A stretch of 49,728 nucleotides of DNA from assembly GCA_018814445.1 (NCBI GenBank), contig JAHIZV010000237.1, positions 1 to 49,728 of the forward strand. Reading direction: 5' to 3'. The first letter of the stretch is position 1; each line of letters starts with the position of its first letter. Source of the DNA: Verrucomicrobiota bacterium (lineage in GTDB: Bacteria > Verrucomicrobiota > Kiritimatiellia > JAHIZV01). The notes beneath the pieces were generated by a model. It ran no database searches and was not told where the DNA came from. It saw only the letters and a list, made by a program, of their open reading frames with translations. Both the position numbers and the translations under genes were made by a program. This document shows, in pieces, positions 1 to 49,728 of the stretch.

Positions 1-267
1 CTCAAGCAACTGCCTCAGCTCGATGTAGTTGTAGATCTCGCCGTTGAAGACGATCTGGTATCGCCCGTCGTCGGCCGACATCGGCTGACTCCCGCCTTCG
101 ATGTCGATGATGCTGAGCCGGCGATGGGCAAGAGCGACCGCTTCGTCGACGTAGTACCCTTCCCCATCCGGCCCGCGGGGCCGCAGTCGATCCGCCATGG
201 CTCGCGCCCTGGCTTCGGGCCCGTCAACCCGCGAACTCAGCATCGTGAAGCCGGCTATGCCGCACAT
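1..267 (-). CDS. asnB: Asparagine synthase (glutamine-hydrolysing), N-terminal fragment, truncated by window start
   Basis: Reverse strand from ATG at 267 reads MCGIAGFTMLSSRVDGPEARARAMADRLRPRGPDGEGYYVDEAVALAHRRLSIIDIEGGSQPMSADDGRYQIVFNGEIYNYIELRQLLE: class II glutamine amidotransferase N-terminus with Cys2, RGPDG and FNGEIYN motifs. Confidence 0.88.
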   Translation of the reverse strand, partial: MCGIAGFTMLSSRVDGPEARARAMADRLRPRGPDGEGYYVDEAVALAHRRLSIIDIEGGSQPMSADDGRYQIVFNGEIYNYIELRQLLE

Positions 268-438
268 TGTGTCTCAATCCTCTCAGGTTGTGAAATCACC
301 GGATCATTACGCCTTATGCAGTCGTGCTGAGCAAGCGCTTATTCCTGCTCCGGCGCTCAGATCGCATCTGTTTGACTGGTCATGTACCTCTGTGTTTACT
401 ATAAAGACAGCAAAACAAATCCCTGTGGCTCGTCCGAC

Positions 439-1155
439 ATGAACGTTTCACTGATAATACCCGTTTTCAATGAAGAGGATAACATCCCTGTTCTGACACA
501 GGAACTGATGGCCGTCCATGATGCCCTCCCCGGTTTCGAGACTGTATTTGTCGACGACGGAAGTTCCGACGGCACATGGTCAAGAATCGAGGACACGGCC
601 CGGCAGCACGCGTTCATCCGCGGGGTCAGAACGGAAGCGAACTGCGGGCAGACTTCAGCGATGCTCCGGGGTCTTCGCGCTGCGCGCGGCGATATTCTTG
701 TGACAATGGACGGAGATCTTCAGAACAACCCCGCCGACATTCCGAGGCTGGTGTCTGAACTGGCGGATTGCGACGTAGTCTGCGGGTACCGGGCGAACAG
801 GAAAGACACGTGGTCGCGCCGGATCGCGTCGCGAATGGCGAACTGCGTGCGCAACAGCGTTACGCGCGACGGGATCAGGGATACCGGCTGTTCGCTGAAA
901 GCATTCAAGAAGGAATGCCTGCCGGACCTTCCCTCGCTGAACGGCGCCCATCGTTTCATGCCGGCCTACTTCAGACTTCACGGCCGCAGGATTAAGGAAA
1001 TTCCCGTCGATCACCGCGCGCGACGGCACGGCACATCGAAGTATACGAACATGAAGCGCCTCCCGAAAACAGTCGCCGACCTGCTGGGCTTCCGCTGGTA
1101 TCGACAACGCTACCTCGCAAGTCTGAAAGCGGAGTCCGACAAGCTGACTTCGTAG
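439..1155 (+). CDS. Family 2 glycosyltransferase (dolichol-phosphate mannosyltransferase/DPM1-like)
   Basis: MNVSLIIPVFNEEDNIPVL...VDDGSSDGTW...MDGDLQNNPADIP: GT2 signature; internal ATG at 439 is a better start than 382. Confidence 0.88.
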   Translation: MNVSLIIPVFNEEDNIPVLTQELMAVHDALPGFETVFVDDGSSDGTWSRIEDTARQHAFIRGVRTEANCGQTSAMLRGLRAARGDILVTMDGDLQNNPADIPRLVSELADCDVVCGYRANRKDTWSRRIASRMANCVRNSVTRDGIRDTGCSLKAFKKECLPDLPSLNGAHRFMPAYFRLHGRRIKEIPVDHRARRHGTSKYTNMKRLPKTVADLLGFRWYRQRYLASLKAESDKLTS

Positions 1156-1176
1156 AAGGCGGGGAACGGGACAGAG

Positions 1177-1227
1177 TTTCCAAACCTTGGAAGTTTATTT
1201 CCGCGTTTTTCCAATGCTTGGAAGTTT
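1177..1227. repeat. Two near-identical 20-bp dyad units TTTCCAA-nnc-TTGGAAGTTT, start-to-start spacing 31 bp
   Basis: tttccaaaccttggaagttt (1177-1196) and tttccaatgcttggaagttt (1208-1227), 18/20 identical, each containing TTCCAA/TTGGAA dyad; lies between convergent genes. Confidence 0.8.
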
Positions 1228-1233
1228 CTGCGC

Positions 1234-2487
1234 TCAGCCGCGCGCGCGTTTCCATGGCAGGCCGAAGATCAGGGAAATCATTCCGACGAGATTGCAGACT
1301 CCGAGGATCGTGACGATCTGCCAGATGCTTTCATGCCAGATGACCACGCCGGCGATATAGGCGACGGCACAGAGGATGATGATGTTGAGCGCCTTGAATC
1401 GATGCTGAGCAAGTTCGAAGTTGATCATCAGGTATCCCATCGCCAGCGGCGCCATGGCGCAGGCGAACGCCCGCACCAACTGGACCATCTCCACGGCCGG
1501 CTCCCGGTCGCCATATACGAGGAACAACGGGATACGGGGAAACAGACAACATGCGGCAACGGCACTGAGCACGACGACGAGCGAGAGGCCTATCGCCTTG
1601 CCGAACGTGCGCCAGTCCCCCTCTGATGTTCCTCCTGTCGACGCCACTTTCGGGAACAGCACCAGGCCGATGGGGATCACGACAAAAATAACCAGCCGCG
1701 CAATACTGGGCGCACGCACGTACAGCCCGGCTGTCTCCGGATCAAAGAAACGCTTGATGATCAATGTGTCGGCGTTCATCAACAGGGCATAAGCGCCGAG
1801 AACAAGCAGCGATCTGAACAAATAAAGGTTCACGCCCCTGACGGGCGCGACATCGCCGTCAGCCGACTTCAACAGGACCCGCAGGCCGACGATACCGAGC
1901 GACGCTGAGGTCAGAACTCCCAGCAGATGACCACTCAGCCCGAACACGGCAGACCGCCCGACGACCAGGACGAGCGACGCACCGGCAAGAAGCCGCACGA
2001 CGCTCCATCCGTGCATGACCGACGCCATCCAGGAGAAGGACTGCAAACCTTGATGCGCTCCGATCAGGATCGGCACGAACATGACCGCGCCCATGACCAG
2101 CGCGGTGACTGCGACGGGAGCCCGTGAAGACATCTGGAAGAAACCGGCGATCGGCCCGCTGAAGAGGAGAAGAATGAGCGTGAGAGGAATGGAGACGAAA
2201 GCAAGCCGCCGCGCCCAGAACGCCGCGAGCGCCCTGACTTCCGCGGCCTTTCCTTCAACGACAAGCCTCGCCGAAAAATGCCCCATCGCCGAACGCATGG
2301 CGTCCATGGGAATCAGCATCAGCAGTACCGCGCCGCTCATGGAAGCCAGCACGCCGTATTCGGCAGGAGGAAGCAGCCATCCCATCGCGACGTGATACAG
2401 CGTGTTGGCAATGAAGGAAATGTTCGCCACAGCCATCATGAAGAAACTGTGGCGAAGGAGTTTATCGCCGCCTGACGTTTCGGCCAC
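1234..2487 (-). CDS. Multi-spanning membrane protein, polysaccharide flippase / oligosaccharide translocase-like
   Basis: 417 aa with many hydrophobic helices; flippase-like pattern (NTLYHVAMGWLLPPAEYGVLAS...); adjacent to GT2 and GT39 genes. Confidence 0.7.
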   Translation of the reverse strand: MAETSGGDKLLRHSFFMMAVANISFIANTLYHVAMGWLLPPAEYGVLASMSGAVLLMLIPMDAMRSAMGHFSARLVVEGKAAEVRALAAFWARRLAFVSIPLTLILLLFSGPIAGFFQMSSRAPVAVTALVMGAVMFVPILIGAHQGLQSFSWMASVMHGWSVVRLLAGASLVLVVGRSAVFGLSGHLLGVLTSASLGIVGLRVLLKSADGDVAPVRGVNLYLFRSLLVLGAYALLMNADTLIIKRFFDPETAGLYVRAPSIARLVIFVVIPIGLVLFPKVASTGGTSEGDWRTFGKAIGLSLVVVLSAVAACCLFPRIPLFLVYGDREPAVEMVQLVRAFACAMAPLAMGYLMINFELAQHRFKALNIIILCAVAYIAGVVIWHESIWQIVTILGVCNLVGMISLIFGLPWKRARG

Positions 2488-2489
2488 GG

Positions 2490-4079
2490 TCAGTCGCCCT
2501 CAACCTTCTTCAGGATACGCAGCGTGGTGTGACCCTGCCCGAAGTCCGGAATCTCGCTCACGACCCGATAGCGGGAAAGCAATGCATCCCAGAGATCCTG
2601 TTGTTCTTCGTCCGGTACTTCTTCCACTTGCGGACAGGTTATGGAAAGTCCGTATCCACTGAATGCCGCGAACTCGGCATCCGAAGTCAGCAGCTTGTCC
2701 TTGAGCATTTCTCTGTTGACCACATGCATCGCCGACGCCCTGCCCGTCTCCCATTCTCCAAAATAGGAAAAAGGACCCATCTCCAACCCCTCCGGCACTC
2801 TTAAACCGGCCTCTACGGCGAGGTACGTATCCTGCGTCAGCAGCAGGTCACCTTCCGTCGTCTGCGACTTCAGCCACTGCCCCACCACGCGAAGTTTCTG
2901 AAGATCGCTCGTCTCTTTCAAACGCCACCATATCCGGTCCCGCCCCATGCTGAACCATTGCTGATTGATCGGAGACGAGAACCCGGCCGCCGTCGAAAGC
3001 AGAACGAGGGCAACAACGGCGGCGCTCACCTTCGAGCTGATGACGCCATGCGTTCCCCCGACCGTTCGGATCAGCAGGGACGCCGTCGCGGCCGCCAGTA
3101 GAGGAAAGATGACGACCTGATAGTCTTCGTATGGAAACGGCGCAGAGAAATGGACCACGGAAACGGATATGATGACGGCCCAGAGCAATCCGACAAACCT
3201 GGCGGGAGCACGCATGGGGTCTTCCCGGAAGGACTCTGACTTCACGAGAAGCCGCCACCCGATCAGCGCGATCAATGTTGATATCGTCACGAAGTAAGCC
3301 TGCACAGAACGGGAGATGAATCCGGCCTTGTAGGTGAGTATCTGGCCGACATTTCCCGCCGAACGGAGTGAATGGTACTGTGCGACGCCGAACAGCGTGC
3401 CTTCCGGAGCCATGATGAAAAACGGCACGAAGACGGCCGCAAGCCCAAGGCCGCCGCCCAGCCCGAACCAGAACCATGCGGCGCGAGACACGTCCTTCCT
3501 GAAGAACCACAGGTGGATCACGATAACCGGCAGGACGATGCCTGCCGAGATCCGCGTGCCTGCGGCCAGCGCACAGAGAATCCCGGAAAGAATCACACTG
3601 ACCTTACCGGCCCGGCAATAGCTGAGCACGAGGAGTCCTGCCGTCAGAAAGAACCCGCACAGAGCGTACGTTTTTACAACCGTCGTAAAGTACGACTGGT
3701 AGACGTTGCACACGATCAGCGCAAAAGCCGTCACTGCGGCCGCCGACCGCCAGCGCACGGGAACAAGTCGCATCGCGAGAAGTCCGGCGCCCAGAGCACT
3801 CAGGTAGCCGAGGAAAATCGTGAATATCCGTCCGCCCGCGACTCCGAACCGGTCGACCAGCGGCGCCGCAAGAGAATAGACCAGCGGTGTCAAAGGAGCC
3901 TGGGTGAACGCAAAATCCCGGTACGGCAACCGGCCATCAGCCACCTGCTGTCCCGAATACAGGTACCATCCTTCATCCTGGTTCAGTTCCCCGAACTGAA
4001 GGTTAGCGGCATACAGAACCACACCTGTCACGAGGGCAAACAGCGCGCTTCCGATTATCCATGGATCTTTCTTTGCCAT
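2490..4079 (-). CDS. Family 39-type membrane glycosyltransferase (ArnT/PMT-like)
   Basis: 529 aa polytopic; N-terminal loop NQDEGWYLYSGQQVADGRLPYRDF typical of GT39/ArnT-like enzymes. Confidence 0.8.
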   Translation of the reverse strand: MAKKDPWIIGSALFALVTGVVLYAANLQFGELNQDEGWYLYSGQQVADGRLPYRDFAFTQAPLTPLVYSLAAPLVDRFGVAGGRIFTIFLGYLSALGAGLLAMRLVPVRWRSAAAVTAFALIVCNVYQSYFTTVVKTYALCGFFLTAGLLVLSYCRAGKVSVILSGILCALAAGTRISAGIVLPVIVIHLWFFRKDVSRAAWFWFGLGGGLGLAAVFVPFFIMAPEGTLFGVAQYHSLRSAGNVGQILTYKAGFISRSVQAYFVTISTLIALIGWRLLVKSESFREDPMRAPARFVGLLWAVIISVSVVHFSAPFPYEDYQVVIFPLLAAATASLLIRTVGGTHGVISSKVSAAVVALVLLSTAAGFSSPINQQWFSMGRDRIWWRLKETSDLQKLRVVGQWLKSQTTEGDLLLTQDTYLAVEAGLRVPEGLEMGPFSYFGEWETGRASAMHVVNREMLKDKLLTSDAEFAAFSGYGLSITCPQVEEVPDEEQQDLWDALLSRYRVVSEIPDFGQGHTTLRILKKVEGD

Positions 4080-4304
4080 TAAAACCCGATTCCTGTGCCA
4101 GAAGCCTACTCAGGCCCGGTGCCTCTGACAACACAACATCCACCGCCGCTCATCTCCGCTCTCCCACACCCCAAAACGGCCCACAATGCCCATATCTAGT
4201 GGTTGCCTACGCCTGTGGCACATGATATGGTACAAAATTGCGTTGGAAGCAAGTTTCGTCATTCGGGCGACCTGCTTCCGGGATACGGGTATGGAGGGAT
4301 AGAT

Positions 4305-7300
4305 TTGTATCTCAAAAGTATTGAATTGGTAGGTTTCAAGAGTTTCGCACAGCGAACGAAACTTGAATTTGAACCGGGCATGACGGCCATCGTCGGCCCG
4401 AACGGGTGCGGCAAAAGCAACATCTCCGATGCCGTCAGGTGGGTGCTGGGCGAACAGAGCCCGAAGGCTCTCCGCGGATCGAAGATGGAAGACTGCATCT
4501 TCAACGGCACGGATGCCATGAAGCCGTTGTCGATGGCCGAGGTCAACCTGACCCTCGCCGACTGCGAGACCGCTCTCGGAACCGAATACGACGAAGTCAC
4601 CATCACGCGGCGCGTCCTCCGCTCGGGCGAAGGACAGTACTACATGAACAAGCGCCCCTGCCGCCTGAAGGACATCCAGCGCCTTTTCATGGATACCGGC
4701 GTCGGCACAAATTCCTATTCCCTGATGGAACAGGGACGGATCGATCTGATTCTAAGTTCCCGCCCCGAAGACCGCCGGGCCGTTTTCGAGGAGGCCAGCG
4801 GAATCACTAAGTACAAGGCGGACAAGAAAGAAGCCATCCGCAAGCTCGAGCATACTGAAGCGAACCTGCTCAGACTCGCGGACGTCATCCGCGAAGTGAA
4901 GCGTCAGATCGTTTCACTTCAGAGACAGGCCGGAAAAGCCCGCCGCTATCGTCAGTTGAAGGAACAGCTTCAGGAACTGGAGATCTACATCACGCGCGAG
5001 CGGGTAGCGGACCTGGACAAGCGCATCAACACACTCGATGCAGGTTCTGCGTCTGTCCGCGAGCAGGACGAGGCACTGCGCGTCGACCTCCAGAGCATGG
5101 AGGAGCAGGCTGCGGCGATCCGCAGCGAACTGGCTTCAACCGAGCGCGGCATCGCCGCCGCGATCGATGCCGCGGCGCAGGCCAGGGCGGGACTCGATCG
5201 GGCCGTTCAATCGATCGAAATGAACGAAGACCGCATCAGTGAATTCAAGGAACTGTCGGAACGCGATACGAAGGATGCGGAGGAATCAAAGAAACGCCTG
5301 GAGCAGCACCGCGGCGAAATCGGGCGCATCGAAGTCCAACTGCAGGAAGCCATCGTGGCGAGGGATGCCGTGGAAAAGGACTTCAACGAGAGTCTTGCGC
5401 AGCTCACGGCGTTCGACGCGGCCCTCGAGAGCAAACGGCAACACCTTCACAACATCCAGAATGAGCAGGTTACGCTCGAAAGCCGCAGTGCGGGGCTGCA
5501 GAACGAAATTTCGGATCTTGAAGCGCGTGAGCGCACGACCGTAATCCGCCGCGAGCGCCTGTCGGCCGAGCAGGCAGAGATGGAACGCGGCGTCGAAGTG
5601 TTCGGCCGGCGCAAAACCGACATGGAACACAAGATGGTCGGACTGCGGGATGCAGTCAACCAGGCTCAGACCCGCTTGAGTGAATTGGAATCGGCCGGCG
5701 CCGACCGCGCGCGGCGCGCGAAGGAGCTGGAAACGGAACTGGGCCATCTCAGGTCGAAAGCCGCGGCAAAGGGGGCGCAGATCGAGATCCTTTCCACGGG
5801 CGAGAAGAAGACCGAAGGATTCCCCGCCGGCGCCAGGTCCCTCCTCTCGAGCGCTGAAGATGATCTTATCGATCGTTCCGCTGTGCTTGGACCTCTGGCG
5901 GAGAAGATACAGGCGGAAGACGGATACAGCGTCGCTGTTGAGGCTGTGCTCCGCAGCTCGCTCGACGCGCTCGTTGTTCGTGACGATGACGCGGCGCGCT
6001 ACCTTCTTGACGTTCTCCGCGAACGCAGGGGCGGCGCCGTGCGCTTCGTCAGCCTTGCGGGCGGCGCACATGCGGAAACAGAGGGGTATCCCGGCAGACC
6101 TCTTGCCGACGTCGTGAAATGCGACGACTCAGTGAGGCCGCTGATCGCAAAACTCCTCGCGGGAGTCCGCGTGGTGGATTCTCTGGACGAGATTCCTTCT
6201 CCCCTGCCCCAGTCCCTCGTTTTTGCGACGAAGGACGGGATCGTGATCCGGCCCGACGGCACATCCGAATTCTGGATGCCTGACAAGGGGCAGGAATCTC
6301 CGCTGGCACGCGAACAGATGATTCGTGACTGGCGGACAGAACTCAACAGACTCCAGGAGACGATCACCGGCCACGAGCAGACCATCGCGTCCCTGCTTTC
6401 TGACGGGCATTCGCAGGAAGCCAGTCTAGCCGCGGCCAAGGAGCAGTTGGAGGAGTCGAAACACACTTTGGCCCTGCACGAGGGCGAGTTCCGTCTTGTA
6501 TGCAAGGAAGCAGATCAGGCCAACGAACGTGCGGAGACCGTAAGGTTCGAACTGCAGGCGCTGATCGAGCAGGACGGTTCAGGAAGCCAGCGCCGGGATC
6601 AGCTCGCACAGGAGCTCTCGGACATCAGGACGCGACAGGAGCATATCCGGTCCGAAATCGCCGTGAAGACGGACGAAATACGCGCACTGGACGTGAAACG
6701 GGGCGAACTGACGGGCGAAGTGACTGAACGACGCGTCAGCCATGCCGAGAAACGCCAGCAGGTCGAGCACCTCAACAGTCGCCGCGAACCCATTGAAGCG
6801 CAGTTGAGTGAACTGGCGAGCCTCATCCGGGACCGTGACCAGGGCATCCAGTCGTACCGTCAGCGTATCGAGAATCTGATGAAGCTGACCGACGAGGCCC
6901 GCGAACGAATCGAACCGCTGAAAGCCGAAGTCGAACGCCAGAATCACGATCTCGAAGCAGCGCGGTCGAACCGTCAGGCGAAGTCCACAACGCTCGACCA
7001 GCTCAATACACAGCTCTTCAGCAAGAGAGAACTGGTTGAAGAAGTCCGGGCCCGCCGATCCAGGCTCGATGTCGAACTCGCCGAACAGCGCATGCGCCGG
7101 CAGAACATTGTAGAACGCGTCACGGCGGAGTACCGCATCTCGGAAGAACAGATGTTCGCGCATCCGGAGCCCGAGTGGGAAGACGAAGAGAAACCGGACC
7201 ACGACACCATCGAGACCACTGTAGCGGAACTGCATGCGAAACTCGAATCCATGGGCGCGGTCAATCTTGTCGCCATTGACGAGCATAAAGAGCTGGAAGA

Positions 7301-7895
7301 GCGCTACGAGTTCCTCATGCAGCAGCAGGACGATCTCGTCAAAGCAAAGCAGCAGCTCATGGAACTGATTCGGAAGATCAACAAGACGACCACCGAGATG
7401 TTCTCCGACACCTTCAACAAGGTGAACGAGAACTTCCAGATGATGTTCAAGCAACTCTTCGGCGGCGGCTCCGCAAAGCTTGTGCTGATCGACGAAGAAG
7501 ACGTTCTGGACTCGGGCATCGAGATCATCGCGAGGCCTCCGGGCAAGAAACTTCAGACCGTCTCACTGCTCTCCGGCGGCGAACGCACGATGACGGCGGT
7601 GGCCCTGCTGTTCTCCCTCTACATGGTCAAGCCCAGTCCCTTCTGCGTTCTGGACGAACTGGATGCCGCGCTGGACGACAGCAACATCGGCCGTTTCGTC
7701 AAAATGGTGCAGGGATTCCTCGATAACTCACAGTTCGTGGTCATCACACATAACCGCCAGACCATCGAAGCCGCTCAGGTGCTCTACGGCGTAACCATGG
7801 AGAGACAAGGCGTTTCCAAGATCATATCCGTCAAACTGTCCGATCACGCCGAAGGCGAAGCACCATCAGAACAGCCCGTAACCAGCGAAACATGA
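4305..7895 (+). CDS. smc: Chromosome segregation protein SMC
   Basis: LYLKSIELVGFKSFAQRTKLEFEPGMTAIVGPNGCGKSNISDAVRWVLGEQSPKALRG (Walker A), long coiled coils, LSGGERTMTAVALLFS signature and FCVLDELDAALDD Walker B. TTG at 4305 is the likely start; ORF opens at 4203. Confidence 0.96.
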   Translation: MYLKSIELVGFKSFAQRTKLEFEPGMTAIVGPNGCGKSNISDAVRWVLGEQSPKALRGSKMEDCIFNGTDAMKPLSMAEVNLTLADCETALGTEYDEVTITRRVLRSGEGQYYMNKRPCRLKDIQRLFMDTGVGTNSYSLMEQGRIDLILSSRPEDRRAVFEEASGITKYKADKKEAIRKLEHTEANLLRLADVIREVKRQIVSLQRQAGKARRYRQLKEQLQELEIYITRERVADLDKRINTLDAGSASVREQDEALRVDLQSMEEQAAAIRSELASTERGIAAAIDAAAQARAGLDRAVQSIEMNEDRISEFKELSERDTKDAEESKKRLEQHRGEIGRIEVQLQEAIVARDAVEKDFNESLAQLTAFDAALESKRQHLHNIQNEQVTLESRSAGLQNEISDLEARERTTVIRRERLSAEQAEMERGVEVFGRRKTDMEHKMVGLRDAVNQAQTRLSELESAGADRARRAKELETELGHLRSKAAAKGAQIEILSTGEKKTEGFPAGARSLLSSAEDDLIDRSAVLGPLAEKIQAEDGYSVAVEAVLRSSLDALVVRDDDAARYLLDVLRERRGGAVRFVSLAGGAHAETEGYPGRPLADVVKCDDSVRPLIAKLLAGVRVVDSLDEIPSPLPQSLVFATKDGIVIRPDGTSEFWMPDKGQESPLAREQMIRDWRTELNRLQETITGHEQTIASLLSDGHSQEASLAAAKEQLEESKHTLALHEGEFRLVCKEADQANERAETVRFELQALIEQDGSGSQRRDQLAQELSDIRTRQEHIRSEIAVKTDEIRALDVKRGELTGEVTERRVSHAEKRQQVEHLNSRREPIEAQLSELASLIRDRDQGIQSYRQRIENLMKLTDEARERIEPLKAEVERQNHDLEAARSNRQAKSTTLDQLNTQLFSKRELVEEVRARRSRLDVELAEQRMRRQNIVERVTAEYRISEEQMFAHPEPEWEDEEKPDHDTIETTVAELHAKLESMGAVNLVAIDEHKELEERYEFLMQQQDDLVKAKQQLMELIRKINKTTTEMFSDTFNKVNENFQMMFKQLFGGGSAKLVLIDEEDVLDSGIEIIARPPGKKLQTVSLLSGGERTMTAVALLFSLYMVKPSPFCVLDELDAALDDSNIGRFVKMVQGFLDNSQFVVITHNRQTIEAAQVLYGVTMERQGVSKIISVKLSDHAEGEAPSEQPVTSET

Positions 7896-7966
7896 TGTGC
7901 CGGTCCGATTGACGAAGCCTCCGCGCGAGCATAGTTTATACAGAGAAACATGGCAAATCAAATCAG

Positions 7967-8845
7967 ATGAGCGGACGCGTCCAACACATAGTTCGTTTCA
8001 GCACGATCTTAGCAGTCTTGCTGGCTCTCTCCGTTGCCGCAAGTGACGTACGGTGGGCAACTGGCAATTGGTTCTTTGGTTCTTGGGGGGTGAAGAATCC
8101 CAATAACGCCCATTTCGCGCCCAATAACACCTACGCACTATTCACTAAACAGGGAGCCAGTTCTCTTGCGTTTGAGACATGGGTCAATTACTTCGGCTTC
8201 TCTAATTATGACACTGATACGCTGGCCTCGTTCCTTGGAGTCAGCGTCTGCGATCTCGCTCGCGCTGATTTCATAGCATTTGATCACAATGCCAACGGTT
8301 CAACTGCTTTCCATCCAAGCCAATGGGTGTTCAGTGACGGAAGCCCAACTGGAGATGTTGGCACGGTAATCTGGCCCAGCACAAATCCCCGCGTGATCAC
8401 AGATGGTTCAGTCAGTTCGAGCAACTATGCTACCTATTTTGGCATTTCGGACGCAGGGGGCAGATATGCATTTCTCCTCTTCGACATCAATGACACCGTC
8501 AACGTTGCCTCAAATGGCATGAACGTTCAAGTGGCCGCAAAGAGCAATACCGTCAATAGCCTGTACTTGGACTGCCTGGGAGTGATGTTCACAACACTCA
8601 CGAATACTGTGGACCCGGACATACTCAGCGTGTCCAAGTCCAATCTCACGATTAATCTATCCATAACGGGTCTCGCCCCCTGCGATGAAGCGATCATCGA
8701 AGGAAGCGGCGTTCTAACGGCCACAGGCGAATGGACCGAAGTTGAAACCTACATTCCCGGAGCGACCAATTCGCTGTGGTCGGGAAACATCACAAACTTC
8801 AGTAATGTGGGAATCTTCCGAGTCAAGGGACTCTGGAATCCGTAA
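7967..8845 (+). CDS. Hypothetical secreted protein
   Basis: 292 aa with hydrophobic N-terminal signal-like segment (FSTILAVLLALSVAASDV), Asn/Ser/Thr-rich; no recognised domain. Confidence 0.7.
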   Translation: MSGRVQHIVRFSTILAVLLALSVAASDVRWATGNWFFGSWGVKNPNNAHFAPNNTYALFTKQGASSLAFETWVNYFGFSNYDTDTLASFLGVSVCDLARADFIAFDHNANGSTAFHPSQWVFSDGSPTGDVGTVIWPSTNPRVITDGSVSSSNYATYFGISDAGGRYAFLLFDINDTVNVASNGMNVQVAAKSNTVNSLYLDCLGVMFTTLTNTVDPDILSVSKSNLTINLSITGLAPCDEAIIEGSGVLTATGEWTEVETYIPGATNSLWSGNITNFSNVGIFRVKGLWNP

Positions 8846-8930
8846 ACATCTCCGCGCCGACGATGTGCCGCAGTTGCGCGGTGATCGAGCCTGCCCCACC
8901 CGTCATCTCGCATTCCACGACACGCGAATT

Positions 8931-8970
8931 TGTTTCACTTAGCGTCACGATCGTGACGCTAAGTGAAACA
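8931..8970. terminator. Perfect 40-bp palindrome, possible bidirectional terminator between convergent genes
   Basis: tgtttcacttagcgtcacgatcgtgacgctaagtgaaaca is identical to its reverse complement over all 40 bp; sits between genes converging from 8845(+) and 9052(-). No strong U-tract, so the terminator role is inference. Confidence 0.6.
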
Positions 8971-9051
8971 CGGGGTGGTGAGTCAAGAAGGGTTGGGTAA
9001 GCTTGGTATGGATAGCGGCGGGTACTGGGAGAAGCTTGCAGCGGTGATCTG

Positions 9052-10356
9052 TCAGACGGGGCTGATAACCTGCTCCAGGAGTCTCACCGTTGTCTTCAGT
9101 GCTCCCCTCTTCTCTTTGACAAGGCTCCCGGCACGATGGCCAAGCGCCTCGCGGGCCGAGGCATCTGAGAGGAGCTCTTCGAGCGCGAGCAGCAGGCTGT
9201 CCGCATCCGCCACCTGCCGGATGGCGCCAGCTTCCAGGAACTCGCTGATCACTACCGGGAAATTCTCCATGTTGGGCCCAACGACGACCGCTTTCCCGTA
9301 AAGGGCGGGTTCGACTATATTCTGCCCGCCGTGCTGCGTAAGGCTCTTGCCCACGAAGATGAGATCGGCGCTCGCGTAGAAGTCCTTGAGCTCTCCTGTT
9401 GTATCAACAACAAACACATCGGGCGCCTCGCTCCGGACGGCGCCCTCCCGCACCTCTGAACGCCTCAATACGGAAGCCGCCCGGCTCTGAATCTCCGGGA
9501 GAATCTCCGGCACGCGCTCGACGTGCCTGGGAACCAGCACCAGCATAAGATCCCGGTGTTTCTCTCGAAGCGCCTTGTAGTGATCAAGAAGGATAGCCTC
9601 CTCACCCGCCCAGGTCGATCCGCCGAGGAGAATAGTCCTGTCGCCCGAAATCCCTGCGGCCAACAACACCTGCCGCGCCTTTTCCTCACCAGCTTCGTCG
9701 AACTCGGCCACTTCATATTTTGCGCTGCCGACGACGTGCAACTGCGCTTCAGGAGCCCCCATTGCAACCAGCCGGTCACCGTCAACACGGGCCTGCGCAC
9801 AGACCGGATTGATCAGCGGGAGTATCCTGCTCGTGAACGCTCTCAATTTCATGTAGCCGCGAAACGACTTGTCGGATATTCGACCGTTAACCAGGGCGAC
9901 TGGAATACCCCTGCGATGAGCCGCGCGAATAAGGTTGGGCCAGAACTCGCACTCCACGAGAATGAGAGCCTTCGGACGGATGGAGTCGAGCGCACGACGT
10001 CCGACTCGAGGAAAGTCTACGGGGAAGTAGAGCAGGACATCGGGGCCGGCGATCTTCTTCTCGGCAATCGCGTGGGCTGTCGAGGTCGTCACGGTCAGCA
10101 CAAACGCCGCGTCCGGCAGTCTCCCGCGAATCTCATCCATCAACTTGAACGCCACAAAGACTTCGCCGACACTCACCGCATGGATCCAGATTCTCTGCCG
10201 CGCATTCAGTTGACGCAGTATGTCCGGCGAGTACCGGCCGAACCGTTGAGCAAAATCCTTGCGATAGCCTCCCCGCTTCTTCATCCGCAGAAGGTACTTC
10301 GGAAGAATCAACAGAAAGCCGACTGTGAAAAGGATGTTGTATGTGAGCCAGAGCAT
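9052..10356 (-). CDS. waaA: 3-deoxy-D-manno-octulosonic acid (Kdo) transferase
   Basis: MLWLTYNILFTVGFLLILPKYL...RIWIHAVSVGEVFVAFKLM...ALILVECEFWPNLI...LVNGRISDKSFRGY...FVGKSLTQHGGQNIVEPALYGKAVVVGPNMENF: KdtA/WaaA motifs. ATG at 10356 preferred; ORF tool starts from a TTG at 10374 inside the heptad repeat. Confidence 0.94.
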   Translation of the reverse strand: MLWLTYNILFTVGFLLILPKYLLRMKKRGGYRKDFAQRFGRYSPDILRQLNARQRIWIHAVSVGEVFVAFKLMDEIRGRLPDAAFVLTVTTSTAHAIAEKKIAGPDVLLYFPVDFPRVGRRALDSIRPKALILVECEFWPNLIRAAHRRGIPVALVNGRISDKSFRGYMKLRAFTSRILPLINPVCAQARVDGDRLVAMGAPEAQLHVVGSAKYEVAEFDEAGEEKARQVLLAAGISGDRTILLGGSTWAGEEAILLDHYKALREKHRDLMLVLVPRHVERVPEILPEIQSRAASVLRRSEVREGAVRSEAPDVFVVDTTGELKDFYASADLIFVGKSLTQHGGQNIVEPALYGKAVVVGPNMENFPVVISEFLEAGAIRQVADADSLLLALEELLSDASAREALGHRAGSLVKEKRGALKTTVRLLEQVISPV

Positions 10357-10360
10357 TGGA

Positions 10361-10402
10361 AGTTCAAAGTTCAAAGTTCAAAGTTCAAAGTTTAAAGTTC
10401 GG
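10361..10402. repeat. Heptanucleotide tandem array (agttcaa)x6, last copies degenerate
   Basis: agttcaa agttcaa agttcaa agttcaa agtttaa agttcgg read directly. Confidence 0.95.
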
Positions 10403-10424
10403 AACAGCATTTTGTCGGCATTCG

Positions 10425-11405
10425 CTATGCGCGCGGATGCGCTGCTTCATAGACTTCCTTCAATCGTTCGATAGAGACGTGAGTATATATTTGTGTCGTT
10501 GAAAGGCTAGCGTGACCTAACAATTCCTGCACACTTCTCAGATCCGCGCCCGCATCCAGCATATGCGTGGCGAAACTGTGCCGCAGCGTGTGCGGCGACC
10601 ATTCCGTGTTAAGACCGGAAAAGGAAAGGTATTTTTTGGTGAGACGTTCGACCGAGCGTGTTGTCAGTCGTCCTCCCTTGTGGTTCAGAAACACACCTTC
10701 GGCACGCCCCCCCCTGCCATTCGCCACACGATAGGCGTCACGTTCTTCAATGGCCTTCTGAAGGGCTCGTGATGCCGGTCCGCCCAGCGGGCAGAGGCGC
10801 TCCTTCTTGCCTTTTCCCCGCACCTTGACCACTCCCGACAAGAGGTCGATGTCACTGTCGCGCAGGCCGGTCAGCTCGCTCACCCTCATCCCGGTGCTGT
10901 AGAGCACCTCCAGCAGTGCGACATCGCGGGACAGCGCATGCGTCTGCCAGGCTCGTTTTGCAGCATCCTTCTCCTTCTTCATCTCTCCAGCCATCATTCG
11001 AGGCGCTTCCAGCAGGCGGGTAACTTCAGCAATGGACAGAATGGTGGGCAGTCGCTTGGCCTTCTTCGGCAGAAGAAGCCCTCTGAAGGGATTGATTCGA
11101 ACATATTCTTCCCGGACAAGAAACTTGTAGAAGGTGCGGAGACTGGACAGCTTCCGGCCGGTTGTCGCGGGAGAACTCCCCAGCTTCTGGAAGTAGACCA
11201 GAAACTTCCGCCCTGCGAATCGGTCTGCCTCCGCCCAGCGAAACGGCGGCTTCGCGTCGTCTCCCCATATGTGAAGCGCAAACTGGCGAATATCCAGAAG
11301 GTAGCTTGAGATCGTGTGTCGGGACGCGTTCTTCTCGCCTTCGAGATACTGCAGGAAGTGAGAGACGCAGGGATCTTCCACGAGCCAATCGACTTGCGCT
11401 GACAT
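10425..11405 (-). CDS. xerC: Tyrosine recombinase XerC/XerD
   Basis: Catalytic motifs STGMRVSELTGLRDSDID, HTLRHSFATHMLDAGADLRSVQELLGHASLSTTQIYTHV; start overlaps topA stop (TGATG). XerC versus XerD not resolved. Confidence 0.92.
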   Translation of the reverse strand: MSAQVDWLVEDPCVSHFLQYLEGEKNASRHTISSYLLDIRQFALHIWGDDAKPPFRWAEADRFAGRKFLVYFQKLGSSPATTGRKLSSLRTFYKFLVREEYVRINPFRGLLLPKKAKRLPTILSIAEVTRLLEAPRMMAGEMKKEKDAAKRAWQTHALSRDVALLEVLYSTGMRVSELTGLRDSDIDLLSGVVKVRGKGKKERLCPLGGPASRALQKAIEERDAYRVANGRGGRAEGVFLNHKGGRLTTRSVERLTKKYLSFSGLNTEWSPHTLRHSFATHMLDAGADLRSVQELLGHASLSTTQIYTHVSIERLKEVYEAAHPRA

Positions 11406-13972
11406 CAGCTTCCTTCGCCGTCCGCTGTTTTCTTCTTCTTAGGTTCCGGCAATCCGTACTGCTCGCGCAGTTGTTCGTAGTCCGGAATCTGGGTCGCATA
11501 GCGCCCCGCCAGCTTCTTGAGTGAAGCGACCTGCTTCGGGCTCAGCGATTTCTTTGTCCCGAACTGGCGGGACAGCGACTGGAAGAAAGATCGGTCGTCC
11601 CAGGTGCGTTTGCCTTTCTGAACCGGTTCTTTCCATTCTTTGACCTTTCCCAGCAGGGAGAGGACCGGCTCGACCGACTCATCCAGCGTGTCCTCTTCGA
11701 GCATCAGATCGAGATCCGCGGCCATATCGTCAAGATTCGGTATCTGGTCGCGGTACTTCATAACCAGGCGATCGAGATAGCGGATCTGATTCACAGTCAG
11801 GCGTTTGCCGCCCTCGACCTGTTCCCGAAGTGAAGAACAGAACACTTTGTCATCATAGATCTTCTTACCAACGGTCCGCGGCTCGTCAAACGTCACGTCT
11901 TTGAGCAGATCCATTTTCTGAAGCGTCTGCTCCCGGGGTGGTTCCGCGGCCTTGGTGGCCTCTGCCCATTCTGCTTCCAATCCCATTGCCTTTACAGCAG
12001 CTTCAGCATCGCCAACCTGATCCGCATACTTCGCACACAACTTAACCAGTGCCTGCACCTGTCGGAGTGACGTGGGCTTGTCGTCGGCAATCTGCTTCGC
12101 TATGGACCCGACGAACTTTTCATCGCTGTAGGTGCGCTTGCCCCTCTTCACGGGTTCGGCCCATTCGCTGACGCCGCCAAGGAGGTCGAGAAGACCCGTT
12201 ATGATAGTCTTATCGGCCGCCGGGCCCTTGGCTTTGTCTATCCAGCCCGTGAATTTTCCGTAGAACCCCTCGAGCATCTGGCGCCACTCGATCTTGCCCC
12301 CCTCGATGTCATCGAGTTCCGACTCCATTTCCGCGGTGAAACCTACGTTGAAGAGTTCGTCGAGGTTTTCGATGAGAAATTTGAATACTTCACGGCCAAG
12401 CGGCGTAGGCCTCAACGACCTTTTTTCGCGTTCCACGTACTCGCGTTTATCAAGTGTCGAGATAGTCTGCGCGTAGGTACTGGGACGTCCCACCCCGTTC
12501 TCTTCCAGCGCACGGATCAGCGATGCTTCGGAATAGCGCGCGGGAGGTTTCGTCTCTTTCCTATCCATGAGCCACTCAAGGCACTCCAGGGACTCGCCTT
12601 CCTGTAGAGGAGGCAACTGTTCGACGTCGTCCTCTTCGTCGCCGTTGCCGTTGTCTTTCGGACTCTTTGTTTTCTCGACGCCGGAAGCCTTCATGTATCC
12701 GGGGAAGAGGATTTCGGAAGCGGTGGCGCGGAAAAGGTAGCTTGTTTCAGCGGAGCCTTCGGGAGCGACGGCATCGATATCCACGCTCTTCTGAGCGATC
12801 CTGGCGGGAACCATCTGACTCGCGACGAATCTCTGCCAGATCAATCTGTAGAGTTTGAGCTGGTCGGGATCGAGGACGGATGTGAGTTTCTCCGGCGTCC
12901 TGGTGACATCCGTCGGACGGATACACTCGTGCGCCTCCTGCGCACTCTGTCTGCTCTTGTAGAAGTTCGGCTTCTCCGGAATATACTCGGCTCCGTAGGT
13001 CTCGCCGACCAGGTTGCGGCAATTGGACTGTGCCTCCTTTGAAACCGCAACCGAGTCCGTACGCATATACGTGATAACGCCGACCGGCCCCTCGCCGAAG
13101 TCCACACCTTCATAGAGCCCCTGCGCGATGCGCATCGTGCGGGAGGGCGTGTATCCGAGAAAGCTTGACGCGGCCTGCTGGAGGGAACTCGTAATGAACG
13201 GGGGCCGGGGACGCTTGGAAATCTCTTTCTCACGAATCTCCGCGACTTTGAGTGGTCTCTGATCGAGGTCCGCGCGCGCTCTTTCCGCCTGTTCTCCTGA
13301 GTTGATGTCAGGGTTCTCACCGTTGACCTTGACCAGTTTGATCGCGAAAGGATCCTTCGGATCTTCGTACTTCCGCACGTTTGCCCCAAATACCCAGTAC
13401 TCCTGAGGCACAAAAGCGTCGATCAAGTCCTCCCGCTCGCAAACCAGCCTCAGTGCAACGGACTGGACGCGGCCTGCGCTGGACGCACCCTTGATCCTGC
13501 GCCAGAGAAGCGGGCTGACCTTGTAGCCCACGATCCGGTCAAGAATGCGCCGGGCCTGCTGTGCATCCACCTTGTTCTGATCGATACGCGTCGGATCGCC
13601 GAACGCTTCCCGAATCGCCGAAGCCGTGATCTCGTTGTAGGTAACTCTGTAGAAATGATCAGGGGCCACCTTATCCTTTAACGCTTCGACAAGGTGCCAT
13701 GCGATCGCCTCCCCTTCGCGATCGGGATCGGGAGCGAGGTAGATGTTATCCACCTTCTCAGCCGCCTTCTGAAGCTCGGCGACCGTCTTCTGGCGCCCCT
13801 TGATCGTAACGTATTTCGGGACGAAACCGGCCTCCACGTCCACTCCGAGCTGTTTCTCGGGAAGATCTCTGACATGCCCCATCGAGGCCTTCACGACATA
13901 GTCGCTGCCGAGGATCTTGTTGATGGTTTTGGCTTTGGCGGGCGACTCAACTATGACGAGGTTCTTGGCCAT
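11405..13972 (-). CDS. topA: DNA topoisomerase I (type IA)
   Basis: MAKNLVIVESPAKAKTINKILG (TOPRIM), DPDREGEAIAWHL, GRVQSVALRLVCERE, VGVITYMRTDS with catalytic Tyr, ALEENGVGRPSTYAQTISTL. C-terminus has three repeated non-zinc modules. Confidence 0.96.
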   Translation of the reverse strand: MAKNLVIVESPAKAKTINKILGSDYVVKASMGHVRDLPEKQLGVDVEAGFVPKYVTIKGRQKTVAELQKAAEKVDNIYLAPDPDREGEAIAWHLVEALKDKVAPDHFYRVTYNEITASAIREAFGDPTRIDQNKVDAQQARRILDRIVGYKVSPLLWRRIKGASSAGRVQSVALRLVCEREDLIDAFVPQEYWVFGANVRKYEDPKDPFAIKLVKVNGENPDINSGEQAERARADLDQRPLKVAEIREKEISKRPRPPFITSSLQQAASSFLGYTPSRTMRIAQGLYEGVDFGEGPVGVITYMRTDSVAVSKEAQSNCRNLVGETYGAEYIPEKPNFYKSRQSAQEAHECIRPTDVTRTPEKLTSVLDPDQLKLYRLIWQRFVASQMVPARIAQKSVDIDAVAPEGSAETSYLFRATASEILFPGYMKASGVEKTKSPKDNGNGDEEDDVEQLPPLQEGESLECLEWLMDRKETKPPARYSEASLIRALEENGVGRPSTYAQTISTLDKREYVEREKRSLRPTPLGREVFKFLIENLDELFNVGFTAEMESELDDIEGGKIEWRQMLEGFYGKFTGWIDKAKGPAADKTIITGLLDLLGGVSEWAEPVKRGKRTYSDEKFVGSIAKQIADDKPTSLRQVQALVKLCAKYADQVGDAEAAVKAMGLEAEWAEATKAAEPPREQTLQKMDLLKDVTFDEPRTVGKKIYDDKVFCSSLREQVEGGKRLTVNQIRYLDRLVMKYRDQIPNLDDMAADLDLMLEEDTLDESVEPVLSLLGKVKEWKEPVQKGKRTWDDRSFFQSLSRQFGTKKSLSPKQVASLKKLAGRYATQIPDYEQLREQYGLPEPKKKKTADGEGS

Positions 13973-14047
13973 ATGGGTGTCTCAAAATCCGACGGTTGTG
14001 TTCAAAAGTCCTGAAATGAAATCCGAGAAAGGCGATCCGTCAAGCCT

Positions 14048-15187
14048 TCAATCTTGATAACCTTCACCGACGCACTGCTGACTCAGCTCCGGATCTACCG
14101 TCAATTCGACCAGATTGCCGGGAGCCATCCGGAGTACCTTCTTCATCTCCAACCCCAGCAATATTACGTTTAATCGCGCGCTCTTCACCCCCAGATGACG
14201 GACCATCTGATCGACGGAAACGGGCCCTTCGAGCAACGCCGAGACGACTGATTTTTCTTCTTCCGACAACTGCAGTCGCGGGCGCCCGGAGGCTTCCGGG
14301 TCCGTGCGATCCGTAATCAGGAACTCAAACTCCTCGATGATATCTTCGACGTCTTCGACGAGGCGCGCGCCGTTCTTGATCAGGCGATTCGTTCCGCGTG
14401 ACGTCGGCGAGTCCACTCTTCCCGGCACGGCGAAAACACTCCGCCCCTGCTCAAGCGCGATGTCCGCCGTGAGCAATGCGCCGCTTTTAGGCGGCGCCTC
14501 GACGACACAAGTCCCCAGACAAAGTCCGCTGACGATTCTGTTTCTGTATGGGAACGTCGTACGATCAGGCTCGCGACCGAGCGGAAACTCCGAGATCACC
14601 GCTCCCTGCCCGGATATCTCCTCGGCAAGCCCTTCGTTCTCAGGCGGGTACAGTTTATCCAGGGCGCTTCCGATGACCGCGAGCGTTCTCCCCCCGCCTT
14701 TCAGTGCACCACGGTGAGCGGCAGTATCGATCCCCCGCGCAAGGCCGCTCACCACCGTGTAACCGACCTTCGCGAGCTGGTAGGCCAGGCGATCGGCCGT
14801 CTGTTTTCCATACGTCGTCGACCTCCTCGATCCGACCATTGCAATGGCATGCCTGTCACGTTTGACGAGTTCGCCCCGCACGTAGAGCGCGAGCGGCGGG
14901 TCGTAGATTTCCTTGAGGCGGTCCGGATACTCCTCATCCACGGGCGTCACCAGGCGGGCTCCCAGCCTTCCGGCCCGTTTTTCCTCTTCCGCCGGATCTT
15001 TCGTCTCACGCTGTCCGACAATGTTTCCGGCCACGTCCCTGCCTATCCCCTTAACCTTGATAAGATCGTCCTGAGATGCCTGCAAGGCCTCAGAAAGCGA
15101 ACCGAAGAACTCCTTCAGGCCGCGGACACGCGTGGGCCCGAGGTTGTCGATCATGTTGGCGAGAATGTGGGCGGAGCGTTCGTTCAT
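14048..15187 (-). CDS. dprA: DNA-processing protein DprA/Smf
   Basis: AIVGSRRSTTYGKQTA / GLARGIDTAAHRGAL / LAVIGSALDKLYPPEN / ISEFPLGREPDRTTFPYRNRIVSGL / GALLTADIALEQGRSVFAVPG. Confidence 0.95.
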   Translation of the reverse strand: MNERSAHILANMIDNLGPTRVRGLKEFFGSLSEALQASQDDLIKVKGIGRDVAGNIVGQRETKDPAEEEKRAGRLGARLVTPVDEEYPDRLKEIYDPPLALYVRGELVKRDRHAIAMVGSRRSTTYGKQTADRLAYQLAKVGYTVVSGLARGIDTAAHRGALKGGGRTLAVIGSALDKLYPPENEGLAEEISGQGAVISEFPLGREPDRTTFPYRNRIVSGLCLGTCVVEAPPKSGALLTADIALEQGRSVFAVPGRVDSPTSRGTNRLIKNGARLVEDVEDIIEEFEFLITDRTDPEASGRPRLQLSEEEKSVVSALLEGPVSVDQMVRHLGVKSARLNVILLGLEMKKVLRMAPGNLVELTVDPELSQQCVGEGYQD

Positions 15188-15206
15188 GTCAGCCTCCGGC
15201 TGATGC

Positions 15207-15242
15207 GAATGGGAGAAAGGGAGATTGGGGGAAAGGGGGAGA
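15207..15242. repeat. Degenerate octamer array (consensus GGGAGAAA), G-quadruplex-type motif, left arm of inverted pair
   Basis: gaatgggagaaagggagattgggggaaagggggaga; GGG-N5-GGG-N5-GGGGG-N3-GGGGG on + strand. Confidence 0.9.
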
Positions 15243-15250
15243 AGACACAG

Positions 15251-15676
15251 CTATGACCTATCCACAACATAATCTTCAGCAGCCTCCTTGAGCAGATTCG
15301 CGACGCCACACCACTTGCGGGGTGACGTCATCATATTTACGAGGCCGCCACAGATATGCTCATACTCGCTATCAAGCAAGACATATGTTTCCCGGTCGAT
15401 GTATCCGCACTTTGCGGCATACTCTAACCAGACCTGTTTTTCCGCCGCCTCACCGTCAGCGTCACTGAGTTTACTGATGAAGTGTGCTTCATATCTTCTT
15501 TTGCGCCAGGCTTCGGCAATGTTTGAGCATACCGATCTGGAGGAACGACGGATCTGGTCTGTGAGCGAATAGCGCTCCTCCTTCGGCCACCTCTTAGACA
15601 GCTCGAATAGCTGCATCGACTGGTCCATTGCAGATCTGTAGACGCGTAAATCCCGAAAATGCTTGATGGGTATCAC
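15251..15676 (-). CDS. Four-helix-bundle protein (S23 / intervening-sequence protein family)
   Basis: FRDLRVYRSAMDQSMQLFELSKRWPKEERYSLTDQIRRSSRSVCSNIAEAWRKRRYEAHFISKLSDADGEAAEKQVWLEYAAKCGYI: characteristic family pattern (LTDQIRRSSRSVCSNIAEAW). GTG start with AGAGGAG upstream. Confidence 0.93.
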   Translation of the reverse strand: MIPIKHFRDLRVYRSAMDQSMQLFELSKRWPKEERYSLTDQIRRSSRSVCSNIAEAWRKRRYEAHFISKLSDADGEAAEKQVWLEYAAKCGYIDRETYVLLDSEYEHICGGLVNMMTSPRKWCGVANLLKEAAEDYVVDRS

Positions 15677-15716
15677 GCATGACTCCTCTATCCCCCCTGG
15701 TTATTCTTACTCCTGC

Positions 15717-15755
15717 TCTCCCTTTCCCCCACTCGCCCTTTCTCCCATTCTCCGC
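15717..15755. repeat. Degenerate octamer array (CTTTCTCC-type), right arm of inverted pair
   Basis: Reverse complement ggagaatgggagaaagggcgagtgggggaaagggag closely matches the 15207-15242 arm. Confidence 0.9.
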
Positions 15756-15813
15756 CCTCCCAGACAAGGAGCAACAGTCAAGAGTCACGAATCCGGTGAG
15801 AGACCCGGGAGAA

Positions 15814-16419
15814 TCAATCAGCCGACGATTTCCGCCGCTTCTTTCCGAAGAGCTCCATCTGTGCGTCGCGCAGGAGACCGTAGTTCTTGAAGATACGGAT
15901 GATCTGAAGAAGGTCGGATTTTTCGTAGTTCTTTTTTGTATCGATGGAGGCGGCGAGTTCGAGAAGCATGGTGCGGAAAGGTATGACTCCGTCGATGCCC
16001 ATTGACTTGAACAGCTCCAGCGCGTCCTTCTTCAATGAAGCCGATGACGGAAGATCGGGGACGCACAGGATGCGCGCGACCCTGCCTTCGCCGAGATGAG
16101 CCGACATCTTCTCAACCACTTTGTCTTCCGCAAACTTGAATATCTCGGGAGACTGTTTGAGCACGGCCGGACTGAACCGGTCCGTATGCCATCCGCGCAC
16201 GCCGATGACCGCCCTCGCGATGTGCTGCAACTGACTCGACCCCCAGATCACCGCCTTGGAAATCCTCTGCTCTTTCACTTCCGGATTGAGGATGACAAGA
16301 TCGACTTCCTCATCGAGGCGTTTCGCCCGGGCCGCGACCTGGTATTTTACAGGTTGCTGAACAAGGAAACCCAGGCTCTCGAAGTATTCGCGCGCAATCC
16401 ACTCACTGACAGCAGACAT
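15814..16419 (-). CDS. Conserved-looking hypothetical protein, possible nuclease-fold
   Basis: MSAVSEWIAREYFESLGFLVQQPVKYQVAARAKRLDEEVDLVILNPEVKEQ...; start at 16419 overlaps aroB stop (16403), suggesting an operon. Fold assignment is only inference. Confidence 0.7.
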   Translation of the reverse strand: MSAVSEWIAREYFESLGFLVQQPVKYQVAARAKRLDEEVDLVILNPEVKEQRISKAVIWGSSQLQHIARAVIGVRGWHTDRFSPAVLKQSPEIFKFAEDKVVEKMSAHLGEGRVARILCVPDLPSSASLKKDALELFKSMGIDGVIPFRTMLLELAASIDTKKNYEKSDLLQIIRIFKNYGLLRDAQMELFGKKRRKSSAD

Positions 16420-17491
16420 TCCACACCTCCTTGAGGACCCCGTCCGAAATCTCGCAACCCGTGTCGACCTTGCCGATCGCACCGGCCAACACGAATCGAA
16501 GAGCTTTCCCCACTGTTTTCTTGTCGAGCGTCATGGCCGAACGGAGTTCCTCCCATGAATAATCTGAAACCGAAACCGGAAGATCACAGCTCTGCAGAAG
16601 ACGTCTGATCCGCGCGGCATCCCCGGCGTCCAACCCGTGATGACGAACGGACAACTCAGCGGCGAATACCATGCCCACTGCAATGGCCTCTCCGTGTAGA
16701 AACTTCCCGTAGCCGGAAACCTGCTCGAGGGCATGCCCAAGGGTGTGACCGAAGTTCAGTATCGCGCGCAGGCCGCCTTCCCGTTCGTCCTGCCGGACGA
16801 CTTCCGCCTTGATCTCACAACAACGGGCGATCACCTGGTCAAGAAGGCCGCCGCGCTCTTCGATGAGTTTCCCCATGTTGGCTTCAAGAAGAGCGAACAG
16901 TTCAGCATCCCATATAATGCCGTATTTCACCACTTCGGCCATGCCCGCCACAAACTCACGGCGGGGCAATGTCGCGAGCGTGTCGCTGTCCACCAGCACC
17001 AGGGCGGGCTGATGAAACGCGCCGATCAGATTCTTGCCTTGCGGCAGATTGATGCCGGTTTTGCCGCCGACCGCGCTGTCGACCATCGCCAGCAGACTCG
17101 TAGGAACCTGCACGAGCGTGATCCCCCGCAGGTAGCTCGCAGCCGCATATCCTGCAATATCCCCCACGACTCCGCCTCCGAGAGCGACTATGAATGATTT
17201 CCGGTCTAGCGGAACCTCCAGCGCTTCGTCATATAGCTTGAAGATCTCTGATTCCGACTTTGAGCTTTCACCCGCCGGAATCACGACACGCTTTGCGGTC
17301 ACGCCGGCCTCCGACAACGACGCCTCGCATGCATCGCCGTAGAGCGGGTCAACATTCGAGTCGGATACGATCAGACAGACCGATCCGGCTGACCTGTCGG
17401 CGCACTTCACGCCCAGATCCTTCAGCAGGCCCGGCCCGATGCAGATCGGGTACGATCTTTCTCCCAGATCAACTGTTACTTCTCTCGACAT
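16403..17491 (-). CDS. aroB: 3-dehydroquinate synthase
   Basis: VALGGGVVGDIAGYAAASYLRGITLVQVPTSLLAMVDSAVGGKTGINLPQGKNLIGAFHQP...NFGHTLGHALEQVSGYGKFLHGEAIAVGM. Confidence 0.96.
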   Translation of the reverse strand: MSREVTVDLGERSYPICIGPGLLKDLGVKCADRSAGSVCLIVSDSNVDPLYGDACEASLSEAGVTAKRVVIPAGESSKSESEIFKLYDEALEVPLDRKSFIVALGGGVVGDIAGYAAASYLRGITLVQVPTSLLAMVDSAVGGKTGINLPQGKNLIGAFHQPALVLVDSDTLATLPRREFVAGMAEVVKYGIIWDAELFALLEANMGKLIEERGGLLDQVIARCCEIKAEVVRQDEREGGLRAILNFGHTLGHALEQVSGYGKFLHGEAIAVGMVFAAELSVRHHGLDAGDAARIRRLLQSCDLPVSVSDYSWEELRSAMTLDKKTVGKALRFVLAGAIGKVDTGCEISDGVLKEVWNVCCQ

Positions 17492-17613
17492 TATAGAACC
17501 TGTAATGTTCGGCGAGTTTACCTGCTAACACATATCAAATCCCACAAAAAAAGGGCAAGGTGTCTCCCTCAACTTCGGCGTTGGACAGAATCGATTGGAG
17601 AAGGAATGTGTTC

Positions 17614-17727
17614 ATGAAAACATCCGCGAGAGGATTTCCCACCTCTTTTATCGTTATATTATTGACGATAAGGTCGCCCCTGATATGTTCGTTGGCTCAA
17701 TCTCCAGAGCAACAAAAGGAAGGTTAA
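17614..17727 (+). CDS. Small ORF, 37 aa, signal-peptide-like; possible leader peptide
   Basis: MKTSARGFPTSFIVILLTIRSPLICSLAQSPEQQKEG*, preceded by ggagaagga 8 nt upstream of ATG; ends 12 nt before pntAA ATG. Below the size cut-off of the supplied ORF track. Confidence 0.5.
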   Translation: MKTSARGFPTSFIVILLTIRSPLICSLAQSPEQQKEG

Positions 17728-17739
17728 TCAGGAGGGTAC

Positions 17740-18876
17740 ATGCAAATCTTCGTTCCTAAAGAGCTGAAGACCGGGGAAACCCGCGTACCCGTCATTCCGC
17801 CGACGATCGAGAAACTCGTCAAGGCGGGTGCGGATATAGCGGTTGAATCCGGCATCGGCGAGGCCATCGGACTGACCGATGATGCCTACACGGCCGTGGG
17901 CGCCAAGGTCACATCCGACCGCGACGGATCACTGTCGTCTGCAGACATAGTCATCAGGCTCAACAAGCCGTCACCCGAAGAGGTCAAACAGTTGAAGCCC
18001 GGATGCATTCATATCAGCTATGTTGATCCGTTTAACTCCCCGGAGCTGGTGAAAGCCTTTGCCCAGGCAGGAATCAATGCGATCAGCATGGAGATGATTC
18101 CGCGCACGACTCTGGCCCAGAAAATGGACGCCCTCAGTTCACAGGCGAATCTCGCGGGCTACGTTGCGGTTGTCATTGCGGCCGAACGCCTTACCAAGGT
18201 GCTTCCCATGATGGTAACTCCGTCCGGTACGATCAATCCCGCCCGCGTGTTCATTATCGGCGCCGGTGTTGCGGGCCTCCAGGCCATCGCGACCGCCAAG
18301 CGCCTCGGCGCGCGCGTGGATGCGTTCGACACGCGTCCCGTGGTCGAAGAGCAGGTGAAGTCCCTCGGTGCGCGCTTCGTCAAGGTCGATCTCGGCGAAA
18401 CGGGCCAGACCAAGGACGGCTACGCAAAAGCGCTGACGGAAGAGCAGCTCCAGAAACAGCGTGATGCCATGGCGAAATACTGTTCACAGGCGGACATCGT
18501 AATCACGACGGCCCAGGTCTTCGGCAGGAAAGCTCCTGTGATCGTTACGGAAGACATGGTTGCCGGCATGCAGCCTGGAAGCATCATCGTCGATATGGCG
18601 GTCGAGACCGGCGGCAATGTGGTCGGCTCAAAGCTCGGCGAAGAAGTCGATGTGAACGGCGTGAAAGTCATCGGTTTGGCGAACCTGCCGGGCCAGGTTC
18701 CGGTCGCGTCCAGCCAGATGTACTCAAACAACGTCGGTGCTCTTCTCGAGCACTTCTGGGATAAGGAAGCAAAAGTCCTGAAACTGGATCTCGAAGACGA
18801 GATCATGGACGGGGCTCTCATTGTCCAGAATAACGAAGTTCGCAACGAAATGATCAAGACTGCTATTGCGCAATAG
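17740..18876 (+). CDS. pntAA: NAD(P) transhydrogenase subunit alpha, part 1
   Basis: MQIFVPKELKTGETRVPVIPPTIEKLVKAGADIAVESGIG...SSQANLAGYVAVVIAAERL...VFIIGAGVAGLQAIATAKRLGARVDAFDTRP. Confidence 0.95.
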   Translation: MQIFVPKELKTGETRVPVIPPTIEKLVKAGADIAVESGIGEAIGLTDDAYTAVGAKVTSDRDGSLSSADIVIRLNKPSPEEVKQLKPGCIHISYVDPFNSPELVKAFAQAGINAISMEMIPRTTLAQKMDALSSQANLAGYVAVVIAAERLTKVLPMMVTPSGTINPARVFIIGAGVAGLQAIATAKRLGARVDAFDTRPVVEEQVKSLGARFVKVDLGETGQTKDGYAKALTEEQLQKQRDAMAKYCSQADIVITTAQVFGRKAPVIVTEDMVAGMQPGSIIVDMAVETGGNVVGSKLGEEVDVNGVKVIGLANLPGQVPVASSQMYSNNVGALLEHFWDKEAKVLKLDLEDEIMDGALIVQNNEVRNEMIKTAIAQ

Positions 18877-18887
18877 GGAGCAACAAG

Positions 18888-19604
18888 ATGAGTGGACGAT
18901 TTAAACAAGCGATGGCGCTCCTGATTGTGAGCGTCTTCGCGGCTGTCTCCCTCCCCGCTTTCGGAGAGGAAGCCGCTGAGGGCGCCGTGCAGGTGCACCA
19001 TATTTACCTCCACGTCTCGCCGTCCGAATCCGGACAGGACGTGGAAGTGCAGGTGTCGGTTGACAGTGATACCGTCAAGGTTGTCTCGGATTCCGACGCC
19101 GTGAAGATTGTAGAGGCGGAAGTGGCCGCGGTCGAGGATGAGGCTGTAGTCGAACAGGCCGCTGAAGCGGAATCTGAAGTGGTGGCGCCGGTCGCCATTG
19201 AATCTTCGATCGAAGAGCAGCCCGAGGCGGCTCAGGAGATCGACGAGGAAGAGGGCGTCGCTGTCGCAAGCGCCTGCGCCGTGAAGGACGATGAAGGACA
19301 ATCCGGAAGCATGGGTCTTCTGTTCTTCGTCTTCGTGCTGGCGATCTTCCTCGGGTTCGAACTGATCGCGAAGGTTCCCTCTCAGCTTCATACACCGCTG
19401 ATGTCGGGATCGAACGCTATCTCCGGTATCACGATCGTGGGAGCCATCATCGCCACAGGACTTAACATCGGGGACAAATCCCCTCTCGTGGTCCTCCTTG
19501 GCGGACTCGCAGTTCTGTTCGCCATGATCAACGTGGTCGGCGGCTACCTGGTAACCGATCGCATGCTCGGCATGTTTAAGCACAAGGAAGGAGGTCAGAA
19601 ATGA
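18888..19604 (+). CDS. pntAB: NAD(P) transhydrogenase subunit alpha, part 2 (membrane), with unusual acidic N-terminal extension
   Basis: C-terminal part FVLAIFLGFELIAKVPSQLHTPLMSGSNAISGITIVGAII is typical PntAB; preceded by a signal-like peptide and about 100 acidic residues. Confidence 0.92.
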   Translation: MSGRFKQAMALLIVSVFAAVSLPAFGEEAAEGAVQVHHIYLHVSPSESGQDVEVQVSVDSDTVKVVSDSDAVKIVEAEVAAVEDEAVVEQAAEAESEVVAPVAIESSIEEQPEAAQEIDEEEGVAVASACAVKDDEGQSGSMGLLFFVFVLAIFLGFELIAKVPSQLHTPLMSGSNAISGITIVGAIIATGLNIGDKSPLVVLLGGLAVLFAMINVVGGYLVTDRMLGMFKHKEGGQK

Positions 19605-20971
19605 GTATGCAGGGCCTTATTCCTTACGGCTACATCATAGCCTCAGTGCTGTTTATCTACGGGCTGAAAATGCTCAGTTCGGCCAGGACCGCACGTAAAG
19701 GCAATCTGATCTCAGCACTCGGCATGGCTATCGCAATGGGCGCAACCATGGCCTATGCGGGAATGTCTTATCACTGGATTATCATCGGGGGTCTTATCGG
19801 ATCCGCGATAGGCGCATTCGCCGCCAAGCTCGTTAAGATGACGGCTATGCCTGAGATGGTCGGACTGTTCAACGGTTTCGGCGGTCTGGCAAGTCTGCTT
19901 GTCGGCTGGGCGGAATATCACGGCGGGCGGGCTTCTCTTGACCTGTTCACAGTGATAGCGATCTTCTGCACCATCGTCATCGGCGGAGTGACCTTCTCCG
20001 GAAGTCTCATCGCTTATGCCAAGCTGGCGGAGAAGCTTGACGGAAAACCCGTCCTTTTCAAGGGTCAGCAGGTGCTGAATGGCGCGATCCTCGTCGGCCT
20101 GGTGCTTGGCGCCGTTCTGTTTGCAATCGATCCGGCGGGCATGTACCCGCTCTTCGTTCTGATGATGATCGTTTCGCTCATACTGGGCGTACTGTTGACG
20201 ATTCCTATCGGCGGAGCAGACATGCCGGTCATGATCGCCCTGCTGAACAGTTACTCCGGACTCGCCGCGTGTGCGGCCGGTTTCGTCATCAGGAACAACG
20301 TGCTCATCGTGGCGGGTTCTCTGGTCGGCGCGAGCGGACTGATCCTTACGAACATCATGTGCAAAGCCATGAACCGTTCGCTTGCGAATGTCATGTTCGC
20401 CGGCGTCGGCGCGACGACATCCGAGGGAACAGGTTACAAAGGCGAAGCAAATCCGGTGTCGCCTTCCGATGCCTACCTGATCCTCGAAGCCGCTGACTCG
20501 GTAGTCTTCGTGCCGGGCTATGGTATGGCTGTCGCGCAGGCACAGCACGTCGTCCGCGAACTGGCTGATCTGCTCGAAGCCAACGGCACGGATGTGAAGT
20601 TTGTGATCCATCCTGTCGCGGGACGCATGCCGGGACATATGAACGTGCTTCTCGCTGAGGCAAATGTTCCCTATGAACAGCTCGTCGTACCCGAGGATGT
20701 GAATCCAATGATGTCCACCGTTGACGTCAGCGTCGTGATCGGCGCTAACGACGTGGTGAACCCCGCGGCTCGCACGGATAAGGGAAGCCCCCTCTATGGC
20801 ATGCCGATTATCGACGTCGACCACGCGAAGACCTGTATCGTTCTCAAGCGGAGCCTGAATCCGGGATTTGCCGGCGTCGGCAACCCGCTGTTCTTCAACG
20901 AGAACACGCGGATGCTCTTCGGCGATGCCAAGAAAAGCATCTCGGCGGTCGTGGCTGAATTCAAGGAATAG
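19601..20971 (+). CDS. pntB: NAD(P) transhydrogenase subunit beta
   Basis: GSAIGAFAAKLVKMTAMPEMVGLFNGFGGLAS...FVPGYGMAVAQAQHVVRELADLL...FVIHPVAGRMPGHMNVLLAEANVPYEQ...NPGFAGVGNPLFF. Confidence 0.96.
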   Translation: MSMQGLIPYGYIIASVLFIYGLKMLSSARTARKGNLISALGMAIAMGATMAYAGMSYHWIIIGGLIGSAIGAFAAKLVKMTAMPEMVGLFNGFGGLASLLVGWAEYHGGRASLDLFTVIAIFCTIVIGGVTFSGSLIAYAKLAEKLDGKPVLFKGQQVLNGAILVGLVLGAVLFAIDPAGMYPLFVLMMIVSLILGVLLTIPIGGADMPVMIALLNSYSGLAACAAGFVIRNNVLIVAGSLVGASGLILTNIMCKAMNRSLANVMFAGVGATTSEGTGYKGEANPVSPSDAYLILEAADSVVFVPGYGMAVAQAQHVVRELADLLEANGTDVKFVIHPVAGRMPGHMNVLLAEANVPYEQLVVPEDVNPMMSTVDVSVVIGANDVVNPAARTDKGSPLYGMPIIDVDHAKTCIVLKRSLNPGFAGVGNPLFFNENTRMLFGDAKKSISAVVAEFKE

Positions 20972-20998
20972 ACAAGCGGCATTCACCGCTCTGCAAAG

Positions 20999-21024
20999 CG
21001 CCCCCGCTTGCCGGGGGCGTTTTG
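20999..21024 (+). terminator. Rho-independent terminator of pnt operon
   Basis: CGCCCCCG-cttgc-CGGGGGCG followed by TTTT, 28 nt after pntB stop. Confidence 0.85.
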
Positions 21025-21091
21025 CGTATGGACCCCATGGGTCCTATAAGAACTATACTGCGGCAATTCCCGTGCTATATTATGCGGCTCT

Positions 21092-21880
21092 ATGAAAACC
21101 AGTCTGATACTGCTTCTAATCCTGACTCCCATGGCAATGTGCCTCGCGGCGGATTTTTCTGATGCGGCTTACGCAAGAACGCTTGCAGCACATGTTTCAG
21201 ATGCGGGGCGAGTGAATTATGCCTCGCTTAAGGCAAACCGGGCAGACCTCGACAGGTACGTTCTTCAGCTCGCGGAACTCCCGAACGCCGAGTACCTGGG
21301 GTGGCCGGAGAAAAGGAAGATCGCCTTCTGGCTCAACGCTTATAACGCTCTGACGCTCCGGGTCATCATCGACAGCTACCCGCTTAGGAGCATCATGGAT
21401 CTCGGCGTGGACGAAGTGAGCGTCTGGGACCGGGTCCGGTTCGAAGTCGCAGGGGAGAATCTGACGCTGAATGACATCGAACATCGCCGACTGCGGGCGG
21501 AATTCGATGAACCTCGCATCCATATGGCTCTTGTCTGTGCGTCAAAGGGATGCCCTCTTCTCCGCAACAGGCCTTATACGGCGGACGACCTCGACCTGCA
21601 GCTTGATGATCAGGCATTCAAGTTTCTGCGGGATCCGGAAAACCTGCACATTGAGAGAGAACAAAGCGTCGTATATCTTTCATCCATCTTCGATTGGTTC
21701 AGTGGGGACTTCACGAAACAGTATGGCGACGTCCGCCTCGGACAACGCCTCTCCGCCGGAGAGAACGCCGTCGTCCACTTCATCCTTCTCTACCTGGAAC
21801 CGCCGCAACAGGAGTTCCTCGCAATCGCGCCCTATGCTATCCGTTATCTTGACTACGACTGGTCGCTTAACGATCAATGA
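21092..21880 (+). CDS. DUF547 domain-containing secreted protein
   Basis: Signal peptide-like N-terminus, KIAFWLNAYNALTLRVIIDSYPLRSIMDLG...LNDIEHRRLRAEFDEPRIHMALVCASKGCPLLRNRPYTADDLDLQLDDQAFKFL: DUF547 pattern. Confidence 0.85.
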   Translation: MKTSLILLLILTPMAMCLAADFSDAAYARTLAAHVSDAGRVNYASLKANRADLDRYVLQLAELPNAEYLGWPEKRKIAFWLNAYNALTLRVIIDSYPLRSIMDLGVDEVSVWDRVRFEVAGENLTLNDIEHRRLRAEFDEPRIHMALVCASKGCPLLRNRPYTADDLDLQLDDQAFKFLRDPENLHIEREQSVVYLSSIFDWFSGDFTKQYGDVRLGQRLSAGENAVVHFILLYLEPPQQEFLAIAPYAIRYLDYDWSLNDQ

Positions 21881-22602
21881 GCGTCATCCGTCAGTTTTCG
21901 GGACATGGAATCACGATCACGGTGCATGATGTCTGCGATTCACTCGTCAAGGCCATGGCGGATGAAATCCGCTCGTGCCTGACGCGGCGCTCACCGGATG
22001 AGCGGGACTACGCACTCATGCTGGCCGGGGGAAGCACGCCGCTGTCGGCGTACGCGAATGTCGAAAGGAATCCGGTCATCGCGGCACCGTCCGCGCACTG
22101 TTTTCTGAGTGACGACCGCCACGTTCCGCCGGATTCGCCCGACAGCAACTTCGGCAACGTTCGTCCCATGATCGCGGCGTGCGGGTTGGGCAATGACCGT
22201 ATCCTGAGAATACCGACTGAGCTGAAGATCGAGGAATCGCTCAGTTTCTTTGAGGCGGAACTTCAGGCTTTTATAGAACGAGGGGGAAGTATCCCTCTCG
22301 GTTTTCTCGGCCTTGGAAGTGACGGCCACACGGCATCGCTTTTCTCGGAATCAGATCTCGAACGCTCCCGCGGAAGGCTTGCAATCAGCGTTCGGAGGCG
22401 GGACGGGCTTGACGGAATATCGGTTACGCCGGCCGTCCTCGCCCGCGTGCAGAGAATTGTCTTTGTCGTCAGCGGATCCGCCAAGGCCGGCATCGTGGGC
22501 CGCTTTATCGAAGACCCGTCCGCCACCATCGCGGGACGCGCGGTCGCAGGTTCGTCCGCAGTCGAGCTATGGTGCGATGACGCCTCGTGTCCGGACCTGT
22601 GA
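21877..22602 (+). CDS. pgl: 6-phosphogluconolactonase
   Basis: LMLAGGSTPLSAY...CFLSDDRHVPPDSPDSNFGNVRPMI...LGFLGLGSDGHTASLF; overlaps preceding ORF stop (ATGA). Confidence 0.9.
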   Translation: MSVIRQFSGHGITITVHDVCDSLVKAMADEIRSCLTRRSPDERDYALMLAGGSTPLSAYANVERNPVIAAPSAHCFLSDDRHVPPDSPDSNFGNVRPMIAACGLGNDRILRIPTELKIEESLSFFEAELQAFIERGGSIPLGFLGLGSDGHTASLFSESDLERSRGRLAISVRRRDGLDGISVTPAVLARVQRIVFVVSGSAKAGIVGRFIEDPSATIAGRAVAGSSAVELWCDDASCPDL

Positions 22603-22663
22603 GGTACCAGACAATGCAACCGGGGCTATTGCCTGCGCACTCAGAGTGTGAGATATTCCTGAC

Positions 22664-23902
22664 ATGAGCGATTCCGTTGACAGAACAGGTACAAAGACGG
22701 CCCTGATCGGCATCGGTGGCGGCGTAGCCGCTTATAAGGCTGTGACTGTGGTAAGCCAGCTTCGCAAAGCCGGCGTTGACGTACACGTTGCCATGAGCAA
22801 GGCGGCCCAGCAGTTCGTTACACCGCTGACCTTCGCCGCCGTATCCGGCAATCCGGTACTGAGTTCTATTTTCCCGGAAACCGACACAAGGGATTTGGAA
22901 GCGACCTACCCCCATCTTTACCCGTCGACGCGAGCTGACATCTTTGCCGCCGTTCCCGCCACGGCGGATCTCATTGCCCATTTCGCGCAGGGGCTGGGAC
23001 ACAACCTGGTCGCCGTGTGCGCCCTCTCACTTCCGCCCCACTGCAGACGCTTCATCTGCCCGGCGATGAACGTGGAAATGTGGAACCAGGAAGTTGTTCA
23101 GGACAACGTGGATACCCTCAGGCGGCGCGGCTGGACGGCCATCGGCCCCGATAGCGGACACCTCGCCTGCGGAATGCAAGGGGCGGGCCGCATGGCTGAA
23201 CCGGATGAGATCGTGTCTGTCCTCACCGGCGCGCTGGATGACAGAAGCCGGTTGCAGGGACGGTCGGTCCTGATTCTCTCGGGCCCCACGCATGAACACA
23301 TAGACCCGGTGCGCTTTATCGGCAACCCAAGCAGCGGGAAGATGGGCAGAATGCTCGCTGAAGCTGCTGTTGGAATGGGGGCAACGGTTCAGTTTATTAC
23401 AGGTCCGGTCGCCGAGGCAAACCTTCCGGCAGGACCGGGCATCACGCTCCATCCGGTGACTAGCGCCCAGGACATGCTGGACACGTCCGGAGGTCTTTTT
23501 GCGGGCGCGGATATTGTCATTTTCGCCGCGGCGGTCGCGGACTACGCTCCTGAGAGCACGGCGGATAAGAAACTGCCCAAACACTCTGAGGGCCTGTCAT
23601 TGAAGCTGAAATCCACGCCCGATATAGCCGCCACCCTCAACGAGACAAAACGCGCGAACCAAGTCGTTATCGGCTTTGCCCTTCAGAGCCACGATGGCCC
23701 GCGAAAGGCGCGGGAGAAACTGCGAAAGAAGAAGTTCGACGGGATTGTCCTGAACTACGTCAATGCCATGGGCGCGGACACCAGCGGGTTCGAGTACCTG
23801 GGTGCGGAGGAAAAGGATTTTGAGGACTGGGGGCGCATAGGTAAGTCCGAGTGCGCCCGAAACATCATCCGTAAGGCCGCAGACCGGCTTGAAAGAGTGT
23901 AG
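22664..23902 (+). CDS. coaBC: Bifunctional phosphopantothenoylcysteine decarboxylase/phosphopantothenate-cysteine ligase
   Basis: ALIGIGGGVAAYKAVTVVSQLRKAGVDVHVAMSKAAQQFVTPLTF...ICPAMNVEMW...ILSGPTHEHIDPVRFIGNPSSGKMG...FAAAVADYAPE. Confidence 0.94.
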   Translation: MSDSVDRTGTKTALIGIGGGVAAYKAVTVVSQLRKAGVDVHVAMSKAAQQFVTPLTFAAVSGNPVLSSIFPETDTRDLEATYPHLYPSTRADIFAAVPATADLIAHFAQGLGHNLVAVCALSLPPHCRRFICPAMNVEMWNQEVVQDNVDTLRRRGWTAIGPDSGHLACGMQGAGRMAEPDEIVSVLTGALDDRSRLQGRSVLILSGPTHEHIDPVRFIGNPSSGKMGRMLAEAAVGMGATVQFITGPVAEANLPAGPGITLHPVTSAQDMLDTSGGLFAGADIVIFAAAVADYAPESTADKKLPKHSEGLSLKLKSTPDIAATLNETKRANQVVIGFALQSHDGPRKAREKLRKKKFDGIVLNYVNAMGADTSGFEYLGAEEKDFEDWGRIGKSECARNIIRKAADRLERV

Positions 23903-23946
23903 CCCGTCTTCTTTGTCATCCCTCGAGCACCACCGGACTCTCCGCA

Positions 23947-25272
23947 CTACAGCTCGGGCTGGCGTATCCTCAGGCGGTACTGAATCATCTTGCTGTCCGA
24001 GGCCGCGACCCGCGGCATGAAACGGAGAGTCTGCCCTTCCTGCTCATGAACGCCGGTCGCACGAATCAGATCCCACCCCAGGGTCGAGGACGGTCTTTCG
24101 TCGATCTCTGCCGACGCCTCAAACGGAGTGCGGTTCTCAATCAGTATCTCGTGGACTTCCTCATATGCCCCGTCCACCAGCGCGGAGCGTCCCAGACGAG
24201 TTCTTCTCGCTGTCACATCCGGATCATCACCCAGGTCAATCCGTATCTCGGAGTTGACCGTCGTCCGCGGCAGTCTCGCCGTCTGCCTGACATGTCTCCG
24301 CTTGCTTCCCAGAAAAATATCCACCGGACCGGGCGGGAGAATCAAACCAAGTCCATGCGCTTCCGCGTTGTTGAAAGCCACAATCTTCTGCAAAGGTTCG
24401 TTCGCTCCTAACTCGAGCCTGCCGGCCATGGAGGGTCCAAGGTAGTAAATCCGCTTCGCCGGAACTCGTTGAGTTCTGACATAGGTCACTTCCGTCTCGG
24501 CTTGCCGGGGAATGTCCACGGCCTGAGGAATTGGATATGAGTATCCGGGATCTGACGGTTCCTGCTGTTTCTTCCACAGCTCGGCCAGCGGACTGTGAGG
24601 GTCCGTCACAAGGAAGCCCGGGTCTTTTCTCTGAGATAGACTGTCCGGAGTCCTACCCACAAGGTGAACGACAGCCTCCTTGAAACTGCGGGAACAGTTG
24701 TTCCTGATTTTGACCTGCGCATGGATGTCCACCGCGACTTTGGGCTCTTTCTCGAGCTCTCCTCTGACGACCACCTCATAGTGAGGATCCCAGCTCAAAC
24801 CACGCACCATATAGACCAGTTCCAGCTCCCGTTTCCCCGCTGACTCCGCATCAATCAGACACCGAACTGCGTCGCGTAGTCCAAGTGACCTCTCATCCGA
24901 GGAACGCCTGAACCCCTTTGGCTCCCACACGACGCTATCGTCCACGCGCCTGTACACGAGGCTTCCCGCACCGGCAGGCTCCTCCTCCAGCTGACCTATA
25001 CGACCCCACTCCAGCAATCTGACGGGGATCCGTCTGGAGCGGATAACCAGGGTGGGCAGTTCAGCTTCCTGTGGAATGTCTTCAAAGGTGATAACCTGCT
25101 CGCCCTTAATCATGTGAACCATGCGGACTTCGCGCACAACAGCCCAGCCCTGCCCTATGGTAAGACGAACATCGCGCGTTTCGCCGTATGACTGCGCCGT
25201 GGAAACAAGGAGCGCAGCACAGACGATGAGGACGCCCGGGAAAATCACTCGATGTCTCTTTCCCGGCCTCAT
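23947..25272 (-). CDS. Secreted protein related to DUF4139 family
   Basis: Signal peptide; C-terminal half shares pattern with the neighbouring DUF4139-like protein (GLSWDPHYEVVV..., FNNAEAHGLGLILPPGPVDIFLGSKR...). Confidence 0.65.
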   Translation of the reverse strand: MRPGKRHRVIFPGVLIVCAALLVSTAQSYGETRDVRLTIGQGWAVVREVRMVHMIKGEQVITFEDIPQEAELPTLVIRSRRIPVRLLEWGRIGQLEEEPAGAGSLVYRRVDDSVVWEPKGFRRSSDERSLGLRDAVRCLIDAESAGKRELELVYMVRGLSWDPHYEVVVRGELEKEPKVAVDIHAQVKIRNNCSRSFKEAVVHLVGRTPDSLSQRKDPGFLVTDPHSPLAELWKKQQEPSDPGYSYPIPQAVDIPRQAETEVTYVRTQRVPAKRIYYLGPSMAGRLELGANEPLQKIVAFNNAEAHGLGLILPPGPVDIFLGSKRRHVRQTARLPRTTVNSEIRIDLGDDPDVTARRTRLGRSALVDGAYEEVHEILIENRTPFEASAEIDERPSSTLGWDLIRATGVHEQEGQTLRFMPRVAASDSKMIQYRLRIRQPEL

Positions 25273-25287
25273 AACGTTATTCCCTCA

Positions 25288-26787
25288 CTACCAACTGTAC
25301 TTCACCGTGTAGTGAAGCGAGCGGCGGCCGCCTGGTTTCAGAACGGGGCGAAACTCGATGGTATTCGGACCCGTCAGCTCGTACTGGCCGTCCGCCTTCA
25401 CAATCTCGAACGTATCCCAGCGATACATGTGCTCGATCACGCGAATCTCCGCCTCTTCCTCGGAGTCATTTGAGAGCCTGATTTCAAACGACTCCTCATA
25501 CTCATGAAGCGGCGTGACCTCGCTGTAACCCGTGCGCTCTCTTTCGCCAGAAATTCCGCGCGCGGCCCCCAACAGCACGTAGCCTTTCTCTTCGTTCTTC
25601 GTCGACTGAAGCCGGTCTTCACCCACCAGATCAACAGATCCGTCATCCCTCTTTCTGTAGAGCCTGAAATCGCCCGCCGGAAGATCGACGCCCAGTCCGT
25701 ATCGCTCCGTGTTGTTGAACTCCAGGTGCGCTTCGACGACCGTGTGGTACTCGGTTCCGTAGTTCCAATCGTTTCTTCTCTGTTGTTGAAACGTGTCGAA
25801 CTTCACGCCGTCATAGGTGAAAAACTTCTTTACCGGGACACTCTCGGCGTAGCAGTGCTGTACATGCTTCAGCGTGCCGTGTTCCAGTGTAACGGGCCTG
25901 GCAAGAGAGTAGTCCGCCATGACTGTTTCGCCCAGAACGGCCGACTCGACCGTTGGCTTGTCGGATCCATACGCATAACGCTGAATCATGCGTTGATCGG
26001 GCGCTTTCTTGGTGATCGGTCTCGACTCAAGTCCGGAGAGGAGCGCCCCCCGTTCTGTCGTGACGAGTTTGATGCGGGCATTCTTGAACGTGACTCCCGA
26101 GTTATTGGCTATTCCCACTCTGCCCATCAAGTCCGCGTGAGATCCATCCTCGTTCAAAAGCATCTCATAGGCCGCATGCCACTCCAGACCTCCGCTGCTG
26201 TAGTTCAGGCGAAGATTCTGCGGCCCGTCACGCTCCGCGTTGACCTGCCAGATAAGACTCGGCTCCAGAAAAGCGAGCGTGCTGGAATTGAGAAAAGACA
26301 CCTTCTCAATCGCCTGAATATCAGGAAACAAAGATGTCGTCCCGTCCGCCCTCTGTATCGCCAGCGGTGAATCGTCCTGGAAGGGGCCTCTATCCTCGGG
26401 GGCAGAAAGGACTTTTCCCTTCCACAGTCCGGCGGACGTCTGCACCTCGATTTCCTCCCCGCGGTAGCGGTCAAACAGAGCCCGCGTGTTGGCAAGGTCG
26501 TAGACGAACTGCTGTTCGACGATATCAAGACCCGAACTGCGGGTGACCGGCGAGAAGGAAACAGACGACGGAAGCAGTTCCGCGGGAAGACCCTTGAACA
26601 GGATACGGTTCTCGCCCGAACTCAAAGTCACTTGCCGAAGTTCGGTGACCAGGGCAAATCCTGAGTCGTAAATAGCCATCGTGACGCCGCGCGGCGCAGT
26701 AGCGTCAACATCTCGCGCTCCTGCGGAGTACAAGAATCCCGAAATCAGAACCAGCAATATCACAGCTAGACGTAGGCCTGTTCTCAT
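25288..26787 (-). CDS. DUF4139 domain-containing secreted protein
   Basis: IYDSGFALVTELRQVTLSSGENRILFKGLPAELLPSSV...LRLNYSSGGLEWHAAYEMLLNEDGSHADLMGRVGIANNSGVTFKNARIKLV. Confidence 0.8.
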   Translation of the reverse strand: MRTGLRLAVILLVLISGFLYSAGARDVDATAPRGVTMAIYDSGFALVTELRQVTLSSGENRILFKGLPAELLPSSVSFSPVTRSSGLDIVEQQFVYDLANTRALFDRYRGEEIEVQTSAGLWKGKVLSAPEDRGPFQDDSPLAIQRADGTTSLFPDIQAIEKVSFLNSSTLAFLEPSLIWQVNAERDGPQNLRLNYSSGGLEWHAAYEMLLNEDGSHADLMGRVGIANNSGVTFKNARIKLVTTERGALLSGLESRPITKKAPDQRMIQRYAYGSDKPTVESAVLGETVMADYSLARPVTLEHGTLKHVQHCYAESVPVKKFFTYDGVKFDTFQQQRRNDWNYGTEYHTVVEAHLEFNNTERYGLGVDLPAGDFRLYRKRDDGSVDLVGEDRLQSTKNEEKGYVLLGAARGISGERERTGYSEVTPLHEYEESFEIRLSNDSEEEAEIRVIEHMYRWDTFEIVKADGQYELTGPNTIEFRPVLKPGGRRSLHYTVKYSW

Positions 26788-26995
26788 GTCTCAAATCCTT
26801 TCGCACTGCCACTTGGTATGTCTAAACATATATCAGTCCACAAGACCCCGTGTCACGCATCCCTTTCCCGACCCCCTCCCGGCCGGAAAGTGCGAACACG
26901 CGGCCAACTACACGAAAGGTGGAAACACTGCTATACTGTGATAAAGTACTGCACATGTGTGTAACTGTGGTCGCGGTCTATTCAGAAAGCCCTTT

Positions 26996-29900
26996 ATGGT
27001 GAAGCGCTTCGGATGGTTCATACCTGTTTCGGCGCTACTTTTGGCCTTCGCCCTCCTTTCTGTGCGAAACGCAAGGAAGCACAAGTCCTTGTCTCCGATT
27101 GCTGACGAACCCGGAGATATCTCTGTTGCGACCGGCGTCGCGGCTGATGCAGGGCATTCCTCGACAAACCGGCAAACGGAAACCAGACAGGTTCCTCCAT
27201 CTGTCTCCCGCGAACCGGCGTCCGGCACACTGTCCGAAATGATCGACCGCACCCCTGACAACGATATTGACGATTCTGATTCGAGACACATCTCGGCTCT
27301 GGCCCGGAAACAGCGCGCTCGACAGGAAGAGGCCGTAGCTGGAGCCCGCAAGAACGACTGGCTGATCAGGGAAAGCACGGACAAGGCCAATCTCGAACTC
27401 ATGGATGTCCGGGATGGTCGCCCCCTCTACAACCAGACACACAACGTAAACGCCGCGATCTCAACCGCGGCGAATCTTGTGCGCGAAACACCCCCCTACA
27501 GTCTGTCGGCAACCGGCTTGACGGTGGGCGTGTGGGACGGAGGGCATGTTCGGGCGACTCACCAGGAATTCGGCGGCCGGGTATCCACAAACGGAACAGG
27601 AACCGTTGAGAATCATGCGACGCATGTCGCAGGAACCATCTCCGCTTCGGGAAAAGTCGCTGCGGCACTCGGCATGGCGCCGCGGGTTAAAATCGAATCC
27701 TACGACTGGAATCTGGACGAGTCGGAAATGGCCTCCCGCGCGATGACGGCAACAGGTGAAACCAACAAGCTCCAGATATCAAATCACTCCTACGGCTTCG
27801 TCACCGGTTGGTCGACCGGCAGCTACTCCGGCAACAGCGGCCCCCACTGGTTCGGCGTATGGGGCGATCGAGAGGATGATGGCTTCGGCAGGTACAGCGT
27901 CGACGCGTGGGCGTGGGACAGCATCCTGTACGACTCCCCGTATTTCCTTCCGTTCAAATCCGCAGGTAACGACCGAAACGACAGCGCGCCGTCCAGCGGC
28001 ACGACGTTCTACTACATCGATGGCACCTGGAAGTCCACCAGCTACAACCCGGGCATCCACCCCTACAGCGACGGATATGATGCCGGCGGATACGACACGA
28101 TCTCCGCGCGGGGAACCTGCAAGAATCTGATCACAGTCGGCGCCGTCAACGATGCCGTTTCAGGAGGAGTGAGAGATCTATCCGCGGGTACGATGTCGTC
28201 CTTCAGTTGTTGGGGCCCAACCGACGACGGCCGCGTCAAACCCGACATCGTCGCCAACGGAGTCGGGCTCTATTCGACCATCGGATCTTCCGATACCGCC
28301 TACCAGGGGGGATGGAACGGAACCAGCATGTCGACGCCAAACGCCGCGGGTTCAGCCGCGCTGCTGGTGGAGTACTACGGGAACCTCTTCACAAATCAGC
28401 ACATGAGAGCCAGTACCCTCAAAGGACTGATCCTTCACACGGCTGACGACATCGGCAACGCGGGGCCGGACTACGCGAATGGCTGGGGTCTGATGAACAC
28501 GAAGGCCGCGGCGGACATCATTGCCGCCCATGCGAGCCGGACCAATGCGCACCGTATTCTCGAGGATTATGTTGCGACGAATGTCCTGACAAACACGTAT
28601 TCCATAATCGCGGACGGCTCAGAGGACATCAAGGTCACACTGTGCTGGACGGACCCGCCAGGCCCACCACAAAGTGGACTGGACAATAGAACAAGCGTTC
28701 TGGTTAACAACCTCGATCTTCGCGTGATAGAACCGGATGGAACTACAAACTTCCCCTACCTCCTGAATGTCACCAACCCGATAGCTCTTGCTGTCAACGC
28801 CGATAACGACATAGACAACGTGGAACAGGTCGTCGTCGCCGGCCCAACGAACGCAGGGAACTACAGCTTCTTCGTCACGCTCGACGGAGACCTCACAGGC
28901 AATATCCAGTACTACAGCATTATCATCAGTGGATCCGCTCTTCCTCCGGAGATTGACCATACGCCGCTCGGAAACACGACTAACACTTCAACCGACTACC
29001 TCGTAAGCGCCGTGATCACCGCCGAGACCGCCGTTGATACCAACCAGGTCCTGTTGCGCTGGAATACAAACGGTTCGACGGCGGCCTTCACGACCAACCT
29101 GATGTCCTTCTCCACAAACGACACGTATGAAAGTGGAATATCGCCGCAACCTGTAGGAACAATCATTTCATACTACATCTCGGCAGCGGCAACGAATGGA
29201 CTGACAACCGAGGATCCCCCGGGAGCGCCACTGTCGCTGTATTCATTCGAGATCCGCCCGCCCGTTGATCTGACCATCACCGGCACTCCCCACCAGGTCG
29301 AAACAGTCTCACCTGACTACGGTACTCACACCTACCCCTCGGGAGAAACGGTCAACGTTGAAGCAGGACCCTACAGCTCACCCAGCAACGGGTTCCGGTA
29401 CGCCGTCACAGGCTGGTCGGGATCGGGCAGCGTGCCCTTGTCGGGCTCCTCCAACAGCTTCGCTGTCTCCCTCTCCGTCACTTCTTCCCTGTCGTGGCAC
29501 TGGACCATTGAGAATGCTCTGACGCAGACTTCAACACCTGCGGGAATCGTCGAGACGATGACATGGTGGCGGGCGGATACAACCGGCACGACGAAAACAG
29601 CGGAAAGCGGAACAATGATCGGCTCCACGCAGGTCATGTTCGCGAGCTGGTTTGTTGACGGGGCCCGCCAACCGGATTCTTCCAACACGGCGGTGAATCC
29701 GGCGGAAGGGCTGATCATGAGCACGTCACACACTGCAGCGGCCTTGTACATCGCCGAAGATGAAGACAGTGACTCGGATTCCCTGGGCGACTGGTGGGAG
29801 ATATTCTACTTCGGCTCCACGGGCGCTTTGTCAGGCGCGGACGATGACAGCGATGGATTCGACAACGGAACGGAATATGACGACAACACCAATCCACGAG

Positions 29901-32404
29901 ACATCAACAGCTTCCCCACCCCACCCTCCATCGTCCATACCGCTCTGGCGGATCCGCAGAGCTCACCCGCTCCCTGGACGGTTTCCGCCGTCGTGTCGGA
30001 CAACTATCAGGTTGCCTCGGTCACCCTCTGGTGGAGCAGAAACAGTGGCGGATGGCAGAGCACGTCGATGACGCACACCGGAAGCGGAACATACTCAAAC
30101 GCAATACCGCTACCGGGAACCAACGGGGATGATTTCGTGTATCGGATAGTCGCCGACGACGGCGCGGATCTTACCTCCACAAACGGCCCGCACTCCTTCT
30201 CCGTTGACTACCCGATAATCGGCGTGACTCCCGACGATCTGGGTCATTTCGTCCTTCAGCCGGGCACGTCGACAAATACCTCTCTCGTCATAACAAATGC
30301 CGGTTCGGCCCTTCTCTCATGGAACATCACGCTCCGCGGACTGGGTTTGGAGGAAGATGTCGAAGGAGGCACCAACTCGTGGCTCCATTACGGAACAAAC
30401 GATCTCTGGCACATATCGACTTCACGGCACTATTCCGCATCCCATTCATGGTATGCAGGTTATGAAGGTCTGGGCGCGTATGCCAATTCCATGCACGCGA
30501 TGCTGCTGACCCCTTTGGTGAAGCTTGGCAGTAATGCAGTCTTGAGCTTCCGGCACTGGATAGACGCAGAACTGTACTACAGCGACTACACCTGGGATGG
30601 AGGGATTGTTGAGTTATCGACGAATGCCGGGATGTCCTTTTTCCAGATCGCTCCCATCGGAGGATACGCTCATCAGATCTTTGGCCACCCCGCCTCTCCA
30701 TGGCCGAACGGGACCCCATGTTTTGCCGACACGGGAGTGTGGAAGCAGGCTTCTTTTGATCTTTCCGCCTACGAAGGCCATGAGGCCGTCGTTCGCTTCC
30801 ACTTCGGATCGGACGGCGCTGCCGTGGAAGAAGGCTGGTACATTGACGACGTCCTGATTACCCCGCATCTCGGCACAAACGACTGGCTCCTGTTCTCTGC
30901 AATCAGCGGAAGTGTGAACGCGGCAACATCCAGTAATATCACTGCCTTCATCGACTCAACGGGAATACCCACGGGAGCTGATCGCGGCGCCGTGATACAC
31001 ATCAACAGCAATGACCAGGAGACGCCCACAAGCAGCGTGCCAATCGCCCTGTCAGTCAGAACACCTCCCGCCGTGATCGCAGTAACAGGACTCCAGACTT
31101 CCACCGGCGGTGAAGGGGTTGCAACGATAAGCAATCACGTCTACGACGCTGACGGTGAGACGGTGAGCCTCGAGGTCGCGGTGTCCACAAACCAAGGTGT
31201 GAGCTGGTCAACGGGGTGGATGGCGGGAGCGCAGGCTGACATAGGGTCTCCCGCAGTCTCGAACGGCGCCCCGAGACACGTCTACAACATCGCGACCGAG
31301 TCTGCCGGAACTCCGTTCACAAACCGCGTCTCGGTGTCATGGGATACGACGAATGAACTCCTGGCTGTGTCTCTCAGCACCTCCACGCTGGTACGCGTCC
31401 GGCCGTGGGACAAGTACTACCCGGGCCATGCGGTGACAAGCACTCCATTCATGGTCGACAATGAGTCGCCGTCACAACCCACTGTGATTCTCATCGGCAC
31501 GCACACTCAGGAAACATGGTCTACCGCAAATGACATGACAGCTTCATGGGCGCCATCGGATGACGGAGAAGGCGGCGGCGTGTCGAAGTACATCTATGCC
31601 TTCAGCAATGTTTCCGTCATCGCCGCGGACGCAGCATCCACCGTCAGCACGAACGCTGCGGCAACCGACATTCCAGACGGCACGAACTGGCGCTTCAACG
31701 TCAAAGCGGTAGACGTGTTCGGTAACGAGAGCCCCTCGACCAGCACGGGTCCTTTCTGGATTGATACGACGCCTCCGGTCACAGGCATCGTCTATCTCCA
31801 GACCAGCGAGCTTGGAGATTACACTCTTGGTTCAACCATCACCGGCCGGTGGAGCGGCTTCAGTGATGTACTCTCGGGCCTCGACGGATACTATTTCAGT
31901 CTCACCAACAACGCGCCCTCAACGAACGGCAACTGGACTGCGGGTACGAACGGCATCCTCACCGGAGCCGCACTCGATGAGGCGGACAATTTCTTCGTAT
32001 GGGCCGCTGACGTGGCAGGCAATATCGGAACGTCGGCCTTCGCCCTGACGCTCGTGCTCGACCCGTCCGGCGATCACGACGGCGATGGCATGAGCAACCG
32101 GGACGAGGAAACCTCCGGAACAGGCATAAGCGACAGCAATAGTCTCTTCATCTCAAAGGACGCCTCTCCCGCGGTCACAAACCGTGAACCCCCGACGATA
32201 CGCTGGCCCTATGCTGCAAATCGTGAGTACATCGTCTTCTGGAGCGAGTCACACGTCTTCTCAAACGACCTCAACTGGGCAGCCATTACCAATCCCGTCT
32301 ACTCCGTAACAAATGGCTGGGCCGTGTGGGTAGACACCAACGGGCTCGACATACCGTCGACCGTATGGCGCCTCTATCGGATTGGCGTCAGTTCGGCTCA
32401 GTAA
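26996..32404 (+). CDS. Very large secreted S8 (subtilisin-like) serine peptidase with multiple C-terminal accessory domains
   Basis: Triad motifs VGVWDGGHVRATHQEF, NHATHVAGTISASG, GTSMSTPNAAGSAAL; about 1800 aa; Asp-rich Ca-binding-type repeats (DSDSDSLGDWWE, DHDGDGMSNRDEE). ATG at 26996 preferred over 26957. Confidence 0.92.
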   Translation: MVKRFGWFIPVSALLLAFALLSVRNARKHKSLSPIADEPGDISVATGVAADAGHSSTNRQTETRQVPPSVSREPASGTLSEMIDRTPDNDIDDSDSRHISALARKQRARQEEAVAGARKNDWLIRESTDKANLELMDVRDGRPLYNQTHNVNAAISTAANLVRETPPYSLSATGLTVGVWDGGHVRATHQEFGGRVSTNGTGTVENHATHVAGTISASGKVAAALGMAPRVKIESYDWNLDESEMASRAMTATGETNKLQISNHSYGFVTGWSTGSYSGNSGPHWFGVWGDREDDGFGRYSVDAWAWDSILYDSPYFLPFKSAGNDRNDSAPSSGTTFYYIDGTWKSTSYNPGIHPYSDGYDAGGYDTISARGTCKNLITVGAVNDAVSGGVRDLSAGTMSSFSCWGPTDDGRVKPDIVANGVGLYSTIGSSDTAYQGGWNGTSMSTPNAAGSAALLVEYYGNLFTNQHMRASTLKGLILHTADDIGNAGPDYANGWGLMNTKAAADIIAAHASRTNAHRILEDYVATNVLTNTYSIIADGSEDIKVTLCWTDPPGPPQSGLDNRTSVLVNNLDLRVIEPDGTTNFPYLLNVTNPIALAVNADNDIDNVEQVVVAGPTNAGNYSFFVTLDGDLTGNIQYYSIIISGSALPPEIDHTPLGNTTNTSTDYLVSAVITAETAVDTNQVLLRWNTNGSTAAFTTNLMSFSTNDTYESGISPQPVGTIISYYISAAATNGLTTEDPPGAPLSLYSFEIRPPVDLTITGTPHQVETVSPDYGTHTYPSGETVNVEAGPYSSPSNGFRYAVTGWSGSGSVPLSGSSNSFAVSLSVTSSLSWHWTIENALTQTSTPAGIVETMTWWRADTTGTTKTAESGTMIGSTQVMFASWFVDGARQPDSSNTAVNPAEGLIMSTSHTAAALYIAEDEDSDSDSLGDWWEIFYFGSTGALSGADDDSDGFDNGTEYDDNTNPRDINSFPTPPSIVHTALADPQSSPAPWTVSAVVSDNYQVASVTLWWSRNSGGWQSTSMTHTGSGTYSNAIPLPGTNGDDFVYRIVADDGADLTSTNGPHSFSVDYPIIGVTPDDLGHFVLQPGTSTNTSLVITNAGSALLSWNITLRGLGLEEDVEGGTNSWLHYGTNDLWHISTSRHYSASHSWYAGYEGLGAYANSMHAMLLTPLVKLGSNAVLSFRHWIDAELYYSDYTWDGGIVELSTNAGMSFFQIAPIGGYAHQIFGHPASPWPNGTPCFADTGVWKQASFDLSAYEGHEAVVRFHFGSDGAAVEEGWYIDDVLITPHLGTNDWLLFSAISGSVNAATSSNITAFIDSTGIPTGADRGAVIHINSNDQETPTSSVPIALSVRTPPAVIAVTGLQTSTGGEGVATISNHVYDADGETVSLEVAVSTNQGVSWSTGWMAGAQADIGSPAVSNGAPRHVYNIATESAGTPFTNRVSVSWDTTNELLAVSLSTSTLVRVRPWDKYYPGHAVTSTPFMVDNESPSQPTVILIGTHTQETWSTANDMTASWAPSDDGEGGGVSKYIYAFSNVSVIAADAASTVSTNAAATDIPDGTNWRFNVKAVDVFGNESPSTSTGPFWIDTTPPVTGIVYLQTSELGDYTLGSTITGRWSGFSDVLSGLDGYYFSLTNNAPSTNGNWTAGTNGILTGAALDEADNFFVWAADVAGNIGTSAFALTLVLDPSGDHDGDGMSNRDEETSGTGISDSNSLFISKDASPAVTNREPPTIRWPYAANREYIVFWSESHVFSNDLNWAAITNPVYSVTNGWAVWVDTNGLDIPSTVWRLYRIGVSSAQ

Positions 32405-32502
32405 CTCCCCCGATTATGCAGGCGGAACACGTAATCAGCATATGTCCGCCCTTGAAACCACGCATCTGAAATGAAAGACTCCTTTTTCAAGTGAGGCGCG
32501 AT

Positions 32503-33984
32503 ATGAAGCGTATTTTCTTTCTTGTCGTTTTCGCCAATGCCGCATGGTTCGGTCTATCTGCATCCCGGGCCGAGGAGATTACCGCACGCGCCAAAACCGC
32601 GGCATACGCCCTCGATAACCCCTCGATACTCCGCGGTTACTTTCCCGCAGGGGCACAGCTGACAGTCCTGGACAACTACAACGACGCCATGGCGAAAGTC
32701 CGCTTCCGTTCTCCAAGCGGGAAAGTGGTCGAAGCCCTCTGCCGCAAATCCGATCTGGGTATCGCGAGCGGGGACGGACCGCCCGCCACGTCTTCGGCCG
32801 GTGATCCGACGGGCATCAACAAGGCTTTCGGCATTGATTTGTGGCAGGACGGGAATCTCTGGGACGACGTTGACGCGGACGTGGGACGCCGCCTTGGCTG
32901 GCCCGAAGAATCCCGCACGAAAACACTCTCCAGCTATCGTCGCTACACGGGTCCTGACGTGAAAGTCCTCGGCGTACGCCCCTACTCTCTCACCTTCCTC
33001 GCCGAGGACGGCAAACCGACCGAGTTCTCCATGGTATTTGCCAACAAGGGCGACTACCAGGGTTTCGCCGGAGAGGACCTGGAGAACCGGAAAGGAGTGA
33101 AGCGCGCGCTGAAGGAATTCGAAGCCGTACTGAACGAAGACGCAGCAGCTCTGGAGAAAGCGCTCACCCCGATACTTGGCGAACCGGAACGCATCCGGTA
33201 CGGACAGGGCAAGAACGTCAGAGACACGGTACTTCGGTGGGACTGGGGCGATCATGCGATTCTTCTGGCTACGCCTGAAGGAGAATTTGTCGGCCTGCGG
33301 ATTGTCCCCGGCGCTCTCGCCGATTCCGGCGGAAAAGTCGAGCGGGTCAGAGACATAGAACTGAGGACTATGCTGGCCGGGAGAGTAGAAAAGCGCCCAA
33401 AAGGCGACGTGGTGGTTGGCGAGATACCGATGGTCGATCAGGGGCCGAAGGGCTTCTGCGTTCCTGCCACCTGGTCACGCTATCTGCGCTACATGGGTGT
33501 TCCTTCCGATATGTACGGTCTGGCAATGGCGGGACAGACGGGAATCGGCGGAGGTACGTATCTCCACGCCATGTCCGACAGCGTGGAAGATCTTCTTCGA
33601 AAATACGGAAAGAAGCTTCAGAAGATCAACAACTCGCTCAAGATCCAGAATATCAACAAGTACATCGACAAGGGCCTGCCGATCATGTGGACCATGTTCG
33701 TCAATCGGGATCTGGATAAAGACATTCTCGAGCGCACGGCCGACAGGAAGAAGTGCGCAGACTGGGATGCATGGAAAGCGCGGCTTGAGGAGCCGAGAAG
33801 AAAGGCCGAGAAAGAAGGCATCTCCGAAGGCGGGGCTCATATCTGCATGATCATCGGGTATAACGAGAATACGGAAGAACTCGCCATCAGCGACTCATGG
33901 GGCCCGCTTTTCGCCGAGCGCTGGTTGACTGTCGAAGAAGCCGAGGCGATTACTCAAGGCGACCTGATGGTCATTCGATGGTAG
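32503..33984 (+). CDS. Secreted protein with papain/C39-like peptidase domain
   Basis: MKRIFFLVVFANAAWFGLSASRAEE signal; GEIPMVDQGPKGFCVPATWSRYLRYMG (Cys) ... GGAHICMIIGYNENTEELAISDSWGP (His/Asp). Confidence 0.75.
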   Translation: MKRIFFLVVFANAAWFGLSASRAEEITARAKTAAYALDNPSILRGYFPAGAQLTVLDNYNDAMAKVRFRSPSGKVVEALCRKSDLGIASGDGPPATSSAGDPTGINKAFGIDLWQDGNLWDDVDADVGRRLGWPEESRTKTLSSYRRYTGPDVKVLGVRPYSLTFLAEDGKPTEFSMVFANKGDYQGFAGEDLENRKGVKRALKEFEAVLNEDAAALEKALTPILGEPERIRYGQGKNVRDTVLRWDWGDHAILLATPEGEFVGLRIVPGALADSGGKVERVRDIELRTMLAGRVEKRPKGDVVVGEIPMVDQGPKGFCVPATWSRYLRYMGVPSDMYGLAMAGQTGIGGGTYLHAMSDSVEDLLRKYGKKLQKINNSLKIQNINKYIDKGLPIMWTMFVNRDLDKDILERTADRKKCADWDAWKARLEEPRRKAEKEGISEGGAHICMIIGYNENTEELAISDSWGPLFAERWLTVEEAEAITQGDLMVIRW

Positions 33985-34104
33985 TCACGGGACATGATAC
34001 AGCCTCCCCTCCGCGAGCGAGAGGCACTCTTCAACCTTGAAATCGCGCGACCACAATGAAACACTTCTCCGTTCTCTTCCTAAGGAGTTATCAGAAAGGT
34101 TTTT

Positions 34105-34848
34105 ATGATAGTTGTTCTCCATCGGAATCTGCATGTCGCGATTCTGAGCATTCTGGTCACGGCCTGGATCGGGTGCACTGAAGCCGCCTCCGCCGGCAAA
34201 CAGAGCGGTCTGCACATCTACTATCTCAGACATGCGGAAACCGTCGCCAACACGTCGGCCGTGTACACCTTCAAGAACGAATCCCGCTTCTCACCTGCCG
34301 GGCAGAAGCAGGTTGAGTCTGTTTCTGGTCTTCTTTCGGACTACGAGTTCGACTCGATCATCACCAGCCCCACCTTCCGAACGCGAAAGACGATTCTCCC
34401 GTATCTGAAAGAGAAAGGCATGACAGCCGTGATCTGGCCCGAGGCCGAAGAGTGCTGCTGGCATTCGGACAGAACCACGCCCGCAGGGGATGAAATAGAC
34501 TTCAGAAACAGGATTCTACTTGATGAAGACGAAGCCCCTTTCTTTACGTTTCGCGACGACAAGGCCGACTGCTGGATCAAGCTCAGTAACTACAATGACG
34601 GGATGCAGATCGTTGAGCGCACTCATGAACTCATCCTTCAGCAGTATGGGGGCAAAGACGTGACCATTCTGATCGTCGGCCATCAGTTGTCGGGATCGCG
34701 CCTGATCGAGCTTCTCCTTGGACTTGAACCCGTGGGACGTTTCAGAATCGAGAATGCCTCGCTGTCTCATCTGAAACAGAATAGGGATGGAACGTTCGAA
34801 TTACTCGGCCTGAGTGGAAACGAATACCACGAGACGTCAGACCGCTGA
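34105..34848 (+). CDS. Secreted histidine phosphatase family protein
   Basis: IYYLRHAETVANTSAVY...FDSIITSPTFRTRKTILPYL...VTILIVGHQLSGSRLIELLL: RHG and second catalytic His motif. Confidence 0.85.
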   Translation: MIVVLHRNLHVAILSILVTAWIGCTEAASAGKQSGLHIYYLRHAETVANTSAVYTFKNESRFSPAGQKQVESVSGLLSDYEFDSIITSPTFRTRKTILPYLKEKGMTAVIWPEAEECCWHSDRTTPAGDEIDFRNRILLDEDEAPFFTFRDDKADCWIKLSNYNDGMQIVERTHELILQQYGGKDVTILIVGHQLSGSRLIELLLGLEPVGRFRIENASLSHLKQNRDGTFELLGLSGNEYHETSDR

Positions 34849-34852
34849 GATC

Positions 34853-35587
34853 TCACGTATCATCGAAGATATCGGTGATCAATTCCGGCGGGACCACCTC
34901 AAAGACCCTCGCATCACTGCCTGTAACCTCGTATGTCTCAGAGGACTTCGTCGAGCGCTTCCAACTGCTCGCGAGTACATACAGAGGTTTTCCGCTCCCC
35001 TTGAGAGCCTCGGCCATTTCGACACTCAGCACCTTGTTCAGAACTCCGCCATCGCTGAAGACAGTGTCCGCCCCCATCAGCCCGATGTCCGCCATCTCCA
35101 CCGCTTCGCGAAGCATGTCATCGGGATGCAGCAACACGCCTCGGCAGAAATCTTCTGCGTCTTCCGCGAGACGTTTTCCTTCGCCTCCCGGCTGAGATTC
35201 CAGTACGTGCAGTTCCTCAATTCTCTCCTCGACCATTCTCAAGCCGTGAAGCACAGATGAGCTCCGCGAAAGTGTTACGATGGAGCATGGAGGTATCTCT
35301 CGAATCTTCTCGGCGAATTTCGTTGCCGCCCGGACATTCGCACTGCGGATATCGGCTTCGATTAGCTTCAGAAGCTGGGGATCGTCATCGCCGCTGCCCG
35401 CCTCCAGGCGGTCTGCAAGAATGCTGAAACCGAACATCACGGGACGGGCCGTCCGCAGCATCTTCAGAGTGATCGTACGCTCTTCATCGATAAGCGATTC
35501 AGGACGCTTCTGCAGCCAGGCCACGGCCCTCAAAAGAAGCTCCTGGGCCCCGCCTCTCTCATCAAGAAGAATCTCGACCAATTCCAT
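34853..35587 (-). CDS. eIF-2B alpha/beta/delta-related (sugar-phosphate isomerase-like) protein
   Basis: IVTLSRSSSVLHGLRM...MADIGLMGADTVFSDGGVLNKVLSVEMAEALKGSGKPLYVLASSWKRS: eIF2B/R15P isomerase pattern (GADTV..DGGV.NK). Confidence 0.82.
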   Translation of the reverse strand: MELVEILLDERGGAQELLLRAVAWLQKRPESLIDEERTITLKMLRTARPVMFGFSILADRLEAGSGDDDPQLLKLIEADIRSANVRAATKFAEKIREIPPCSIVTLSRSSSVLHGLRMVEERIEELHVLESQPGGEGKRLAEDAEDFCRGVLLHPDDMLREAVEMADIGLMGADTVFSDGGVLNKVLSVEMAEALKGSGKPLYVLASSWKRSTKSSETYEVTGSDARVFEVVPPELITDIFDDT

Positions 35588-35611
35588 TCGACTCCTCCCA
35601 CAGACCCGATT

Positions 35612-36100
35612 CTACCGCTTTCGTTCGTAGACAGCAAAACTATAAGGAAACTCGTTCTTCTCGTCGGCCGGGTGATGCTCACTTTCGACCTCGACCCATT
35701 CCTCGGGAACAAAGCCGGACAGGAATACATCCCCTTTGACGTCGGCGTGAATTCGAGTCATGTAGAGACGCCGGGCAGACGGGAAGAACGCGGCATACAC
35801 GGCAGCCCCTCCGACAATCATGATCTCTTCTGAATCGGCGGCCGCCGCCAGTGCCGACTCCGGCGATCGCGCAACTGTACAATCCTCGGCAGAGAATTCC
35901 CGATCCCTTGTAATGACGATGTTCTGCCTGCCTGGAAGAGCTCGGCCAATGGACTCATGGGTCTTCCTTCCCATGATGATGGGCTTGCCCATGGTGAGCG
36001 CTTTGAAACGTTTTAGATCGGCCGATAGGCGCCAAGGCAGACTGCCCTGTGCGCCGATCACACCGTTGTTACTAACTGCGACTATGATCGAGATAGTCAT
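35612..36100 (-). CDS. folA: Dihydrofolate reductase
   Basis: ISIIVAVSNNGVIGAQGSLPWRLSADLKRFKALTMGKPIIMGRKTHESIGRALPGRQNIVITR...IMIVGGAAVYAAFFP. Confidence 0.96.
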   Translation of the reverse strand: MTISIIVAVSNNGVIGAQGSLPWRLSADLKRFKALTMGKPIIMGRKTHESIGRALPGRQNIVITRDREFSAEDCTVARSPESALAAAADSEEIMIVGGAAVYAAFFPSARRLYMTRIHADVKGDVFLSGFVPEEWVEVESEHHPADEKNEFPYSFAVYERKR

Positions 36101-36158
36101 TGATGCCTGATGCCCGATACCGGATGCCAGATACTCGACACCGCATCCGGCATCTGCC
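36101..36158. repeat. Degenerate heptanucleotide array (consensus yATCnGG on minus strand)
   Basis: Minus strand: GATGCCG GATGCGG TGTCGAG TATCTGG CATCCGG TATCGGG CATCAGG CATCA directly abutting folA ATG. Confidence 0.8.
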
Positions 36159-36160
36159 TC

Positions 36161-36955
36161 TCATACCGCTACTTTTGCTTTTATATGCGGATGATATTCG
36201 TAATTCACCAGTTCGAAATCGTCGTACTTGAAATCAACTACCGACTTCACGTCTTCGTTCAACTTCATCGTTGGCAATGGGTACGGCTTTCTCGACAACT
36301 GCAAGTCGACCTGCTCGAGATGATTCAGGTAGATATGCGCGTCGCCCAGCGTGTGTATGAAGTCGCCCGGCTGCAGCCCGGTCACTTGAGCAACCATCAG
36401 CGTTAAAAGCGCGTATGACGCTATATTGAACGGCACTCCCAGGAATATATCCGCACTCCGCTGGTACATCTGACAGGAGAGCCTTCCTTGCGCCACATAG
36501 AACTGGAACATCATGTGACAGGGCGCCAGTGCCATCCTGTCCAACTCAGACACATTCCATGCGGTAACGATATGACGCCGTGAGTCGGGATTGTTTCTGA
36601 TCTGCTCGACTACCCGGCCCAACTGATCGATATGCCCTCCATCAGGCGTTGGCCACGCGCGCCATTGCACGCCATAGACAGGCCCCAGGTCACCGGTCTC
36701 GTCCGCCCACTCGTCCCAGATGGTCACTCCGTTTTCATGGAGATAACGGATGTTGCCCTCCCCCCGGATAAACCAGAGAAGCTCGTGAATGATGGATCGC
36801 AGGTGGAGCTTCTTCGTCGTGACGAGCGGGAACCCCTCAGCGAGGTCGTACCGGCACTGATACCCGAACACACTTCTCGTACCGACACCGGTCCGGTCTT
36901 GCTTCTCCGCGCCGTGGTCGCGGACATGCCGCATCAAACCCAGATACTCTTTCAT
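36161..36955 (-). CDS. thyA: Thymidylate synthase
   Basis: [55 protein letters not shown]...[12 protein letters not shown]...[24 protein letters not shown]. Confidence 0.97.
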
Positions 36956-36984
36956 ACCATGACGATTCGACGTTCGATGTTTCC

Positions 36985-37776
36985 CTACTCCCCCGCCGCA
37001 AGCTTGAGCACGGCCTCAATAGCAATGCTGATCGCGCCCTTGATGTTCGTGTCAAGCGACATCATATCCTGACCGGGCTCCGACCACGGTGTGCGATCCG
37101 AGACGGTACAGATTGTTCCTGCCCGGACACCAAAAAGGTTTGCCAGCGTGAACATAGTCGCGGATTCCATTTCTATGTTCTTCACCCGCGCTCTCTTCAT
37201 GTCCTGGATCATGTCGTTCGACCAGCTTTGCTCAAAGCCTCCGTGAGCCATGGGGGCAAGCTGCCCGTCTTTACCCAGCACCTTGTTCCGCGCGTAGAAT
37301 CCGTCGGCCGACCAGACGATGCCGGCGTGAAACTTCTGTCCGCTTTCTCTGGCTGCCGCGACCAGGGCCGATACAACCTCGTAGCTCGCGACGGCCGGGT
37401 ATTCGACCTGCACATAGCTCTTCGATGTTCCGTCATCCCTCACGGCCCCCGTACTGATGACGTAGTCTCCCAGTTCGATCTCATTCGCAACGGCTCCGCT
37501 GTTGCCGATTCTGATCAGCGTGTGCGCGCCGAGATTGACCATCTCTTCAAAACAGATAGCGGTCGATGGACACCCGATGCCTGTGGAGGATGCCGTCATA
37601 CGAATGCCGTTCTTCGTGCCTGTGTGTATGAGATATTCCCGGACATGCGCGACTTCTTCAAAATCGTCCCATTGTGCGGAAATCTTTGGAACCCGCGCGG
37701 GGTCTCCGCACAAAAAGACGTAGGGAGCAATATCTCCCATCCCACATCCGGTAAGAATCTGTTGGTTTTCCTTCAT
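36985..37776 (-). CDS. udp: Nucleoside phosphorylase (uridine phosphorylase-like)
   Basis: [18 protein letters not shown]...[33 protein letters not shown]...[27 protein letters not shown]. Confidence 0.88.
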
Positions 37777-37785
37777 GCCACCCTC

Positions 37786-37817
37786 TTAATCCTAATCGTA
37801 CTCGTAATCCTGATCTC
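37786..37817. repeat. Degenerate hexanucleotide array (TAATCC/TAATCG)
   Basis: taatcc taatcg tactcg taatcc tgatct; 10 bp upstream of udp ATG. Confidence 0.8.
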
Positions 37818-37890
37818 CTCCAATGCCGACTATTCCGGCATCCGGGAACAATCTATACCATCCTTATCACAGGCGAAACAGCAGAAGCCG

Positions 37891-39867
37891 TCATACGGCA
37901 TTCGGCAGCCATGGCGAAACGGGCACGTCCAGAGCTGCCGCGAGCGCGCGGAAGAGCTCGCCCTCTGCCACTGTGATCTTGCCGTCGTAGACGAGGCTCT
38001 GCAGACAAGCCACTATGACCCATTTCTTGAGTTGGGGAGTGAGCATCGCAAGGTGCTGAAGAGCCTTATCCACCTCGGACAATCCGGCTTTCTCTTTTGG
38101 AAGGAACTCGAACCGGGCCTTGGACTGCTCCAGGTGGCCAGCCGCCTTGGCAAACGCTTTCGCGGCTTCCACGTCGTTCTCATGCCCCTGCCGCGCCAAC
38201 AGCGAGAGTACGCATGACACTTCGTAGGCCACGCCGCGAAGAGAGTAAATCTGCGACGTCTCCGGCCTGCCTTTCGCAAGATTCCTCACCAGGAGATGAC
38301 GCAGTGTGTATTCAAAAAGGTCTATCTGCTCATCGGCTTCAATGAGCACATCCACATTTGCGCGAAACCGGACAAGCTGGTCCTCAGACATCGTTCTCAG
38401 AGCTGGCACACATAGATCGACCAGCGAGAGCCGCATCTCTTTCGGACATTGATCACGGTATTGCGCCAACTTCAACGTCTCTGCAAGAACTGCTTTGTCG
38501 GCGGACTGTTCGAGATGATGCAGCTGTAGCTTTCGGACCGTCTCGTCACCGTCCAGAAGCAGAACATATATGACCGCGCGCGCGCCAAAAGGTTCCCGTG
38601 CCGCCGCGCGAATCTCTTCCGGCAAAGCATCCAACTGCTCCCGCATGGCGTCCAAGTGCTCGCGCATCGGCACCCCGATCGATTCGATAACCGCGGCAGG
38701 GGTCGCCGCCATCGTCATTAGAATGGGGGCTTTCAATTTGTCAGGGAACGGAAAAGGAAAGGTCTGGCCCGGAAACGGGCCCGGCATACCTTTGCTTTTT
38801 GTGCCGGCCGGCGGGGTCTCGGCACGAGTCCTCGCCACCCGTTCCTGCACAATCGGGAAGTTGCCATCAAAGTCTGGATCAATCTGCAGTATTCGGTCTT
38901 TGAGCGGCGGGTGCGTCGCCATGAGTCCCAGCCAGCTCGGCCTCACACCGTTCCCGAAGAACATGTGACTCGCTTCTTCCGCATGTGGATGCCGCACCTG
39001 CGATCCGAAAACAAGGCCTCCGATCTTCTTCAGAGCACCGGCGATTCCTCCGGGATTCCTCGTGAACTGCACTGCCGACGCGTCAGCCAGGTACTCACGC
39101 TGCCGGGAAACGGCCGCCTTGATCAGCTTGCCGAAGAATACGCCGGCGTACCCGAGGACCATCATCGCCAGCCCAACCAGTACAATCGCCCCGCCCCCCT
39201 TGCCTCTTCTGCTCCGGCCCGATCCGCGCAACACGATCTCTCCGATAATGCCCAGCAGCAGAATTCCGTGCAGCACGCCGATAAGGCGAATATTCAACCG
39301 CATATCGCCATTCAGAATATGGCTGAACTCATGCGCGATTACGCCCTGCGTCTCGTCGCGGTTCAGATGATCCAGCAATCCCCGCGTTACAGACACTACA
39401 GCGTCATTCGGACGATAGCCGGCCGCGAAGGCGTTAATACCTTCCTGATCGTCCATCACGTAGACAGGGGGCGGAGGAATGCCCGAGGCAAGAGCTATCT
39501 CCTCCACGATATTCAACAGTTGCCGCTCCTCAAAGTCGGTCGTATTCGGCAAGACCAGCCGCCCGCCAAGAGATTCGGCGACTCTGGAACCGCCCCCTCT
39601 CAACTGCGACACTTTGTAGAGAGAGCCGCTGACCACGACAAGGAGAGTGAATGCCGTGGCATAGAAGAACACCTCGGAATTCCACAGGTCCAGTTGAGCC
39701 GGCTCCTGTGAATACCCGTACGAAGTCGTCTTCGCCTCGGCGTAGCCAAACAGCAGCAGGATGACGATATACAGGCCCGCAATAATGCAGGCGACCGCGA
39801 GGCTGAAATATACGATCAGCCGACCGGTCTTCTTTCGAGCAGCATCCTGTCGGGCAAAGAAGTCCAT
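37891..39867 (-). CDS. M48 family zinc metallopeptidase with long C-terminal cytosolic extension
   Basis: VIAHEFSHILNGDMRLN (HExxH), N-terminal TM helices, C-terminal about 300 aa extension ending in TerB-like segment. Confidence 0.88.
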   Translation of the reverse strand: MDFFARQDAARKKTGRLIVYFSLAVACIIAGLYIVILLLFGYAEAKTTSYGYSQEPAQLDLWNSEVFFYATAFTLLVVVSGSLYKVSQLRGGGSRVAESLGGRLVLPNTTDFEERQLLNIVEEIALASGIPPPPVYVMDDQEGINAFAAGYRPNDAVVSVTRGLLDHLNRDETQGVIAHEFSHILNGDMRLNIRLIGVLHGILLLGIIGEIVLRGSGRSRRGKGGGAIVLVGLAMMVLGYAGVFFGKLIKAAVSRQREYLADASAVQFTRNPGGIAGALKKIGGLVFGSQVRHPHAEEASHMFFGNGVRPSWLGLMATHPPLKDRILQIDPDFDGNFPIVQERVARTRAETPPAGTKSKGMPGPFPGQTFPFPFPDKLKAPILMTMAATPAAVIESIGVPMREHLDAMREQLDALPEEIRAAAREPFGARAVIYVLLLDGDETVRKLQLHHLEQSADKAVLAETLKLAQYRDQCPKEMRLSLVDLCVPALRTMSEDQLVRFRANVDVLIEADEQIDLFEYTLRHLLVRNLAKGRPETSQIYSLRGVAYEVSCVLSLLARQGHENDVEAAKAFAKAAGHLEQSKARFEFLPKEKAGLSEVDKALQHLAMLTPQLKKWVIVACLQSLVYDGKITVAEGELFRALAAALDVPVSPWLPNAV

Positions 39868-39912
39868 TGAGGAAGTCCTTAGTCCTTGGCCCCTAACTCA
39901 GAGTTCAGGTTT

Positions 39913-40500
39913 CTAGAAACTCACTTTCGGCGCCTGCCGCTCGGACGCTTCCTCGATTTCGAACAATTGCGCTTCGCGGAAGTTGAACGTGTTGGCGATG
40001 ATTACGGCGGGGAATACTTCGCGGGCCGTGTTGTAGATCATCACGGAGTCGTTATACGCCTGCCGGGCGAAGGCAACCTTGTTCTCCGTGGAAGTCAGCT
40101 CCTCGCTCAACTGCATCATATTCTGATTCGCCTTGAGATCGGGATAAGCCTCCGCAAGGGCAAACAGTCTGCCGAGAGCGCCGGTCAGCGAACCTTCAGC
40201 TTTGCCAAGTTTCTGAATCGCGTCGGGATCACTGGGGTCCGCCGCCGCCAGGTCTGTCGCGGACACCGCCGCGTTCCGGGCCTGAACGACAGCTTCCAGC
40301 GTCCCGCTCTCGTGCTTCATGTAGCCCTTTGCCGTTTCAACGAGATTCGGGATCAGATCGTGCCGCCGCTTGAGCTGCACCTCGATCTGGGCGAAGGCAT
40401 TCTTGAATCGATTGCGAAGCGTCACCAGTTTGTTGTATGCACCGATAACGAAGAGTACGAGGACGATGAGAATCCCCAGAATGACTAACAATGCGGGCAT
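39913..40500 (-). CDS. lemA: LemA family protein
   Basis: YNKLVTLRNRFKNAFAQIEVQLKRRHDLIPNLVETAKGYMKHESGTLEAVVQARNAA...LKANQNMMQLSEELTSTENKVAFARQAYNDSVMIYNT. Confidence 0.96.
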   Translation of the reverse strand: MPALLVILGILIVLVLFVIGAYNKLVTLRNRFKNAFAQIEVQLKRRHDLIPNLVETAKGYMKHESGTLEAVVQARNAAVSATDLAAADPSDPDAIQKLGKAEGSLTGALGRLFALAEAYPDLKANQNMMQLSEELTSTENKVAFARQAYNDSVMIYNTAREVFPAVIIANTFNFREAQLFEIEEASERQAPKVSF

Positions 40501-40616
40501 GGCTTTCTCCTTTCCAGAATGCGGCTACCACAGCTATCGACAGACTTTATCATGGCTTCACACAAATGCGAGTTGCGTTTTTCTGTCCTGACAGCAGACT
40601 TCCATCACGATCTAAA

Positions 40617-41255
40617 TCAGCAGAACTTTACATCGCCCTCGACGTTGGTGAGGTGGGAGGTATCCCCCTTCAGCTCCATTACCCAGCGTCCATTCTTCTG
40701 CACAATCTTCACCAGCGTGCAGAAGTGGACGATGATCTCCGGACGGCCGGCTATCAGACTCCATGCCGTGCCAATCACGGACGCACCGTGCCCGACGATC
40801 AGGAGGTCCCCTTCCAGCTCGTCCAGCAGATGGCGTAACGCTTCCCCTGATCGCTTGAGAGCCTCTTCCCCCGTTTCGGGATAGACCGGCATCACGCAGC
40901 TTCTGTAACCGTTATCTATCGCGGGAAAGCGTGTTTTCCTTTCCTCTGCGCTGAGCAGTTCCGGCCATGCTTCAAACCATTCGCCGTTGATCCACTCGCT
41001 CAGTCCATGCTCCAGATAAATCGGCAGATCCAGGGCCTCTGCGACGTGATGCGCCGTATGCATGGTGCGGAGAAACGGAGAGGCAATGATATGCGAGATA
41101 TGCTCGCCCGCGAGTCGCCGGCCCAGTTCCCGAGCCTGCACGATTCCATCCTCCGACAGGTCGGGATCGTGCGGACGCTCCGCCCGCGCGCTCCATGTCG
41201 GATCCACAAAGTCCTGACGGTTACCGTGTCGTGTTATCCAGACTGTCCGAGCCAT
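40617..41255 (-). CDS. Histidine phosphatase family protein
   Basis: VWITRHGNRQDFVDP...LSEDGIVQARELGRRLAGEHISHIIASPFLRTMHTAHHVAEAL...LLIVGHGASVIG. Confidence 0.88.
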   Translation of the reverse strand: MARTVWITRHGNRQDFVDPTWSARAERPHDPDLSEDGIVQARELGRRLAGEHISHIIASPFLRTMHTAHHVAEALDLPIYLEHGLSEWINGEWFEAWPELLSAEERKTRFPAIDNGYRSCVMPVYPETGEEALKRSGEALRHLLDELEGDLLIVGHGASVIGTAWSLIAGRPEIIVHFCTLVKIVQKNGRWVMELKGDTSHLTNVEGDVKFC

Positions 41256-41575
41256 AGTTCTCCAGCTCCTGTTTCAGTTGTCGCCCGCCTTCTTTGACCG
41301 GTGAAATGTCCCCTGATATCCAGACTCAGGCATCCGGCAGAAGGTATGAACCCAAGATAACCGCTGACTGTCAAGAAGCATGGCCATTCTGCGTTTCAGT
41401 GGAAAAAATAATGGAGTTTCAAACGCCGTTTGATATCATCCGCCGCGTAGTTGAAGTGAGTTCGTTTTGGATGAGAAAACAGATTGCCGGTGTCGTCCGA
41501 TAACCTCAGCTTCAGACCCGGCGATCCGCTAGTAGTCTCCAAAACTCGGCAGATAACGGAAAGAGTGAGGAGAGC

Positions 41576-41848
41576 ATGGGTCGTAGATTGTACATAGGTA
41601 ATCTATCCTTCAGCACGATGGAGGCTGATCTGGAAGATCTGTTCAAGCAGGCCGGGACGGTCGTCTCTTGTGACTTGGTTCTGGACAAATTCACGAGTAA
41701 GTCGCGCGGCTTCGCCTTCGTTGAAATGTCGACCGACGAAGAGGCTGAGAAAGCCATTCAGATGTTCGACGGACAGGATCTCGACGGCCGGGCGCTTCGC
41801 GTAAACGAAGCCAGGCCAAGGGTAGACCGCCGCGGCGGCGGATTCTAG
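41576..41848 (+). CDS. RRM-type RNA-binding protein
   Basis: RRLYIGNLSFSTMEADLEDLFKQAGTVVSCDLVLDKFTSKSRGFAFVEMSTDEEAEKAIQMFDGQDLDGRALRVNEARPR: RNP2 (LYIGNL) and RNP1 (SRGFAFVEM). Confidence 0.95.
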   Translation: MGRRLYIGNLSFSTMEADLEDLFKQAGTVVSCDLVLDKFTSKSRGFAFVEMSTDEEAEKAIQMFDGQDLDGRALRVNEARPRVDRRGGGF

Positions 41849-41920
41849 AGGCACGGACCACATTAAGCACACACAATCAGGTCTTCCGCAGATCTTCTGC
41901 TTTGTGTGTTGAAAATCGCA

Positions 41921-41952
41921 AACGCGCGCTCCGTCCATTCAGAGCGCGCGTT
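41921..41952 (+). terminator. GC-rich hairpin downstream of RRM gene, probable terminator
   Basis: AACGCGCGCTC-cgtccattca-GAGCGCGCGTT followed by cttgtt; 11-bp perfect stem. Confidence 0.7.
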
Positions 41953-41980
41953 CTTGTTAGAAACAGACCAGGAGATGCAC

Positions 41981-42778
41981 ATGATCACCGTTGAATCAAT
42001 ATGGACTGATGTGACAGCCATCAGGGAGCAGGCCCCGCTCGTACACAACATCACGAATTACGTGGTTATGAACACGACGGCGAACGCACTTCTCGCTCTC
42101 GGGGCATCTCCCGTAATGGCCCACGCAAACGCGGAAGTTGAGGAGATGACGGCCATCGCGGGCGCGCTGGTAGTGAATATCGGAACGCTGAGCCCGGATT
42201 GGGTCAGCGCCATGGAAACCGCGATTGTGACCGCCGGCAAAAAGGGAAAGCCGGTCATCCTTGACCCCGTGGGCGTTGGCGCAACATCGTATCGAACACG
42301 AACCGCCCGGATGCTTCTGGACCTCAACGGCGCGTCCATCGTCCGCGGAAACGCATCGGAAATCATGGCTCTTCACTCGGCTGAGGCATCAACAAAAGGC
42401 GTGGACTCGACCGCTGGCGCCGAAGACGCTCTTTCTGCCGCGCGGGCACTGTCTGCTGCTCATGACCTTGTCACCGTCATCAGCGGAGAGACCGACTTCG
42501 TCATCGGCGACAGCAGGGAGATTGCAATTTCAAACGGCCACCCGATGATGCCCAGGGTCACGGGTCTGGGATGTACCGCCAGTGCGTTGCTGGGAGCCTT
42601 TGCCGCCGTCAATGCAGATCGCTTCGCAGCCGCCGCTCACGGCATGGCGGTAATGGGAATCTGCGGAGAAATCGCTGCCGGGCGTTCCGAAGGGCCCGGA
42701 TCGCTTCAACTCCACTTCATCGATGCGTTGTATAATCTCTCGGCCGATGACATTGCGATGCGCCTGAAGGTGAGTTGA
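41981..42778 (+). CDS. thiM: Hydroxyethylthiazole kinase
   Basis: APLVHNITNYVVMNTTANALLALGASPVMAHANAEVEEM...PVILDPVGVGATSYRT...IVRGNASEIMAL...GLGCTASALLGAF; ATG at 41981 has a GGAG upstream. Confidence 0.96.
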   Translation: MITVESIWTDVTAIREQAPLVHNITNYVVMNTTANALLALGASPVMAHANAEVEEMTAIAGALVVNIGTLSPDWVSAMETAIVTAGKKGKPVILDPVGVGATSYRTRTARMLLDLNGASIVRGNASEIMALHSAEASTKGVDSTAGAEDALSAARALSAAHDLVTVISGETDFVIGDSREIAISNGHPMMPRVTGLGCTASALLGAFAAVNADRFAAAAHGMAVMGICGEIAAGRSEGPGSLQLHFIDALYNLSADDIAMRLKVS

Positions 42779-43425
42779 TGAACCGACCTGTTATCGACTG
42801 GTCTCTCTATCTCGTCACCGATCCCATCCTGATCGGCGAACGCGACGTGGTTGACGTTGTCATGAGGGCTGTCGCAGGCGGTGTTACGGTTGTGCAATTC
42901 CGGGATAAGCAGGCGGACGACCCCGACTTCGCCGATACAGGCCGCCGTCTTAGAGATGCCCTGTCGCAGACCTCCGTGCCTCTGATCATTAACGACCGCG
43001 TCCACCTTGTCGCCGACATAGGCGCGAACGGCGCTCATATCGGACAAACGGATATGTCGCTTGCGCAGACAAGGTCGATACTCGGTATGCACGCACTCAT
43101 CGGTCTTTCAGTCGAATCACCTGCACAGGCTGCCCCTGTGAACATTCGGGATGTCGATTATCTTGGCGTCAGCCCCATTTATTCCACTCCGACAAAGACC
43201 GATACAGGTCAGCCATGGGGCCTGAAAGGGCTCAGACGCCTCAGAGAGCAGACCGAGATGGTTCCCCTCATCGCAATAGGCGGAATTAACGCGCACAACG
43301 CCGCGGATGTGATCAGAGCGGGAGCAGACGGCTTGGCTGTGGTTTCCGCGATCTGCGCCGCCCCCGATCCTGAACGGGCGGCCAGGGACATTCGCGAGAT
43401 CATTGAGGGCGCTCGCGACTACTGA
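42778..43425 (+). CDS. thiE: Thiamine-phosphate synthase
   Basis: LYLVTDP...GGVTVVQFRDKQADD...LIINDRVHLVADIGANGAHIGQTDMSL...IGLSVESPAQA...DYLGVSPIYSTPTKTDT...IGGINAHNAADVIRAGADGLAVVSAI. Confidence 0.96.
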   Translation: MNRPVIDWSLYLVTDPILIGERDVVDVVMRAVAGGVTVVQFRDKQADDPDFADTGRRLRDALSQTSVPLIINDRVHLVADIGANGAHIGQTDMSLAQTRSILGMHALIGLSVESPAQAAPVNIRDVDYLGVSPIYSTPTKTDTGQPWGLKGLRRLREQTEMVPLIAIGGINAHNAADVIRAGADGLAVVSAICAAPDPERAARDIREIIEGARDY

Positions 43426-44060
43426 GGTCTTTCAGACTGAGGCGGAAGCGGGGGCACGACAATCTTGTTCCCGCACGCGGGACAACTCGCATTCTTCCCT
43501 ATCCATGTCTTCATCCCTTCCAGTTTCTGCCTGCAGTAGATGCAGAAGAACTTGAACTTGTCAGAATCGGCCGCGGCCGAGCCGTAGCTGGGCGGCTTGG
43601 GAATGGTCAGCTTGGTCTGACAAGTGGGACAGACTGTTTTTCGTCCGACGATGTTCTCCGTCGCGGAAAGCTTCTGACCGCACACCGGACAAAAGAACTT
43701 GAAAGAATGCTCCGCAAGCTTCGCCGCCTTCTGCTCCCTTTCCTTCTCCGCACGCTGCTCGTCCTGCGGCGACAACGGGGTAGGAACATGCACGTCATGT
43801 GCACAGACGGGGCATTTGACTTCCTTGCCCGCAAGGTCCACTCGAGAAGGAATTCTGTGTCCGCAGTATGAGCAGAAGAAAGCAAAAACAGGAGACATAA
43901 CGCCGGGATGCTGAGGCGCCTCAGCTCTTCCGCCTACAGCGATTCCAGAACCCATATTGACCGCAGGAGAGGTGGTCAGCTTCCCATCTCTCTTCACAAT
44001 CCGGATCGAGGGAGGTCTCTTGATTACGAGTTTGCCTTTATCCTGGCCAGGAGCAGTCAT
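43419..44060 (-). CDS. Hypothetical protein with three tandem zinc-ribbon modules
   Basis: MTAPGQDKGKLVIKRPPSI...; three CxxC-x(n)-CxxC units: FFCSYCGHRIPSRVDLAGKEVKCPVC, FFCPVCGQKLSATENIVGRKTVCPTC, FFCIYCRQKLEGMKTWIGKNASCPAC. Confidence 0.85.
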   Translation of the reverse strand: MTAPGQDKGKLVIKRPPSIRIVKRDGKLTTSPAVNMGSGIAVGGRAEAPQHPGVMSPVFAFFCSYCGHRIPSRVDLAGKEVKCPVCAHDVHVPTPLSPQDEQRAEKEREQKAAKLAEHSFKFFCPVCGQKLSATENIVGRKTVCPTCQTKLTIPKPPSYGSAAADSDKFKFFCIYCRQKLEGMKTWIGKNASCPACGNKIVVPPLPPQSERPQ

Positions 44061-44176
44061 GAACACCTCGTTTTGGCTCACCAGTCTAACGTATACGAAA
44101 AAGAAAGCAACGACACATCGCGACTCAGCCGATGGAAATCGTTTCGTATGAAGGAAGAGTACACTCGATGAGCAGT

Positions 44177-45463
44177 TTAGTGCAGAATAACTTGAGCACG
44201 GATGGAACGGTCGTTCAAGGGACCGGCATCGTCCGTGACAATCAAGGTGTCGCTCGTGGTATTCAGCTCTGCGGCCGGGGAAGACGTTCTCACTCGAAGG
44301 TAGTTGTCGGTCAGTCCGTAGAGATTCCCGTCGTCTCCCGCCTCTTCCCATAGGACAGGCAGGATTCTTCCCGCCATTCTTTGCGCAAAGTCACGCTGTG
44401 AGGCGTCTGTCACGGACTTCATGTCTGCAAATCGGCGGCTCCTGATGTCGTTTGGAATCTGGCCCGGCATCGTGGAGGCTTCGGTCCCCTCGCGCGCGCT
44501 GAAAGTGAATACATGCGATCTCGCAAACCCCATTTCCTTCACAAAGGCCAGGCTATTGCGATGCTCATTGTCCGTCTCACCGGGGAAGCCGACGATAATA
44601 TCCGTCGTCAATGCCAAGTCCGGCGATCGCTCCCGGATGTGCGCCACTTTCTCCGTATACGACGCTGCATCATATACCCGACGCATGCGCTTGAGGACTG
44701 TATCGGAGCCGCTTTGCAGACTCATGTGAAGCTGACGGCAAAGCCGTGTGCCGAATCGGTCCCACAAGTTCATCCAACTGTATTTGAAATTCCACGGCTC
44801 GAGCGAGGACAGCCGAAGGCGTTCGATATCGCTTTCGGCGAGAACGCGCTCAATCAATCCTCCCAGATCAACATCGCCGTGCCCGTAAGATCCCGCGTGA
44901 ACGCCCGTAAGGACCACCTCCCTGCACCCCTTCTCGGCCAGGTCACGCACCTCGGCAACAATGTCTTCCGGTGATCGACAGCGGGAAGGCCCGCGCGCAA
45001 ATGTAGTCAGACAGAATGTGCATCTCATGTTGCAGCCATCCTGGATCTTCACAAATGCCCGGGTGTGATTGAGAATCAACGGAAAGAGAGACAGTCGCGC
45101 GTCACTTCTGTAGTCTGCTCCTAAAGCGAAACCATCCATACCGAATCGCTCAAGCGCAAGGGAAACCAGCGAGTCCTTTTCAGCGTTCCTGACAACCAGA
45201 TCGGCACGATCGAAGGCCTCGGGCCTCACCTCGCTGTCACAGCCGGTAACAATGATACGCTGCGCAGCATGCGACGGTTTTGCCGCCCTTCTTGATTTCG
45301 ATGCCGCGGAGGACGTCACCGTACACGTATTAACAACACGATAGTCCGCCTCATTTTCGTCGCTGACGATTTCGTGCCCCGCCAGAACGAACCCCTGGGC
45401 CATGCGCTCGGATTCCGCCTGGTTGAGCCTGCAGCCTAATGTCTGAAAGAAGATCTTTGCCAA
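44177..45463 (-). CDS. mtaB: tRNA N6-threonylcarbamoyladenosine methylthiotransferase, MtaB-like radical SAM
   Basis: FFQTLGCRLNQAESERMAQGF...VVNTCTVTSSAASKSRR...VKIQDGCNMRCTFCLTTFARGPSRCRSPEDIVAEVRDLAEKGCREVVLTGVHAGSYG. Confidence 0.94.
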   Translation of the reverse strand: MAKIFFQTLGCRLNQAESERMAQGFVLAGHEIVSDENEADYRVVNTCTVTSSAASKSRRAAKPSHAAQRIIVTGCDSEVRPEAFDRADLVVRNAEKDSLVSLALERFGMDGFALGADYRSDARLSLFPLILNHTRAFVKIQDGCNMRCTFCLTTFARGPSRCRSPEDIVAEVRDLAEKGCREVVLTGVHAGSYGHGDVDLGGLIERVLAESDIERLRLSSLEPWNFKYSWMNLWDRFGTRLCRQLHMSLQSGSDTVLKRMRRVYDAASYTEKVAHIRERSPDLALTTDIIVGFPGETDNEHRNSLAFVKEMGFARSHVFTFSAREGTEASTMPGQIPNDIRSRRFADMKSVTDASQRDFAQRMAGRILPVLWEEAGDDGNLYGLTDNYLRVRTSSPAAELNTTSDTLIVTDDAGPLNDRSIRAQVILH

Positions 45464-45481
45464 GCGGTCTCCCTTGTGACC

Positions 45482-45513
45482 CTAATCCTGATCGTAATCC
45501 TAATCGTAATCCC
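45482..45513. repeat. Degenerate hexanucleotide array (TAATCC/TAATCG), same family as 37786-37817
   Basis: taatcc tgatcg taatcc taatcg taatcc, in divergent mtaB/purU intergenic region. Confidence 0.85.
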
Positions 45514-45588
45514 GCGCCTGATCCCCAACCGATCAGGATCACCTATTCTTGCTTGAGGCAAGCACGTCGTTCGACTATACACTCACTC

Positions 45589-46461
45589 ATGGCCAAATCA
45601 AAGATTCGCAACAACTCCGCCATCCTCCTGATCTGTTGCCCGGATCAGCAGGGAATCGTCGCAACCGTGACCCGCTTCATCAGTGAACATTCCGGCAACA
45701 TCATCCATCTCGACCAGCATGTCGATGTCGAACAAGACGTGTTTTTCATGCGGATCGAGTGGGAACTCGACGGCTTCGACATCAAGCCTGATGACATAAA
45801 GGAGGTGTTTCGTCCGATAGCCGAGCAGTTTCAGATGGACGTCCAACTCCGCTTCACAACCTTCACGAAGAAGATGGCGGTATTCGTATCGAAACAGGGC
45901 CACTGTTTCTATGATATCCTTTCCCGCGTTCGCTCCGGAGAATGGCATGTCGAACTGCCCATCGTAGTCAGCAACCACCGGGACCTCGAAGACGTAGTGA
46001 AGCTTATGGGGATGGAGTTTCACCACTTCAAGATGACGAAAGACAATAAGGCCGAGCAGGAAGCTGAGCAGTTGGCGCTCTTGAAGGATCGCGGCATAGA
46101 CCTGGTTGTCCTCGCGCGCTACATGCAGATTCTGTCGGATGACTTCGTCAGCCACTATCCCAACAGGATCATAAACGTTCACCACGCCTTCCTTCCCGCT
46201 TTCCCCGGAGCCAAGCCTTATCATCAGGCGCACCTGCGCGGCGTTAAACTGATCGGCGCGACGAGTCACTACGTGACGGCGGATCTCGACGCGGGACCGA
46301 TCATCGCGCAGGACGTGATTCGGGTGACGCATAAGGACTCTATCAGTGACATGATCCGCAAGGGGCAGGACACCGAGAAATCGGTTTTGAGCCACGCCGT
46401 CTGGAACCATCTGCAGGACAAGATCGCGGTCTATAACAACAAGACCGTGATCTTCGAGTAG
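45589..46461 (+). CDS. purU: Formyltetrahydrofolate deformylase
   Basis: ILLICCPDQQGIVATVTRFISEHSGNIIHLDQHVD (ACT domain) ... HHAFLPAFPGAKPYHQAHLRGVKLIGATSHYVTADLDAGPIIAQDVIRV. Confidence 0.96.
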   Translation: MAKSKIRNNSAILLICCPDQQGIVATVTRFISEHSGNIIHLDQHVDVEQDVFFMRIEWELDGFDIKPDDIKEVFRPIAEQFQMDVQLRFTTFTKKMAVFVSKQGHCFYDILSRVRSGEWHVELPIVVSNHRDLEDVVKLMGMEFHHFKMTKDNKAEQEAEQLALLKDRGIDLVVLARYMQILSDDFVSHYPNRIINVHHAFLPAFPGAKPYHQAHLRGVKLIGATSHYVTADLDAGPIIAQDVIRVTHKDSISDMIRKGQDTEKSVLSHAVWNHLQDKIAVYNNKTVIFE

Positions 46462-46524
46462 CTGGCGCTACGGGCTTCTCGTTGACCATATACAGAATGC
46501 CAACTCCGGCGGGTTCGTGCCGAA

Positions 46525-47151
46525 TCATAGTCTTCTTCTCAGATACGCTATAAGAGACCCGCCGACGATGAGAAGAGAGAGCATCTGGGGCTCCGGAATG
46601 ACGAATTGAATGTCATCGATAACGTGGCCATATGCTCCGCTGTCTCTTGACTGAACTGCGAACTGCAGGGTCTGTGTGGTACCCGCGAATGCGCTAACGT
46701 CCGTAGAATAGCGAAGCAGACCGCCCCCGATATCCGTTGGGGGCTCTTGCAGAAGATCAACGCCACCAAGGAGGTATGTGTAGATCACAAGGTTTGTATG
46801 TACATTACGCGTTGTAAACGCGAGATAGGTGATTCCAGTTGGCACCTCGGCGGTCTGCGATATGCCAACCTGAGGAAGAGAAAAATCGGGCGCAAATCCC
46901 GCAGATAGATAAATAGAATAGACACCCTCTACAACTGGAGCTCCGATCGAGTTGTCGGAATCGATCATACAGACCGCGGCACTTGAAATTGGCGTTTGAT
47001 TCAGCTCCGCCCAGTAACCAGATGTAATCTCCCAACCGGGCGGTGGAGTTGGGTTCGTGTAGTTTTCAAATTTCAGGTTCGTAAAGAGGTCAGCATAGAC
47101 GGAAGCCGTTCCGAGCAGAATGGCAACACAGCAAATACAAAGACATCGCAT
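46525..47151 (-). CDS. Small PEP-CTERM sorting-domain protein
   Basis: Signal peptide; C-terminal VIPEPQMLSLLIVGGSLIAYLRRRL (PEP, hydrophobic, basic tail). Confidence 0.85.
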   Translation of the reverse strand: MRCLCICCVAILLGTASVYADLFTNLKFENYTNPTPPPGWEITSGYWAELNQTPISSAAVCMIDSDNSIGAPVVEGVYSIYLSAGFAPDFSLPQVGISQTAEVPTGITYLAFTTRNVHTNLVIYTYLLGGVDLLQEPPTDIGGGLLRYSTDVSAFAGTTQTLQFAVQSRDSGAYGHVIDDIQFVIPEPQMLSLLIVGGSLIAYLRRRL

Positions 47152-47159
47152 GAATATGA

Positions 47160-47798
47160 TTACCGCTTTGTTACAATGCGAAAATAGCCAAGCAGTAGTG
47201 CCCCTATCGTGATCAGAGCGAAGATCTGGGGCTCCGGTATGACGAATTGAATGTCGTCGAGAACATGACCATCTGCGCCACCGCTACGAGCCTGAACTGC
47301 GAACGTCAGAGTCTGTGTTGTGCCGGCAAGACTCTGGACGTCAGCTGTGTACTTAAGCAGGCCGCCGCTCAACGTTTCCGGCGAAGACGCTAGCAGGTCA
47401 ATGCTGCCCAATGAGTAGGTATATATGACATTATTCGTATTCACATAGTGAGTAATGAATTCAATATGGGTGGCAGCACCTGGAACCATCGCTGTTTGCC
47501 ATATCCCGACTTCGGGAAGAGACAGATCTGGAGCAAAACCAGCAGACAGATACAGGGAGTTGGATCCCTGAATAACGGGCAAGGAGGCTATGTTGTTGGA
47601 GTTAACCAATCCAACGCCTGCTCCGGAAATTGGGATTGTGTTCATTCCCAACCAGTAGTCGGGCGTTACTGTCCAATTCTTGGGAGGATTAGGGTCTTGA
47701 AAGTCCTCGAATCCCAGATTAGTGAACAGGTCTGATCGCGCAACAACACACGAAGCAAGCCACAGAATCATCAATGTTGGAAAAACACTTATCTTCAT
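47160..47798 (-). CDS. Small PEP-CTERM sorting-domain protein, tandem paralogue
   Basis: C-terminal VIPEPQIFALITIGALLLGYFRIVTKR; DLFTNLGFEDFQDPNPPKNW parallels DLFTNLKFENYTNPTPPPGW in the neighbour. Confidence 0.85.
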   Translation of the reverse strand: MKISVFPTLMILWLASCVVARSDLFTNLGFEDFQDPNPPKNWTVTPDYWLGMNTIPISGAGVGLVNSNNIASLPVIQGSNSLYLSAGFAPDLSLPEVGIWQTAMVPGAATHIEFITHYVNTNNVIYTYSLGSIDLLASSPETLSGGLLKYTADVQSLAGTTQTLTFAVQARSGGADGHVLDDIQFVIPEPQIFALITIGALLLGYFRIVTKR

Positions 47799-47806
47799 TG
47801 CACATC

Positions 47807-49728
47807 TCAGTTTGTAGTGAAGCTCAGAACGCTGGAGTTTGTCTCATTGCCACACGGGTCTTTCACCCACACCTGATAATAGTACACGGTTTCGCTAGTT
47901 AGGTTTGTTATCTTCTCCTCCAGAAAGCGTCCATACCAGTATTTCCGAGTGCGATCAAATGAGGCGTCATAAGGATTGTCCCAAATAACATACTGAGTGC
48001 TCTGACTGAGGTTTGTCTCAACTTCTCCGTAATCAACTCGCATCATGGCCACATCGGCTAGCTCATCAGAGGATGTTCCGCCAAGTTGACCTAGTATTCT
48101 CATCTCTCCTTCAGAACATCCGGAGATTGAATTCGTCACCGTCGCCAGAAACGGAACTGTGAGGTCGTTGTCGGATGTGCCTTCCCACAGCCCTCTAAAG
48201 GGCGCGTAGAGAGGGTCTCCCACGACCATGTTGACATGCTGTTGAATTCCATTCTGTCGGTAGGCTTGATGCATAGCTTCTCCGAGCTGGTATCCCTGCA
48301 CTAAAGAGGAGAACATCAGATCACCATTTATCATTGCGTTGTAGACGGGCTCTTGCATTGCGCCAGCAAGGGCTGTCACTCCGCGGACGAGGGCTCGGTT
48401 ACCGTACCGTGTTGGCGCTTCTTTCCGAAAGGATTCCAAGGAGTAGGATTCATGATGAACCGAGATCGACCCCACGTCCCACCGTATGACATCATAGTAT
48501 GTTAGAGGCTTGTAGTAACTCACATGCCAGAGGATATTCGTAAGGGGGAATACCGTCTCCATATAGGCAGTCAGATGATCCCCAGCCGCAAGGCCACTCG
48601 TCGAATCAAGAACCAGGACACTATTGGTTACCGCTCTCTGGAGAGTACCTGTATACGCAGTATCGGCGCAGAAGATAGGTCTATTCGTATAACCAGACCA
48701 AGACCACCATTCATCTCTCCCTGAGGACGACTCGGACAGTCTAACCGCGTTAGTTGACAGAACAGAGTCTATGATGCCCCACAGACGAGGAACTGACCCT
48801 GTTATTCCTGCTAGATTGTCGCTTGAATCAATCGGTGCCCCAATCAGTGCGTGATTTCGACCGACGCCGAAGTTGTCATGAATCACTTCCCAAGGGGATA
48901 AAGGCGCGTTTTCTCCTGAAAACGGGGATAGGCCACTGTACATTTCCTCTCCAAGAAATAGGTTCTTCACATTTGAGGCAACTTCCATGACCTTCCAGTA
49001 GTCGTTACCGTCTCCGGCATACCATTCATCAGCAACAACGGTAGATGTTCCGCTGCCAACACCTCCTTGCTGAAGGTAGCGCTCTGCATAGAGAGCTTTG
49101 TCGATAAGGCCTTTGGCCACTTCCACTGTCGGGCCGTCGATTCTTCCGGTCAGATAGATCGAGTAGTCATCGGGACTACTCTCTCTCAGCTGTGACAGGT
49201 GTCTGTCATCCTGAGTATTGCTGGAAGAACCTCGGAAAGAATGGTCACTGCTTATGTTTGTAAATGTGGCTTCTGCCTCACTATAGAAAGCAATGCTCTG
49301 CTCAAGGTCGAAGAAGAACGAGTCCACACAACGGATTCCATCTGGATTCAGGGGAAGTGATTGAGAGAAAGGGCCCACTTCTACTGGAACTCCGTAACAT
49401 ACTGCGATGTAGTAGATTTCGTTGCTGACGCAGCCTATTCGCACCTGCAGATTCGTGAGAATCTCATGATACAGGTTGGAACACGTAATGCGGCCTTGCG
49501 TTCCTGTGCTGTTAAATGAAATGGATACTCCCAGTACGTTGTTGGACGGAACAGATCGCCGAGCAGCATAGTACTCGGCAACTTCCTGTGAATCTTGCGT
49601 ACCATCGTTGTTGTCGTCATGAGTCCAGCTACTGTTGTAAAGAACTATCACATTTGTCCCTGTCGGATATTCATATGGTTCGAATGTGAATCCCGCTTCT
49701 GTGGCATTTGTTCCGAAATACTGTGGAT
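47807..49728 (-). CDS. TIGR03790 family-like protein, N-terminus truncated by window end
   Basis: VIVLYNSSWTHDDNNDGTQDSQEVAEYYAARRSVPSNNVLGVSISFN...YIAVCYGVPVEVGP...LVRGVTALAGAMQEPVYNAMINGDLMFSSLVQGYQLGEAMHQAYRQNGIQQHVNMVVGDPLYAPF. Frame stays open to 49728 (PQYFGTNATEAGFTFEPYEYPTGTN upstream). Confidence 0.8.
   Translation of the reverse strand, partial: PQYFGTNATEAGFTFEPYEYPTGTNVIVLYNSSWTHDDNNDGTQDSQEVAEYYAARRSVPSNNVLGVSISFNSTGTQGRITCSNLYHEILTNLQVRIGCVSNEIYYIAVCYGVPVEVGPFSQSLPLNPDGIRCVDSFFFDLEQSIAFYSEAEATFTNISSDHSFRGSSSNTQDDRHLSQLRESSPDDYSIYLTGRIDGPTVEVAKGLIDKALYAERYLQQGGVGSGTSTVVADEWYAGDGNDYWKVMEVASNVKNLFLGEEMYSGLSPFSGENAPLSPWEVIHDNFGVGRNHALIGAPIDSSDNLAGITGSVPRLWGIIDSVLSTNAVRLSESSSGRDEWWSWSGYTNRPIFCADTAYTGTLQRAVTNSVLVLDSTSGLAAGDHLTAYMETVFPLTNILWHVSYYKPLTYYDVIRWDVGSISVHHESYSLESFRKEAPTRYGNRALVRGVTALAGAMQEPVYNAMINGDLMFSSLVQGYQLGEAMHQAYRQNGIQQHVNMVVGDPLYAPFRGLWEGTSDNDLTVPFLATVTNSISGCSEGEMRILGQLGGTSSDELADVAMMRVDYGEVETNLSQSTQYVIWDNPYDASFDRTRKYWYGRFLEEKITNLTSETVYYYQVWVKDPCGNETNSSVLSFTTN

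Follow-up and report, generated by a model that had tools for sequence, protein, structure and literature searches.

What is a small four-helix-bundle gene, enclosed by two inverted arrays of a G-rich octamer, doing beside dprA in a protein-gene operon? This question was raised by a 49,728-nt stretch of DNA from a Verrucomicrobiota bacterium (the window), which is part of a 137-kb contig in a 4.06-Mb metagenome-assembled genome, labelled G000. An earlier note, made from the letters of the window, had described one S23/IVP-type gene between inverted octamer arrays and had proposed that the whole was an insertable cassette. The features are collected in Table 1.

Table 1. Element of the window and the host genes beside it (positions in the window).
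Feature	Position	Strand	Remarks
Whole element, S23 gene and both inverted arrays	15207..15752	.	Arm alignment; flanking genes adjacent without the element in relatives
Left arm, (GGGAGAAA)-type octamer array, outer end GAATGGG	15207..15244	+	38 nt
Right arm, GGGAGAAA-type octamer array, inverted relative to left arm	15713..15752	-	40 nt
S23 / 23S rRNA IVP / TIGR02436 four-helix-bundle protein gene	15251..15676	-	141 aa, GTG start
dprA, downstream host gene	14048..15187	-	Insertion context, outside the element
Conserved gene between aroB and dprA, without Pfam or NCBIfam match	15814..16482	-	Insertion context

The two arms gave a local alignment score of 28.0, while none of 790 placements of the same geometry in the rest of the window exceeded 14 and the best of 1000 Markov-shuffled flanks scored 17, which confirmed the described arrangement of one S23 gene between inverted arrays. 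The arms were located where the note had placed them (15207-15241 and 15720-15752), and each proved a few bases longer. The outer sequence common to both arms was GAATGGGAG, and a strong stem was predicted for the arms as RNA. An Rfam search of the window matched no family, and no reverse transcriptase (RT) adjoined the S23 gene, in agreement with the statement that rRNA and RT are missing near it. As a separate observation, several class members share the conserved gene at 15814-16482 in its place between aroB and dprA, and its start may lie further in because its frame overlaps aroB.

The protein of the window is filed as S23 family, as the note had said. It matched PF05635 with an E value of 1.1e-30 (106.4 bits, curated cut-off 33.8) and TIGR02436 with 1e-28 (99.7 bits, curated cut-off 24), and the bAvd and DivGenRetAVD profiles matched it weakly, below cut-off. 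Its AlphaFold model was a four-helix bundle (pLDDT 88.9) which, by target length, reached a TM score of 0.91 with Xcc0516 (2gsc) and 0.89 with phage Avd (4dwl). The S23 protein Xcc0516 is a homopentamer. To our knowledge, no function has been assigned to S23 proteins since they were first found in 23S rRNA, despite two solved structures, and we know of no catalytic domain in them. Among S23 copies at different sites, synonymous codon differences outnumbered non-synonymous ones, a pattern that fits selection on the protein. Phage carriage of the window subfamily was rejected as a candidate, since no relative was found among 2.9 million viral contigs. A genome scan of one group for the Xanthomonas Xcc0516 locus returned only relatives of 46-61% identity. 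We also noticed in G000 (C178:3600-10207; L006, L008, L009) a tandem-S23 frame of 303 aa with two domains, lying close to a divergent S23 gene; the arm units of the two differ.

Inverted arrays were found to be a general feature of S23 genes. There were nine S23 matches above cut-off in G000, and most of those inspected lay between inverted short arrays, with units that vary by element (GTCCAAAG, GAGGACGG, GGGTTTC, GGTTGAT, CGAACAT). S23 genes and control ORFs were then compared by one fixed score on their 250-bp flanks. In the class sample, inverted arms were detected at 51 of 78 S23 genes and at 11 of 375 control ORFs; two of these 11 were divergent S23 genes and several were GxxExxY genes. 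In a multi-phylum sample, whose S23 genes were taken from a scan of 84,980 species, the counts were 52/78 against 3/124 (p = 7e-25), and the positives came from records named Acidobacteria, Bacteroidetes, Chloroflexi, Verrucomicrobia, Planctomycetota, Cloacimonadota, KSB1, Deltaproteobacteria, Nitrospirae, Paceibacterota, Stahlbacteria and Auribacterota. A third group gave 20/28 against 1/23, and about 2-4% of controls were positive across samples. On cyanobacterial plasmids all 12 genes annotated "four helix bundle" or "S23 ribosomal" had inverted arms, including copies at nrdB/nrdA, cas6/cas4 and cmr2/cmr3. About a third of S23 genes were without detectable inverted arms. Direct-orientation flanks were not enriched in the class or multi-phylum samples, and insertion into a pre-existing tandem array, which would give such flanks, was therefore rejected. 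All these results showed a general rule: an S23 gene is enclosed by two tandem arrays in inverted orientation, whose 7- or 8-nt unit is specific to the element. Of the check that the note had suggested, a search of four-helix-bundle genes for the same flanking octamers, the inverted arrays were borne out as a general companion, with a unit that differs from element to element.

The same association was seen from the side of the arrays. When about 1 Mb was scanned for periodic inverted pairs, most of those of gene length enclosed S23 or S23-like genes and the others were short gene-less pairs, although the proportion with S23 is biased because the stretches were mostly picked for S23 or the octamer. 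All three S23 genes read within cas operons (cas6/cas4 and cmr2/cmr3; L328, L329, L334) had inverted arms like those seen elsewhere, so their position can also be read as insertion; judged from sequence, the cas association may reflect insertion and not function.

The composition of the arms was determined in 123 S23 elements. The best period was 7 or 14 in 74 of them and 8 in 44, and the left arm was richer in G than in C in 91%. The note had seen G-quadruplex-type arms here, and each arm of the window does contain four G-runs; as a common feature the G-quadruplex fails, with four GGG runs in only 12 of the 123 left arms. It is incidental, and the constants are the 7- or 8-nt period and the inverted orientation.

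The element was then sought as an insertion. In relatives within the class, aroB or the conserved gene after it lay directly next to dprA with no S23 gene between, and the spacer was short in several of the S23-less genomes. An empty site at the dprA-to-15814 locus was thereby established at class level, and the exact insertion join is unreadable there because these relatives are distant, at 50-60% protein identity. In one relative without S23 (G006), the gap before dprA (L053:2240-2440) had a single array of another unit, GAACACC/GAACACT/GAACAGC/GAACATC.

Closer pairs were found among cyanobacterial plasmids. The element was present in plasmid C of Trichormus variabilis ATCC 29413 and in a Scytonema plasmid, and the same site was empty, with neither arms nor gene, in Nostoc linckia NIES-25 and Tolypothrix PCC 7601 (plasmids 97.5% identical). 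The empty site read AAAAAGTAATTAACAAATAA, while the filled site read AAAAAGTAAT, then the element, then GTAATTAACAAATAA, with GTAAT on both sides; these 5 bp are therefore duplicated. At a second site in Nostoc plasmids, TTCTA (5 bp) flanked both sides of the insert. Two other filled/empty pairs showed no clean target duplication, and for this reason a 5-bp target duplication at the two plasmid sites is suggestive only, as read from these sequences. No target duplication was visible at the window copy or at miniature copies of its element. At two sites the S23 genes were 99.7% identical while the flanks were 83-94% identical, indicating that the divergence of the insertion site predates the element. 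These comparisons showed that the S23 gene and its arms are one unit, present or absent together, and the idea of an insertable cassette was both borne out and widened. The mobility of the element is well supported, and its mechanism we infer further below.

Arm units followed the protein that they enclose. Arm similarity was correlated with S23 protein identity (Mantel r = 0.47, permutation maximum 0.07), with the same result after GC correction, and mean arm similarity was 0.10 below 40% S23 identity (<40%) and 0.70 above 70% (>70%). Part of this correlation could be shared descent. Arm likeness across phyla at 50-60% protein identity is harder to explain without constraint; among relatives of the window protein in different phyla, the units were often GGNGANNN or near it, as judged by eye. 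The proposal that the protein binds G-rich arrays is accordingly recast: recognition of a G-quadruplex is dropped, and this co-variation links every S23 lineage with a unit of its own.

Arrays were counted genome-wide by pattern searches in 116 genomes of the class. GGGAGAAA arrays had 38 matches in G000 and 0-5 in each of the 115 other genomes. GGAAGTTT arrays had 610 (G009), 86 and 60 (G067) matches in three species of one genus, 3 in two more, and 0 in 111 genomes. The S23 genes of the first two of these species have the GGAAGTTT unit, and in G067 neither of the two S23 genes examined, of three, has it. The test of a third unit was mixed, as ATGGTT arrays in G105 occurred only at its S23 element, and G065 had scattered arrays with no S23 gene beside those inspected. 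In two tests of three, almost no gene-less array pairs lay outside the lineage that has the matching S23.

The GGGAGAAA-type octamer was present at some thirty further places in G000, several of which were tight convergent pairs with the outer end GAATGGG and predicted strong hairpins; for the two units checked, adjacent arrays were convergent in 19 cases and divergent in 0. The note had regarded arrays at many loci without the gene as evidence against its cassette. Such loci literally occur in G000, yet they are often convergent gene-less pairs, and the unit is scarce in the 115 other genomes, so that miniature derivatives of the element fit these arrays better than unrelated repeats. Outside the class, a gene-less pair of roughly 200 bp with TCAGAAG-type arms interrupts the S23 gene of another element in Nostoc N6 (L348, NZ_CP026682.1, about 1280-1560) and encloses a separate hairpin. 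Two further G000 loci (L104:7331-7398 in C115 and L111:9883-9958 in C130) each had a single GGGAGAAA arm and, after it, a TTACTGAATATTCA...GATGAATAT palindrome that is similar at the two loci and may be one more miniature derivative.

Partner enzymes were sought at cut-offs of E <= 1e-10 for RT and 1e-8 for Y1_Tnp. S23 was present in 98 of the 116 class genomes, Y1 transposase in 82 and RT in 51. No RT was detected in G015 (16 S23 genes, 97% complete) or in G009 with its 610 array matches, and no Y1_Tnp in G009 or G048, the genomes richest in GGAAGTTT arrays; nine genomes with at least 3 S23 genes had neither an RT nor a Y1 match. Both were therefore rejected as obligate partners, and no candidate transposase in cis or trans was common to all S23-rich genomes tested. 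G000 had a single partial RT match, on a contig other than that of the window.

One further family came to notice because it recurred among the best-scoring control genes. GxxExxY proteins (PF13366, PDDEXK_3, PD-(D/E)XK), which are unrelated to S23, had inverted arms at 22 of 23 loci (L114:12570-12959, L123:8323-8706, L124:7890-8363 and 18014-18382, L145:2016-2438, L265-L293), with units such as CACAGAG, CGCAAAG, CGCCAAG and CACGAAA and arrays that often begin ACCAC. Their co-occurrence with S23 was the strongest of the three families (Fisher p 3e-7). They are absent from nine genomes with at least 3 S23 genes, and GxxExxY as an obligate nuclease partner was rejected as well.

Several known systems resemble the element in part. 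The 23S rRNA intervening sequence (IVS) of Coxiella burnetii has an S23 ORF and a 28-bp terminal stem and was called a selfish element, and tandem heptamers GACAGAT of strain-variable copy number lie upstream of its ORF (PMC4990558). Like it, the window element has an S23 ORF inside stem-forming terminal inverted repeats; unlike it, the element lies outside rRNA and its arms are themselves tandem arrays. REPIN/RAYT systems, with convergent inverted pairs dispersed in intergenic DNA and one cognate gene type per repeat family (PMC3116915), share the dispersed pairs and predicted hairpins and are the closest working model, but here the enclosed gene is S23, it lies between the arms, no Y1 transposase is found at the repeat, and the arms are 7/8-nt tandem arrays instead of REP palindromes. 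G-rich heptamer arrays of Xanthomonas and Nostoc form many convergent inverted pairs (70 in Xcc, 75 in Xac) that were left unexplained, in a paper that saw no overall connection with mobile elements and makes no mention of S23 (PMC4692102); these and the cyanobacterial tandem heptanucleotides are likewise 7-nt arrays, whereas S23 genes lie between the arrays here. The Avd protein of diversity-generating retroelements has the same fold, but no RT, template or variable repeat was found at the window locus. MITEs share gene-less inverted-repeat derivatives, insertion/absence polymorphism and possible target duplications, and differ in that the element described here ends in tandem arrays of its own unit and has no known parent transposase. 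Because membership among IVS, DGR and REPIN each fails on a tested feature, the element is placed in no named family and is REPIN-like in layout. No paper that ties S23 or GxxExxY genes to inverted short arrays was found in open-licence PMC full text, and a prior description in subscription papers or preprints is possible.

The best explanation, which we consider probable, is that the window holds one copy of a widespread mobile element with array ends and with S23 as its end-binding specificity factor. That the S23 segment is a mobile element is very likely and that the arms are its functional ends likely, while the part given to S23 is favoured only slightly. The protein would bind its own arrays, or the hairpin that they form in single-stranded DNA or RNA, would bring the two element ends together, and would mobilise its own element as well as gene-less copies in trans; the strand-cutting enzyme would be encoded outside the element and supplied by the cell or by another element. 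Gene-less convergent pairs, and the presence of an almost identical element at a shared site of diverged plasmids, could also be produced by homing, with the array pairs as ordinary chromosomal repeats and the S23 gene inserting into their loop. The Trichormus/Nostoc linckia site is empty of any array, however, arm units co-vary with the protein, and in two tests class genomes outside the matching lineage are almost without arrays, which makes homing unlikely. It is similarly doubtful that S23 acts like Avd and passes a hairpin RNA to an RT in trans: the fold match, the strong predicted RNA stem of the arms and the excision of S23-bearing rRNA IVS elements as RNA by RNase III (PMC4990558) speak for it, and the lack of RT matches in G015, G009 and the nine genomes described above speaks against it.

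A RAYT, that is a Y1 tyrosine transposase, might move the paired repeats in trans with S23 as a passenger, as the combination of gene-less inverted pairs and a single cognate protein resembles REPIN/RAYT (PMC3116915) and Y1 families are frequent in the class. This is improbable given that the units track S23 and that G009 and G048 had no Y1_Tnp match. In addition, IS200-type Y1 transposition gives no target duplication, which was counted against it. The occurrence of S23 in cas and nrd operons, and its listing as a candidate cas-associated gene (PMC3936711), would suit a host-function or defence gene with the arrays as regulatory hairpins or terminators, but inverted heptamer arms flank S23 at the cas and nrd loci just as they do elsewhere, insertion sites are unrelated and gene-less pairs exist, and we consider this very improbable. 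A cassette whose protein recognises a G-quadruplex, to which the four G-runs in both window arms had pointed, is hardly credible when so few left arms share the feature and an octamer period also suits duplex or hairpin recognition.

The mobile element with S23 as its specificity factor therefore stays the preferred reading, and these results suggest that the S23 gene of rRNA inserts and the scattered heptamer repeats are both parts of a single, overlooked class of mobile elements. Strain typing has relied on bacterial heptamer repeats for decades, and we know of no explanation for them. Evenly balanced in our judgement is the fuller view of this class: in at least twelve phylum-level groups, its ends would be tandem arrays of a 7- or 8-nt period whose sequence varies freely, and a pentameric four-helix-bundle protein that co-evolves with them would read these ends, in place of a transposase that reads a fixed terminal repeat; the same ends would have been adopted by the unrelated GxxExxY genes, and rRNA IVS and the cyanobacterial and xanthomonad heptamers would be special cases or debris. 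The link between S23 and heptamers gives S23 a function that can be tested, namely to recognise the array of its own element, and with it a predicted target repeat for each S23. It also offers another reading, as inserted elements, for the S23 genes on the list of candidate cas genes, and a novel partner in strand transfer would amount to a new route of DNA movement.
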